Shown here one piece after another: positions 1 to 64,000 of a stretch of 64,000 nt of DNA. This DNA is from an uncultured Pelagibacteraceae bacterium (GTDB taxonomy: Bacteria > Pseudomonadota > Alphaproteobacteria > Pelagibacterales > Pelagibacteraceae): NCBI GenBank assembly GCA_902525935.1, contig CABZJA010000001.1, forward strand, positions 1 to 64,000, written 5' to 3'. Within the stretch, counting starts at the first letter, position 1; every line of letters begins with the position of its first letter. A program made the translations under genes and the position numbers. The notes beneath the pieces are model-generated. The model was given only the letters and a program-made list of their open reading frames with translations, did no database searches and was not told the origin of the DNA.

Positions 1-571
1 GATGATTAAAAATTTTACTCTTATTTAATTCTACATCAAAATAAATTGGATCGACATTGTGTTTTTTTATTGGACCTTCTGAATTTTCAAACTTTCCAGC
101 TATTAGTTTTATAAATTTATCTTTATCCTTATGTGTACTCATTTTATCGGAGTCAATATAATGGTATTCTGGTTTGCTCATCTTCTCGCTAGCAGGCATA
201 TTAATCCATAATTGAAAACCATGAAGTTTTCCATCATTCATAGCTGGCATTTCAGAATGAATTATTCCACTACCAGTTTTCATCCACTGCACATCTCCTG
301 CAGTCATTTTTCCTTGACCACCTGTACTATCTTTATGTTCAAAGCTCCCAGCCAACATGTATGTAACTGTTTCAATTCCTCTGTGTGGATGAGGAGGAAA
401 GCCTGCAATATAATCATCTTTATTTTCTGATCCAAATTCATCTAACATTAAAAATGGATCATAATAATTTGGTTCAACACCAATACTTCTTTTTAATTTT
501 ACTCCTGCACCATCTGATGCTGGTGTTGGATCTATAATTTTTTCTACTTCGATATTTTTCATGTTTTTCAT
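1..571 (-). CDS. Pirin family protein (C-terminus cut by window edge)
   Basis: Reverse-strand reading from ATG at 571: MKNMKNIEVEKIIDPTPASDGAGVKLKRSIG..FPPHPHRGIETVTYMLAGSFEHKDSTGG..GDVQWMKTGSGIIHSEMP, typical pirin cupin motifs. Absent from the ORF track because it runs off the window. Confidence 0.9.
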   Translation of the reverse strand, partial: MKNMKNIEVEKIIDPTPASDGAGVKLKRSIGVEPNYYDPFLMLDEFGSENKDDYIAGFPPHPHRGIETVTYMLAGSFEHKDSTGGQGKMTAGDVQWMKTGSGIIHSEMPAMNDGKLHGFQLWINMPASEKMSKPEYHYIDSDKMSTHKDKDKFIKLIAGKFENSEGPIKKHNVDPIYFDVELNKSKIFNH

Positions 572-582
572 ATAGGATATAT

Positions 583-1245
583 CTAAATTAAATCAAGCAA
601 TTCTGATAAATTACTTATTTGTTTGCTGGGTTCAAAATCTAATTTATCAAAAACATTATTATTTCTATTGACCCAAACAGTATTGTATCCATAATTTCCT
701 GCGCCAGATACATCCCATGTATTCGCACTTAAGAATAAAACTTCGTTCTTTTCAATATTATATTTATTAATTGGAAGGTCGTAAACTTTTGAATCTGGTT
801 TAAAAATTCCAACTTCTTCTACAGAAAAAATATCATCAAAAATATCTTTTAATTGATTACTAACTACAAGTTCATTTAAAAGGTCGGGAGTACCATTTGA
901 TAGAATTGCTAATTTATAATTTGATTGTTTTAATTTTTTAAGTGCATCCCTTACTTCTGTAAATGGTGAAAGCACTTTATATAAATTTAATAGTTCCGAT
1001 CTTATTGAATTATCAATATTGTAAAAATTCATAGATTTATCCAAACTATCTTCAGTAATTTGCCAAAAATCCTTATGCCTCCTCATTAAACTTCTAAGCC
1101 ACGTATATTCAAGCTGTGTAGTTCTCCAATAATTAGCAAATCCTTCCCACTTATCGCCTAATCTTTCTTTGCATTTTTTGGCAGCAGAATTAACATCAAA
1201 TAGAGTTCCGTATGCATCAAATAAGATTGCTTTAATATTATTCAT
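583..1245 (-). CDS. Haloacid dehalogenase type II / HAD hydrolase
   Basis: ILFDAYGTLFDV, LAILSNGTPDLL, FKPDSKVYDL and FLSANTWDVSGAGNYGYNTVWVNR match L-2-haloacid dehalogenase motifs. Confidence 0.9.
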   Translation of the reverse strand: MNNIKAILFDAYGTLFDVNSAAKKCKERLGDKWEGFANYWRTTQLEYTWLRSLMRRHKDFWQITEDSLDKSMNFYNIDNSIRSELLNLYKVLSPFTEVRDALKKLKQSNYKLAILSNGTPDLLNELVVSNQLKDIFDDIFSVEEVGIFKPDSKVYDLPINKYNIEKNEVLFLSANTWDVSGAGNYGYNTVWVNRNNNVFDKLDFEPSKQISNLSELLDLI

Positions 1246-1262
1246 AAATTAATTTATTTATA

Positions 1263-1961
1263 ATGAGTAATATTAGAATATTTTATCCAGAAAAATTATC
1301 AATTAATTTAAAAACTACTTTAACTAAGTCTCAATCACATTATTTATTGAAAGTAATGAGAATTAAACAGGGTGAGACCTTTTCCGTTTTTAATAAATCT
1401 GGTGAATGGAAGTCAATTGTAACTGAAATTTCAAAAAGCAGCTTACATTTCAAGGTTGTTGAACAATTGAGACAAAAAAATAAAGAGCAAGAAATTTGGT
1501 TAGCTTTCTCACCCATTAAATCAAATTACTTTAACTTCATGATACAAAAAGCAACTGAACTTGGAGTAACAAAATTTGTTCCAATTATTTCTGAAAGGAC
1601 AATTGTTAGAAAAATAAATAATGAAAGATTAAATAAAATAATTATAGAATCGTGTGAACAAAGTAATAGAATAAATATTCCTTCAATTGAAGAACCTCAA
1701 TCATTAGATAAATTTCTGTCTTACAATTCGGATATCAATTTAATTTTTGGAGATTTAAATACGAATAATAAAAAAATTAAAATTTCTAATTCAAAACCAA
1801 ATTGTCTATTAATTGGTCCTGAAGGGGATTATTCAGCCGATGAAATTAAAAAGATTCTAAACTTTAAAGGGTCTCAATCGATAAAACTAAGCGATAACAT
1901 TTTAAGGTCTGAAACTGCAGTTATATCTGCGTTATCTGTGATTAATTATTTGCAAAATTGA
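1263..1961 (+). CDS. rsmE: 16S rRNA (uracil1498-N3)-methyltransferase
   Basis: QKATELGVTKFVPIISERT, ESCEQSNR, LLIGPEGDYSADEI and LSDNILRSETA motifs. Confidence 0.92.
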   Translation: MSNIRIFYPEKLSINLKTTLTKSQSHYLLKVMRIKQGETFSVFNKSGEWKSIVTEISKSSLHFKVVEQLRQKNKEQEIWLAFSPIKSNYFNFMIQKATELGVTKFVPIISERTIVRKINNERLNKIIIESCEQSNRINIPSIEEPQSLDKFLSYNSDINLIFGDLNTNNKKIKISNSKPNCLLIGPEGDYSADEIKKILNFKGSQSIKLSDNILRSETAVISALSVINYLQN

Positions 1962-2019
1962 TAAATTGTCGCGAATTCTCTGGTATTTTTTTGATATTTT
2001 CGATTTATATATAAATCAA

Positions 2020-4469
<2,450 letters not shown>

Positions 4470-4495
4470 TAACTTCTTAAGATATAAAAATTAAA

Positions 4496-5404
4496 ATGGC
4501 TACAACGTATACTAAAGTAAAAAAATCATATTACGAACTAGGTATAATTCCTGAATTATTAAAGTTAATGAAGCCAAGAGTAATGTCTCTTGTTATTTTC
4601 ACTTGTGCAGTTGGTCTATTAACAGCTCCTACTTCAGTTTCATTTCAACAATCAGTAATTGGAATATTAATTGTAGCCTTTGGTGCTGGAGCAGCGGGAG
4701 CTCTTAATATGTGGTATGAAGCTGATTTAGATAAATTAATGTCTAGAACATGCTTACGTCCAATTCCAAGAGGAAAGCTAAACCGAAATCACGCATTATA
4801 TTTTGGAACGTCCCTATCAGTTATTTCTGTTGTAAGCTTATACTTTGTTACAAATGCTCTATCGGCATTTCTATTATTGTTTACGATATTATTTTATGTA
4901 TTTGTTTATACAATTTGGTTAAAAAGAAAAACTCCACAAAATATTGTTATAGGTGGAGCATCAGGAGCTTTACCACCAGTAATTGGATGGGCAATAGCAA
5001 CTAATTCAATTTCGTTGGAGTCGATTGCTTTTTTCTTAATAATTTTCTTTTGGACACCATCACACTTTTGGGCATTAAGTTTGTACAAAGCTGATGATTA
5101 TAAAAAAGCAGGTATTCCAATGCTTCCTGTAACTAATGGAATTCAGGATACAAAAAAGAATATTTTAATTTATTCTTTGCTAATGGTGCCAGCTATTGTT
5201 TTTCCATATTATATTGGATTTGTAAGTGAAGTATTCTTATCACTTAGTTTATTATTTACATTTTATTATAATTTAATTTGTTATCAGCTTTACAATTATA
5301 AAGTCGGAAAATTTAACATAAAAAAAGCTAGACATATTTTTAGCTATTCAATTATTTACCTATTTTTAATATTTGTTTTTTTTCTAGTGGATAAAATTAT
5401 ATGA
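4496..5404 (+). CDS. ctaB: Protoheme IX farnesyltransferase (heme O synthase)
   Basis: UbiA family: LMKPRVMSLVIFT, NMWYEADLDKLMSRTCLRPIPRGKL, located in a cox operon. Confidence 0.95.
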   Translation: MATTYTKVKKSYYELGIIPELLKLMKPRVMSLVIFTCAVGLLTAPTSVSFQQSVIGILIVAFGAGAAGALNMWYEADLDKLMSRTCLRPIPRGKLNRNHALYFGTSLSVISVVSLYFVTNALSAFLLLFTILFYVFVYTIWLKRKTPQNIVIGGASGALPPVIGWAIATNSISLESIAFFLIIFFWTPSHFWALSLYKADDYKKAGIPMLPVTNGIQDTKKNILIYSLLMVPAIVFPYYIGFVSEVFLSLSLLFTFYYNLICYQLYNYKVGKFNIKKARHIFSYSIIYLFLIFVFFLVDKII

Positions 5405-5526
5405 TAATTAAAGATCAGAAATTAAAAAAGAAAAACTTATGGACAGCTGTTGGTTTAGTCGCATTTATACTTTTCTTGTTCGTTTTCACACTATTTAATA
5501 TCGGAGTATTTGAAAGAGCTCTATGA
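5401..5526 (+). CDS. 41-aa single-TM protein between ctaB and ctaG (CoxF-like position)
   Basis: Own reading: MIIKDQKLKKKNLWTAVGLVAFILFLFVFTLFNIGVFERAL*. It overlaps the ctaB stop and the ctaG start by a few nt. Not in the ORF track. Confidence 0.8.
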   Translation: MIIKDQKLKKKNLWTAVGLVAFILFLFVFTLFNIGVFERAL

Positions 5527-6071
5527 TTAAAAAAAATACTTTAACTCCGCTAATTCTAGCAGGAATTTTTATCTTTATGTTGGGATTATCTTTTGCAGCT
5601 GTGCCTTTGTATGATTTATTTTGTAGAGTAACTGGCTTTGGTGGAACTACACAAATATCGAAAGAGGCTCCTAATATTGTTTTAGATAAAAAAATAAATG
5701 TAAGATTGGATACAAACGTTAACAGTGCACTTGATTGGAATTTTGATGTTGATCAAAAAACAATGGATGTACAGCCTGGCAAGGTATACAGAATTAAATT
5801 TGAAGTTGAGAATACAGGAGATGAGATTTCATCTGCAGTAGCTACATATAATGTTTCACCATCATCGTTTGGAGCATATTTTAATAAATTAGGATGTTTT
5901 TGCTTTGAAAAACAAACGTTGAATCCAGGAGAAAAAGCAAGTTACACATTAGTATTTTATCTAGATCCAGAATTAGTAAATGATCCTAAAACATCTAGAG
6001 TTGAAGATGTAACTATGTCATATACTTTTTTCTCATCTGCATATTATAAAAACGAAAAAAAAGAGAGTTAA
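5523..6071 (+). CDS. ctaG: Cytochrome c oxidase assembly protein CtaG/Cox11
   Basis: AAVPLYDLFCRVTGFGGTTQ, KLGCFCFEKQTLNPGE (Cu-binding CFC) motifs. Confidence 0.96.
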   Translation: MIKKNTLTPLILAGIFIFMLGLSFAAVPLYDLFCRVTGFGGTTQISKEAPNIVLDKKINVRLDTNVNSALDWNFDVDQKTMDVQPGKVYRIKFEVENTGDEISSAVATYNVSPSSFGAYFNKLGCFCFEKQTLNPGEKASYTLVFYLDPELVNDPKTSRVEDVTMSYTFFSSAYYKNEKKES

Positions 6072-6076
6072 AATAA

Positions 6077-6868
6077 ATGTCTGCATCAGGTCAAAAACAT
6101 GATTACCATTTAGTTGACCCTAGTCCTTGGCCTTTAGCTACATCTATAGCAACATTAGTTACAGCTTTCGGATCTGTTTATTATTTCCACAGCAAAGTCA
6201 TGTGGGCGATGGTTTTAGGTTTTTTTCTTATAATTTATTGTGCCTTTATGTGGTTCAGAGATGTTGTAATTGAAGCTGAGCATAAAGGTCATCACACACC
6301 TGTTGTTCAAATTCATCATAGATATGGAATGACATTATTTATAGCATCCGAAGTAATGTTTTTTGTTGCATGGTTTTGGGCATACTTTGATGCAAGTTTG
6401 TTTCCAAATGAATTCATGGGAAATGTTTGGCCGCCAAAAGATATTGAAACTTTTGATCCATGGGATATCCCACTAATAAATACTCTTGTATTACTTTTAT
6501 CTGGTACAACAGTAACTTGGGCACACCATTCTTTATTAGAGAATGACAGAAAAGGATTTATAAATGGTCTTATCTGTACAGTAATTTTAGGAGCATTCTT
6601 TACGTTATTGCAAATATACGAATACCAACATGCTACATTTAGTTTTTCAGGTCATATTTACGGAGCTACATTCTATATGGCCACAGGGTTTCATGGTTTC
6701 CACGTTTTAGTTGGGACTATTTTCTTAGCGGTTTGCTTATGGAGAGGTAAATTAGGACATTTTACTATAGAACATCACTTTGGTTTCGAAGCCGCTGCTT
6801 GGTACTGGCACTTTGTTGACGTTGTCTGGTTGTTTTTATTTGCTGCTATTTATATTTGGGGAAGTTAA
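6077..6868 (+). CDS. coxC: Cytochrome c oxidase subunit III
   Basis: COX3 motifs: RYGMTLFIASEVMFFVAWFWAYFDASL, GFHGFHVLVG, WYWHFVDVVWLFLFAAIYIWGS. Confidence 0.97.
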   Translation: MSASGQKHDYHLVDPSPWPLATSIATLVTAFGSVYYFHSKVMWAMVLGFFLIIYCAFMWFRDVVIEAEHKGHHTPVVQIHHRYGMTLFIASEVMFFVAWFWAYFDASLFPNEFMGNVWPPKDIETFDPWDIPLINTLVLLLSGTTVTWAHHSLLENDRKGFINGLICTVILGAFFTLLQIYEYQHATFSFSGHIYGATFYMATGFHGFHVLVGTIFLAVCLWRGKLGHFTIEHHFGFEAAAWYWHFVDVVWLFLFAAIYIWGS

Positions 6869-6874
6869 TAGTTC

Positions 6875-7528
6875 TTGAAAAATAAGCTATCTTTTTCAAT
6901 TTTTGTATACTTTTTTATTTTAGTTTTTTTGTCATTAGGCACTTGGCAAATTATAAGATTAAATTGGAAGCTTGACTTAATAAATTCAATTGATCAATCT
7001 TTAAAAAGTGATCCAGTAGAATTTAATGGAAGTAATCCAATTAACTTTAAAAAAATCAAATTTGAAGGAATATTAGATAATTCAAAAATAATTTATTTAT
7101 ATTCCTTAAATGAAAAAGGAAAGCCAGGATTTGATATTGTAAATCCAGTGAGTATTAACAATAAAAGCTATTTAATAAATCGAGGTTGGGTTCCAAGAGA
7201 CCTTAAATCTAAAAAGTATGTTTCAAATGAGAGTAAATTTGAGGGAGTTTTAAAATTAAAAAGTAAATTTAATTATTTCAAGCCAGATAATGACGTAAAT
7301 AAGAATTACTGGTTCACTCTTAAAGATGAAGATTTATTGACCTATACTGGCAAAGAATTTTCTCCATTCATTATCAACAATATTAGCAAGCAAGAAGGAA
7401 TTTATCCCCAGTCAAAACAAATAGGAGCCAATATTTCAAACAACCACTTAAAGTATGCTCTTACATGGTTTTCATTAGCTGTTTCCATCTTTTTAATATA
7501 TTTATATTTCAGAAAAAAAAATTACTGA
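6875..7528 (+). CDS. SURF1 family protein (TTG start)
   Basis: LGTWQIIRLNWKLDLI, YLINRGWVPRD and C-terminal NNHLKYALTWFSLA. Confidence 0.92.
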   Translation: MKNKLSFSIFVYFFILVFLSLGTWQIIRLNWKLDLINSIDQSLKSDPVEFNGSNPINFKKIKFEGILDNSKIIYLYSLNEKGKPGFDIVNPVSINNKSYLINRGWVPRDLKSKKYVSNESKFEGVLKLKSKFNYFKPDNDVNKNYWFTLKDEDLLTYTGKEFSPFIINNISKQEGIYPQSKQIGANISNNHLKYALTWFSLAVSIFLIYLYFRKKNY

Positions 7529-8901
7529 TGGAATATATAAGCACTAGAAACAATTCAGATCATTTTTCATTTAAAAAAGTATTTCTAAAAGGTTTAGCTG
7601 ATGATGGGGGGCTTTTTGTACCAAAGTCAATTAAACCATTTAGTGAAGATGAATTAAACAAACTAAGTGGTCTTAATTACAATGAATTAGCAGCCGAAAT
7701 AATTTTCCCATTTATTGGTGATTTTATGACTAAAGAAGAATTAATTTCCACAGTATCAAAATCTTACTCAAATTTTAGAGCAGAGGATGTTGTAAAAATC
7801 TCCGATTTAGGAAATTTAAAAGTTTTAGAACTCTATCACGGCCCAACACTTGCTTTTAAAGACATTGCAATGCAATTAATAGGAAATTTTTATCAATTTC
7901 ATTTAGCAAATGAGCAAAAAAAAATTAATATTATTGTAGCAACTTCAGGAGACACAGGTGCAGCTGCTATTGATGCTTTAAAAGGCAAAAAGAATTTAAA
8001 TGTATTTGTATTACATCCAAATAACAGAATTTCACCAGTGCAAAGAAGATTGATGACCATCCATGAGGAGAAAAATGTATTCAATATTGCTATTGAGGGG
8101 AACTTTGATGACTGTCAAAATTTAGTTAAAGCAATGTTTAATGATGAAAAATTCTCCAGCTCAATTAATATGTCAGGTGTTAATTCAATTAATTGGGCAA
8201 GAATTGTTGCTCAAGCTGTTTATTACTTTTATGCTTATTTTAAAATAGGAAATGGACGGCATCTGTCTTTTTCCGTCCCGACTGGAAATTTTGGAGATAT
8301 TTATGCTGGCTATTTAGCAAAAAAACTCGGTCTTCCAATTGATAAACTTATTGTAGCTACTAATAAAAATGACATCCTTCATAGAGCAATTTCTGGTGGG
8401 GATTATACTCAAAAGAAAGTTGAAGAAACAAATACCCCTAGTATGGATATACAGATAGCAAGCAATTTTGAGAGACTTTTATATGACGTTAAAGACTGTA
8501 ATTCAGAAGTTACGAAAGATGTGATGAGTAAAATAAAAAATAATAATTATCAAATCGATAATAGTGACTTAGATGAAATAAAAAAGAATTTTACATCTGA
8601 AATGTTAGATGAAAACGAAACTATCCAAATGATAAAAGATATAAATAAAGAATATAAAGTTATAGTTGATCCACATACTGCAGTTGGAATTGGTGCTGCA
8701 AAAAAACTTGGACTAGAGCAAAATTGTGTTATTTTATCTACAGCACACCCATGTAAATTTCCAAAGGCAATAGAAGATGCAATCTCAAAAACTGAAAAAC
8801 TGCCAGATAGTCTTAAATATATTTATGATAGAGAAGAAAAATTTGAGGTTATAACAAATGATATAAATAAAGTTAAAGATTACGTAATTAATTCTATATG
8901 A
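7528..8901 (+). CDS. thrC: Threonine synthase
   Basis: ADDGGLFVPKS, HGPTLAFKDIAMQ, ATSGDTGAAA, SVPTGNFGDIYAGY. ATG at 7528 overlaps the SURF1 TGA; the track start at 7465 is too early. Confidence 0.95.
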   Translation: MEYISTRNNSDHFSFKKVFLKGLADDGGLFVPKSIKPFSEDELNKLSGLNYNELAAEIIFPFIGDFMTKEELISTVSKSYSNFRAEDVVKISDLGNLKVLELYHGPTLAFKDIAMQLIGNFYQFHLANEQKKINIIVATSGDTGAAAIDALKGKKNLNVFVLHPNNRISPVQRRLMTIHEEKNVFNIAIEGNFDDCQNLVKAMFNDEKFSSSINMSGVNSINWARIVAQAVYYFYAYFKIGNGRHLSFSVPTGNFGDIYAGYLAKKLGLPIDKLIVATNKNDILHRAISGGDYTQKKVEETNTPSMDIQIASNFERLLYDVKDCNSEVTKDVMSKIKNNNYQIDNSDLDEIKKNFTSEMLDENETIQMIKDINKEYKVIVDPHTAVGIGAAKKLGLEQNCVILSTAHPCKFPKAIEDAISKTEKLPDSLKYIYDREEKFEVITNDINKVKDYVINSI

Positions 8902-9383
8902 AATTAAAAATAAAAGATCAAATCCCTGACAAAGAAATTTTCCATCTAATAGATGGTGAACCACAAACTAGTAAAATCAGAGATATTTTAGGAAATGGTA
9001 AGGTTGTTTTATTTGGATTACCTGGTGCTTTTACCTCAACTTGTTCAAAACTCCATCTTCCTGGATATGTTGCTAATACAGATAAAATTAAATCAAAAGG
9101 AATAGAAAAAATATTTTGTTTATCCGTTAATGATCCATTTGTAATGAATGCCTGGGGAGAAGCCAATAATGCTGGAGGCAAAATTACAATGTTATCAGAT
9201 CCATATCTATTATTTACAAAAGCAATTGGTGCAGAAGTAGATAGAAATTCAAAAGGAATGGGTATTCGTTCAAATCGTTACGCGATGGTTATTCAAAACT
9301 TAGAAGTCATTAATATTCAAGTTGAGAAAGAAACTAAACAATGTGGTTTGTCATCAGCAGATGGTGTCTTAAAAATTTTGTAA
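8898..9383 (+). CDS. Peroxiredoxin (Prx5-like)
   Basis: FGLPGAFTSTCSKLHLPGYV, FCLSVNDPFVMNAWGE motifs. Confidence 0.93.
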   Translation: MKLKIKDQIPDKEIFHLIDGEPQTSKIRDILGNGKVVLFGLPGAFTSTCSKLHLPGYVANTDKIKSKGIEKIFCLSVNDPFVMNAWGEANNAGGKITMLSDPYLLFTKAIGAEVDRNSKGMGIRSNRYAMVIQNLEVINIQVEKETKQCGLSSADGVLKIL

Positions 9384-9388
9384 ATTAT

Positions 9389-9754
9389 CTAATTTACAGG
9401 AATAACGAAACTTGCGGGGTATGTTCTGTGCTTATCAGTAATAGAATCAGTAATACCTAAATCAAAAAATACAACACTACCTGCAAGTTTACCAGACTCA
9501 ATCTCACTAGGTATACTTCCGAAACCTGTCTTTCCATCTGCAGTTTTACAATTAAATTTTAGTGCATCATCTGATCTTCTAACCATTGGCTGAGAAGGAA
9601 TTTTAACGTTTAAGGAAACTCTTTTATTTGACAATTGACATTCACCGCTGCTACCATCAGAAAAAGATAATGCGACTGGGACATTAGCATCGTTAACTAT
9701 TGTTGCGCATGAAGTTAGAAATAAACTAATTAAACAAGCGGCTATTAATCTCAT
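9389..9754 (-). CDS. Small putative lipoprotein of unknown function
   Basis: N-terminal signal plus lipobox: MRLIAACLISLFLTSCATI. Confidence 0.7.
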   Translation of the reverse strand: MRLIAACLISLFLTSCATIVNDANVPVALSFSDGSSGECQLSNKRVSLNVKIPSQPMVRRSDDALKFNCKTADGKTGFGSIPSEIESGKLAGSVVFFDLGITDSITDKHRTYPASFVIPVN

Positions 9755-9792
9755 ATATTCATATTAAATATATAATTTTAATAATTCAAAAA

Positions 9793-10218
9793 TTAAATTT
9801 TAGCAATCTCTCTTGCAAGAATATCAACTTCGTTATTTATTTTATCTGTTGAATGTGCTTTAACCCAGCTCCATTTTATATCAAAAATATTTGATAGATT
9901 GTCTAATTCAGTCCAAAGTTCTTTATTCTTAACTTCTTTTTTGTTAGCTGTTTTCCAACCATTTTTTTTCCAATTATGTATCCATTCAGTTATTCCAGAT
10001 TTTACATATTTAGAATCTGTAAATATTTGAACCTTGCTTCCTTTTGGAATTTTTTTTAAGGCTTTAATGGGAGCAAGTAATTCCATTTGATTATTTGTTG
10101 TTTCTTTTTTGCTTCCTTTAATTTGAGTTTTCTTTCCATTTTCAATAATGATTGCTGCCCAACCACCATTTCCTGGATTTCCAATGCATGAACCATCTGT
10201 GTAGATTTTAATCATCAA
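9793..10218 (-). CDS. rnhA: Ribonuclease HI
   Basis: IYTDGSCIGNPGNGGWAAII, TNNQMELLAPIKAL, FTDSKYV, WVKAHS. Confidence 0.96.
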   Translation of the reverse strand: MMIKIYTDGSCIGNPGNGGWAAIIIENGKKTQIKGSKKETTNNQMELLAPIKALKKIPKGSKVQIFTDSKYVKSGITEWIHNWKKNGWKTANKKEVKNKELWTELDNLSNIFDIKWSWVKAHSTDKINNEVDILAREIAKI

Positions 10219-11180
10219 GAATAATCCTTAAATTTGCTCAGATTTCTATGAAAGTTTAATTTATCTATATACTCCTTAGGATCTTTAATTTTAATGATAG
10301 CTTGTTTGGGAGTATTTAAATAATCATAAGATCTAGTTAAAAGATATCTTAAAGCTGATCCTCTACATAATGTATTTAAATTTCTTTTTTCAATTTCACT
10401 TAATTTTCTAACAGATTGATAGCCCTTTAATAAATTTGAAGATCTTTTTTTATCTAATACAAATTTTCTGTTCTTCTTCTTAAAACATAAGGCATTAATA
10501 CAAGTTGCCAATTCATAAGATAAAAAATCATTAGCTGAAAAATAAAAATCTATAAATCCATGAAATTTACCTTTATTGAAAAAAATATTGTCAATAAATA
10601 GATCGCTATGAATTATTCCATTTGGCATTTTTTTAGGCCATTTTCTTTTGATATCGTTCAAATCATCTTTCATTAAATCTTTTAAGTTTTTAGATAATTT
10701 ATTAATTTTGTTGTTTATTTTATTTAGAATTGATCCCCATGAATTTATTGATAGTGAATTTTTTCTATACAACTTTAACTTTTTTGCAGCTTTATGGAGA
10801 AGCGCCGCATTTTTTCCAACTATATAACAATCCTTGTTATTAAGTTGTTCTTTATCTTTTCCTTTTAAGAAACTAACAATGCAAGCTTTTTTATTTTTAA
10901 AACTAAATAAATATTTACCTTTTTTATCTTTTATTGGCACTGGACATTTCACCTTAAGTCTTGATAGACCAGACATAAGACTAATAAAAAATGGAAGATC
11001 TTTTTTTTGAACTCTTTTTTCGTAAATAGTTAAGATATATTTATTTTTTTGTGTTTTTAATAGGAAGTTAGTATTTTCAATTCCCTTGGTTATTCCAGAA
11101 AAATTTATTATTTTTCCAATATTGTATTTTTTCTCAATAAATTTTATCTGCTTATTGTTAATTTTAGTATAAACAGCCAC
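10215..11180 (-). CDS. thrB: Homoserine kinase
   Basis: APH-fold ThrB: GITKGIENTNFLLKT, GIIHSDLFIDNIFF, GFIDFYFSANDFLSYELATCINALCF. Confidence 0.93.
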   Translation of the reverse strand: MAVYTKINNKQIKFIEKKYNIGKIINFSGITKGIENTNFLLKTQKNKYILTIYEKRVQKKDLPFFISLMSGLSRLKVKCPVPIKDKKGKYLFSFKNKKACIVSFLKGKDKEQLNNKDCYIVGKNAALLHKAAKKLKLYRKNSLSINSWGSILNKINNKINKLSKNLKDLMKDDLNDIKRKWPKKMPNGIIHSDLFIDNIFFNKGKFHGFIDFYFSANDFLSYELATCINALCFKKKNRKFVLDKKRSSNLLKGYQSVRKLSEIEKRNLNTLCRGSALRYLLTRSYDYLNTPKQAIIKIKDPKEYIDKLNFHRNLSKFKDYS

Positions 11181-12124
11181 TAATTTAATTTTCTAGGAAT
11201 TTTAAAAGTAATATTTTCCTTTACAATTTCAACTTCCTCAATATCAAGAGAAAACTCTTTTTCAAGCTCATGTATAAAATTATCAACTAATACTTCTGGA
11301 GCAGATGCACCTGATGAAATTCCTATCTGTTTACATTTTCTGATTTTATCAATTGGCACAACACTCTCAGAATGAATAAGTTCAGATTCTAAGCATCCTG
11401 TTTTTTTTGCAACCTCAACAAGCCTTAAAGAATTAGAAGAGTTTCTGCTGCCGATTACAAAGAACATATCACATTTTTCAGCAATTTTTTTCACAGCAGC
11501 CTGCCTATTTGTTGTTGCATAACAAATATCTTCTTTTTTTTGTTCATGGATATCTGGAAATTTTTCCTTTAACGATTTTACAATATCTTTTGTATCATCT
11601 ACGGAAAGAGTAGTTTGAGTTATATAAGCTAAAGGTAGTGACGTTTTATTTTCATACTTCTTTGCGTCATCCACACTCTCTATTAGATCAATAGAGCCTA
11701 CCGGTAATTGACCCATTGTACCGATAACTTCTGGATGATTTTTGTGACCTATTAATAATACATGCATTTTGTTTTTATTTAATATTTCTGCTTCTCTATG
11801 AACTTTTGATACTAGAGGACATGTTGCATCTACAAACATCATATTTAAATTAGACGCTTCCTCTGGAACAGATTTTGGAACCCCATGCGCTGAGAAGATA
11901 ACTGGTCTAGACTTATCTTTGATTTCATTTAATTCTTCAACAAATATCGCTCCTATTTTTTTTAAACTTTCTACAACATGCTTGTTATGAACAATTTCAT
12001 GTCTTACATAGACTGGAGCACCGTACTTATCTATACTTTTTTTAACAATTTCAATTGCTCTATCAACTCCAGCACAAAAGCCTCTTGGAGCAGCTAAATA
12101 AATTTTAAGACTTTTACTTTTCAT
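11180..12124 (-). CDS. ispH: 4-hydroxy-3-methylbut-2-enyl diphosphate reductase
   Basis: APRGFCAGVDRAIEIVKK, VYVRHEIVHNKHVV, FVDATCPLVSKVH, ISSGASAPEVLV. Confidence 0.97.
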   Translation of the reverse strand: MKSKSLKIYLAAPRGFCAGVDRAIEIVKKSIDKYGAPVYVRHEIVHNKHVVESLKKIGAIFVEELNEIKDKSRPVIFSAHGVPKSVPEEASNLNMMFVDATCPLVSKVHREAEILNKNKMHVLLIGHKNHPEVIGTMGQLPVGSIDLIESVDDAKKYENKTSLPLAYITQTTLSVDDTKDIVKSLKEKFPDIHEQKKEDICYATTNRQAAVKKIAEKCDMFFVIGSRNSSNSLRLVEVAKKTGCLESELIHSESVVPIDKIRKCKQIGISSGASAPEVLVDNFIHELEKEFSLDIEEVEIVKENITFKIPRKLN

Positions 12125-12287
12125 ATTTTTCTTTTTTAAAATAAGGAATTAAAAATACTATACATGCTATTAAAAAAAATAAACTCCCAAACATAGCCCA
12201 AAAACTTCATATACTTGAAATAATGAATCCAATTGCAGATATTATGAACAATATCCATCTCACCAGGTTTATAGTTTTATTTTTCAT
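12114..12287 (-). pseudogene. Small hydrophobic ORF (57 sense codons-worth) interrupted by an in-frame TGA
   Basis: Own reading from ATG 12287: MKNKTINLVRWILFIISAIGFIISSI*SFWAMFGSLFFLIACIVFLIPYFKKEKYEK*, with internal TGA at 12209-12207. The 3' end overlaps the ispH start and the 5' end overlaps the blh stop. Confidence 0.55.
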
Positions 12288-13176
12288 TTTTTTCTACCAT
12301 GTATTCAAGTAAAATATGTGGAAAAGTCAATGAGGCTAATCCAATAAATATTAATTTAATAATGCTTTCATCTATACTAAATTTTTCTGAAATAAAATAA
12401 AAAACTATTAAATACATTATTGATGTTATAACCGTAAGCGGGATAATTTTTCTTAAAAAAATAGGAAATCCTTTAATCAAATTTTTATTTATTTCACTAA
12501 TTAAACTTAGGGAGTGTCTTATAGAATGAAGTAAACAGAAATAAATTGTGAAAGCCAATATTGGATTAAAAAAATAGTTTAAAATAATTACTGAAAAACT
12601 ATCTAAAAAAAGAATTGATCTTAAATCATTATTATTACCTCTATATAAATAAAAATTACTAAGTATTGATAATATAACTAAAGCAACTAAAAAGTTATTA
12701 GCCACAATATTTTCATCTATTGAGAAATTTAACATTTTAAAAATCTCGATTGTCTCACTTTTGTGAAATAGTAGGGGTGCCGAGATAATCAATGATCCTT
12801 TAATGAAATAAAAAATTTCTAAGAAATTAATATTTTTTTTTTCGATGAAATCACTGTCTTCTTTACCAAAATGATATGCCGCAATTATTAAGAAAAGTGA
12901 AAGTAATAATATTGGATTTAAGATCCATATTAAAATAACAAAAATAGCAATACCTATATAACCTAAATAGAAAACTTCAGTATTTTTAATTTTATAAATT
13001 TTTAAAAGTTTTTTACCCTTTTCATGATCTAGAGCACCATGAGAGATGCCAATTGTAAGAATTAAAAAAAAACTAAAAAGTATAAATGAATTATCTCTTA
13101 ATACTTCAAAGGCAGAAAAAAAAATACAAATATTGAAAAAAATAATGGAATGTAAAAAATTTATTTTTTTTATCAT
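12277..13176 (-). CDS. blh: Brp/Blh family beta-carotene 15,15'-dioxygenase (retinal-forming)
   Basis: Polytopic membrane protein with GISHGALDHEKG, AAYHFGKEDSDF and LLHSIRHS His motifs; adjacent to crtY. Confidence 0.92.
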   Translation of the reverse strand: MIKKINFLHSIIFFNICIFFSAFEVLRDNSFILFSFFLILTIGISHGALDHEKGKKLLKIYKIKNTEVFYLGYIGIAIFVILIWILNPILLLSLFLIIAAYHFGKEDSDFIEKKNINFLEIFYFIKGSLIISAPLLFHKSETIEIFKMLNFSIDENIVANNFLVALVILSILSNFYLYRGNNNDLRSILFLDSFSVIILNYFFNPILAFTIYFCLLHSIRHSLSLISEINKNLIKGFPIFLRKIIPLTVITSIMYLIVFYFISEKFSIDESIIKLIFIGLASLTFPHILLEYMVEKNEK

Positions 13177-14252
13177 TATTTAAAAACAGCTTTAATAAAA
13201 ATCCATTTTGGCATCTTTAATATAATGGATAAGTCCTCGAAAATATTGCTTTTATTGGAAAGGAAATTAATTACTGTTTTTGACTTGCTTTTAAACATTT
13301 TGAAGAAAATATTTGGCATGATCTCTGGCTTGTCAGCTAGGACTTTCAAAAAAACATTATCTAAAAACTTATACTTACTTTTTATATTGAAAGCTCTAGT
13401 TTCGGTTATTTTATCAATGTTTTGGGTAATATATTCTGCTTGCTCTTGAATATTTAGGAAAGTATAGCCAGTACTTAAACGTGTCATACCTCCAGCAGTT
13501 CCAATATTAATCGTATTATTATCGTTTTTAAATTTTGGATAAAATAATGGTATAGCCCCAACTTCTTTGTAATTAATTTTATATTTTTTTAATTTTAAAG
13601 TGTTTTCAATATAATCAATAATTTGTTTATCATAATCTTTTTCACTATCATCTTCCATTTTTGAAAGCCACGTAGTTTCGACTAAAGCTGATTTTTTTGA
13701 ATAGGGTAGTGTATAGAAAAAATGTACACTTTTTTTTTGATCACAATCAAAGTCCATTAAATTCATTATTTGATCATCAAAAAAATCTTTTTCAGTTTCA
13801 ATCTCAACACCCTGAAAGTGTTGCCATAAATTAGAAACTTTATTCTCAAGATTTGGTAGACTGTTAAATAAAATTGCGTTTTCAGTATTTACTTCACCAA
13901 TATCTTTAAAGAATTGAATATTTGGATTTTTATTGATTTTATTTAAAATCTTTTTGTAGAATAGTCCACTATCAATACTTTCGTAAGGAGTTTCTTTACA
14001 ATCTTTATATTCAACATTTCCTTTAAAATTGATTGTATAATCTTTCCACCTTTTTTTTACACAGTCATCAAACTTGTGAGGTACAGTTTTCCAGTATGAC
14101 CAAGTTTTATCTCTTTTATATTCATCTCTTTTTTCAATAATTGCTAAAGTCTTATTTTTAAGTTTATCGTGATACTCTAACTCGTAAGCCAATGTTAAGC
14201 CTGCACAGCCGCCTCCAATAATTATGTAATCAAAATCTTTCATTATACTCAA
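13176..14252 (-). CDS. crtY: Lycopene beta-cyclase
   Basis: DYIIIGGGCAGLTLAYEL, FFYTLPYSKKSALVETTWLS, GTAGGMTRLSTGYTFLNIQEQ. ATG at 14240 is an alternative start. Confidence 0.95.
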   Translation of the reverse strand: MSIMKDFDYIIIGGGCAGLTLAYELEYHDKLKNKTLAIIEKRDEYKRDKTWSYWKTVPHKFDDCVKKRWKDYTINFKGNVEYKDCKETPYESIDSGLFYKKILNKINKNPNIQFFKDIGEVNTENAILFNSLPNLENKVSNLWQHFQGVEIETEKDFFDDQIMNLMDFDCDQKKSVHFFYTLPYSKKSALVETTWLSKMEDDSEKDYDKQIIDYIENTLKLKKYKINYKEVGAIPLFYPKFKNDNNTINIGTAGGMTRLSTGYTFLNIQEQAEYITQNIDKITETRAFNIKSKYKFLDNVFLKVLADKPEIMPNIFFKMFKSKSKTVINFLSNKSNIFEDLSIILKMPKWIFIKAVFK

Positions 14253-15084
14253 TATCTTGCATTATTATTTCATGCTCTTTTATTGTAAGTTTTTTATCTT
14301 CTTTTACAAAATATAATTTAATTAAATCACCAATAGATAGCATTGTATGTAAGACTTTTTCCAAATTGTTTACATAAATTTTTCCTGATTTATTATAATT
14401 TTCTAAGTTTTCTTTTTTTAAGATTTCATTTCCAATTTGTCTATATACTCGTCTTGCAACTAAAATTGAAAATCTTAAAAAGAATGGAATTTTTTTAATT
14501 GATATAAAAGAATTATTATAAAACTTGTCAGCAATTTTTAGAATTCTTTTAATTTCATCAAAATTCTTTTTTATATAAAACCTATTATTGCTTTCATCTT
14601 CAATAACATCTCTTGAAATATTAGTTAATTGCATTGCAATACCTAAGTCAATTGCTCCTAAAAGTGCTGATCTTTCTTTAACATTTAAAATTTTTGCCAT
14701 CATTAATCCAACTGTTCCAGCCACTCTATATGAATAAACATATAGATCTTTGTCAGTGTTTATTTCTACTTTTGATTTTATATCAGCCTCTACTCCATCG
14801 AATAAATCATCAATTATTTTTGGTGATATTTCAAATTTATTTATTAAAGCCCACATGTTTTTAATTATTTGATTATTTTCATTCTTAAATTTGAAATCTT
14901 GTTTGAAAGTATTGAAATTTTTTAATTTCGTATCAAGATCACCTTTTTCATCTGCTAAATTGTCTATATATCTACAAAAATCATATAAATTAGAACATTC
15001 AGAGTAGACTTGTTTTGGCAAAAAGAAACCCGCCCAATTAAAAGATTTAGCATATATCGACAAATAATTTTGTCCATTCATCAC
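14230..15084 (-). CDS. crtB: Phytoene synthase
   Basis: LYDFCRYIDNLADE, YSYRVAGTVGLMM, GIAMQLTNISRDVIED. Confidence 0.96.
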   Translation of the reverse strand: MMNGQNYLSIYAKSFNWAGFFLPKQVYSECSNLYDFCRYIDNLADEKGDLDTKLKNFNTFKQDFKFKNENNQIIKNMWALINKFEISPKIIDDLFDGVEADIKSKVEINTDKDLYVYSYRVAGTVGLMMAKILNVKERSALLGAIDLGIAMQLTNISRDVIEDESNNRFYIKKNFDEIKRILKIADKFYNNSFISIKKIPFFLRFSILVARRVYRQIGNEILKKENLENYNKSGKIYVNNLEKVLHTMLSIGDLIKLYFVKEDKKLTIKEHEIIMQDIEYNERF

Positions 15085-16538
15085 AAAATTTTATCTAAGA
15101 CCTTGGCAGATGATAGGACTCCTGGTACACCAGCTCCAGGATGAGTGCCCGCTCCAACAAAATATAAACCATCATAAACCTCAGATTTGTTATGAAATCT
15201 AAAGTATGCTGATTGAGAAAATTTGGGCTGAATTGAAAAACCCGAGCCATATTTTGTATTTAATTCTTTTTCAAAATAATCAGGAGTTAAATAAAAATCA
15301 TCTACAATATTTTCTCTTAAATTAGGTAATAAACTTTTTTCCATTTTATCTATTACAAGTTTTTTTAGACTCTCACCTTCGACTGACCAATCGATTCCTG
15401 ACTTATTATTAGGTACAGGCACTAATACATAAAAGCAATCATGGTCTTTTGGTGCCATACTCGAGTCAGTCGCGGTAGGTCTATGTAGGTAATAGCTTAT
15501 ATCGCTATTTAATTTTTTGTTTACAAATATATCATCCAAGTGTTCTTTGTACTTATCACCAAACTTTATAGTATGATGTTCAACATTTTCATATTTTTTC
15601 TTTGTTCCAAAGTAATAAACAAACAATCCCATTGAATATTCCATTCTATTTATCTTCCAATTAAATAAAGTGTTATATTTTTGATTGTTAAGCATTTTGG
15701 AATAAACACCAGGAGGATCTGCGTTACAAACTACTTTATCTGCTTTAATTTCCTCATCTTCGCTTGTCACAACTCCGATAACTTTTTTATTTTCTGTAAG
15801 CAAGTTTTTAACTTCTTTACCTTTAATAATTGTAACATTTTCTTCTAACATCAATTTCTCAAATCCTTTTATGATTTGTCCTGTTCCACCCATAGAATAA
15901 TGAATTCCCCATTTTTTTTCTAAATATAAAATTAGTCCATATATAGAGGTTGTTGTAAAAGGGTTCCCACCTACCAATAATGGGTGCATACTAAATAACC
16001 TTCGTAGTTTTTCATTTTCAATAAAACCACCAACCAAAGAATAAACAGATTTATAACTTTTTAGTCTTAGCAACGCAGGAATTTGCTTAAACATAAATGA
16101 AGGTTTATCAAATGGTACATCTGATAATTCTGAATAACCTTTATCAAATATTTTTTTTGTAAATTTAAGTAAATTTCTGTAACCCAAAACATCTTTATGA
16201 TTAATTAATGCAATTTGTTCTTCCATTTTCTTTTCATCTGCTGAATAATCAAAATGGCTTCCATCTTCAAAAACAAATCTATACCAAGTATCCAAATTTT
16301 TTATTTTTATATAATCATCTGGATTTTTATTAAAAAGTTCAAAAATTTCATAAATTAAATAAGGAGCAGTTATTACTGTTGGTCCACCATCATAAGTAAA
16401 CCCATTACTCTTAAATACTCTAGCTCTTCCTCCTAAATCTTTTTGTTTTTCAATTAAAGTAACTTTATGACCTTTTGCCCGAAGTCTAAGAGCTGCTGCT
16501 ATACCACCAAAACCTGATCCAATTACAATTGAATTCAT
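15081..16538 (-). CDS. crtI: Phytoene desaturase
   Basis: VIGSGFGGIAAALRLRAKGHKVTLIEK, YDGGPTVITAP, GLYFVGAGTHPGAGVPGVLSSAKV. Confidence 0.97.
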   Translation of the reverse strand: MNSIVIGSGFGGIAAALRLRAKGHKVTLIEKQKDLGGRARVFKSNGFTYDGGPTVITAPYLIYEIFELFNKNPDDYIKIKNLDTWYRFVFEDGSHFDYSADEKKMEEQIALINHKDVLGYRNLLKFTKKIFDKGYSELSDVPFDKPSFMFKQIPALLRLKSYKSVYSLVGGFIENEKLRRLFSMHPLLVGGNPFTTTSIYGLILYLEKKWGIHYSMGGTGQIIKGFEKLMLEENVTIIKGKEVKNLLTENKKVIGVVTSEDEEIKADKVVCNADPPGVYSKMLNNQKYNTLFNWKINRMEYSMGLFVYYFGTKKKYENVEHHTIKFGDKYKEHLDDIFVNKKLNSDISYYLHRPTATDSSMAPKDHDCFYVLVPVPNNKSGIDWSVEGESLKKLVIDKMEKSLLPNLRENIVDDFYLTPDYFEKELNTKYGSGFSIQPKFSQSAYFRFHNKSEVYDGLYFVGAGTHPGAGVPGVLSSAKVLDKIL

Positions 16539-16586
16539 ATTACTTAATTTACATTATTTTTATAAAATTTGATAAACTATCTTAGT

Positions 16587-17084
16587 TTAAGAACTGATTT
16601 TCTTTAATTCTGTCTTTGTTTCTTCTAGATTTTTATTAAACAAGTTGTCCAGTTTAGACTTATCAACAGATGTTGTAATAATTTTTTTTACAGATTCTAC
16701 AGCAATGTTAATTGATGTATCTTTAATTTCTTTAATGGCATTATCTTTCATTTGAGAGATTTTAGTTTCTGCTAGACTTTTCTTTAGTTCTGCAGATTTA
16801 TGAAATTTGTCATTCATTTCAATTACAAATCTTTCAATTTCATCTTTTGACTCTTTCATTATCTCTTCACTCTCAATTTTTGCACTATTTAGTTTTTTTT
16901 GCGCCTCATCTAATAGTCTTTTAGATTCAGCTCGTAGTTTTTCACTTTCATTGATTTCATTTTTGATATCAGTAATCATTTTGCTTAATAAATTATTAAC
17001 ATTTTGTGGAACTTTTAAATAAATTAGGGCTCCAAAAAATATTACAAAAGATACTGCTACCCAAAATGTTGCATCAAATGCCAT
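16587..17084 (-). CDS. atpF: F0F1 ATP synthase subunit b
   Basis: FDATFWVAVSFVIFFGALIYLKVP plus long charged helix, in an atp operon. Confidence 0.92.
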   Translation of the reverse strand: MAFDATFWVAVSFVIFFGALIYLKVPQNVNNLLSKMITDIKNEINESEKLRAESKRLLDEAQKKLNSAKIESEEIMKESKDEIERFVIEMNDKFHKSAELKKSLAETKISQMKDNAIKEIKDTSINIAVESVKKIITTSVDKSKLDNLFNKNLEETKTELKKISS

Positions 17085-17664
17085 TATGTTTTTCCATTTC
17101 TTTTTTAGAAAGATCTTCGACTATGGCTGAAAGACTACTTTTATTTATATCTTCACCAATTAATTGTTTAATTAGATCAGAGGATGTCTCAGTTGCAATT
17201 TTAGTAACCTTCTCTTGAGATGTTTTTTTTAATTGGTCTATTTCTTTTTCAGCCTTTATTATTTCTTGTTCAATATCCTTTTCTAAAGATAATCTTTTAT
17301 TGTTTATATCGTCCAAAACTTTTTGTCTTTCGCTATTAAAGACGTTTTTCGCTTCAACTTTTGTATCATTTATAATTTTATCAAATTCTTTAACTTTTTT
17401 TTCAGCCTCTTCCCTTTGCTTATCTGCAGTTTCTATATTCTCTAAGATTTGAGATTTTCTGGTTTCAAGATTGTTACTAATCTTTGGTAGTATGAACTTA
17501 GATAAAATTATAAACAATAATCCAAAAGTAAGTACTAACCAAAAAATTTGAGATATCCAAAATTCAGGATTAAGCTGTGGCATACCTCCACTTTCAGCGC
17601 TTTGAGCGCTATAAGTAAAGATAAGACTTAAATTTAAAAATTTAAAAATTATCTTCTTCAACAT
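17074..17664 (-). CDS. atpG: F0F1 ATP synthase subunit b'
   Basis: MPQLNPEFWISQIFWLVLTFGLLFIILSKFILPKI; second b-type subunit next to atpE. Confidence 0.9.
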   Translation of the reverse strand: MLKKIIFKFLNLSLIFTYSAQSAESGGMPQLNPEFWISQIFWLVLTFGLLFIILSKFILPKISNNLETRKSQILENIETADKQREEAEKKVKEFDKIINDTKVEAKNVFNSERQKVLDDINNKRLSLEKDIEQEIIKAEKEIDQLKKTSQEKVTKIATETSSDLIKQLIGEDINKSSLSAIVEDLSKKEMEKHNGI

Positions 17665-17667
17665 TAA

Positions 17668-17895
17668 TTAAAACGCGAAAAGAATAATTAATGCAACAAC
17701 TAGTCCAAATAAACCAGTAGCTTCCGCTAATGCAAAGCCTAATAGCAAGTTTGGAAACTGCTTTTGAGCTGCAGATGGATTTCTCATTGCACCTGAAAGA
17801 TAATTTCCAAAAATTATCCCAATTCCAACTCCTGCACCCGCAAGTGCAATTGCTGCTAGTCCTGCTCCTATCATTTTTGCTGCTTCTAATTCCAT
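17668..17895 (-). CDS. atpE: F0F1 ATP synthase subunit c
   Basis: 75-aa hairpin: AAKMIGAGLAAIALAGAGVGIGIIFGNYLSGAMRNPSA..ALAEATGLFGLVVALIILF. The AEATG residues fit an H+ rather than Na+ site. Confidence 0.97.
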   Translation of the reverse strand: MELEAAKMIGAGLAAIALAGAGVGIGIIFGNYLSGAMRNPSAAQKQFPNLLLGFALAEATGLFGLVVALIILFAF

Positions 17896-17914
17896 TATAT
17901 CCTCCTTATGTTAA

Positions 17915-18646
17915 TTAATGGTGTAAATTTAATGCATCATTCAAATAGATACATGTTAAAATTGCAAACACATATGCTTGAAGAAAAGCAACTAATATCT
18001 CCAAACCTGTTAAAGCAACTGAAAAACCCAGTGGTAGCCATCCTCCAACAATCCCTAAGCTAACTACGAAACCTCCAAAAACTTTCATCATTGTATGGCC
18101 TGCCATCATATTTGCAAACAATCTAACTGATAAACTAATTGGTCTACTTAAGTATGAAATTATTTCTATAACAACTATTAATGGCAACAAAACCATTGGA
18201 ACTCCACTTGGTACAAAAAGTTTTAGGTATCCAAGTCCATGTTTAATAAATCCAATTACTGTTACTCCTATAAATATAAATGCTGCTAATACAAAGGTTA
18301 CAATGATGTGGCTAGTGACAGTAAAAGAGTACGGTATCATCCCAAACATGTTACAAAATAAAACAAACATGAATAAAGAAAATATGAAAGAAAAGTAAGG
18401 CTTAGCTTTCGATCCAGCTGTATCACTTATCATTTTTGAAATAAAAGAGTAACTGAGTTCTGCAAGTAATTGAATTTTATTTGGTATAATCGATCTCTTT
18501 GTACCCAAATTAAAGATGATTAATATTGCTAATGAACTTATGACCATAAACAAACTCGCGTTTGTGAATGAAATATCTATGCTATTTATTTTAATTTCTG
18601 GACCAATCCGGTACACATTGAATTGGTACATTGGGTTTGCTGCCAT
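17915..18646 (-). CDS. atpB: F0F1 ATP synthase subunit a
   Basis: NMFGMIPYSFTVTSHI, SLSVRLFANMMAGHTMMKV, AFLQAYVFAILTCIYLNDAL. Confidence 0.97.
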   Translation of the reverse strand: MAANPMYQFNVYRIGPEIKINSIDISFTNASLFMVISSLAILIIFNLGTKRSIIPNKIQLLAELSYSFISKMISDTAGSKAKPYFSFIFSLFMFVLFCNMFGMIPYSFTVTSHIIVTFVLAAFIFIGVTVIGFIKHGLGYLKLFVPSGVPMVLLPLIVVIEIISYLSRPISLSVRLFANMMAGHTMMKVFGGFVVSLGIVGGWLPLGFSVALTGLEILVAFLQAYVFAILTCIYLNDALNLHH

Positions 18647-18653
18647 TTGCCTA

Positions 18654-18929
18654 CTATTTTTGCATTTTTTTTGCTGATCTAATAACGTTCATAATTCCAG
18701 CTATTACACCAATAAAAAAAAATATTAAAATTAACCATGGTTTAGTACCAAACCAATTGTCTAAAATAAACCCAATAATTGTCCCAACAGCTACTGCAGA
18801 TACCAATTCAGTGCTCATTTTAAAGGCTGACCCCATACTTGAGCCTTTATTTCCATCTTCAGATTTTTTGTCTTTATCGGTTTTATTTTTTGCAATTTTT
18901 AGGCGAGTTTTAAACTGTTCTTCATCCAT
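18654..18929 (-). CDS. AtpI/AtpZ-like ATP synthase accessory protein
   Basis: Two TM segments: ELVSAVAVGTIIGFILDNWFGTKPWLILIFFFIGVIAGIMNVIR, upstream of atpB. Confidence 0.85.
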   Translation of the reverse strand: MDEEQFKTRLKIAKNKTDKDKKSEDGNKGSSMGSAFKMSTELVSAVAVGTIIGFILDNWFGTKPWLILIFFFIGVIAGIMNVIRSAKKMQK

Positions 18930-18931
18930 TA

Positions 18932-21505
18932 TTAAGCAACCATACTCTCTGCTTTTTGAAGATCTACAGCAACTAGTTGGCTAATTCCTTTTTCTGGCAT
19001 TGTTACGCCATATAGTCTGTCCATTTTAGACATGGTTAGAGCGTGGTGAGTTACAATAATAAATTTTGTTGATGTAATTTTAGTTAGTTCCATCAAAAGA
19101 TTGCAAAATCTTGTTACATTTGCATCATCGAGAGGTGCGTCTACTTCATCTAGAACGCATATCGGAGCTGGATTAGTAAGAAACACCGCAAAGATTAAAG
19201 ATAAAGCTGTCAGGGCTTGTTCACCTCCAGATAATAAAGTTATTGATTGCAATCTTTTTCCTGGTGGACTTACTAACATTTCTAATCCTGCATCTAAAGG
19301 ATCATCAGAGTCTACTAGTTCTAGCTTCGCGCTACCTCCATTAAATAGTTTGGTATAAACTTCATTGAACTTTCTATTTACTTTTTCAAAAGCATCTAGA
19401 AGTCTTTCCCTACCTTTCTGATTTAGTTCAGTAATACTTTCTTTTAATTTTATAATTGCAGTTACTAAATCTTGTCTATCTTTTTCCATTTTTTTAATTT
19501 CATCTTCATATTTTGAAGTTTCTTCATCTGCTCTTAAGTTGACTGAGCCTAATTTTTCTCTTTCCCTTTTTTTTTCATCAAGCAATTCTTCTTGTGTTAC
19601 TGTATCTGGATATTCAGATGCATCTTTTAAATTTGAAAAATTTAGTATCTCTTCTTCTTTTAGATTAAGTTCTGTTGATACTCTTTCTAACAAGTCATTT
19701 CTTCTTTTATTCAAACCATCGATTGTTGCTCCAGAGCTTGCCTTTCGCTCTCTTATTTCAATAGACTCTTCCTTTGTTGTATTAAGATTGCTTCTTAATT
19801 CGTTAATTTCTTTATCTAGCTCATTTATTAATATTTCATTACCACTTTTTTCTTTTTCAGAAATTCTTAAACTTTCAGATATTTGTCCTTTTCTTTCAGC
19901 TTGTGTTTGAGGTTGTTTTTCTAGGCCGTCTAATTTTTTTTGTTGAGTATCTTTTCTATTATTTAATTCATTAATCATTTTTTCAGAATTTACCAATAAG
20001 TTTTTCCAACTTTCTATTTCTTGGTCAATTATTTTAATTCTTTCACTTCTCTTAATTGATTCTTTTTTAATATTTTGATTTGCACTAAAAGCTTCAGCAT
20101 ACTCTTCTTGTAGACTTTTGATTTCTTCGTTTTTCTTAGTAACTGTCATCGCCAAATCATCATCATGCATTTCATTAATTTTCATTTTTAAAAATGAAAG
20201 ATTTATTTTGCACTCATCTATTAAATTAGTTGCCCCATTGATGTTATTCTCTGATAGCATTTCTTTTGCTTTTTCTAATTGATTACTTGCTAAATCGATA
20301 GTTTCTGAGTTCTTTTTTAAAGTATCAAGGTTTAAATTTTCTAGTATTCTCTCTAATTTATCCTGCTCGTCTTTTAATTTACTTTTTGCATTTATAAGAT
20401 CTAAACCAGACAATTTTTCAGTTTCATAGTATTTGGAGTCGGTTGTAATTAAATTTTCTTTTTCTTCTCTAAGTCTTTTTTCATTAGAGTTTGCATCAAT
20501 AATTATGCTTTTTTCTCTGACAATATCCTCATCAATTACACCTAAAGCCTTTCTAATTGATTGTATTTCATCATTAACCCTGTCTTTTTCCTCATCTAAA
20601 CTTTTTAGTTCTAGATTTAATCTTTGAATTTTTGATAAGTTTTCTTGATTTTTTTCTCTTATAGGATTTACATTTTTATTCTTTTCAATAATTTTCACGC
20701 TTAAATCCTCTAATTTATCATTGAAGGACTTAACTTGATCATCAGCCTCATTGTTGATCTCATTCTCTACTTTAATTTCATTATCAATTTCTAAAAGACG
20801 TAAATAATATAAACCTGCCACAACTTTTTTTATTTCTTCTGAAATAGATTTGTATTTTGCAGCCTCTTCAGCTTGCTTTTGCAAATTTGCTAATTGTCTT
20901 TCCTGTTGTCTTCTTAATTCATCTGCCCTTTTTAAATTATTTTCTGCCGCGCCTAATCGTAATTCTGCTTCGTGTCTTCTAACATGTAAACCTGCTATAC
21001 CAGCTGCTTCTTCTAGGATAGCTCTTCGATCAGAAGGTTTTGCCGTTACCAATGCTCCAATTCTACCTTGACTAATAATCGAAGGTGAATGAGCACCTGT
21101 CGATAAATCTGCAAATAACATCTGAGCATCTTTAGCTCTGACTTCTTTCCCATTTATATAAAATTTTGAGCCTTTGTCTTTTTCTATTTTTCTTCTTATT
21201 TCGATTTCATCGAGCTCATTATATTGTAGAGGACCATCTTTATTTTCATTTGATAAGCTCACTAAAACTTCTGCAATATTTTTTGATGGTTTGTTTGAAG
21301 TTCCAGAAAATATAACGTCTTCCATTCCTGAACCTCTCATACTTTTTGCTGATGTCTCACCCATACACCATCGCAACGACTCCACTATATTTGATTTGCC
21401 ACAACCGTTTGGACCAACTATCCCAGTTAAACCTTCTTCGATCAGAAAATTTGTTTTTTCAGCAAAAGACTTAAATCCATTTAGTTGGATTTTTTTAAAT
21501 TCCAT
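18932..21505 (-). CDS. smc: SMC-family chromosome segregation ATPase (short, 857 aa)
   Basis: Walker A GPNGCGKSNIVESLRWCMGE, signature LLSGGEQALTALSLIFAVF, Walker B CVLDEVDAPLDDANV. No recognisable hinge between the coiled coils. Confidence 0.9.
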   Translation of the reverse strand: MEFKKIQLNGFKSFAEKTNFLIEEGLTGIVGPNGCGKSNIVESLRWCMGETSAKSMRGSGMEDVIFSGTSNKPSKNIAEVLVSLSNENKDGPLQYNELDEIEIRRKIEKDKGSKFYINGKEVRAKDAQMLFADLSTGAHSPSIISQGRIGALVTAKPSDRRAILEEAAGIAGLHVRRHEAELRLGAAENNLKRADELRRQQERQLANLQKQAEEAAKYKSISEEIKKVVAGLYYLRLLEIDNEIKVENEINNEADDQVKSFNDKLEDLSVKIIEKNKNVNPIREKNQENLSKIQRLNLELKSLDEEKDRVNDEIQSIRKALGVIDEDIVREKSIIIDANSNEKRLREEKENLITTDSKYYETEKLSGLDLINAKSKLKDEQDKLERILENLNLDTLKKNSETIDLASNQLEKAKEMLSENNINGATNLIDECKINLSFLKMKINEMHDDDLAMTVTKKNEEIKSLQEEYAEAFSANQNIKKESIKRSERIKIIDQEIESWKNLLVNSEKMINELNNRKDTQQKKLDGLEKQPQTQAERKGQISESLRISEKEKSGNEILINELDKEINELRSNLNTTKEESIEIRERKASSGATIDGLNKRRNDLLERVSTELNLKEEEILNFSNLKDASEYPDTVTQEELLDEKKREREKLGSVNLRADEETSKYEDEIKKMEKDRQDLVTAIIKLKESITELNQKGRERLLDAFEKVNRKFNEVYTKLFNGGSAKLELVDSDDPLDAGLEMLVSPPGKRLQSITLLSGGEQALTALSLIFAVFLTNPAPICVLDEVDAPLDDANVTRFCNLLMELTKITSTKFIIVTHHALTMSKMDRLYGVTMPEKGISQLVAVDLQKAESMVA

Positions 21506-21513
21506 TCACTGAC

Positions 21514-22089
21514 TTATATCAGTTTTTCAATGTATTTTTTTAATTTTTTGTAGTTTGAGTGATTTTCAAACTTTTTTCCGTTAATTATGACTGTAGGAGT
21601 AGCATTCACTTTATACTTTTTAACACCTTCGATTCGGTCTTCTAAAATATGATCCTCTATTTTTTTATCCGCCAAGCACTTATCAAAATCAAGATTATAT
21701 TCAGTGTTATCAATAAATTTTTTCATTGCTTGATTTGCCTCTAATTCATTTTTTCCTTTGATCCACTTATCTTGATTTAAATATAAATGATGCAAAATTT
21801 CATGCTCACCATCATTTTTACAATGCGCTAATTTAGTTGCATTAAATGCAATGATATCTAATGGAAAGCTTTTAAATTCTATTGAAATCAATCCTTTATC
21901 AATAAAATCTTCTTTTAATTTAGGATATATATTTTTATGAAAATTTGCACAATGACTACAAGTTAATGATTCAAAAACCATTAACTTAACTTTAGAGTCT
22001 GCACTTCCAACTAAAATTGGTTTAACTTCAGAATTAGCATTAATGATATTAAAAAAAATTAAAATTGAGATAAAAATTATTTTTTTCAT
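21514..22089 (-). CDS. DsbA-family thioredoxin-fold protein
   Basis: Signal peptide, ESLTCSHCANFHKNIYP (CSHC), NATPTVIINGKKF. Confidence 0.9.
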   Translation of the reverse strand: MKKIIFISILIFFNIINANSEVKPILVGSADSKVKLMVFESLTCSHCANFHKNIYPKLKEDFIDKGLISIEFKSFPLDIIAFNATKLAHCKNDGEHEILHHLYLNQDKWIKGKNELEANQAMKKFIDNTEYNLDFDKCLADKKIEDHILEDRIEGVKKYKVNATPTVIINGKKFENHSNYKKLKKYIEKLI

Positions 22090-22568
22090 TTTATTTTAAA
22101 ATGTTTACTTAGCTCTAGAAGTGAATTTTTTATTTTATCATTTTTAATGTTATTTATGCTCTTTATATGTTTATTTTTTGTCGCATTAATAGCTGTATTT
22201 CTGTGGCTTTCTTTAATTTTTCCATCAAATGTATTCAATTTAATGTCATCTAAAACATGATAGCCAAAAAAAACATTAATTTTTTTTATTATTTCTTTTT
22301 TAGAATACTCAACATCAACTTCATTTCCCCTCTTTACTAAAATATTTAAACGACTTCCCGATAACTTATTTGAACTTTTGTATGACTTAGGAAAGCTCAC
22401 TTTAAATAAATCTTTACCTACTAAATATTTCCAATTGTCTAAAGTTTCATTATAAATTTTACCTTTTTTACTAATTATTCTTTTTGCCTCTGTGGGTAAA
22501 GTATCTTTAAAAGATCTTAAACCTTGAATGGAATTATATCTCTGCTTAGTATTATATTTTTGACTCAT
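22086..22568 (-). CDS. DUF721 / DciA-like protein
   Basis: WKYLVGKDLFKVSFPKSYK..GSRLNILVKRGNEVDVEYSKKEIIKKINVFFGYHVLDDIKL pattern; conserved position beside mutY and smc. Confidence 0.75.
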   Translation of the reverse strand: MSQKYNTKQRYNSIQGLRSFKDTLPTEAKRIISKKGKIYNETLDNWKYLVGKDLFKVSFPKSYKSSNKLSGSRLNILVKRGNEVDVEYSKKEIIKKINVFFGYHVLDDIKLNTFDGKIKESHRNTAINATKNKHIKSINNIKNDKIKNSLLELSKHFKIK

Positions 22569-23561
22569 ATGAATAATAAAAACATACCAAATAAAATTCT
22601 ACATTGGTACGATAATAATAAAAGAATTTTACCTTGGAGAAAAAAAGTTTCTCAGAAGCAAAAAGAATTTTTTACGTTTGTTAGTGAATTTATGTTGCAG
22701 CAAACTCAAGTAAAAACTGTTATTCCTTATTTTGAAAAATTTGTAAAACAAATTCCAACCTTTCAATCATTGGCAGAAGTTGATGAAAAGATCTTAATGA
22801 AACATTGGGAAGGCCTTGGTTATTATTCAAGAGCAAGAAATCTAAAAAAAAGTGCAATTAAAATTCTTAAAGATTTCAATGGTAAGTTGCCAAAATCTTA
22901 TGAAAAGTTAGTACAATTACCAGGTGTTGGTGAATATACATCTAAAGCAATAATGTCTATAGCATTTAACATTAGAACTATCGCTTTAGATGGAAATGTA
23001 GAGAGAATTCTTAAAAGAACTCTATATTTAAAAAAGCAGAATGAAATATCTAAAGATTTTTTAAAAACAAAAATTAATTTTTTTGGACTGTCCGATCGTG
23101 CTAGCGATTACTCACAAGCAATTATGGAAATAGGTGCTTTAATTTGTAAACCAAAAAATCCAATTTGTAATGAATGTCCATTAAGTAAAAATTGTATATC
23201 TTTAAAAAAAAATGATTTTGAGTTAACTAAAATTAATAAAGAAATAAAAACTAAATATTTTGAAGCGACTATCTACAAAAAACAAAATAATTATTTATTG
23301 GTTAAAAATGATAAATTTAAATTTTTAAAAAATATGCCAATTTTTCCTATGACTGAAGTTCGAGAAAGTAAGTATAATTATTCAAATAATAAAAAAATTA
23401 ATATAAAATTATCTAATATGGAAATGAAAATTTTGTTAAATAACTCAAAAAGACCTCCAAAGATTAAAAATAAAATATTAATTAAAAAAGATAAATTAAG
23501 CTCAGAAATAATTCCATCATTTACTAAAAAAATATTTTATACCATCTCAAAATCTGAATGA
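22569..23561 (+). CDS. mutY: A/G-specific adenine glycosylase
   Basis: LPWRKK, EFMLQQTQVKTVIPYFEKF, LPGVGEYTSKAIMSIAF, Fe-S C-X6-C-X2-C-X5-C (CKPKNPICNECPLSKNC). ATG at 22569 preferred over track start 22524. Confidence 0.95.
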   Translation: MNNKNIPNKILHWYDNNKRILPWRKKVSQKQKEFFTFVSEFMLQQTQVKTVIPYFEKFVKQIPTFQSLAEVDEKILMKHWEGLGYYSRARNLKKSAIKILKDFNGKLPKSYEKLVQLPGVGEYTSKAIMSIAFNIRTIALDGNVERILKRTLYLKKQNEISKDFLKTKINFFGLSDRASDYSQAIMEIGALICKPKNPICNECPLSKNCISLKKNDFELTKINKEIKTKYFEATIYKKQNNYLLVKNDKFKFLKNMPIFPMTEVRESKYNYSNNKKINIKLSNMEMKILLNNSKRPPKIKNKILIKKDKLSSEIIPSFTKKIFYTISKSE

Positions 23562-24682
23562 AAAAAGTTGCAATTGTTGGAGCTGGTATATCTGGTTTGT
23601 ATCTTGCAAATGAATTAAACAAAAATACTAAAATAGACTATAAAATCTTTGAAAAAAAAGATTACCTTAATTTAAATGAAGGTTATGGCATTCAACTTTC
23701 AGTTAATAGTATTAATTTGTTGAATAAAATCGGATTTAAAAATATTTCAGCATCAGATGTTTATTATCCAACAAAAGTTAATTTTTTCCAGGCTAATAAT
23801 ATTAAAAAGATTTGTGAAATTGATTTAAAGCAATTCAACAATGTAAACGACCGTTACACAACACTTAAAAGATCAACATTAATAAAGTTTTTAATTGGCA
23901 AAATCCCTGAAGAAAAAATTCAATTTAAAGCCGATATTCAAAATATAGAATATAATGAAAAAATAAAAATTTCTTGGAATAATAAGAATGAAAGTTTCGA
24001 TTATATCGTAATTGCAGATGGTGTTTTTTCAAAATTAAAATCTCAAATATCTAATAATCATTTAAACCCAATTTTTAATGGGAACATTGCTTTAAGGGCG
24101 AATTTAAAACAACATGAAAAAGATAATATTTCTGTATATATGGGGTCAAATTTTCATTATGTAACTTATCCTGTAAATCAAAAACTTGAATACAATTTCG
24201 TTGCTATAATCAAAAAGAAGCTAACTACTAACGAAATTGAAGATAAAAACATTCTTAATTCAGAAACATTTATAAAATCTCTAAAAGACCTTATTTCAAA
24301 AAATTCTATTATAAATTTGGAAAATTTAGTTAACATGAAGTGTTTTCCTGTGTTTGTGAGCAATGGATTACCCACATTAAAATATCAAAATACTTTTTTG
24401 AGTGGAGATGCTTTATTTGCTTTTCCACCTTCTTTTGCACAAGGTGCTTCTCAAAGTATTGAAACAGCAAATGGTATTTTAGAAAATATTACAAATTCAA
24501 ATAATATTTATAAAGATAAGATAAAAAAAATATTACTTGTAAATAAAAGATCTAAACTAAATCATTTTGCCTTCCACTTAACTAATCCAATAATAATATT
24601 AATTAGAAATTTTGTTTTGAAATTTTTATCAAAAAATAAAAAATTTCTAGAGAGCTATCTTGGAAAAATTTATAGAAATTAA
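23558..24682 (+). CDS. FAD-dependent monooxygenase (UbiH/salicylate hydroxylase-like)
   Basis: VAIVGAGISGLYLANEL, YIVIADGVFSKLK, LSGDALFAFPPSFAQGASQSIETA. Confidence 0.88.
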   Translation: MKKVAIVGAGISGLYLANELNKNTKIDYKIFEKKDYLNLNEGYGIQLSVNSINLLNKIGFKNISASDVYYPTKVNFFQANNIKKICEIDLKQFNNVNDRYTTLKRSTLIKFLIGKIPEEKIQFKADIQNIEYNEKIKISWNNKNESFDYIVIADGVFSKLKSQISNNHLNPIFNGNIALRANLKQHEKDNISVYMGSNFHYVTYPVNQKLEYNFVAIIKKKLTTNEIEDKNILNSETFIKSLKDLISKNSIINLENLVNMKCFPVFVSNGLPTLKYQNTFLSGDALFAFPPSFAQGASQSIETANGILENITNSNNIYKDKIKKILLVNKRSKLNHFAFHLTNPIIILIRNFVLKFLSKNKKFLESYLGKIYRN

Positions 24683-25752
24683 TTAGTTGGCCTTAGTCTT
24701 TGCCTCAAATCATCAATTGGTTTGAATGAGTTACCTGATTTATAATACCAAAAAGTCCAACCATTACAGCTTTCAGCACCTAATATTTGTGCAGCAACTT
24801 TATGTATTGATCCTTCTGATTTCCGATATTTTATACTACCATCAATCATAATTTTAGCATTGATTTGCTTTTTTTGATCAAAAATTTCAGTTCCAGGTTT
24901 AATAATTCCTAATTCAACTAAAGATCCAAATGGAACTCTTGGTTTAGATCTATTACTTTTTATAGTATCTAAATATTCATCTTCTATAATTTTTGTATTT
25001 TTAATTCTTTTACTTGCAGCTTCAAAATAGTTTTTTTCTTTTTCTACCCCAAAATAATTTCTACCTAACTTTTTGGAAACTACAGCAGTAGTTCCTGTAC
25101 CAAGAAATGGGTCCAATATTAAATCACCTTTATTAGAGGATGCTAATATAATTCTGTGCAATAAAGACTCTGGCTTTTGTGTTGAGTGAACTTTATTTCC
25201 ATTATTTTTAAGTCTTTCTTTTCCATTACATATAGGTAAATTCCATGTAGATCTCATCTGTAGATCATCGTTTAAACATTTAAGTGATTGATAATTAAAA
25301 GTATATTTTGAGCCTTCACTTTTTGATGCCCATATAAGTGTTTCGTGCGCATTCGTAAAACGTGTTCCTCTAAAATTTGGCATAGGGTTATTTTTGTTCC
25401 AAATCACATCATTTAGTATCCAAAAACCTAAATCTTGCATTTTTGAACCAACTCTAAAAATATTATGATAACTTCCTATGACCCATATAGATCCATCTTT
25501 TTTTAAAATTCTTTTACATTCTTTAAGCCATTGAACTGAAAACTCATCGTAACTTTTAAAACTATCAAATTTATCCCATGCATCGTCTACAGCATCGACT
25601 TTAGATCTATCAGGTCGACTTAATTCTTTTTTCAGTTGAAGGTTGTAAGGTGGATCTGCAAATACCAGATCAAAACTTTCAGCAGGAATTTTTTTTAATT
25701 CCTTAATACTATCTCCATTAATAATTTTATTTTTTATGTCTGAAATGATCAT
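24679..25752 (-). CDS. ccrM: CcrM-type adenine DNA methyltransferase (predicted GANTC)
   Basis: FADPPYNLQL (DPPY), DPFLGTGTTAVVSKKLGRNYFGVE and a C-terminal RAMA-like domain (GSIKYRKSEGSIHKVAAQILGAESCNGWTFWYY). Confidence 0.95.
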   Translation of the reverse strand: MIISDIKNKIINGDSIKELKKIPAESFDLVFADPPYNLQLKKELSRPDRSKVDAVDDAWDKFDSFKSYDEFSVQWLKECKRILKKDGSIWVIGSYHNIFRVGSKMQDLGFWILNDVIWNKNNPMPNFRGTRFTNAHETLIWASKSEGSKYTFNYQSLKCLNDDLQMRSTWNLPICNGKERLKNNGNKVHSTQKPESLLHRIILASSNKGDLILDPFLGTGTTAVVSKKLGRNYFGVEKEKNYFEAASKRIKNTKIIEDEYLDTIKSNRSKPRVPFGSLVELGIIKPGTEIFDQKKQINAKIMIDGSIKYRKSEGSIHKVAAQILGAESCNGWTFWYYKSGNSFKPIDDLRQRLRPTN

Positions 25753-25765
25753 TTTATATTTTTGA

Positions 25766-25794
25766 ATTAGACTCCAGTCAGGTGTCTACGTCAA
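25766..25794 (-). promoter_or_regulatory. Predicted sigma70 promoter of ccrM with GANTC site overlapping the -10
   Basis: Minus strand: TTGACG (25794-25789), 17-nt spacer, TCTAAT (25771-25766). GAGTC/GACTC occupies 25770-25774. ccrM ATG at 25752. Confidence 0.55.
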
Positions 25795-25830
25795 CCTGTG
25801 ATTGAATTTATTGATTGATAATTGTTATGA

Positions 25831-26406
25831 TTATTTTTTAAGACTCAACATCTTGTGTATTGGTCTGAAGGTTTTTCTATGAAATCTAGTCACTCCAAAT
25901 TTTTTAATAGCATTAATATGATCCTTAGTTCCATAACCTGCATTATTGTCCCAGCCGTATTTTTTAAAAGAAAAAGACATCTTTTTCATTAGCTTATCTC
26001 TTTCGACTTTAGCAATAATCGATGCGGCTGAAATTTCAGGAATTTTTTCATCACCTTTTACAATAGTTTTAATAACGTAATTTTTTAAGTCTGGTGGTTT
26101 ATTACCGTCTATTAAAACTTTTTTAGGTTTCAATTTGAGTTTCTTAATTGCTCTTTTCATTGAAAGTAGGCTAGCATTTAAAATATTAATTTTTTCAATT
26201 TCCTTTATTGATGCAGAACCTAACGCCCAAAGTGAATTTTTTTTTATATATTTAGCTAAAGTTTCCCTCTGAATTTTGTTAAGTTTTTTTGAATCTTTAA
26301 GAATTTTTCTATTAATTTCTTTATTTAATATAACAGCAGCTGCATAAACTGGTCCTACAAGGCTTCCTCTTCCAACCTCATCAACCCCAGCAATAATTTT
26401 TTTCAT
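25831..26406 (-). CDS. rnhB: Ribonuclease HII
   Basis: IAGVDEVGRGSLVGPVYAAAVIL, DSKKLNKIQRE, GYGTKDHINAIKKFGVTRFHRKTF. Confidence 0.97.
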   Translation of the reverse strand: MKKIIAGVDEVGRGSLVGPVYAAAVILNKEINRKILKDSKKLNKIQRETLAKYIKKNSLWALGSASIKEIEKINILNASLLSMKRAIKKLKLKPKKVLIDGNKPPDLKNYVIKTIVKGDEKIPEISAASIIAKVERDKLMKKMSFSFKKYGWDNNAGYGTKDHINAIKKFGVTRFHRKTFRPIHKMLSLKK

Positions 26407-26425
26407 ATAAAATATTATTAAAAAT

Positions 26426-27130
26426 TTAAATCTCTAAACCAGTTTCATCCATTTTTTTTCTAATTTCTTTAAGATCGGCCCAAGAATATTTTTTTTGCTC
26501 TGATTGTCTTAGCAGATATGCTGGGTGAAAAGTTATCATTGTTAAATATGTTTTATTATTAATTATTACTTCCTTCCATTTTCCTCTTTCTTTAGAAATT
26601 TTAATTTTATTACTGAAGAGCGCTTCCATTGCTGTGCTTCCCATTAAAATAAGTATTTCTGGATTTATAATCGAAATATGTTTTCTTAAATATTCAGAGT
26701 ATCTATTTATTTCTGTTATTTCAGGTTTTCTGTTATTTGGGGGTCTATAATTTACAACATTAGTTATATACACGTTAGTTCTATCTAAATTAATAGCTTT
26801 CAACATTTTATTTAAAAGCATTCCCGCATCACCAACAAAAGGTTTTCCTAATTCATCTTCTTTTTGTCCAGGTCCTTCACCTACAATCATTATTTTTGAA
26901 GATGAATTTCCATCACTGAAAACAAGATTTTTTGCACTATTTTTTAGTTCACAATCTTCAATTTTTTCTATTTCAACTCTAAGTTTTGCTAATTCTACAG
27001 ATTTTTCCTCATTAGAAACATTATTTTTAAATCTATTTATTGGCTCATCACTAAATTCATACTCAATACCTAGTTCGTTTAATAAATCATTATCAAATAT
27101 GTCATTTTGATTTTTTTCATTTAAAGTCAT
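26426..27130 (-). CDS. Uracil-DNA glycosylase, family 4
   Basis: KIMIVGEGPGQKEDELGKPFVGDAGMLLNKML, VYITNVVNYRPPNNRKP, TFHPAYLLR. Confidence 0.92.
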   Translation of the reverse strand: MTLNEKNQNDIFDNDLLNELGIEYEFSDEPINRFKNNVSNEEKSVELAKLRVEIEKIEDCELKNSAKNLVFSDGNSSSKIMIVGEGPGQKEDELGKPFVGDAGMLLNKMLKAINLDRTNVYITNVVNYRPPNNRKPEITEINRYSEYLRKHISIINPEILILMGSTAMEALFSNKIKISKERGKWKEVIINNKTYLTMITFHPAYLLRQSEQKKYSWADLKEIRKKMDETGLEI

Positions 27131-27140
27131 AAAGTAAAAT

Positions 27141-28820
27141 ATGTTCTTAAAAATTTTTTGTTTTACAATATTAATTCTATATCAAACAAATCTCTATTCA
27201 AAATCAACAAATGAAAAAGAATTCAACCAGAAGTATCTATCAAATTATCTTTCGGCATTATTATCATTTGATAACCAGAAAAATAATGATGCTCTTAAGT
27301 TTTTTGAAAATTCAAAAATATTAATTCAATCACATGATAGTTTTTTGCAAGAATATGTATTTTCTTTACTTTTAGATGGACAGGTTAAAAAAGCAATTAA
27401 ACAGGTAAAATATTCTAATACTTCAATAGGAGGAGATTTTTTTGAGGGAAATTTATTATTACTTTTAGATAGCATTAATAAGAAAAAGTTTAAACAAGCA
27501 GCTTTGAAGCTAAAAAAATTAGAAAAGTTCAAAGAGGACGACTCATACAAATTTATAATTTATTCTAGCTTAAAAAGTTACATTGACCTTTTTATATATA
27601 AAAAATCTGACATTGTTGAGCAATTTGGAAAATTAGATTTGATAAACATGGCTTTTCAAAATTGTTATTTAAATTCCAAAAAAACTGAGACTTATTTTTT
27701 AAATTTAATTAACGATCCTCAAAGTGATTACTCTAGATACACTTTATTTTATTTGAGTAACGAAGTTTCTAATAATGACTTTGCAACAGCTGATAGCTTT
27801 GCCAATACAATAGACCCTTTGAGAAGTAGTTTGCTTATTTCACAAGTAAAAAAATGGATCGATGAAAAAAAATACGAAAAATTAACACAACATTTTTCAT
27901 GTCAAAATGAGAATGATATTTTGGCTGAATTTTTTTTCCTGATATCTAATTTTTATTCGTCTCAAAATAGATTTGATTACTCAAACATATATTTAAATAT
28001 ATCAAATTATTTAAATCCAAAATTTTATTTTAATTTATCTCTAATAGCTGAAAACTATCAGTCTAATAATAATTATGATCTAGCAAAAAAAACTTTTGAA
28101 AAATTTGATGATAAAGACGAAATATTTTTTTGGTATAAAACAAAGAAAATTGCAAGAATTATAGCAGAGGAAGAAAATTATGATGCAAGTTTGAACTATA
28201 TATTAAAAAATCTTGAAAAATTTAATAATAAATCGACAAAGATGATTTATGATTTGGCAAACATTTACAAAAACTTTAAAAAATATGATGAGGCTATAAA
28301 TTATTATACTTTAGCGTTAAAAAATTTGGATAAAGATTCTATGGCTTATGCAGATGTTCTTTATCGCAGAGGTGGAGCGTATGAAAGATTAAAAAATTAT
28401 GATTTGGCAGATAAGGATTTACTAAATTCTATTAAAATTAGACCTGATGAACCGTATACACTTAACTATCTCGCTTATAGCTGGTTAGAAAGAGGATATA
28501 AAATTGAAGAAGCAATAGAAATGTTAAATCAAGCTTACAAAGGGAAAGAAGAAGACCCTTACATAACAGACTCAGTTGGTTGGGGTTACTATTTGACAGG
28601 AAATTATATTGTAGCAGAAAAATATTTAAGAAAAGCTGTTGAATTGTTACCAAGCGATCCTGTTGCAAGTGATCATTATGGAGATGTTCTTTGGCAATTA
28701 AATAGAAAAATTCAAGCTAATTATTTTTGGAAAAGTGCTTTAAATAGCGATGAAGCAGATGAAGAACTAAAAATTAAAGTTAAGGAAAAAATATATAATG
28801 GCTTAAATAATAATTCTTAA
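27141..28820 (+). CDS. TPR-repeat protein, secreted/periplasmic
   Basis: Hydrophobic N-terminus plus repeated TPR motifs (YDEAINYYTLALKNL, AEKYLRKAVELLPSDPVASDHYGDVLWQL). Confidence 0.88.
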   Translation: MFLKIFCFTILILYQTNLYSKSTNEKEFNQKYLSNYLSALLSFDNQKNNDALKFFENSKILIQSHDSFLQEYVFSLLLDGQVKKAIKQVKYSNTSIGGDFFEGNLLLLLDSINKKKFKQAALKLKKLEKFKEDDSYKFIIYSSLKSYIDLFIYKKSDIVEQFGKLDLINMAFQNCYLNSKKTETYFLNLINDPQSDYSRYTLFYLSNEVSNNDFATADSFANTIDPLRSSLLISQVKKWIDEKKYEKLTQHFSCQNENDILAEFFFLISNFYSSQNRFDYSNIYLNISNYLNPKFYFNLSLIAENYQSNNNYDLAKKTFEKFDDKDEIFFWYKTKKIARIIAEEENYDASLNYILKNLEKFNNKSTKMIYDLANIYKNFKKYDEAINYYTLALKNLDKDSMAYADVLYRRGGAYERLKNYDLADKDLLNSIKIRPDEPYTLNYLAYSWLERGYKIEEAIEMLNQAYKGKEEDPYITDSVGWGYYLTGNYIVAEKYLRKAVELLPSDPVASDHYGDVLWQLNRKIQANYFWKSALNSDEADEELKIKVKEKIYNGLNNNS

Positions 28821-29663
28821 ATGAAGTTTCATAAAATAAAATCTTTTGCAAAAGTAAACTTAACATTAAAAATTCTAAATAAATATTCAAATGGTTACCA
28901 TAAAATTGAAAGTTTAATATCTAAGATAAATTTGGCCGATGAGATTTTAATAAAAGAGATAAAAAGTTCAAAAAATAGAATATCGTTTAGTGGGAAATTT
29001 TCCTCAAATATCTCAAATACAAATACAATTTCAAAATTACTAAAAATCTTAAATAAACAAAATTATATTCAAAATAAAAAATTTAATATCAAAGTAAAAA
29101 AAAATATACCCCAGTCCTCTGGTATGGGAGGAGGATCAATGAATGCAGCATCCATTTTGAACTATTTATTTAAAAAAAGAATAATTAAAACTACAAAAAA
29201 TAATTTAATAAAAATTGCTAATAAAGTTGGTTCAGATGTAATTTTGGGTCTTTATGAGAGTCCAATGATACTACAAGGGCAAAATATAAGTAAAATAAAT
29301 AAAAAATTAAATTTTCATTTATTAATAATAAAGCCTAATTTTGGATGCTCTACTAAGATGATTTATGCAAAACACAAAGGATTTTCAAAGAGCCTTTTCA
29401 ATAAATCAAACAAGATTGACAGACAAGATCTATTAAAAGTTTCGAATAACGATTTAGAGAGAGCAGCTTTTAATAAATATCCAATTTTAAGAAAGATCAA
29501 AAGTTACTTGCAAAATTTAGATAATATTTACTTTGCAAATATGACAGGGTCGGGTTCTACTATAATTGGTTATTTTTTAACCAAAAATGCGGCAATAAAA
29601 GCTCAAAAAAAATTAAAAAATAAATATAAAAACTATTGGTGTATTTACTCTAAAACTATATAA
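28821..29663 (+). CDS. ispE: 4-diphosphocytidyl-2-C-methyl-D-erythritol kinase
   Basis: SFAKVNLTLKILNKYSNGYHKIESL, KNIPQSSGMGGGSMNAASIL, MTGSGSTIIGYF. Confidence 0.94.
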   Translation: MKFHKIKSFAKVNLTLKILNKYSNGYHKIESLISKINLADEILIKEIKSSKNRISFSGKFSSNISNTNTISKLLKILNKQNYIQNKKFNIKVKKNIPQSSGMGGGSMNAASILNYLFKKRIIKTTKNNLIKIANKVGSDVILGLYESPMILQGQNISKINKKLNFHLLIIKPNFGCSTKMIYAKHKGFSKSLFNKSNKIDRQDLLKVSNNDLERAAFNKYPILRKIKSYLQNLDNIYFANMTGSGSTIIGYFLTKNAAIKAQKKLKNKYKNYWCIYSKTI

Positions 29664-29695
29664 AGCTTTTTTTTTGTGTTATACGAAAAACATCT

Positions 29696-29770
29696 TGGGG
29701 TGTAGCCAAGTGGTAAGGCAGCGGTTTTTGGTACCGCCATTCCTAGGTTCGAATCCTAGCACCCCAGCCA
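29696..29770 (+). tRNA. tRNA-Gln (anticodon TTG), encoded CCA
   Basis: TGGGGTG...CACCCCA acceptor, GCGGT TTTTGGT ACCGC anticodon stem-loop, CTAGG TTCGAAT CCTAG T-arm, G discriminator + CCA. Confidence 0.96.
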
Positions 29771-29773
29771 TTT

Positions 29774-31045
29774 ATGAAAGCATTACTTAAAAAAATTTTT
29801 CAAAACAAAAAAATTTCAAGCGATAAAGATCTCAAATTTGAAGATTTAAAAAATAATACAGGATTATATAAAATATTTGGTGCAATAAATAAATACAATG
29901 AAACTAGCGAGATTAGATATGTTGGTGGTTGTGTAAGAAAAATTTTAAATGATGAAAAAACAGATGATATCGACCTTGCAACTAATTTAACTCCCGATCA
30001 GGTTAAGCAATGCTTAGATAAAAACCAAATAAAATTTTTTGAAACAGGAATTGAACATGGCACAATCACAGCAGTAATTGATGATCAAAATTTTGAAATT
30101 ACAACATTAAGAAAAGATGTAAAAACAGATGGAAGGCATGCTGTCGTAGAATATACAACTAATTGGAAGGAAGATTCATTAAGGAGAGATTTTTCAATAA
30201 ATTCAATATATTCAGATTTAGAAGGGAATCTGTATGATCCAAATTTTGGTTATAAAGATTTAAATGTTGGAATAATTAAATTTATTGGTGATCCAGAAAC
30301 TAGAATCAAAGAAGATTATTTAAGAATTATTAGATATTTAAGATTTTATACTGAATATAGCAAAATCGATCATGAAATTAATATTATAAAAATCATTAAA
30401 AAAAATATTGAAGGTTTGGGAAAAATATCAAAAGAAAGACAATTCAGTGAATTAAAAAAAATTCTCAAATTGGATAACTTTTTAAAGTTATTTAAAAATA
30501 AAACCTCTTGTGAATTATTTGCATTAATTTTCCCTCAACTAAAAAATTTTAAAAAATTGAGCAAGTTATTAAAATCACAAGAAAAGATATTAAAAAATAA
30601 AAGTTTAAATTTCGTAATTTCTTTTCTTGTAATCGATGAAACCGACAATTCTGACTATTTTGTATATAAATATAATTTACCCAATGATTTAAAAAATAAA
30701 ATTAATTTTCTAAAAAATAATTCGCTCAATAAAGATAGTACTGAAGTTTTTAATAAGAAAGAATTACAAAAAATATTTTATTATGAGGGTAAATCTAGCA
30801 CAATAGATTTAATTGATTTCAATTTGTTATATTTTAAACAAAGTAAAAAACTTTCAGAATTAAAAAATTATTTTGAAAAATTAGATAAACCGGAATTTCC
30901 AATAAAAGCTCAGTTATTAATAAATGATTATGGATTAAAGGAGGGAAGGGAATTGGGTCAAAAATTAAAAAATTTAGAAATGAAATGGATTGAAAATAAT
31001 TTTAATTTATCAAAAAAAGATATGGAAAAAGTTTTATCAAATTAA
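29774..31045 (+). CDS. CCA tRNA nucleotidyltransferase / poly(A) polymerase family
   Basis: [61 protein letters not shown]. Confidence 0.93.
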
Positions 31046-31518
31046 ACGTATTTTACGTCTACTATCTCAAAATTTTTTGTCCCTGCTGGTGTATTTATCC
31101 CTACAAGATCCCCTTTGTTTTTACCTATGAGACCTTTTCCTATTGGTGATTGAAAATAAAGAAGCTTTTGTTTTAGATCTGCCTCGTCTTTACCAACAAT
31201 TTTGTAATTTATTTTTTCATTTGTATCTAAATTTTGTAGGTAGACTGTTGATCCAAATATAACTTTTCCATCATTACTAATCTTGGTGATATCAATTACA
31301 TTTGCTCTCGCAATTAAATCCTCAACTTCCTGGATTCTTCCCTCGTTATGTGATTGCTGTTCTTTTGCAGCATGATATTCAGCATTTTCTTTCAAATCTC
31401 CATGTGATCTTGCTTCAGCAATGGCTGCAACAATTTCGGGTCTCTTTTTTTCTTTTAAAAAAATTAATTCACTTTTTAATTTTTCTAATCCTTCAGTAGT
31501 AATTGGTTCTTTATCCAT
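31042..31518 (-). CDS. greA: Transcription elongation factor GreA
   Basis: [51 protein letters not shown]. Confidence 0.98.
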
Positions 31519-31521
31519 AAT

Positions 31522-32346
31522 TTACCATTTAGCTGTTGGTGGTAATGACATGAGTATAGCTTCAACATTTCCACCAGTTTGTAAACCAAATTTTGTCCCC
31601 CTATCATGTAATAAATTAAATTCAACATATCTACCTCTTTTTTTGAATTGGACTTCTTTATCTTTAATTGTCCAATTTAATTTATTTTTTTTCTCAATTA
31701 TTTCATTAGAAATATTTTTAAAACTTATTCCTACTTCTCTAACAAAAGAAAAATCTTTTTCCCAATTATTTTTTTTATAATCAAAAAAAATTCCGCCAAT
31801 ACCTCTCGGCTCTTTCCTATGTGGTAAATAAAAATATTCGTCACACCACTTTTTATATTTTTTATAATAATTTCTGTTGTGTTTATCACATGATTTTTTT
31901 AGTTCTGAATGAAACCAATTTTCTAATTTCTTATCTTTCATACAAGGCGTAACATCCATTCCACCTCCAAACCAACCAAATGAAGTAACTATATATCTTG
32001 TATTAAAATGCATTGCAGGTACATGAGGATTTTTCATATGCATAACAACAGATATTCCAGATGCCCAAAATTTAGAACTCTTTTTAGTGCCTGGAACTTT
32101 ATTTTTAAATTCATTTGAAAATTTTCCATAAACCTCTGAAAAATTTACTCCTACTTTGTCAAAAATTTTACCATTTTCTAAAATTCTGTATTGTCCGCCG
32201 CCTTCATCATTACTTTTACTTCTGTTCCAATTTGTATTTTTAAATCTAGTTTTATTACCTTCTTTTTCCTCTATTTCTCTACAAAGTACTTCTTGCAAAG
32301 TTTTAAACCAATTTTTTGCTAATTTCTTTTTTATGTATTGATCCAT
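31522..32346 (-). CDS. hemF: Oxygen-dependent coproporphyrinogen III oxidase
   Basis: SVVMHMKNPHVPAMHFNTRY, WFGGGMDVTPCM, EPRGIGGIFFD, EFNLLHDRGTKFGLQTGGNVEAILMSLPP. Confidence 0.98.
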   Translation of the reverse strand: MDQYIKKKLAKNWFKTLQEVLCREIEEKEGNKTRFKNTNWNRSKSNDEGGGQYRILENGKIFDKVGVNFSEVYGKFSNEFKNKVPGTKKSSKFWASGISVVMHMKNPHVPAMHFNTRYIVTSFGWFGGGMDVTPCMKDKKLENWFHSELKKSCDKHNRNYYKKYKKWCDEYFYLPHRKEPRGIGGIFFDYKKNNWEKDFSFVREVGISFKNISNEIIEKKNKLNWTIKDKEVQFKKRGRYVEFNLLHDRGTKFGLQTGGNVEAILMSLPPTAKW

Positions 32347-32823
32347 TTACCCTAACTGTCTTATAAATTCTGAAACTCCTATGGCAACGGATATTGAAAT
32401 GTTTAACGATCTTTTACTTTTAACCATCGGAACCTTAATTCTTTCATTAACCTTAGAGTGCACATCTTCAGGAACACCCGCACTTTCTCTGCCAAAGAGT
32501 AATATGTCATTATGTTTAAATTTAAACTTTGTATAAACTTTGCTTGCTTTTGTCGTCATTAAAACTACTCTATTTTTGCTATTTTCATCAAAGAATTCTT
32601 TAGGGCTCTTGTAAAATTTTATCTCACTGTAAACTAAGTAATCCATAACAACTCTCTTGAACCTTTTATCGTTAAATAAAAACCCACAAGGTTCTATGAT
32701 TTCTAAACTAGCCCCTAGGCAAGAACAAGTTCGAATAATTGAAGCTGTATTTTGAGGAATATCTGGTTGATATAAAGCTACTTTTAGACCGTGTTTTAAT
32801 GGTTTCTGTGTCATTGTTACCAT
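32347..32823 (-). CDS. trmL: tRNA (cytidine(34)-2'-O)-methyltransferase
   Basis: SPOUT: VALYQPDIPQNTASIIRTCSCLGASLEIIEPCGF, LLFGRESAGVPEDVH, RSLNISISVAIGVSEFIRQL. Confidence 0.94.
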   Translation of the reverse strand: MVTMTQKPLKHGLKVALYQPDIPQNTASIIRTCSCLGASLEIIEPCGFLFNDKRFKRVVMDYLVYSEIKFYKSPKEFFDENSKNRVVLMTTKASKVYTKFKFKHNDILLFGRESAGVPEDVHSKVNERIKVPMVKSKRSLNISISVAIGVSEFIRQLG

Positions 32824-32842
32824 AGAAATATCTCTTTTTTAT

Positions 32843-32858
32843 TATATGAAATCATATA
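32843..32858. promoter_or_regulatory. Perfect inverted repeat in the trmL/petA divergent promoter region
   Basis: TATATGA-AA-TCATATA, 7-bp arms with 2-nt spacer, 26 bp before petA ATG. Confidence 0.35.
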
Positions 32859-32883
32859 TTAGCAACTATATAGATTATTAATA

Positions 32884-33405
32884 ATGTCAGATCAAAAAGA
32901 CGAAAAAAAGACTGAAAGAAGAGATTTCTTGTTTACAGCTACAGCCGCTGCTGGTGTTGTTGGAGTAGGTGCTGCAGTTTGGCCACTAGTAGACCAGATG
33001 AACCCTGATGCATCTGTGAAGGCATTAGCTAGTACGGAAGTAGATGTGAGTTCAATGCAACCCGGACAGTCTTTAACAGTTCTTTGGAGAGGTAAACCAG
33101 TTTTTATTAAAAGAAGAACTGAAGATGAAATTAAAAAAGCGAGAACAGTTGATATTAATGATCTTAAGCATCCTGAAAAAGACGAAGATAGAGCAAAAAA
33201 TCCTGAATGGTTGGTGATGCTTGGAATTTGTACTCATCTTGGATGTGTACCATTAACTGACAAAGGTGATTATGATGGTTGGTTTTGCCCTTGTCATGGT
33301 TCTCATTACGATACATCTGGCAGAATTAGAAAAGGACCGGCTCCAACTAATATGGAGATACCTAAATACGAATTTGTAAATACTAACACAATTAAGATTG
33401 GATAA
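32884..33405 (+). CDS. petA: Ubiquinol-cytochrome c reductase iron-sulfur subunit (Rieske)
   Basis: Tat-like [28 protein letters not shown] and CPCHGSHYD cluster motifs. Confidence 0.97.
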
Positions 33406-33407
33406 AT

Positions 33408-34679
33408 ATGAGTGATCACGAATACACGCCTAGTTCAAAATTTGGTAAATGGTTTAATGATAGACTGCCTTTGCTTACATTGGCAAATCACTTAACAGAT
33501 TACCCTACACCAAAAAACTTAAATTACTGGTGGACTTTTGGTGGAATATTAACTTTTTGCTTAATTACCCAAATAGTTACAGGATTAGTTTTGGCTATGC
33601 ACTACATTGCTCATGCAGATATGGCTTTCAGCAGTGTTGAACATATAATGAGAGATGTGAATTATGGATGGTTGTTAAGATATGTTCACGCAAATGGTGC
33701 TTCTATGTTTTTCCTAGCAGTTTATATTCATATTTTTAGATCTTTATTTTATGGATCATATAAATCTCCTAGAGAAATTATTTGGATACTTGGAATTATA
33801 ATTTATCTGCTAATGATGGCAGCTGCTTTTATGGGATATGTTCTTCCTTGGGGACAAATGAGTTTTTGGGGAGCAACAGTAATAACTAATTTATTTAGTG
33901 CAATTCCACTTGTGGGGGAGAGTATAACAACTTGGCTATGGGGAGGTTACTCAGTTGACAATCCAACTCTAACAAGATTTTTTACTCTTCATTACTTGAT
34001 ACCATTTTTAATACTAGGGCTTGTAGTACTTCACATATGGGCATTACATGTTCCTGGAAATAACAATCCAGTTGGTATTGATATTAAAAAACCTTCTAAA
34101 GATACAGTTCCGTTTCATCCATACATCGTAATTAAAGACGCTTTTGCGTTATTAATGTTTTGTATTGTTTTTGCGTTGTTTGTGTTTTATCAGCCAAATA
34201 TTTTAGGACATGCTGATAATTATATCGAAGCAGACCCACTTGTCACTCCTGCTCATATAGTTCCTGAGTGGTATTTATTACCTTTTTATGCGATCTTAAG
34301 ATCTGTTCCTGATAAACTTATGGGTGTTGTTGCAATGTTGTCAGCTATTTTAATTTTAGCTGCTTTACCCTGGTTGGATACGTCAAAAGTTAGATCGGCG
34401 GTTTTTCGACCGTTATTTAGACAGTTCTACTGGATATTGGTAGCTGATGTTTTAATTCTAGGATATGTAGGGGCGATGCCAGCTGAAGGATTGTACTTGT
34501 TAATTGCAAGAGTTGCTACAGCGTATTACTTTGCGCATTTTTTAATTATTCTTCCAGTTTTAGGATGGAAAGAAAAAACTACCCCGCTGCCTTTGAGTAT
34601 TACCGAGCCAGTTTTAGGTGGCTCACCAAATTTAGCTGCAGCAAGGAGTGATGAAAAAATAGAAAAAACAATAAAGTGA
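33408..34679 (+). CDS. petB: Cytochrome b of the bc1 complex
   Basis: [69 protein letters not shown]. Confidence 0.98.
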
Positions 34680-35458
34680 GAAAGTTAAAAAATATTTTTT
34701 TTGTATTAATATTCTCAGTTATAGTACTAAATTCATCTAACTCTGCTGAAAAGTCACCTCCTTTTTTAGAGACTAAATGGACTTTCAAAGGTCTATTTGG
34801 AAAATTTGATAGAGCATCATTACAAAGGGGATATCAAGTATATACAGAAGTATGTGCATCTTGCCATTCTATGAAATATTTAACCTATAGAAATTTAGCA
34901 GAAAAGGGTGGACCAGAATTTTCTGAATTAGAGGCCAAAGCAATAGCTGCAAGTTTTGAAGTAACAGATGGCCCGAACAGCACTGGAGAAATGTTTGTAA
35001 GACCAGCCAAATTATCTGATAAATTTGTGATGCCATATGCTAATGAGCAAGAAGCTAAAGCTGCTAATGGCGGTGCTTATCCACCAGATATGTCTGTTCT
35101 AGTTAAGGCAAGAAAAGGCGGAGCAGATTATATTTATTCCTTATTGTTAGGATATTCTGAACCACCAGAGGGTGTAGAACTTGATGATGGTGTTTATTAC
35201 AATAAGTACATGTATGGTAATAAAATTAAAATGCCAGCTCCTTTATCTGATGATTTAATTGAGTATACAGATGGAACAAAAGCTACAGCTGAGCAACTGT
35301 CTAAAGATGTTACAAATTTTCTAATGTGGTCAGCAGAACCACATTTAGAGCAAAGACATAAAACAGGATTTAGAGTTATAGCTTATTTGATAATATTGAC
35401 TGTATTGGTTTACTTTACAATGAAGAAGATATGGTCACGTGTTGAACCTAAAGTTTAG
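34676..35458 (+). CDS. petC: Cytochrome c1 (GTG start)
   Basis: [17 protein letters not shown] heme motif, [38 protein letters not shown]. Confidence 0.97.
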
Positions 35459-36508
35459 AACATCCCCATCTTTAACGATATAATCTTTACCTTCCAATCT
35501 CATTTTGCCGTTTTCTCTTGATTTTAACCAACCACCACTACCAACGAAATCTTGATAAGACACAGTTTCTGCTCTTATAAAACCTTTTTCAAAATCTGTA
35601 TGAATTATACCTGCTGCTTGAGGTGCCATACAATTTTTGTTAATTGTCCAAGCTCTCGTCTCCTCAACTCCTGAAGTAAAAAAAGTCTCTAAAGATAAAA
35701 GGTCATATCCTTTTTTGATTAATAAATTTAATCCAGTATCATCAACGTTAATCATTTTCATATAGTTTTTTCTTTCTTCATTTTCTAGTTCATTTAATTG
35801 ATTTTCTATTTCAGCTGAAATAGTTAGAGTGTTTTTAGAACCATATTTTTCAGTAAAACTTTTTGTATAATCGTTGCCTTTATCAATGCTATTTTCATCA
35901 ACATTACAAACATACAGTTTAGGCTTTATTGACAATAATCCTGACAGTCGAATATCTTTTTTATCAAATTCATCGTATAATTGATTTATATCATTGTTAT
36001 CATTAATTAAATTCTGGGCTCTCTCTAGAATTTGGTTTTGATTTTCATCATTATTTTTTTTATTTTTCTTGTCTAGTCTTTTTTGAATAGATTCCAAATC
36101 AGCTAAAGACATTTCTGTTTCAATTATTTCTAAATCTCTAATTGGATCAACTGTTTGATTTACATTCTGAATATCATCTGAGTCAAAACATCTAATTAAA
36201 TGAATAACAGCGTCTACTTCTCTTATATGGGATAAGAATTTGTTACCTAATCCTTCACCTTTAGAGGCTCCCTCTACTAATCCTGCTATATCAACAAAAG
36301 ATATAGTAGTGTTTATTTTTTTTTTTGAATTAGAAATTTTAACTAATTCATCTAACCTATAATCTGGTACAGGAACTACGCCTATATTTGGATCTATCGT
36401 ACAGAAAGGAAAATTTGCTGCTTGAGCTTTACTTGAATTTGTAAGTGCATTAAATAAAGTAGATTTACCAACATTTGGTAAACCAACTATACCACATTTA
36501 AAACCCAT
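35435..36508 (-). CDS. ychF: Redox-regulated ATPase YchF
   Basis: KCGIVGLPNVGKSTLFNALT, NFPFCTIDPNIGVV, GFIRAETVSYQDFV. Confidence 0.98.
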   Translation of the reverse strand: MGFKCGIVGLPNVGKSTLFNALTNSSKAQAANFPFCTIDPNIGVVPVPDYRLDELVKISNSKKKINTTISFVDIAGLVEGASKGEGLGNKFLSHIREVDAVIHLIRCFDSDDIQNVNQTVDPIRDLEIIETEMSLADLESIQKRLDKKNKKNNDENQNQILERAQNLINDNNDINQLYDEFDKKDIRLSGLLSIKPKLYVCNVDENSIDKGNDYTKSFTEKYGSKNTLTISAEIENQLNELENEERKNYMKMINVDDTGLNLLIKKGYDLLSLETFFTSGVEETRAWTINKNCMAPQAAGIIHTDFEKGFIRAETVSYQDFVGSGGWLKSRENGKMRLEGKDYIVKDGDVLNFRFNT

Positions 36509-37069
36509 TTAATTATTGTTAACTTTGCTTGAGAATAAATCTAATCTTTTATCTATTAAAATAGCAATAGAGTCTATTATATTATGAGTAATTTTTTCTA
36601 AGTGTTCTTGTTCATCATCAGAAAAATCATTTAAAACAAAATCTGATACAGACATTTTATTCTCTGGCTTTCCAATCCCGATCCTCACTCTTGAATAGTC
36701 TTTTCCAATAAATTTATCAATTGAAGCAACTCCATTGTGACCTGCACTTGATCCACCAAATTTTGCCTTTATTTTTCCAAACTCTACATCTAGATCATCA
36801 TGGAAAACAATAACATCTTCTGCATCTATTTTGAAATACTCAAGCAATTCTCTGATACATATCCCTGAGTTGTTCATGAATGTCAGAGGTTTGATGGCAT
36901 AAATTTTCTTTTCTCCAATATTACCTGTTGTAAGCAAACCCTTAAACTTTGGTTTTTGCTTTGAAAGACCATATTTTTGATTTATGGCATCTACAATTTT
37001 AAAACCTATATTATGTCTATTATTATGACTGTTTGGGGTTGGATTGCCCAAACCTACGAGTAACAACAT
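36509..37069 (-). CDS. pth: Peptidyl-tRNA hydrolase
   Basis: LLVGLGNPTPNSHNNRHNIGFK, KPLTFMNNSG, VFHDDLDVEFGKIKAKFGGSSAGHNGVASI. Confidence 0.98.
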   Translation of the reverse strand: MLLLVGLGNPTPNSHNNRHNIGFKIVDAINQKYGLSKQKPKFKGLLTTGNIGEKKIYAIKPLTFMNNSGICIRELLEYFKIDAEDVIVFHDDLDVEFGKIKAKFGGSSAGHNGVASIDKFIGKDYSRVRIGIGKPENKMSVSDFVLNDFSDDEQEHLEKITHNIIDSIAILIDKRLDLFSSKVNNN

Positions 37070-37097
37070 TTTAATTTATTATTATTTTCACAGATTA

Positions 37098-37814
37098 TTA
37101 TTTTTTCTCTGCTGGAGCTTTTCCCTCTTCTTTTCCTTTATCACCATCTGCAGCTTTTTCTGCACCTTCCTCAGGTTTAGCGTCTCCATCCGCAGCTGCC
37201 TCCCCAGTTTCTCCACCTTCTCCCTCAGCATCTGCTGGTTTTTCAGGTTCTTTAACAACTGTTGGTGCTGCTACTGTCGCGATTACAAAGTCTCTTCCTT
37301 GAATTGTAGGTGTTACATTTTCAGGTAAATTTATAAAAGATATTTTAATACTTGCTCCAATATCTAAGTTATTTAGATCTACAACTAACTCTGTTGGTAT
37401 ATTTTCTGTAGGACATCTTAATTCAACTTTACGTCTTACGATATTCAAAACCCCACCTCTTTTTAATCCTGGCGACAATTCGTGGTTTATAAATTTAACT
37501 GGAATTTCTAAAATTACTTTTGCACCTTTAACAATTCTTATAAAATCTAAGTGTATAGGCTCATCTGTCACCGTATCAAAATCAATAACTCTTGGTAAAA
37601 CTTTTTGTTCTTTTCCATCAATATTTATTGAAATTATATTTGATAAAATATTTTCTTTATTTAATAAATTTTTTACTTCCTTAACAGAAACAGAGATTTT
37701 TTGATTTGGTTCTTCTCCTCCATAAATTATTCCTGGAACCATACCTTTATTTCTAAGTGATTTTACTTCTCCCTTAGTTTTTGTTTCTCTTATTGTGGCA
37801 GCTAATAAACTCAT
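37098..37814 (-). CDS. rplY: 50S ribosomal protein L25/CTC form with low-complexity tail
   Basis: ATIRETKTKGEVKSLRNKGMVPGIIYG and TL5 domain, followed by an Ala/Glu/Gly/Lys-rich C-terminus. Confidence 0.94.
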   Translation of the reverse strand: MSLLAATIRETKTKGEVKSLRNKGMVPGIIYGGEEPNQKISVSVKEVKNLLNKENILSNIISINIDGKEQKVLPRVIDFDTVTDEPIHLDFIRIVKGAKVILEIPVKFINHELSPGLKRGGVLNIVRRKVELRCPTENIPTELVVDLNNLDIGASIKISFINLPENVTPTIQGRDFVIATVAAPTVVKEPEKPADAEGEGGETGEAAADGDAKPEEGAEKAADGDKGKEEGKAPAEKK

Positions 37815-37859
37815 AAAGTGACGGGTTTTTAACTTATGAAACTAAATTTTACAAGTAAA

Positions 37860-38792
37860 TTATTTAAATAGATCTGATACTGAAGTAGAATTTGATATTC
37901 TTTTAATAGCTTCACCAACTAAATTAGAGATTGTTAGTACCTCAATATTTCTAGCTTTTTTAACTTTTGTCGAATTATCAATTGTATCAGTTACAACTAA
38001 GTTTTTTATCGAAGATTTCTTAATTTTTTCAACAGCATTACCACTTAATACACCATGTGTTACATATACATGAACATCTTTAGCTCCTCTTTTTTTTAAT
38101 TCAGAAGCTGCATTTACAATTGTTCCACCAGAGTCGATTATATCATCAACTAATATACAGGTTTTATTTTTTACACTTCCAATTACATTCATTACTTCTG
38201 ACTTTCCAGGAGCAGGTCTTCTTTTGTCTACTATTGCTAAATCTACATTTAACAATTTTCCTAAAGCTCTTGCTCTTGCAGTACCACCGACATCTGGAGC
38301 AACACAGATTATATTATTTTTTTTTAATTTCTTTTTTATATGTCTAGCAAATATTGGAGTTGCAAATAAGTTATCTACTGGAATATCAAAAAATCCTTGA
38401 ATTTGTCCAGAATGTAAATCAACTGTAACGACTCTATCTGCACCTGCCTTTGCAATAAGATTAGATACAAGTTTTGCAGATATAGATGTTCTAGGAACCA
38501 CCTTTCTATCTTGTCTTGCATATCCAAAATATGGGATCACAGCAGTTATGTTTTTGGCCGACGATCTTTTTAAAGCATCAATCGATAGTAGTAATTCCAT
38601 TAAATTGTCATTTGCAGGAGATGAAACAGATTGAATTAAAAAAATACTATTGCCTCTAATATTTTCATTAATTTCTATATAGATTTCTCCGTCTGCAAAT
38701 TTTCTTATGTTTGAATTCACTAGTCTATTTTTTAAAAATTTAGATATTTTTTGACTAAGATGTTTATTACTGTTTCCTGTGAGAATTTTCAT
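37860..38792 (-). CDS. prs: Ribose-phosphate pyrophosphokinase
   Basis: FADGEIYIEINENIRG, VIPYFGYARQDRK, VAPDVGG, CILVDDIIDSGGTI. Confidence 0.98.
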   Translation of the reverse strand: MKILTGNSNKHLSQKISKFLKNRLVNSNIRKFADGEIYIEINENIRGNSIFLIQSVSSPANDNLMELLLSIDALKRSSAKNITAVIPYFGYARQDRKVVPRTSISAKLVSNLIAKAGADRVVTVDLHSGQIQGFFDIPVDNLFATPIFARHIKKKLKKNNIICVAPDVGGTARARALGKLLNVDLAIVDKRRPAPGKSEVMNVIGSVKNKTCILVDDIIDSGGTIVNAASELKKRGAKDVHVYVTHGVLSGNAVEKIKKSSIKNLVVTDTIDNSTKVKKARNIEVLTISNLVGEAIKRISNSTSVSDLFK

Positions 38793-38802
38793 CCGAGATT
38801 AC

Positions 38803-39555
38803 CTATTTAATCATAATTGCAGAAATATTTCTACCATAATCGTTAAGCTTATTTTTTTTTGATCTCCTAGAACTAAAAAAGTTATTTTCTAGTTTGTAGG
38901 TATCTTTTCTTATTATATCTATTTTTTTAACTCCGTTTTCATAAAATTGAGATTTTATATATTCGCTTAAATCAAAATAAATTTTTTTCTTTTTAAATGT
39001 AAAGAAATTCACATTTTTTATATTTTTGTCCTTAAACAATTTAAAAAAATCATTTTTTACTTCGTAACTGTTTTTTTTTATACATGGTCCAATGCAAGCA
39101 ATCATATCTTTCTCTGAGCATCCATTTTTTTTTAAAAGTTGAATTGTTTTTTTTACTATTCCCTTAAAAGCACCTTTCCACCCAGCATGTATTGCACCAA
39201 CAAATTTTTGCTTTTTTTCTATAATTAGAATTGGTGCACAATCTGCAGTGAGTATACTAATGGCAATATTTCGCTTATTTGTAATCATCGCGTCTCCAGC
39301 CAATCTTTTTTTTGGAATACCACTTATTTTATAAACTTTGTTACTGTGAATTTGATTAAGAGAAACTAGATTTCCACTTGTGCAGCCTATTTTTTTTGAA
39401 ACTATTTTTAAATTTTTACTTATATTAGCAATTTTATCTTTTGAACCTTTTCCGCAATTTAAACTTTTGTAGATTCCTTTTGAGGTGCCACCTAGTCTGC
39501 TAAAAAAATAATGTGAAATGGATTTTTGGTCTCTAAAAATTTTTGACTTAATCAC
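38803..39555 (-). CDS. pgeF: Purine nucleoside phosphorylase / laccase-domain protein (YfiH/PgeF)
   Basis: LNQIHSNKVYKI, ILTADCAPILI, VGAIHAGWKGAFKGIVKKTI, CIGPCIKKNSYEV. Confidence 0.94.
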   Translation of the reverse strand: MIKSKIFRDQKSISHYFFSRLGGTSKGIYKSLNCGKGSKDKIANISKNLKIVSKKIGCTSGNLVSLNQIHSNKVYKISGIPKKRLAGDAMITNKRNIAISILTADCAPILIIEKKQKFVGAIHAGWKGAFKGIVKKTIQLLKKNGCSEKDMIACIGPCIKKNSYEVKNDFFKLFKDKNIKNVNFFTFKKKKIYFDLSEYIKSQFYENGVKKIDIIRKDTYKLENNFFSSRRSKKNKLNDYGRNISAIMIK

Positions 39556-40592
39556 TTAAAACCCAAATTAAAATTATTTTTGGATTTGCTTACAAATAAT
39601 ACTTTAAACAAAGTGCCCATATATTTTGTATCAATTAATCTTTTTATTCTATAAAATATGTCAGCTTTCTTAGTAAATTGTAAATTTTTACTTATTATCT
39701 CAGCTCTTTTTAATATTCCTAATTTAATTAAGAAATTACCTTGGGTTGTTATTGAAGATTTTAAATTAGAATTTGCAAACTCTTTCTTGTACATTTTAAA
39801 ATTTATTAAATGAGTAATATCTGCATTATAGGGATTTTCTAAAAAACTAATTTTTCTATGCTTCTCAACACTTTGCAAAGTATTTTTCATTTTTCCGCTG
39901 GTAAATCCATAGTCTATCATTAATAAACCACCATTATTTTTAAAAATAAAATTCCCTATTTCGTTAACAAATTTCATTGCTGAAGGTGAATATTCAACAA
40001 ATTTTTCTTTTTTTATATCCTTACCTAAATATTTTTCAATTATTTTTGAAGACACTTTCTGATCACAAACTTCAAACTTATTTTTTTTGTATGCTACATA
40101 TTTTTCATACCAATTATTACTTTTCTTTGAAAACTGTTTGATAGGAAAAGCATCAAAAAACTCATTAGCCAAGAATATAGTTGGAGCCTTTGGAATTTCT
40201 TTTAAATTTTTAATCCAACTTGCTTTTTTCTTATCTATTTTACTCTTCTGGATTTTTATCAGTAATGGACTTTTTTCTAAAATTAAGAAATTGGCAGATA
40301 AACTAATTTCACTAAAATTATTTAAAGTTTTTATAATTTGCGACATCATCTCACCATTACCTGCACCCAGCTCTACAATATTTATTTTTTTTGGCTTTTT
40401 TAAATTCTCCCAAAATGAAATTAACCAAATAGATATCATTTCTGAAAAAAGAACAGAAATATTGGGAGATGTTACGAAATCACCTTTTTTTCCAAAAGGA
40501 TTTTTTTTAATATAATAACCATTATCCTTGTCATACAAGGATTTGTAAATAAATTTATCCAATGAGATTTTTTTATTCTGTCCTATTAGCAT
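39552..40592 (-). CDS. SAM-dependent methyltransferase, MidA/NDUFAF7 family
   Basis: GYYIKKNPFGKKGDFVTSPNISVLFSEMI, NIVELGAGNGEMMSQII, IFLANEFFDAFPIKQF. Confidence 0.92.
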   Translation of the reverse strand: MLIGQNKKISLDKFIYKSLYDKDNGYYIKKNPFGKKGDFVTSPNISVLFSEMISIWLISFWENLKKPKKINIVELGAGNGEMMSQIIKTLNNFSEISLSANFLILEKSPLLIKIQKSKIDKKKASWIKNLKEIPKAPTIFLANEFFDAFPIKQFSKKSNNWYEKYVAYKKNKFEVCDQKVSSKIIEKYLGKDIKKEKFVEYSPSAMKFVNEIGNFIFKNNGGLLMIDYGFTSGKMKNTLQSVEKHRKISFLENPYNADITHLINFKMYKKEFANSNLKSSITTQGNFLIKLGILKRAEIISKNLQFTKKADIFYRIKRLIDTKYMGTLFKVLFVSKSKNNFNLGFK

Positions 40593-41349
40593 TTTTATAA
40601 TAGATGATAATTAATCCGCAAGTTAAAGCTATACAACTTATTATTTGCCCCATACTCAAATTGAAAAATAAATAACCTAGTTGTTGATCTGGTTCTCTGA
40701 AGAACTCGATAACAAATCTAAAAAATGAGTATAAAATTAAAAAATAACCTGAAATAATACCAGGTGTATTCCTTAATCTACTAAACAAAATACTTAAAAT
40801 AATAAATAGAACAACTCCCTCAAATATTGCCTCATAAATTTGTGAAGGATGTCGATTTAAATCATCAATTTTTATAAACTTTACCGACCATGGTACATTT
40901 GTTTCTATGCCATAGAGTTCTGAGTTTATGAAATTTGATATTCTTCCTAAAAAAATTCCTATAGGAGAACAAACAGCAACAACATCTAAATAACTAAAAA
41001 TATTTTGATTTTTATTTTTGCAGAATAAATGAGTTCCTATAATAATTCCAATTAGTGCACCGTGGAAAGACATGCCTCCTTGCCAAATTTTTATAATCTC
41101 AACTGGATTACTAATAAAATAAATTGGGTCATAAATAATTACATATCCAAATCTTCCACCAAGGATGATACTTATGATCAAATAAGTTATATAATCGTCG
41201 AAATATTCTTTTAGAGTGCTATCTTTGATTAGTTTGTTTTTTGCAAAATACCAACCAAATACTAAGCCAAATATATAAGATAAGGAATACCATCTAATTT
41301 CTAATGAAAAGATCTCAAAAGCGACTGGGTCAAAATTATTAATAAACAT
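40573..41349 (-). CDS. lgt: Prolipoprotein diacylglyceryl transferase
   Basis: IILGGRFGYVIIYD, WQGGMSFHGALIGIIIGT, LGRISNFINSELYGIETNVPW, RHPSQIYEA. Confidence 0.97.
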   Translation of the reverse strand: MFINNFDPVAFEIFSLEIRWYSLSYIFGLVFGWYFAKNKLIKDSTLKEYFDDYITYLIISIILGGRFGYVIIYDPIYFISNPVEIIKIWQGGMSFHGALIGIIIGTHLFCKNKNQNIFSYLDVVAVCSPIGIFLGRISNFINSELYGIETNVPWSVKFIKIDDLNRHPSQIYEAIFEGVVLFIILSILFSRLRNTPGIISGYFLILYSFFRFVIEFFREPDQQLGYLFFNLSMGQIISCIALTCGLIIIYYKNANRTE

Positions 41350-41355
41350 TTAATT

Positions 41356-41374
41356 GTAATATTATAAATATTAC
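41356..41374. promoter_or_regulatory. Perfect inverted repeat between lgt and the ubiK-like gene
   Basis: GTAATATT-ATA-AATATTAC, 8-bp perfect arms, 6 nt upstream of the lgt ATG. Confidence 0.35.
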
Positions 41375-41397
41375 TTAAACTTTGATAAGAAATTATT

Positions 41398-41640
41398 ATG
41401 TCAAAATCAAGATTCGTATTTGATAAATTTGCAAAATTTTTGGAAGAAGGACTTGTCAATTACAAAGATTTTAGTGATGAAGTCGTAAATATTTTACGAT
41501 CAAAAAAAGAAGAAATTATCCTTAAAATGAATTTAGTCAGTAAAGATGAAATCGATATATTAAATAAAAGAATTGAAAAATTAGAAAAAAAAATTGCTGA
41601 AAAAAAAATAAAAAAAAAAACTAAACGGGCAAAGAAATAA
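41398..41640 (+). CDS. BMFP / UbiK-like accessory factor
   Basis: Small helical protein with C-terminal coiled coil MNLVSKDEIDILNKRIEKLEKKI; divergent from lgt. Confidence 0.75.
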   Translation: MSKSRFVFDKFAKFLEEGLVNYKDFSDEVVNILRSKKEEIILKMNLVSKDEIDILNKRIEKLEKKIAEKKIKKKTKRAKK

Positions 41641-42943
41641 TAACTTTTAATCCACCTAAACTAGATTTATCAAATTTAAGATCTCCACCATGTGATTTTA
41701 CGACATCTGATGATATAGCTAAACCAAGACCAACACTAGACTTTGTTTCCGATCTACTTTTGTCAATTTTATAAAATGGTTTTAAAACATTTTGATGTTC
41801 TTTCTGTGGAATACCTGGACCATCATCCTCAATTGAAATATTAATAGTTGATCTTCCTTTTTTTAGATACAATTCAACATTATCAGCAAATTTTAAAGAA
41901 TTATCTATAAGGTTATTAACACATCTACTAATTAAATTTTTTCTTCCATCAAAATAAACCCTCTCTTTTAAAAAATATTTTATATTTGGTTTCTCATATT
42001 TTTTACAAATATTTTCAAGAAGAACAGAGATATCAAACGTTTCAGTTTTATCTTTCGCACCAGATCTTGCGAATTGAAGATATTCATTTAACATTTTTTC
42101 CATTTCATCAACATCTCTTGAGAGCTTCTCTACAACGCTTTTATCTTTAATCATCGCTATTTGAAGTTTTATCCTTGTCAAAGGAGTTCTTAAATCGTGG
42201 CTGATACCGGATAGCATCTCAGATCTTTGGTTAAGATGTCTAATTATTCTTTTTCTCATTTTGTCAAACTCTAAACCAGCTTTTCGGATTTCGAGTGCTC
42301 CAGAAGGTCTAAATTCGTCAATATCTTCTCCTCGACCAAATCTTTCAGATGCTTCTGCAAGTTTAGTTATGGGTCTAGTTTGATTCTTTAAAAAAATTAT
42401 TGCTACAGCTATCATTAACAATGCTGGCAATGTTATCCAAAGACCAAATAATCTAGCCGAACTCGTAGTTAGTCTGTCCCTTGGAATATAAAATTGAAAA
42501 TATCCTTTTGAATATCCTATTTTCAAATCAACAACTTCTTTGAAGTTTGTTGTATCAAACCAATAGGTTAAATTTTTTTTCTTTAATTCTCTTCTTAGTG
42601 ATCGATCCACTGGACTGAACCATCTTTCCGGTTTTTTTCTTGGCAAGATTTTATCTTTTTCATATTTAATATTAAAACCCAAATGTTCCTTGAATAAAAT
42701 TATTATAAAATCTTTGTTCGTTTCATCGTTATCATAGGCGTCTACAAAAGTTTTGACTTCAGAAACCAATGCTCTAGTCATTCCAGAATTAGTTTTGATC
42801 CATAGACTATCAAAAAAAACTAGCGAAATAGTGATTTGCATAACAACTATTGGAACAGCAACTATGAGTAGACCTCTATAAAAAAGTCTTTTAGGTAAAA
42901 TATTTTTTATATATTTACTCAATCCATAAAACATAACCTTCAC
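41621..42943 (-). CDS. EnvZ-like sensor histidine kinase
   Basis: HAMP region, H-box MLSGISHDLRTPLTRIKLQIAM, N/G boxes NLIDNSLKFADNV, IEDDGPGIP, SVGLGLAISSDVVKSHGG. Confidence 0.95.
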   Translation of the reverse strand: MKVMFYGLSKYIKNILPKRLFYRGLLIVAVPIVVMQITISLVFFDSLWIKTNSGMTRALVSEVKTFVDAYDNDETNKDFIIILFKEHLGFNIKYEKDKILPRKKPERWFSPVDRSLRRELKKKNLTYWFDTTNFKEVVDLKIGYSKGYFQFYIPRDRLTTSSARLFGLWITLPALLMIAVAIIFLKNQTRPITKLAEASERFGRGEDIDEFRPSGALEIRKAGLEFDKMRKRIIRHLNQRSEMLSGISHDLRTPLTRIKLQIAMIKDKSVVEKLSRDVDEMEKMLNEYLQFARSGAKDKTETFDISVLLENICKKYEKPNIKYFLKERVYFDGRKNLISRCVNNLIDNSLKFADNVELYLKKGRSTINISIEDDGPGIPQKEHQNVLKPFYKIDKSRSETKSSVGLGLAISSDVVKSHGGDLKFDKSSLGGLKVIISLPV

Positions 42944-43592
42944 CTCTTATTGTTTGTAAATAATTTGGGCTTTTAGGGTTTTCTTCAATTTTCTTCCTAA
43001 GTCTTGTAATGATTACGTCAACTGATCTTTCTTTATCAATTTTTATAAGATTTCCGATCTCCTCTCTTTTAAAAATTTTTCCAGGGGAGTTAACCATTTT
43101 ATCCAAAATAATTTTTTCTGTATTATTGATTTTTATTGATTTATCATTTTTCAAAATAAACTGTTTGTTAAGATCTATTTCAATTTTACCAAATTTAAAT
43201 TTTCTCTTTGTATTTCTATATTTTGTTTTATTTATGATATTATTAATTCTAAGTATTAATTCTTTGGGCTCAAAAGGTTTTGGAAGGTAATCGTCTGCAC
43301 CAATATCTAAACCCTCTATTCTCTCTGAGGCTTCACCTTTCGCTGTTAAAAGAATTATTGGGGTTGAAATTTTATCTTTATTTTCTTTTGTAAATTCCAA
43401 ACCACTTTTGCCTGGCATCATTATATCAAGCACTATTAAATCAAATTTTATAACCTTAACTTTTTCAAGAGCATCTTCGGCACTATTTGAGCTTGTTACA
43501 AGATAGTTATTTTGAGAAAGATATTCTTTAACTAATTCTCTTATACCATCATCATCATCTACAACTAAAATATGTGCTTTAAATTTTTCCAT
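42915..43592 (-). CDS. OmpR/PetR-like response regulator
   Basis: [44 protein letters not shown], winged-helix C-terminus [34 protein letters not shown]. Confidence 0.95.
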   Translation of the reverse strand: [225 protein letters not shown]

Positions 43593-44022
43593 TAATTATT
43601 TTTTTTAAAACATTGTCAAAACTGACAACCTCATTTGCTTTTGATGCGGAGAATGCTTGATAAATTCTTTTCTTTTGAGCAGAGAAAATTTCGTTAAATA
43701 ATTTCACTCCCTCTTCTGTTAAGTAGACATGCTTTATTCTCGTGTCTACTTGATCTTTTTCATATTTTATAGCTTTTAGGTTTATTAAATCTTTCAAAAC
43801 TCTATTCAAACTTTGCTTTGTAACTTTCAACTTTCTTAAGAGGTCTGATATTGTAATACCCTCATATAATGAAATTAAATGAATAACCTTATTATGTGCG
43901 ACACCTATGGAGTATTTATTCAATACATTTTTAGCATCTGAGACTGTCTCTCTGTAGCCAAGAAATATTTTTTCAATATATTGTTTGAGATCCTCATCTT
44001 TTAAATATAAAAGTTTTTTCAT
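43579..44022 (-). CDS. MarR family regulator (PetP-like position)
   Basis: ITISDLLRKLKVTKQSLNRVLKDLINLKAIKYEKDQVDTRIKHVYLTEEG wHTH; overlaps the response regulator start. Confidence 0.9.
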   Translation of the reverse strand: MKKLLYLKDEDLKQYIEKIFLGYRETVSDAKNVLNKYSIGVAHNKVIHLISLYEGITISDLLRKLKVTKQSLNRVLKDLINLKAIKYEKDQVDTRIKHVYLTEEGVKLFNEIFSAQKKRIYQAFSASKANEVVSFDNVLKKIINGKI

Positions 44023-44081
44023 ATTGGTAAGTTATATTGACATATTATATATACAAATATATTTTTTTATAAAATTAAATA

Positions 44082-44963
44082 ATGATACCTTTCGATAAAC
44101 GATCAGGAAAAATTTGGTACAATAATGAGCTTGTTGAATGGCAAGATGCAAAATGCCATGTAATCAGTCACGGACTTCATTATGCAAGTTTAGTTTTTGA
44201 AGGTGAAAGAGTATACGACGGAGAAATATTTAAGCTAGAAGAGCATACAGATAGATTATTTTATTCTGCAAAAAGATTAGACATTAATATTCCTTATACA
44301 AAAGACGAAATAAATGAAGCTTCTAAAAAAATAGTAGCGGTTCAAAATATTCAAAATGGATATGTAAGACCATTTGCGTGGAGAGGAAGCGAGATGATGG
44401 GTGTGTCTGCACAGAAAACTTCGATTAATGTAGCAATAGCGACGTGGGAATGGCCTGCATATTTTGATCCAAAATTAAAAGCTGAAGGAATAAGATTAAA
44501 TATTTCTAAATGGCGAAGACCAGCTCCAAATACTATTCCTTGGGATGCAAAAGCGGCTGGATTGTATATGATTTGTACTCTTTCAAAACACGAAGCTGAA
44601 CAACAAGGGTATTCTGAATCATTAATGTTAGATTTTGAAGGTAATGTTGCAGAAGGAACAAGTGCAAACATTTTTTTTAAAGATAAAAATAATGAATTAC
44701 ATACACCAACACCAGATTCCTTTTTAAATGGTATTACAAGACAAGCAGTAATTGAACTAGCAAAATCGAAAAATATTAAAGTTCACGAAAGAAAAATTTC
44801 TCCAGATGAACTAGGTAATTTTCATGGATGTTTCTTAACTGGTACAGCAGCTGAAATAACACCTGTTGCGAGTATAGCAGATCATAAATATAAAATTTGT
44901 GATATTGTATTAGGATTATCAAAAAGTTTTGATCAATTGGTTAGACAAAAAAAAGCTGCCTAA
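44082..44963 (+). CDS. ilvE: Branched-chain amino acid aminotransferase
   Basis: HVISHGLHYASLVFEGERVYDG, YVRPFAWRGSEMMG, EGNVAEGTSANIFF, TPDSFLNGITRQAVI. Confidence 0.97.
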   Translation: MIPFDKRSGKIWYNNELVEWQDAKCHVISHGLHYASLVFEGERVYDGEIFKLEEHTDRLFYSAKRLDINIPYTKDEINEASKKIVAVQNIQNGYVRPFAWRGSEMMGVSAQKTSINVAIATWEWPAYFDPKLKAEGIRLNISKWRRPAPNTIPWDAKAAGLYMICTLSKHEAEQQGYSESLMLDFEGNVAEGTSANIFFKDKNNELHTPTPDSFLNGITRQAVIELAKSKNIKVHERKISPDELGNFHGCFLTGTAAEITPVASIADHKYKICDIVLGLSKSFDQLVRQKKAA

Positions 44964-45544
44964 TCTTTGTTATCTTCAGAAATTGCATGGTCTATTCCTT
45001 TTCTAAGATAATCATATCCAGTATAAAGTGTTAAAAACGCAGATAGCCATAAAATAATGATACCAATTGTTTGAGCGTTATAATCTTGAAAATTAATTAA
45101 TTTATTTCCAGTCTCTCCAGTCAAAAGAATTGCTATAGAAAACATCTGCAGGAATGTTTTTAGTTTTGCTAAATTGGAAACAGGAAGCTTTATTTTTCCT
45201 TTGGCTAGAAACTCTCTTAATCCTGAAATTAGTATTTCCCTTGTAAGAATTATGATTGCTGCAATAACTTCGTAATTTTTTATTGTTTGATCCATAACTA
45301 ATAAAATTAATGCAGTTGCAACAATAATCTTATCAGCTATAGGATCTAAAAGTTCACCAAGTTTAGACTCTTCTTTAAACATCCTCGCCAAAAGTCCGTC
45401 TAAAAAATCTGTAAATGAGGCAATTAAAAAAAGAGCAAATGGTATAACGTCTCCATAAAATCCTGGAAGGTAGAACGTAAATACAAATATTGGAACAATT
45501 ATTATTCGTCCAATTGTTAAATAATTAGGTATTTTAAATTTCAT
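44960..45544 (-). CDS. pgsA: CDP-diacylglycerol-glycerol-3-phosphate 3-phosphatidyltransferase
   Basis: [48 protein letters not shown]. Confidence 0.97.
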
Positions 45545-47406
45545 TCGTGAAAGAAGTTATATATTTTTTTTGCAACTTTTTCCTCAACTCCATCAACTGA
45601 TTTTATTTCATCTAAACTAGCTGATTCCACAGCTCTGGCTGAACCAAAATGATTTAATAAGGCCCTTTTTCTGATAGATCCAATACCATCAATTTGATCT
45701 AATAAGGATTTACTTATGCCCTTTTTCCTTTTTGCTCTATGAGCACTTATAGCAAATCGATGAGATTCATCTCTTAATCGTTGTAAAAAGAATAATGTAG
45801 GGTCATTTTTCTCAAACTTGAATTCTTTTCCATTATGAAAAAATGTTTCATTTCCACTATTTCTCATCTTACCCTTTGCTATTGCTACAATCGGAATTTC
45901 ATGTAAACCAAGTTCATTCATCGCTTCTCTTGCCACTGAATATTGACCTTTCCCACCATCAATTAAGACTAAATCAGGAAAAGTTAGATAGTTATCTTTC
46001 TCTTGAACTGCCCTTTTAAATCTTCTGTTAAGAACTTCTTTCATCATCCCATAATCATCTTGAGCATTTTTTTGAATTTTTATATTAAATTTTCTATACC
46101 TTTTTTTAACGAACCCTTCATCGCCATAAGTAATTAAAGCGCCCACACTATTTGTGCCTTGAATATGGCTATTATCATAAACCTCAACTAAATTAATATT
46201 AGTTTCAAGATTGAATTTTTTTGATACTGCATCGAAAAGATCTCTATTATTCTGACTCTCGTAAAGTTTTCTATTCAAACTATCTTTTGCATTATTTATT
46301 GCTTGATTTATAACTTTTAGTTTCGTCCCTTTTTTTGCAACAGTAATTGTGATTTGTTTACTTTCTTTTTGTGTAAGTGTTTTTTCAATTAATTCTTTCT
46401 CTTTAATTTCATTTGATAAAATTATTGAAGATGGCACACTTTTATTTTCATAAAATTGAGAGACAAAAGAATTAATGATATCACTTAGATTTTCTTCTGG
46501 ATCATGCTTTGGGAAAAAAGCTTGATTACCCCAATTTTGTTTTGACCTATAAAAAAAAACTTGAATACAAGTTTTTCCAGACTCTTTATATCCCGCAATA
46601 ACATCTGCTTCGACTAAATTTGCTTCATTAATTCTTTGAGAAGATTGGATAATATTTAATGATTTAATTCGATCTCTTAATATTGCTGCTTTTTCAAAGT
46701 CTAAATCCTCACTAGCCTTTTCCATTTGATTAGATAAGCTTTTCTGAATTTTTCTAGATTTACCTGACACAAACTCAATTGCATCATCAACAGTTTGTTT
46801 ATAATCACTCTCAGTTACGTAACCAACGCAAGGTCCTGAGCACCTTTTAATTTGATAAAGTATGCAGGGTCTTTCTCTATTTTTGAAAACAGTATCATCA
46901 CAAATTCTGAGATGAAATATTTTTTGGATCATTTTTATAGTCCAATTTGCAGATCCAGCTGATGCAAATGGTCCAAAATAAAATCCTTCTTTGCCTTTTT
47001 TCCCTCTGTGCCTTTTGATTTGTGGCCATTTATCTTTGTCGCCTATAAAAATAAAAGGAAAGGATTTGTCGTCTCTTAGTAAAATATTAAATTTTGGTTT
47101 AAACTTTTTAATTAAATTTGCCTCTAAAAGTAAAGCCTCACTTTCATTTGAAGTAGTAGTAATTTCGAGTCTTTTTGTTTGAGAGAGCATTCTCTCAGTC
47201 CTAATGATATGACTTTTCTCTGATACATAACTTTTAAGTCTGTTTGGAAGATTTTTTGCTTTACCTACATAAAGAATTTCTCCTTTTGAATTTAACATCC
47301 TATAAACACCCGGCAACTTAGGAACCAAGGGTAATTCTTTTTTAATTACTTCTTTACCTATATCAGAGCTGATCATGGCTTCTTTTTTTAGAAATTTGGA
47401 TCCCAA
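45541..47406 (-). CDS. uvrC: Excinuclease ABC subunit C
   Basis: [66 protein letters not shown]. Start may be ATG 47376. Confidence 0.97.
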
Positions 47407-47788
47407 CTGAGCTGCAATCCTTCATTATTTCTAATTTTTCGATTTGAAGAGTAATTTTATCTATTCTTTTATCTTTGAATAGCTCATCAAAAACATCTTC
47501 TGCCAATGATTCAAGAAAATTGTAATGTTTATTTTTTACTAGTTTTTTTATTAATTTTACTATTTTAGCGTAATTAACTATCGATTTAATATCTTTATCG
47601 TTAGACGGTTGTTTATCTTGATAATTCACCTCTAAATTAAATTTTACTTTTTGAGGCTTTTCTTTTTCAAAATCAAAATAACCAAGTTTTAAATCTAACA
47701 CTAATTCTTTTATTAGGACCTTCTTTTCGTAATTAAATAGGCTTTTATTTTTATCTATTTTTACAACTTTGAGATTATTTTTTTTCAT
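47363..47788 (-). CDS. folB: Dihydroneopterin aldolase-like protein
   Basis: [59 protein letters not shown] matches the FolB fold. Confidence 0.85.
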
Positions 47789-48921
47789 TACAACAAATTC
47801 TCTTTAAAAAAATTTATAAATTGAGGCATATATTCATCCATGTGATCACCACCGATCATTACTCCTCTATCAAGACATTTTTCTTTTTTTAAAACCTTAA
47901 ATGAATTTTTCCAGGCTTTTTTTGGCTCCTCTTGAGCTGCTTTGTAAAATTCATCAAGTGAAGAATATAATTTATATTTTTTTAATACTAAATCTGGCCA
48001 TTCACTTCCAACAACAAATCCATCATTATCAACAAAAAATGCTGGACACTTACTAACTGTCATTGCTTTATATTTTTTAGGTTTTTGGCCATAATGAAAA
48101 CCATGATACCAACCATCTTTCATATCAATCTCAATCTGTCCAGGCTCAGATTTAATCTTATTTACATAATCCTCACAAGGTTTTGGCAATGTATAGTCAT
48201 CAGCAGCCCCATGAACATAAAGTAATTTAGTATTTGATGTTAGTTCTGGTTTATTAAAGAAACCTGCAAGCTTACATTCTGCTGCTTCAGGTAATATTGC
48301 ATCAAAACCACTAGTCCCATCTAAAAATTTAGATGTGAACTTTACATCTGCCAAATAAAGACTGTTATTCCCACCCCTTGAATGACCTGTTGTTCCAAAC
48401 TTTCCGTTAGACCTCGGATGAGATTGTAACAACTTGTAAGCCATAATAGCGTCTATTGCTCCATTGATTAGTGGGACTTTAGATTGATCTCTCCATGTAT
48501 CTTTCGCACCTCTATGACAGAAATTGTCAACATACATTACACCTATACCAGCATCTATTAGATTTCTAGTTCCATGGTAAACAAAATCATTCCACGCATA
48601 TTCGCCTGGACCTCCACTACTATGTGTCCATATAACTATAGGAACTTTACTTGAACCCTCAGGCAATTGTAGATAACCAGTAATTTCTATTGGATTTTTT
48701 TTATGACCATCATTCAAAACAGTTCTTTGATCAAAACCAGAAAAAGATTTAAATTTTATTAACTCACCACCTTTTGATAATTTATTTTTTGAGACCCAGT
48801 TTAAAACTGATTTTGATTTTTTACATTCTGCTCTAATATCAATATTTATATTTTTTGTAGAATGAGCCAAAACACTTGTTCCAAAAACAAAGAAAAAACA
48901 AATTGTTAGTATTTTTTTCAT
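47788..48921 (-). CDS. Secreted alpha/beta hydrolase (dienelactone hydrolase-like)
   Basis: Signal peptide, VIWTHSSGGPGEYAWND, GTTGHSRGGNNSLYLADV nucleophile elbow, HGAADDYTLPKPC. Confidence 0.85.
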   Translation of the reverse strand: MKKILTICFFFVFGTSVLAHSTKNINIDIRAECKKSKSVLNWVSKNKLSKGGELIKFKSFSGFDQRTVLNDGHKKNPIEITGYLQLPEGSSKVPIVIWTHSSGGPGEYAWNDFVYHGTRNLIDAGIGVMYVDNFCHRGAKDTWRDQSKVPLINGAIDAIMAYKLLQSHPRSNGKFGTTGHSRGGNNSLYLADVKFTSKFLDGTSGFDAILPEAAECKLAGFFNKPELTSNTKLLYVHGAADDYTLPKPCEDYVNKIKSEPGQIEIDMKDGWYHGFHYGQKPKKYKAMTVSKCPAFFVDNDGFVVGSEWPDLVLKKYKLYSSLDEFYKAAQEEPKKAWKNSFKVLKKEKCLDRGVMIGGDHMDEYMPQFINFFKENLL

Positions 48922-49673
48922 TCCTTACCACCCATTATGTCTGGAGTTTGCCAGTTTAAGTTTTGGCCACTATCAATTGCTAAAACTTGACCGGTAATAG
49001 ATCTATTTTTAATAAAAAAGTCAACAGCATTGCAGATTTCTTGAACATTTGTCTGTTTTTTAAGAGGTGTTGCCATGTATTGTTTTTTAAAATGTTTATC
49101 AGACTGTCTTTTATTTTTAATAGTTGGACCTGGTGCAATTCCATTCACTCTAATATTTGGGGCAAGACTCATAGCGCAAGTTTTGGTTAAGGTGTAAAGA
49201 CCAGTTTTGCTCAATGTATATGAAAAAAAATATGGTGTTAATTTGAATACTCTTTGATCAATTATATTAATAATATTATTGTTTTTGCCTCTAATATTTT
49301 TCGCAAATCCTTGTGATAACAATGCTGGCGCTTTAAGATTTGCTTTTAAATGGCTATCCCAACTTTTTGATGTAAAATTTTCAAGCTTGTCATTTTCAAA
49401 TAACGAAGCATTATTTATTAAACAATCAAAATATTTCAATTTTGTTTTTGAAAACTTTAACATTTTCTCAATCTCGTTTTCTTTAGTCAAATCTGCTTTT
49501 ATCAAATAAATTTTTGTACCACTTTTATTTAAATCTTTTTTAAGAATCTCTGCCTTGGATTTAGATTTGTTATAATGGATAACAATTTCAATATTAGGCC
49601 CAGATAATTTTTTAGCTATCGCAGCTCCCATTCGAGTTGCTGCTCCAGTAATTATTATCTTCCGTGCTTCCAT
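48918..49673 (-). CDS. SDR oxidoreductase, FolM/pteridine-reductase-like
   Basis: [65 protein letters not shown]; near folB. Confidence 0.8.
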
Positions 49674-51830
49674 TTTTTATCTCTTTTTTTTGTAACTCTT
49701 GTTCCTGGCATACCTAGTGTTGATCTACCTTTAGGATAAATTTTATTATTAACATCGTACTGTCTAATTTTGGGGTTTAAAGTAATTTCTAATTCAGTAC
49801 TTTGAAGTTTTCTCATCTCATCTCTAATTTTAGCCGCTTCCTCAAATTCTAGATTAGATGCAGCTTCTTTCATCTTTTTGTCTAATCCTTTTAAATGTTT
49901 TTTAAGGTTACCACCAATATTGGAACCTTCACTTATTTTGACGTAATCTTTCTCGTAAACACTTTCTAAAATATCACTTATTTCTTTTTTTACAGATTTA
50001 GCATCAATTTTATTTTTCTTATTGTACTCTAATTGAATCTTTCTTCTTCTCTCAGTTTCTTTAATTGCTTTCTTTATACTTTTTGTTTCCTTATCGGCAT
50101 AAAGAATAACTTTTCCATCTACGTTTCTTGCGGCTCTTCCTATTGTTTGAATTAATGAAGTTTCTGATCGCAAAAATCCTTCTTTATCAGCATCTAGTAT
50201 TCCAACTAAAGCACATTCTGGAATATCTAAACCTTCTCTTAATAAATTTATTCCAACTAAAACATCAAATACACCCATTCTGAGATCTCTCATAATCTCT
50301 ATTCTCTCAAGTGTATCTATATCAGAATGAAGGTATCTTACTTTTATCCCATTTTCATGAAGATACTCGGTTAAATCCTCTGCCATTTTTTTTGTTAGTG
50401 TTGTAACCAAAACTCTATAATTATTTTCAACTACTTTTTTACATTCATGCATAAGGTCATCAACTTGATTTTTAGCTGGTCTAATCTCAACTGGTGGATC
50501 AATTAAGCCTGTGGGTCTTATGACTTGATCAATAAACTTACCTTTAGTCTGTTCCAATTCCCATGGGCCAGGAGTTGCTGAAACAAAAACAGTTTGTGTT
50601 CTCATCAAATCCCACTCTTCAAATTTTAAAGGTCTATTGTCCATGCAAGAAGGCAATCTAAAACCATACTCAGCCAACGTGCTTTTTCGAGATCTATCTC
50701 CTTTAAACATCCCGTTAAGTTGAGGAACTGTAACATGAGATTCATCTACAAAAACTAATGTGTTATCAGGAAAATATTCAAAAAGTGTAGGTGGGGGCTC
50801 TCCTGGTTTTCTACCAGATAAAAATCTTGAATAATTTTCAATTCCTGCACAAGATCCAGTTGCTTCAATCATTTCTAAATCAAATTTAGTTCTCTCCTCT
50901 AATCGTTGCGCCTCTAATAACTTGTTTTCATCTTTGTGTTTTTTTAAAGTTATCTCTAATTCTTTTCTTATTTTTATAATTGCTTGTTCTACAGTTGGTT
51001 TAGGAGTGATGTAATGAGAATTAGCATAAACTTTTACTAGACTAAGATCTCTAACCTGATCTCCTGTCAAAGGATCAAATTCCTCAATCTTCTCAAGTTT
51101 ATCACCAAATAAACTTAGTCTCCATGCTCTATCCTCTAGATGAGATGGAAATATTTCTAAATATTCTCCCCTTGCCCTAAATGTTCCTCTAAAAAAATTT
51201 TGATCATTTCTCTTGTACTGAAGAGCAACAAGAGATTTTATTATTTGTTCTCTATTATATTCATAGTTTTTTTGAAGAGTTAAAGTCATTTTGCTGTAAG
51301 CTTCAACTGATCCCAAACCGTAAATACAGGAAACACTTGCAACGATTAAAACATCGTCTCTTTCAAGAAGAGATCTTGTTGCCGAGTGTCTCATTCTATC
51401 AATCTGCTCGTTTATAGATGCTTCTTTCTCTATATACGTATCTGATCTTGGCACGTAAGCTTCTGGAGTGTAATAATCATAGTAAGATACAAAATACTCA
51501 ACAGCATTATCTGGAAAAAAAGTTTTCATCTCACCGTAAAGTTGAGCTGCCAAAGTTTTATTTGGTGCCAATATTAATGCTGGTCTATTTGTAGCTTCTA
51601 TAACTTTTGCCATTGTAAACGTTTTTCCAGATCCAGTTACTCCTAATAATACTTGATTAAACTCATTTTTTTTTAGCTCCTTGGACAAGCCTTTTAATTG
51701 CATCTGGCTGGTCACCAGCTGGGGTAAAATCTGACTTTATTTTGAATTTTTTTCCACCTTCGAGTTTTCCACCGATTTTTGGGTTTTTACTCTGAATGTC
51801 AGTAATTAGGTCTTGATATGTATTCTCCAT
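49655..51830 (-). CDS. uvrB: Excinuclease ABC subunit B, apparent frameshift at an A9 tract near the N-terminus
   Basis: Main [97 protein letters not shown]. The first 55 aa, including the [14 protein letters not shown] motif, are in another frame (51830-51663). Confidence 0.93.
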
Positions 51831-51866
51831 ATATTAAACAACGTAATTGAATAATTTCATAATTCA

Positions 51867-53054
51867 ATGAGCATAATATCTAATAATTTAAAAAGAATTA
51901 AACCATCTCCAACTATTGCAGTTACTCAAAAGGCAAGAGAATTAAGAGCTGCAGGAAAAGATGTAGTTGGACTTGGGGCAGGGGAACCAGATTTTGATAC
52001 TCCTATCAATGTTAAAAATGCAGCCATTAAAGCAATAAGAAACGGAGACACAAAGTACACTGCAGTTGATGGAACTCCAACATTAAAAAAAGCAATTTTA
52101 AAAAAATTTAAAAGAGAAAATAAACTAAATTATAAACTAGACGAAATCACAGTTGGAACTGGAGGAAAACAAGTTCTTTACAACACTTTTATGGCAACTT
52201 TAAATAAAGGAGATGAAGTTATTATACCTGCGCCATTCTGGGTTTCATATCCAGATATGGTTCTCCTAGCAGGTGGAAAACCAAAAATAGTAAAATGTGA
52301 TGAAAAAGATGGATTTAAAATTACACCAGCAAAATTAAAAGCTGCTATTTCAAAAAGAACAAAGTGGATAATCCTTAATTCACCATCTAATCCAACTGGA
52401 TCAGGATACAGCAAATCAGAAATTCAAAAATTAGCTAAAGTTTTAATAAAAAACAAAAAAGTTCACATTTTGAGCGATGATATTTATGAGCATGTTAAAT
52501 ATGACAATTTTAAATTTTTTACTATTGCTCAAATTTCAAAATTAAAATCTCGAACACTAACAATGAACGGAGTGAGTAAATCTTATGCAATGACTGGTTG
52601 GAGGATTGGTTATGCAGCTGGACCAAAAGAAATAATTTCTGCAATTAGAAAAATTCAATCTCAGTCTACTTCGAATCCCTCATCAATTAGTCAAGCAGCA
52701 GCTGTTGAAGCTTTGAATGGCAAACAAGATTTTATTAAAAAAAGAGCAAAATCATTTAAAGAAAGAAGAGATTTTGTTGTCAAAAGTTTAAATAATATTG
52801 ATGGTATTAGCTGTTTAAAACCTAACGGAGCATTTTATGTATTTCCTAATTGTAAAAAACTTCTAAATAAAAGAACTAAACTTAAAAAAGATACTGATTT
52901 TGTCCAGAAACTTTTAGAAAAACAAAATGTTGCTGCAGTTCAAGGCTCAGCATTTGGTTTAGATGGATATTTTAGAATTTCATATGCTACTTCAATGGCA
53001 AAACTTAAAATAGCAATGGCTAGAATTAAAAGGTTTTGTGAAGATTTAGGATAA
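51867..53054 (+). CDS. Aspartate aminotransferase (class I PLP)
   Basis: VVGLGAGEPDFDTP, NSPSNPTGSGYSKSEI, MNGVSKSYAMTGWRIGYAAGP. Confidence 0.96.
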   Translation: MSIISNNLKRIKPSPTIAVTQKARELRAAGKDVVGLGAGEPDFDTPINVKNAAIKAIRNGDTKYTAVDGTPTLKKAILKKFKRENKLNYKLDEITVGTGGKQVLYNTFMATLNKGDEVIIPAPFWVSYPDMVLLAGGKPKIVKCDEKDGFKITPAKLKAAISKRTKWIILNSPSNPTGSGYSKSEIQKLAKVLIKNKKVHILSDDIYEHVKYDNFKFFTIAQISKLKSRTLTMNGVSKSYAMTGWRIGYAAGPKEIISAIRKIQSQSTSNPSSISQAAAVEALNGKQDFIKKRAKSFKERRDFVVKSLNNIDGISCLKPNGAFYVFPNCKKLLNKRTKLKKDTDFVQKLLEKQNVAAVQGSAFGLDGYFRISYATSMAKLKIAMARIKRFCEDLG

Positions 53055-53056
53055 AT

Positions 53057-53431
53057 CTATTTTTTTTTATTTAGTCCAATTAAAGAGGAATTTCTAAATC
53101 TTAAAATTATGATTGCTAAAGCAATTAAAACAATCGCACCAGCTTCATAAAATAATATCTCTGGGTTCAGAGATTTACCCTGTAAAATAATAAATCTAGC
53201 AAGCGCTGTAATAGCAATAAATAATGGTAAAGTAATTTGAATTGATTGACTCTCCCAAAATACTCTTACCATCGCAAGAACTTCAAGATAAAGAAAAAGT
53301 AAAAGTAAATCAGCTAAAGTAACTCTCTGCACAAGTATCATCTGGTACATTTCTTGCCCAAAAGCAATGACTGTACTAACTAAAATTATTACCAATGCTA
53401 CAAGCTGGATTTGCTTTACAATGTTTTCCAT
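53057..53431 (-). CDS. PsiE-like phosphate-starvation-inducible family membrane protein
   Basis: Four-TM protein with LADLLLLFLYLEVLAMVRVFWESQSIQITLPLFIAITALARFIIL. Confidence 0.8.
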   Translation of the reverse strand: MENIVKQIQLVALVIILVSTVIAFGQEMYQMILVQRVTLADLLLLFLYLEVLAMVRVFWESQSIQITLPLFIAITALARFIILQGKSLNPEILFYEAGAIVLIALAIIILRFRNSSLIGLNKKK

Positions 53432-53441
53432 TAATAATCTC

Positions 53442-53861
53442 TTATAATTTAAAATAACTTTTTATTCTAGACTGAAATAACAAATAAATCGCCGATATAT
53501 GAATTATTGAGTTAAGAGTAAGCACAGATTTCACACCAAAATCATTTAAACCTAATTCTGGAATTGGTTCATAAGGAACTAAAATACTAGTTGTAATGGC
53601 CTCGTATAAATCAAATAAACCAACAAAGTTCCAGGCTAATAAAATACCCCAAAGTACTGCAGATGGTTTTTTATAAATAAAGTAAACTAAAAACAAAGCA
53701 GTTATCCCAATTATAAAATCACCAGTCAAAGATACAATCCACTCGTATGGTGCCGCTCTCTCATTTTCTGTGATTGTCCAAAATAAAATTAAACTTGACC
53801 CAATAGCCCTGAATGACATCCAGCCAGTTGCAAACATAATCCACTTTACTCCTTTTGTCAT
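53442..53861 (-). CDS. Hypothetical four-TM membrane protein
   Basis: Intact 139-aa hydrophobic ORF with no family I recognise. Confidence 0.7.
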   Translation of the reverse strand: MTKGVKWIMFATGWMSFRAIGSSLILFWTITENERAAPYEWIVSLTGDFIIGITALFLVYFIYKKPSAVLWGILLAWNFVGLFDLYEAITTSILVPYEPIPELGLNDFGVKSVLTLNSIIHISAIYLLFQSRIKSYFKL

Positions 53862-53862
53862 A

Positions 53863-54882
53863 TTACACTAATCCAAGTCTAACTACTGATTTTGCTGCAT
53901 CCTCAATACATCCTCTAGCCGGCTGAAATTTAAATCCTAGTAAATCTTCAGCATACGAAGCATCAGTTTGCATTTGTATCCCTAAATCTGGAACCATCAT
54001 TTTTGCACTTGTATCCAGATGACTAATTATTCTCACTAAAAAGTTTGGCAATACTTTTTTTGGAAGTTTTTTTGAATATTTAGGTAATGCTTCAGCCATA
54101 ATATTAGAAAAATCTATCATTCTTTTGACCTCAGAGCCAATTATTAGTCGTCTTCCACCAACATCTGGTCTTGTTAAAGAATTGATGTGAGCTTTTACTA
54201 CGTCTTTCATATCTGAGACTAAAATACTAAAATCTGGAGCACCTGGATATTTACCTTCTAGAAATAATTTAACATAACTTATCGAAGTTTTTTCTTTAGT
54301 ATCTAAAGCGTCTCCAAAGACACCTCCAGGACATATACATACCAACTTATTCTTTAAACCATTATTCTCCATAAATTCCCAAGCTGCTTTCTCAGCTTTT
54401 ATTTTTGAAACAAAGTAATCATTACAACCTTTCCAATTAGCATCACTCCAATCATTTTCACCAAATGTATATGGATTTGTCCTATTAGGTTTTCTAAACA
54501 TTGTTGCAATTGAAGATGTTTTAATAATACGTTCAACTCCCGCATTAACAGCAGCTTTTAAAACTCTTAATGTCCCATCTTTAGCAGTTGGAACAAGACT
54601 TTCACGATCTCTAGAGGTTTTTAAAGGGAAAGGAGAAGCTACATGCATTACATATTTACAGTTTTTTAATGCTTCGTCCCAACCTTCGTTTTTTAAAAGA
54701 TCTAATTCGACAAATGATAATTTATCAATTGATACATATTCATTTATGGTTTTTTTTGTTTGTTCTATTAAACCGGAGTCTCTAACAGTGCCTAAAACTT
54801 TATATCCCGATTTTAATAATTCAATTGCGGTGTGTTTAGCGATCCATCCACTTATACCCGTTAACAATACTGTTTCATTCAT
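53863..54882 (-). CDS. NAD-dependent epimerase/dihydroflavonol-4-reductase-like SDR
   Basis: VLLTGISGWIAKHTAIELLKSGYKVLGTVRD, YVMHVASPFPL, ICPGGVFGDALD. Confidence 0.9.
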   Translation of the reverse strand: MNETVLLTGISGWIAKHTAIELLKSGYKVLGTVRDSGLIEQTKKTINEYVSIDKLSFVELDLLKNEGWDEALKNCKYVMHVASPFPLKTSRDRESLVPTAKDGTLRVLKAAVNAGVERIIKTSSIATMFRKPNRTNPYTFGENDWSDANWKGCNDYFVSKIKAEKAAWEFMENNGLKNKLVCICPGGVFGDALDTKEKTSISYVKLFLEGKYPGAPDFSILVSDMKDVVKAHINSLTRPDVGGRRLIIGSEVKRMIDFSNIMAEALPKYSKKLPKKVLPNFLVRIISHLDTSAKMMVPDLGIQMQTDASYAEDLLGFKFQPARGCIEDAAKSVVRLGLV

Positions 54883-55827
54883 TTATTCGGATAAATGTTT
54901 TTCAGCCTCTAATGCTGCCATACATCCCATTCCAGCTGCTGTAACGGCCTGTCTAAATATTTTATCTTTTACATCACCAGCAGCAAAAATTCCTGGTATA
55001 TTTGTTTCCGTAGACTCCGGTTTTGTAATTAAATAACCCTCATTATCCATTTCTAGTTGATCTTTAAATAATGACGTTGCTGGATCATGCCCTATGGCTA
55101 TAAACAATCCATCAATTTTTAGTTCATCTATTTTATTTGTTTTAACGTTTTTAATTTTTAATCCAGTCACATTTTTAGGATCTTTTTCTCCAATAACTTC
55201 ATCAACAACAGAGTCCCAAATTATTTCAATTTTTTTATTTTCCATTAATTTCTTTTGAAGTAATTTTTCTGCTCTTAGATTATCTCTTCTGTGTATAAGC
55301 TGAACCTTTGAGGCAAATTTTGTTAAAAACATAGCTTCTTCAACTGCCGCATTTCCTCCCCCAACAACAGCAACATTTTTGTCTTTAAAGAAAAATCCAT
55401 CACATGTTGCACATGCGGACACACCAAAACCTCTGAAATTTTGTTCAGAGTCAATATTTAACCATCTAGCTTGAGCTCCAGTTGAAATAATAATTGAGTC
55501 TGCCTCATAAATTTGACCACTATCTCCAACAGCTTTAAATGGCTTAGATTTTAAGTTAACTGATGTAATATGATCTTGTATCATTTCAGTTCCAACAACT
55601 TCTGCCTGACCTTTCATTTGATCCATAAGCCATGGCCCTTGTACTACGTCCTTGAAACCAGGGAAATTTTCAACATCAGTTGTTGTTGTTAATTGGCCAC
55701 CAGGTTCCATACCATGAACTAATATTGGTTTTAACATTGCTCTTGCAGCATATATTGCTGCTGTATATCCAGCGGGACCTGACCCAATTATTAACACTTT
55801 TGTGTGTTTAGTTGGATTTTCACTCAT
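54883..55827 (-). CDS. trxB: Thioredoxin reductase
   Basis: VLIIGSGPAGYTAAIYAARAMLKPILV, SACATCDGFFFKDKNVAVVGGGNAAVEEAMFL, GIFAAGDVKDKIFRQAVTAAGMGCMAA. Confidence 0.97.
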   Translation of the reverse strand: MSENPTKHTKVLIIGSGPAGYTAAIYAARAMLKPILVHGMEPGGQLTTTTDVENFPGFKDVVQGPWLMDQMKGQAEVVGTEMIQDHITSVNLKSKPFKAVGDSGQIYEADSIIISTGAQARWLNIDSEQNFRGFGVSACATCDGFFFKDKNVAVVGGGNAAVEEAMFLTKFASKVQLIHRRDNLRAEKLLQKKLMENKKIEIIWDSVVDEVIGEKDPKNVTGLKIKNVKTNKIDELKIDGLFIAIGHDPATSLFKDQLEMDNEGYLITKPESTETNIPGIFAAGDVKDKIFRQAVTAAGMGCMAALEAEKHLSE

Positions 55828-55848
55828 ATGAAAGCTATATAATGATTA

Positions 55849-56790
55849 ATGACTAAATTGAAAGGTATATTATTGACAGAAGGTATGCACGGTATGGTTA
55901 GCCAAGTAGAAGGTTTGGCTAAAGCTTTAGATATAAATTTTTCTCACCACACAGTTGAAACAAAAGGTTTCTGGAAAGTTATACCACCAAAAATCACTCC
56001 AATATCCGACTCAGTTTTTAAAAAAATTGAATGCGAAGATGTCGATTTAATAATTTCATGTGGGAGAAAAAGTGTTATCCCATCGATATTTTTAAAGAAA
56101 AATTCAAAGAAAAAAATATTTACTATTCATATTCAAAACCCAAAAGTAAAATTAGGAAATTTTGATTTAATTGTGGTGCCTGAGCACGATAATCTTGATG
56201 GAGATAACGTAGTAAAAACAAAAGGTGCTATACATTATTTAACAAGTGAAGAAATTGAAAAAGAAAAAGAATATTTGTTTAGTATTTCAAGCAAATTGAA
56301 GGATAAAAATATAATATCATTAATAATTGGTGGTCCTACTCAGTATTATGATTATTCAGATAGAAATATCCAAGAAATTTTTTCAAAAGTAAATAATTTA
56401 GTAAAAGAAAATAATCTTAGTTTAGTAGTCATCCCCTCCATGAGAACGCCAAAGGGAACAATAGAACATGCAAAAATATATTTTGGAAATGATCATTTGG
56501 TTTTAGATGGTGTTGATAAAAAGGCCTATTTAAGTGCGCTTGCAATATCAAAACATATGGTTATTACTTGCGATTCAAGCTCTATGATTTCAGAGGCAGC
56601 TTTAACAGAAAAGCCAATTTATATTGCCACTATTCCACCTAAAAAAAGCGATAAAAGATTTAAAAACTTTAGAAAATTATTTCAAGAAATGAAAATTGTT
56701 AGAGAATTAGGAGAAAAATTAGAAAATTGGAACTATGAAAAATTAGACGAAACGAATAGAGTAGCAAATATCATTAAAGATAAAATTTAA
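55849..56790 (+). CDS. ELM1/GtrOC1-like (DUF1022) family protein
   Basis: EGMHGMVSQVEGLAKAL, LIISCGRKSVIPSIFLKK, HIQNPKVKLGNFDLIVVPEHDNL, LIIGGPTQYYDY. Confidence 0.85.
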   Translation: MTKLKGILLTEGMHGMVSQVEGLAKALDINFSHHTVETKGFWKVIPPKITPISDSVFKKIECEDVDLIISCGRKSVIPSIFLKKNSKKKIFTIHIQNPKVKLGNFDLIVVPEHDNLDGDNVVKTKGAIHYLTSEEIEKEKEYLFSISSKLKDKNIISLIIGGPTQYYDYSDRNIQEIFSKVNNLVKENNLSLVVIPSMRTPKGTIEHAKIYFGNDHLVLDGVDKKAYLSALAISKHMVITCDSSSMISEAALTEKPIYIATIPPKKSDKRFKNFRKLFQEMKIVRELGEKLENWNYEKLDETNRVANIIKDKI

Positions 56791-56795
56791 TTATA

Positions 56796-57458
56796 ATGGC
56801 ATTTTTAAATTCAATACTAAAAAATTCGTCAAATCATAAATCCCCTTTTGAACATTGGGAATTAAATCAACCACTAACTGACGGCCAAGTTCAGGAAATC
56901 GTAAATGCTGATATAGCTAACCCAATAGAGCATGATCTAAATTATGATGGTACTAGAGCAATTGATGGTGGTGAAGGTAATTTTAGAGAAGGTATATCAG
57001 ACGGAGGCAAGGCATTAAAATTTAGATGTTTTGTGACCAAAGAAAATTCAAATCAATTTCCTAATCTTGTTGAATTTATTAAAGAACTTCAAAATCCATC
57101 GACCTACAAAAAAATTTCTGAAATGATAAATAAAGATCTTTCTAATTCATATGTAAGAGTTGAAGTTATTTGTGATAGAAAAGGATTTTGGTTAAAACCA
57201 CATTGTGATATTAAAGAGAAACTGATGTCGTGTTTATTATTCGTAAACAAACATAATGAAAAAGAAGATTTAGGCACAGATTTTTATGATGAATATCTAA
57301 AATTAGCAAAAACTGTTCCTTATAAGGATAATTATGGCTATTTTTTTTCAAGCGGCCCTAACACTTGGCACGGTATGGAAAAAAAAGAAATAGTAAAAGA
57401 GAGAAGATGTCTTCAAGTAAATTATGTTACATTCGAGACAGATTGGAAAGTCAATTAA
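56796..57458 (+). CDS. Putative 2OG-Fe(II) oxygenase-like protein
   Basis: GFWLKPHCDIKEKLMSCLLFVN (HxD) followed by a distal H in GPNTWHGME and R in ERRCLQVNYV. Confidence 0.6.
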   Translation: MAFLNSILKNSSNHKSPFEHWELNQPLTDGQVQEIVNADIANPIEHDLNYDGTRAIDGGEGNFREGISDGGKALKFRCFVTKENSNQFPNLVEFIKELQNPSTYKKISEMINKDLSNSYVRVEVICDRKGFWLKPHCDIKEKLMSCLLFVNKHNEKEDLGTDFYDEYLKLAKTVPYKDNYGYFFSSGPNTWHGMEKKEIVKERRCLQVNYVTFETDWKVN

Positions 57459-57460
57459 AA

Positions 57461-60400
57461 TTAATTATCTTGCAGAGATTTAACTTTTAATTTTGTTGTT
57501 TTTAAAGATTTTATTGCTTCCAAGAATGAATAGGCTGTAGACATATTTGTACAATATGGAATTTTGTTTGCAAGAGTTCCTCTTCTTAATGCTCTTGCAT
57601 CACTAATCCTGTGTTCAGAATTTCCACCTCCAGTATTTATCACCAAAGATATTTTTTTGGAATTTAAAACATCTACTATATGTGGTCTACCACTGCTCAC
57701 TTTATTAATTTTTCTACATTTCATTCCATTTTGTTTTAAAATCTCTGAAGTTCCTTTGGTTGCAGAAAGTGTGAAACCAAGTTTTATTAGTCTTTGTGCA
57801 ACACCGATTATTTCTTGTTTATGAGAGTCTTTTACTGATAAGAATGCCATGCCCTTAGTTGGCAATGAATTTGAGGCAGCAATTTGACTTTTTGCAATAG
57901 CCATTCCAAAATCATCATCAAACCCCATTACCTCACCAGTAGACTTCATCTCAGGGCCAAGTAATAAATCACTATCTGGAAATTTATTGAATGGAAATAC
58001 TGCTTCCTTAACAGCAAATTTTTTATTGGTTTTATATTTTAATTTATATTTACTTAACTTTTCTCCAGACATTATTCTTGATGCAATTTTTGCAAGTGGA
58101 ATACCATTTGCTTTTGAAACAAAAGGAACTGTCCTGCTTGCTCTTGGATTTACTTCTATTACAAAAATTTCATCATTTTTAATTGCGAATTGAATATTTA
58201 AAAATCCTATAACTTTTAGAGATAAAGCCAATTTTCTTGTTTGTATTTTAATTTCTCTTAAAAGTTTTGACTTTATTGAGACAGGCGGTAAGCAACAAGC
58301 CGAGTCACCAGAATGAATTCCTGCTTCTTCGATGTGTTGCATTATTCCAGCAACATAAACATCTTTTCCATCAGAAATAGCATCCACATCTACTTCCATA
58401 GCATTGTCGATAAATTTATCAATTAAGATTGGATTTTGTTCTGATACTTTGAAGGCTTCATTTATAAATTGTTTCAACTGACTTTTGTCATGAACAATTT
58501 CCATAGCTCTTCCACCCAAAACATAAGAAGGTCTCACAACTACTGGTAATCCAATTTTTTCTGCAACATTTATAGCTTGATTGAACTTGTATGCTATTCC
58601 ACTTTCCGCTTGCTTTAATTTAAGTTTTATAAGCAACTCTCTAAATCTGTCTCTGTCTTCTGCAAGATCAATCGATTTATATTGTGTCCCTAAAATAGGT
58701 AATTTATTTTCATCTAAAAATTTAGCTAATTTGATAGGAGTTTGGCCTCCAAATTGTGCGATAATGCCAATTAGGTTTCCTTTTGATTTTTCTTTTAAAA
58801 TTATATTCTCAACATATTCTTCAATTAAAGGTTCAAAGTACAATCTATCACTTGTATCATAATCTGTAGAAACAGTTTCTGGGTTACAATTTATCATTAT
58901 TGTTTCAAAACCTGCTTCTTTTAAAGAAAAGCTCGCCTGACAACAGCAATAATCAAACTCTATACCTTGGCCAATTCTGTTTGGACCTCCACCTAAAATT
59001 ATTATTTTCTTTTTATTACTTGGCTCAGCTTCGCATTCAGTTTTAATAGAAAAATTTCTTTGATATGTAGAATACATATAAGGTGTGAAAGATTTGAATT
59101 CAGCGGCACAGGTATCAACTTTTTTAAAAACAGGCATAACTTTTAAACCTTTTCTTCTTGATTTTACGATAGTTTCTTTTTGATCAGTTAAAAGTGATAT
59201 CTTTTTGTCAGAAAAACCTATTGATTTTATTCTATTAAATTCCTCAAAAGTTTTGGGCAGTCCTTTTGAATTTAGTATTTTTTCTTCATCAACTAATTCC
59301 TTAATTTGATTTAAAAACCAAGGATCTACCTTTGATAATTTATATATAATATCTAATGAAATTTTTTTTCTAAAAGCCTCAGCAATCAGAAGTAATTTGT
59401 TTGGTATATTGATTTTTAAATTTTTTAGGATTTCTTTTTTTGAATAGTTAAAAATATTATCTAATCCTGACAAACCAGTTTCGAGTGAAACCAGAGCTTT
59501 TTGAAAAGACTCTTTGAAATTTCTCCCAATTGCCATTGCTTCACCAACTGATCTCATGGATGTTCCTAAAATTGCTTCTGTGTCAGAAAATTTTTCAAAT
59601 GTAAATCTTGGAATTTTCGTTACAACGTAATCGATTGTTGGTTCAAAAGAGGCTGGTGTTACTTTTGTTATTTCATTTTGTAGTTCATCAAGAGTATAAC
59701 CAACTGCTAATTTTGCTGCTACTTTTGCTATTGGAAAGCCCGTTGCTTTTGAAGCTAATGCAGATGATCTTGATACTCTGGGGTTCATTTCAATAATTAC
59801 CATTCTTCCATTTTTTGGATTTATGGCGAATTGAACATTCGAACCTCCTGTTTCAACACCAATTTTTCTTAAGCAAGCAATAGATGCATTTCTCATTACT
59901 TGATATTCTTTATCTGTAAGTGTTAATGCTGGAGCTATTGTAACAGAATCACCAGTATGAGTTCCCATGGGATCAACATTTTCTATTGAGCAAATAATTA
60001 TACAATTATCATTTCTATCTCTGACAACCTCCATCTCAAACTCTTTCCATCCATCCAAACATTCTTCAACCAAAACCTGATTTTGAGGAGACTCATTCAT
60101 TCCCTCTTTAACAATTTTAAAAAAATCTTTTGTTGTTCTCGCAATACCTCCACCCAATCCTCCCAAAGTAAATGAAGGTCTAACAATTGCAGGAAGACCA
60201 ATTTTATTTAAGCATTTTTCCGCGTTTGAAAGTTTATTTAGAACTTCTGATTTTGGTAAATCAATACCAATATCAGACATATTCTTTCTAAATTTTTTTC
60301 TGTCCTCTGCATTTGCTATTGCTTTTGAGTTTGCTCCAATAAGTTCAATTTTATATTTTTTAAGCAATCCTTTTTTTTTTGCATTAATTGCGAGGTTTAA

Positions 60401-60685
60401 TGCTGTCTGTCCACCCATTGTAGGCAGAATAGCATCTGGCCTCTCTTTTTTGATAACCTCTTCTAGTACTTCTAGTGATATTGGTTCAATATAAGTCTTA
60501 TCAGCAACACCAGGATCAGTCATTATAGTTGCTGGATTTGAGTTAATCAATATTACTCTATAACCTTCATCTTTTAATGCTTTGCATGCCTGCGTTCCTG
60601 AATAATCAAATTCACAAGCTTGACCAATAATAATTGGACCAGCTCCAATAACTAAGATTTTTTTAATGTCTTTTCTTTTTGGCAT
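57461..60685 (-). CDS. carB: Carbamoyl-phosphate synthase large subunit
   Basis: [59 protein letters not shown]; two ATP-grasp halves. Confidence 0.99.
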
Positions 60686-61856
60686 ATTTTTTTATGTCTT
60701 TAATAAAATTACTAAATAAATATTTACTATCTTGTGGTCCAGGATTAGCTTCAGGATGATATTGAACTGAGAAAACTGGTTTATTTTTTAATCTTATTCC
60801 TTCAATAGAATTATCAAATAATGATAGATGCGTTATTTCCGTATTTTTTTTTAAGCTTTGCTTAACAACTTCAAATCCATGATTTTGACTGGTAATTTCT
60901 ACTTTCTTAGTATTTAAATTTTTTACTGGATGATTTGCACCCCTATGTCCTAATTTCATCTTTTTGGTTTTTGCATCTAAGGCTAAAGCTAATATTTGAT
61001 GACCCAAACATATCCCAAATAATGGAATATTTTTTTTTATTAAATTTTTTACAACTTTAATTGCATACTTTCCTGTTGCAGCTGGATCCCCAGGACCGTT
61101 TGACAAAAAAATTCCATGAGGTTTTAGATTAAGTATATTATTTGCATTTTCCTTGCAGGAAACAACTTTAACTTCGCAATCAAAATCAGAAAAAAACCTA
61201 AGTATATTTTTTTTAATTCCATAATCTATCGCCACAACCCTAAATTTCTTCTTATTATTTTTTTCATAGCCCTTATTTTTTTTCCAAGTTTTAAATCCTT
61301 TCCAAATGTAAGTTTTATTAGTTGTGACCTCTTGAGCAAGATCCATTCCATTTAAACCAGGCCATTTTATTGATTTATTTATTAGTTTATTAATATTAAA
61401 TTTACCATTTTTATTGTTTGATATTGTTCCTTTTGGAGCCCCTTTATCTCTTATAAAATTTGTTAAACTTCTGGTATCTAGACCAGTTATGCCTACTATT
61501 TTATTTTTTTTAAGCCATTTATCTAAATTTTGCAGAGATCTATAATTAGAAGGACTTGTTATCTCTGAATTGAAAATAACTCCCCTTGTCCATATTTTAT
61601 CAGACTCTATATCTTCTTTATTAGCCCCAACGTTTCCAATGTGTGGAAATGTAAAATTTATTATCTGTCCTGCATACGATGGATCAGATATAATTTCTTG
61701 ATAACCAGTTAATGAGGTATTAAAGCATACCTCTCCGGTTGCTTCTCCTTTATGTCCCAGTCCAATCCCTTTAAAGACTGATTTATTTTCTAGAGCTAAA
61801 ATAGCTGTGTTAAAATTAGAGAGATGTGAAGTTTTGTTTTTTCGTTTTAAAGTCAA
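60663..61856 (-). CDS. carA: Carbamoyl-phosphate synthase small subunit
   Basis: [58 protein letters not shown]. Confidence 0.99.
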
Positions 61857-61978
61857 TTACAACTCATGAGTTAAAGGTTAATACAATAAAACGTATTTAT
61901 CCGCAACAGATCTATAATAATTTTTTAAAAATACAATTTTTTCTTTTGAACAATTTTGTCTATGAAGTACATTCTAAT

Positions 61979-62440
61979 ATGTCCTTAAGAGATAAAATAG
62001 ATAACGATTACAAAAATGCTTTAAAATCAAAAGATAAAAATAAGATATCAACTTATAGGTTAATTTTATCTGGAGTTAAGGATATAGATATTAATAACAG
62101 ATCTGGCCCAAATAAAAAGGAGACAGACGATGAGGATATAAAAAAACTCTTAAAAAAAATGATTAAACAAAGATCCGAATCAATTGAAATATATAAAAAA
62201 AATGACAGGTCAGATTTATTAGAAATTGAACAAGTGGAGCTTGATGTTTTATCTGAATATTTACCTAAGCAATTATCTGAGGCAGATACAAAAAAGATAT
62301 GTGAAGAAATTATAAAAAGTTCTGGAGCCTCTTCAATTAAGGATATGGGTAAAGTTATGGGTGAATTGAAAAAAAACCATGCTGACACAATTGATTTCTC
62401 GAAGGCAGGTCAGATTATTAAAAATTTACTTAATAGCTAA
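61979..62440 (+). CDS. GatB/YqeY domain protein
   Basis: MSLRDKIDNDYKNALKSKDKNKISTYRLILSGVKD..EYLPKQLSEADTKKICEEI..DMGKVMGELKKNHADTIDFSKAGQIIKNLL. ATG at 61979 preferred over track start 61826. Confidence 0.95.
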   Translation: MSLRDKIDNDYKNALKSKDKNKISTYRLILSGVKDIDINNRSGPNKKETDDEDIKKLLKKMIKQRSESIEIYKKNDRSDLLEIEQVELDVLSEYLPKQLSEADTKKICEEIIKSSGASSIKDMGKVMGELKKNHADTIDFSKAGQIIKNLLNS

Positions 62441-64000
62441 TGAAATATCCAAAAGAATATTTAGACGAAATTAAAACTAGATTAAAAGTTTCAACAGTTG
62501 TGTCTAAAACTGTCAAACTTAAAAAAAGAGGTAAGGAGTTTGTTGGTTTGTCACCTTTTAAAACAGAGAAAACCCCATCATTTACAGTTAATGATGAAAA
62601 AGAATTTTACCATTGTTTTAGCACAAGTGAGCACGGAAATATTTTTGATTTTGTAATGAAAACCCAAAACCTTAGATTTGGTGAGGCAGTCAAAATGCTT
62701 TCAAATCTCGCAGGTATGCAACCTTATACGTTTTCAAAACAAGATGAGGAAAGAGAGAATAAATGGAAATTATATAAATCTATATGTAGTAATTTTTCTG
62801 AATTTTATAAAAATGAATTATTTAAAAATGAGAATTCAATTAAAGCAAAAAATTATCTTAAATCAAGAGGACTGTCTGGTGTTGAGGTTAAAAATTTTAA
62901 CCTTGGTTTTGTAACAGAAGATTTAGATTATTATGAAATCCTAAAAAAGAATTTTGATGAAAAAATTATTAAAGATACAGGCCTGTTTTATTTTGATGAA
63001 AAGAAAAAAAAATATATTTCAAGATTTAGAAACAGAATAATTTTTCCAATAAATAATATATCAGGAAATATAATAGGTTTTGGAGGAAGAATAGTAGACG
63101 ATAATAAAAATTTAGCTAAATATATTAATTCACCTGAGACACCTTTTTTCAAAAAGGGATCAAACTTATATAATCTTGATAAAGCAAGAAAGTTATCAAA
63201 TAAATTAGAGGATGTTTATTTGGTTGAGGGGTATATGGATGTTATTGGTTTATCAAAAAATGGAATAGAAAATACTGTTGCAAATCTAGGAACTGCTTTA
63301 ACAAGTAAACAAATACAAATTTTAAATCAATTCTATAATCATATAATTATATGCTTCGATGGCGACCAAAGCGGTTATAAAGCTGCATTGAGAGCAGCAG
63401 AGAATATTATCGATGAATTAAAACCTGATAAAAAAATTTCATTCTTACTTTTAGAAGATAATTTAGATCCAGATAATTACATAAATAAATTTGGTAAAGA
63501 TAAATTTTTAGAAATTTCAAATCAAAAATCTATACCTATACATAAATTTATTTTTGAACATTATATTGGTCAAACAACGGAAAGTCCTAGCTCGCGAGCA
63601 ATCTTTGAAAAAAAACTAAGAGAAATTGCATCAAATATTAAAGACAGTCTTGTGAAAAAATATACATTAGAGTATTTTCTTGAAAAAGTTTCAGAGTTAA
63701 CTCCAAATATTAATTCAAAATTCAATAAAAATTATAAAATATTTCCAAAATCTCTTGCTAAAACAAAAAGTTATTATAATGAGACGAAATCATTAAAATC
63801 TTTTGAAATTAAAGAATTTTCATTTTTATATATATTACTCGCTAAACCAAAATTAATTCATGAAAACTTTCATATAATAGATAACGTCAAATTATATAGT
63901 GATGAGAATAAACAATTATTTGCTGAAATTTTAAACCAATCGAAAAATTTATTAAACCTAGACTTACAAAAATTAAATGTAGATAAAATTCTAGTTAGTA
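62440..64000 (+). CDS. dnaG: DNA primase (C-terminus cut by window edge)
   Basis: Own reading from ATG 62440: MKYPKEYLDEIKTRLKVSTVVSKTVKLKKRGKEFVGLSPFKTEKTPSFTVNDEKEFYHCF..FRNRIIFPINNISGNIIGFGGRI..VYLVEGYMDVIGL..IICFDGDQSGYKAALRAAE. Not in the track because no stop occurs in the window. Confidence 0.96.
   Translation, partial: MKYPKEYLDEIKTRLKVSTVVSKTVKLKKRGKEFVGLSPFKTEKTPSFTVNDEKEFYHCFSTSEHGNIFDFVMKTQNLRFGEAVKMLSNLAGMQPYTFSKQDEERENKWKLYKSICSNFSEFYKNELFKNENSIKAKNYLKSRGLSGVEVKNFNLGFVTEDLDYYEILKKNFDEKIIKDTGLFYFDEKKKKYISRFRNRIIFPINNISGNIIGFGGRIVDDNKNLAKYINSPETPFFKKGSNLYNLDKARKLSNKLEDVYLVEGYMDVIGLSKNGIENTVANLGTALTSKQIQILNQFYNHIIICFDGDQSGYKAALRAAENIIDELKPDKKISFLLLEDNLDPDNYINKFGKDKFLEISNQKSIPIHKFIFEHYIGQTTESPSSRAIFEKKLREIASNIKDSLVKKYTLEYFLEKVSELTPNINSKFNKNYKIFPKSLAKTKSYYNETKSLKSFEIKEFSFLYILLAKPKLIHENFHIIDNVKLYSDENKQLFAEILNQSKNLLNLDLQKLNVDKILVS

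Follow-up and report, generated by a model that had tools for sequence, protein, structure and literature searches.

Results

The ccrM locus and its predicted promoter

The window, a 64-kb stretch of SAR11 (Pelagibacteraceae) DNA, encodes on its minus strand the GANTC adenine methyltransferase gene ccrM, which is the same gene as babIM. The ccrM product matches PF01555 and a RAMA-type C-terminal domain (PF18755), and aligns over residues 9-354 with C. crescentus CcrM (6pbd; E 4e-139), indicative of the full-length homology by which a CcrM-type methyltransferase is recognised. Its score of 580 bits against NF050803 (CcrM) is under the curated cut-off of 830, and the name of this model suggests that it was built on Caulobacter-like sequences. 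Methylation of GANTC sites in Pelagibacter has been reported by long-read sequencing (PMC9516812). The order rnhB-ccrM is kept in all 70 same-genus loci compared, and in the window the two genes are separated by a gap of 78 bp; on the minus strand, the sequence leading into ccrM is TTCAATCACAGGTTGACGTAGACACCTGACTGGAGTCTAATTCAAAAATATAAAATG. In seven of seven complete genomes of the genus (G012, G082, G103, G105, G111, G113, G115), ccrM and dnaA lie about 264-281 kb apart by subtraction of positions, a distance that is relevant if the timing of hemimethylation matters. The features of the locus are as follows, with offsets (+ or -) counted from the -35 box.

24679..25752, minus strand: ccrM (babIM), GANTC adenine methyltransferase, 357 aa (profile and homology matches)
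25749..25817, minus strand: match to Rfam RF01784 (bablM sRNA), 41.9 bits against a gathering score of 38; read here as the ccrM promoter
25759, minus strand: predicted transcription start in the 17-bp spacer register, from position alone; 7 nt before the ATG
25766..25771, minus strand: predicted -10 box TCTAAT (5/6 match, 17-bp spacer); columns +23 to +28 change 0-1 times among 112 relatives
25770..25774, minus strand: CcrM site 2 (GAGTC), overlapping the start of the -10; GANTC at +20 in 111/112
25782..25786, minus strand: position of CcrM site 1, lost in the window (GACAC; GACTC in close relatives); at +8/+9 in 100/112 relatives
25789..25794, minus strand: predicted -35 box TTGACG; TTGAC invariant in 112 same-genus promoters
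25791..25805, minus strand: imperfect dyad TCAATC-N3-GGTTGA over the -35 (TTCAATC at 25800-25806), a possible operator; 0-2 changes per column
25831..26406, minus strand: rnhB (RNase HII), upstream neighbour of ccrM; NF000595 above cut-off
25842..25846, minus strand: extra GANTC in the last rnhB codons (coding sequence), -52 from the -35; position common to 68/112

A preliminary description of this DNA had proposed a promoter of the form TTGACG-N17-TCTAAT upstream of ccrM, and both boxes and their coordinates prove correct on the minus strand. The exact string occurs once in the 1.06-Mb assembly, and sites matching 5/6 in each box number 29 on both strands of the 64 kb, so that only about 0.02 would be expected in the rnhB-ccrM gap on the ccrM strand. 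TCTAAT departs from the consensus only at -11, where it lacks the A that is the -10 base most important for melting, and the -10 register is consequently not certain. Counted from the first T of the -35, the ATG is 42 nt downstream, and transcription is thereby predicted to begin 7 nt ahead of it. As also described, a single GANTC (GAGTC, 25770-25774) straddles the junction of spacer and -10, and it is the sole GANTC in the 78-bp gap. Such sites had been expected every ~360 bp by chance, a figure that does not hold, as the window has only one per 810 bp (79 sites in 64 kb). The window count is about half that predicted from base composition. An inverted repeat, CAGGT-N10-ACCTG (25779-25798), is present as stated but is not conserved and was rejected as an element; ACCTG exists because the window genome reads GACACC where close relatives read GACTCC, so the repeat arose in this genome alone, through loss of site 1.

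Conservation within the Pelagibacter genus

We aligned 112 distinct promoters of the genus by anchoring on TTGAC, and used a ccrM tree of the 112 sequences with a total length of 9.7 substitutions per site to count changes. The preliminary description had held that it would be refuted if close relatives did not keep the GANTC in place, and its interpretation passes this test: a GANTC stands at exactly +20 in 111 of the 112, the exception being L067 (TAGTC). A second GANTC, at +8 or +9, is present in 100 of the 112; about 12 losses of this site are inferred on the tree, one of them in the window's own genome, and amplification error in single-cell genomes may lie behind some of them. Core promoter columns show 0-1 parsimony changes, compared with a mean of 20 and a minimum of 10 at 46 four-fold-degenerate ccrM sites, and TTGAC, GAGTCTAAT and most of TTCAATC show 0-2 changes. 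TTGAC itself precedes ccrM at every one of the 212 SAR11-order and near loci inspected. The distance from its first T to the ATG is 41-44 nt in 112/112 relatives, a conserved spacing that supports the earlier suggestion that the mRNA may be near-leaderless. At site 1 the middle base is, in this genus, no more variable than its flanks (6 changes against 4-11), and evidence for selection on GANTC itself therefore comes from the deeper comparisons below.

The double-GANTC pattern is almost confined to ccrM in the genomes of the genus. A genome-wide SAR11 regulon with this layout was considered and rejected, as only one other weak match (L158) was found in the window's assembly, with no ORF found reading from it. 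A separate observation concerns the element TTCAATC-N3-RGTTGAC (25791-25806, minus strand), which does not vary within the Pelagibacter genus and occurs almost only at ccrM. Of 61 genus genomes, 47 contain the pattern TCAATCNNNRGTTGAC, in nearly all cases as a single copy at ccrM, and the reversed pattern has no matches. The dyad is absent in the other genera compared and is a possible operator specific to this genus, judging by its conservation.

Other SAR11 genera and the class Alphaproteobacteria

Elsewhere in the order the sites vary in position and number. One family (f2) combines GATTC at +8 with GAATC at +19 and in most cases adds a further GANTC at -14; one genus (g5) has GANTC at +9 and +25; another (g2) and most sequences of g4 lack site 2, and g3 keeps site 1 only, one or both sites being lost in these three genera. 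Across SAR11 genera TTGAC is, apart from a few cases, 35-46 nt from the start codon.

Of 88 non-SAR11 alphaproteobacterial genomes drawn from across the class, mostly one per family, 35 have the motif TTGAC-N2-5-GANTC-N4-7-GANTC upstream of ccrM, against 0.015 expected from shuffles; in this strict form it is missing from the other 53. The layout proposed for the window alone in the preliminary description, with the enzyme's target on its own core promoter, is found again in sister genera and in roughly 40% of the non-SAR11 genomes sampled, with other middle bases. Site 2 is at +19 in most non-SAR11 families with the motif, and a third GANTC near -15 is often present. The same register emerges when GANTC is not required: among 89 TTGAC occurrences upstream of ccrM, the counts of GANTC are 35 at +19, 41 at +8 to +10 and 17 at -15, compared with a mean of 2.4 per offset, and ten control five-mers are near zero at these peak offsets. 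At two or three positions the middle base of GANTC differs between lineages while GA-TC stays. Following the second site in the 35 non-SAR11 promoters, the next base is A in 33 and a T stands five bases past the site end in 32, which fits a predicted -10 of the form CANNNT at 17-bp spacing; with such a -10, site 2 would again touch its first base outside SAR11. In 17 of these promoters the first T of TTGAC is followed 33-39 nt later by an in-frame ATG or GTG, with a clear peak at 35-38 nt, the place where the transcription start is expected. A leaderless or near-leaderless ccrM mRNA is backed, although not proven, by these spacings.

Among the non-SAR11 genomes, a CtrA-like box (<=1 mismatch) accompanies one of the 35 double-motif promoters versus nine of 16 lacking TTGAC, so double motif and CtrA-like box are seldom found together, a tendency to which base composition may contribute. 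A second recurring double-GANTC site of promoter-like form, TTGAC-N3-5-GAATC-N6-8-GTGATTC, was observed in no fewer than ten non-SAR11 families (loci L401-L405, L407-L410, L415), where it immediately precedes a small division gene of DivIC/FtsB type. The preliminary description was correct but understated: it did not extend to a second or third GANTC, the dyad, the spread of the layout through the class or the Rfam entry.

GcrA and CtrA in SAR11

GcrA is encoded in 82 of 97 genomes of the order; none was found in the window's own assembly, which is 77% complete. SAR11 GcrA aligns with that of C. crescentus (E 2.5e-24) over both the DNA-binding and the sigma-binding parts. Unexpectedly, Sulfolobus acidocaldarius, used as a control genome, also gives a match to the GcrA family model above the cut-off. 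In Caulobacter, GcrA contacts sigma2 and requires m6A (PMC7403470, PMC3667746), and a GANTC between the -10 and -35 is a mark of promoters that are switched on at 40-60 min (PMC4287350). The predicted ccrM promoter has a GANTC within a sigma70 core, one of the features expected of a GcrA-dependent methylated promoter. Only one of 35 SAR11 gcrA promoters contains GANTC, and the feature is therefore not general to cell-cycle genes. The gcrA upstream regions (L072-L077, L316-L337) were seen to carry repeated AT-rich palindromes, such as ACTATATATAGT, that by eye are NrdR box-like.

Pelagibacter has been reported to lack ctrA (PMC2877005). None of the four OmpR-type DNA-binding proteins of one complete SAR11 genome scores as CtrA, the best being PhoB; the best score against the CtrA model, which is of Rhodobacter type, is 133 bits versus a cut-off of 350 and far below the PhoB score of the same protein. 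No conserved copy of the CtrA box TTAA-N7-TTAA was found in the SAR11 promoter alignments, which thus do not have the mark of a CtrA-activated promoter.

Discussion

Probable promoter DNA rather than a structured RNA

The stretch upstream of ccrM corresponds to RF01784, which also matches four relatives (L011, L032, L046, L063) above the gathering score. This family, bablM, was described in 2009 as a candidate from P. ubique and marine metagenomes lying between rnhB and babIM, placed among candidates with little covariation and only weakly supported by its authors (PMC2704228). A structured RNA in the 5' leader that controls ccrM post-transcriptionally would account for these matches, for the two stems that can be drawn and for folds slightly better than shuffles in two of five single sequences. 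The energies are nevertheless ordinary, with z-scores from -1.95 up to 0.86. Stem 1, which pairs TTCAAT with GGTTGA and overlaps the -35, is invariant in the genus, broken in the family f2 and absent from related genera that keep the promoter. Stem 2 is the pairing of the two GANTC sites, which can form because each GANTC is a palindrome, as could any two such sites. No convincing compensatory base changes were found for either stem in the 112 sequences, and pairs flanking the GANTC letters in the 35 non-SAR11 promoters form at the frequency predicted by independence. Furthermore, the stretch ends at the ATG and holds the -35 and -10, so that most of it lies upstream of the predicted transcription start. 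We consider an RNA controlling ccrM very improbable; from these comparisons, RF01784 appears to record promoter DNA.

A probable methylation-sensed ccrM promoter

That the locus holds a real, conserved promoter with selected CcrM sites is close to certain, and the fixed positions of these sites point to an ancient self-sensing switch. Replication hemimethylates the sites and CcrM restores them, so the promoter can report a state controlled by CcrM, and it is likely to be methylation-sensitive. The best explanation, which we hold to be reasonably probable, is that ccrM is autoregulated through sensed methylation, with GcrA and sigma70 as the probable reader, activity probably in the hemimethylated state and a leaderless or near-leaderless mRNA. 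One CcrM site lies over the start of the predicted -10 and usually one 11-12 bp upstream in the spacer, joined in many lineages by a third upstream of the -35. Passage of the replication fork would leave these sites hemimethylated; sigma70 polymerase, probably with GcrA on sigma domain 2 and the methylated sites, would then transcribe ccrM, and the new CcrM would restore full methylation and turn the promoter down. Sigma domain 2 and GcrA act at the -10 edge and spacer, where the CcrM target adenines sit here (PMC7403470). In SAR11 the -10 is weak, having no A at -11, and this would be in keeping with a need for a melting activator such as GcrA. We lean slightly towards GcrA itself as the reader.

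As to the sign of the loop, we favour negative feedback (on when hemimethylated) over activation by methylation, although at roughly even odds overall. Methylated sites that recruit GcrA and switch ccrM on would form a positive feedback loop, as suggested by the activation of methylated promoters by GcrA in Caulobacter (PMC3667746) and by the Caulobacter ftsZ and mipZ promoters, which GANTC activates and which are more active hemimethylated than unmethylated (PMC3708114). A cell that had lost methylation would, however, be unable to restart ccrM under such a loop, and two published cases are lower when fully methylated: Caulobacter ccrM is transcribed from hemimethylated DNA only (PMC2217572), and the Agrobacterium gcrA promoter is less active when methylated, in E. 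coli as well (PMC11514494). This specific positive circuit is accordingly rated unlikely. It is less probable still that another DNA-binding protein, or sigma70 on its own account, is the reason for the conservation next to the -10, with GANTC incidental. All of GAGTCTAAT is fixed in the genus, middle base included, and TTCAATC-N3-RGTTGAC is a second conserved genus element with no known binder, but across other lineages GA-TC is kept at two or three positions with differing middle bases, and control five-mers give no comparable peak. Recent common ancestry of the related same-genus sequences is refuted as the cause of conservation, with practically no weight left to it, by the contrast with four-fold sites (at least 10 changes each versus 0-1 in core columns, on a tree of 9.7 substitutions per site) and by recurrence of the layout across families.

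Relation to known systems and significance

A GANTC-regulated sigma70 promoter is a known kind. The C. crescentus ccrM promoter serves the same gene, has two nearby GANTC sites and is reported to be gated by methylation state (PMC2217572, PMC10073500), but is CtrA-activated whereas SAR11 lacks CtrA; by published description its sites lie beside a CtrA-type promoter rather than inside the -35/-10 core at fixed spacing. The Caulobacter GcrA/CcrM-dependent mipZ, ftsZ and ctrA P1 promoters similarly have GANTC inside or beside a sigma70 core (PMC4287350, PMC3708114, PMC3667746), although these reports centre on single sites at other genes, in contrast to two or three in fixed register at the methylase gene. 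The A. tumefaciens gcrA promoter also has several GANTC sites and responds to methylation (PMC11514494), but belongs to another gene and has no fixed core-promoter register described. RF01784 is the identical DNA stretch, described as a candidate RNA where we find a fit to promoter DNA. In the literature searched, which did not cover subscription journals, we found neither the fixed two- or three-site layout at ccrM nor a re-reading of RF01784 as a promoter; SAR11 start-site mapping was likewise not found in the literature searched.

More tentatively, and with some doubt, TTGAC followed by two or three fixed-register GANTC sites ending at the -10 and a leaderless start may be the ancestral form of ccrM control in Alphaproteobacteria, CtrA control being a later replacement in some lineages. 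Methylation at the -10 edge, with or without GcrA, would then set promoter melting, such that the methylase would sense its own product on its own promoter. The re-reading of RF01784 corrects an RNA database entry and indicates that palindromic methylation sites can mimic an RNA hairpin. The self-marked ccrM promoter is a candidate ancestral circuit across much of the Alphaproteobacteria. In SAR11, where CtrA is missing, a self-methylation circuit would replace the CtrA control known in Caulobacter, and the fixed self-marks give a concrete, testable answer to how ccrM may be controlled in its absence.
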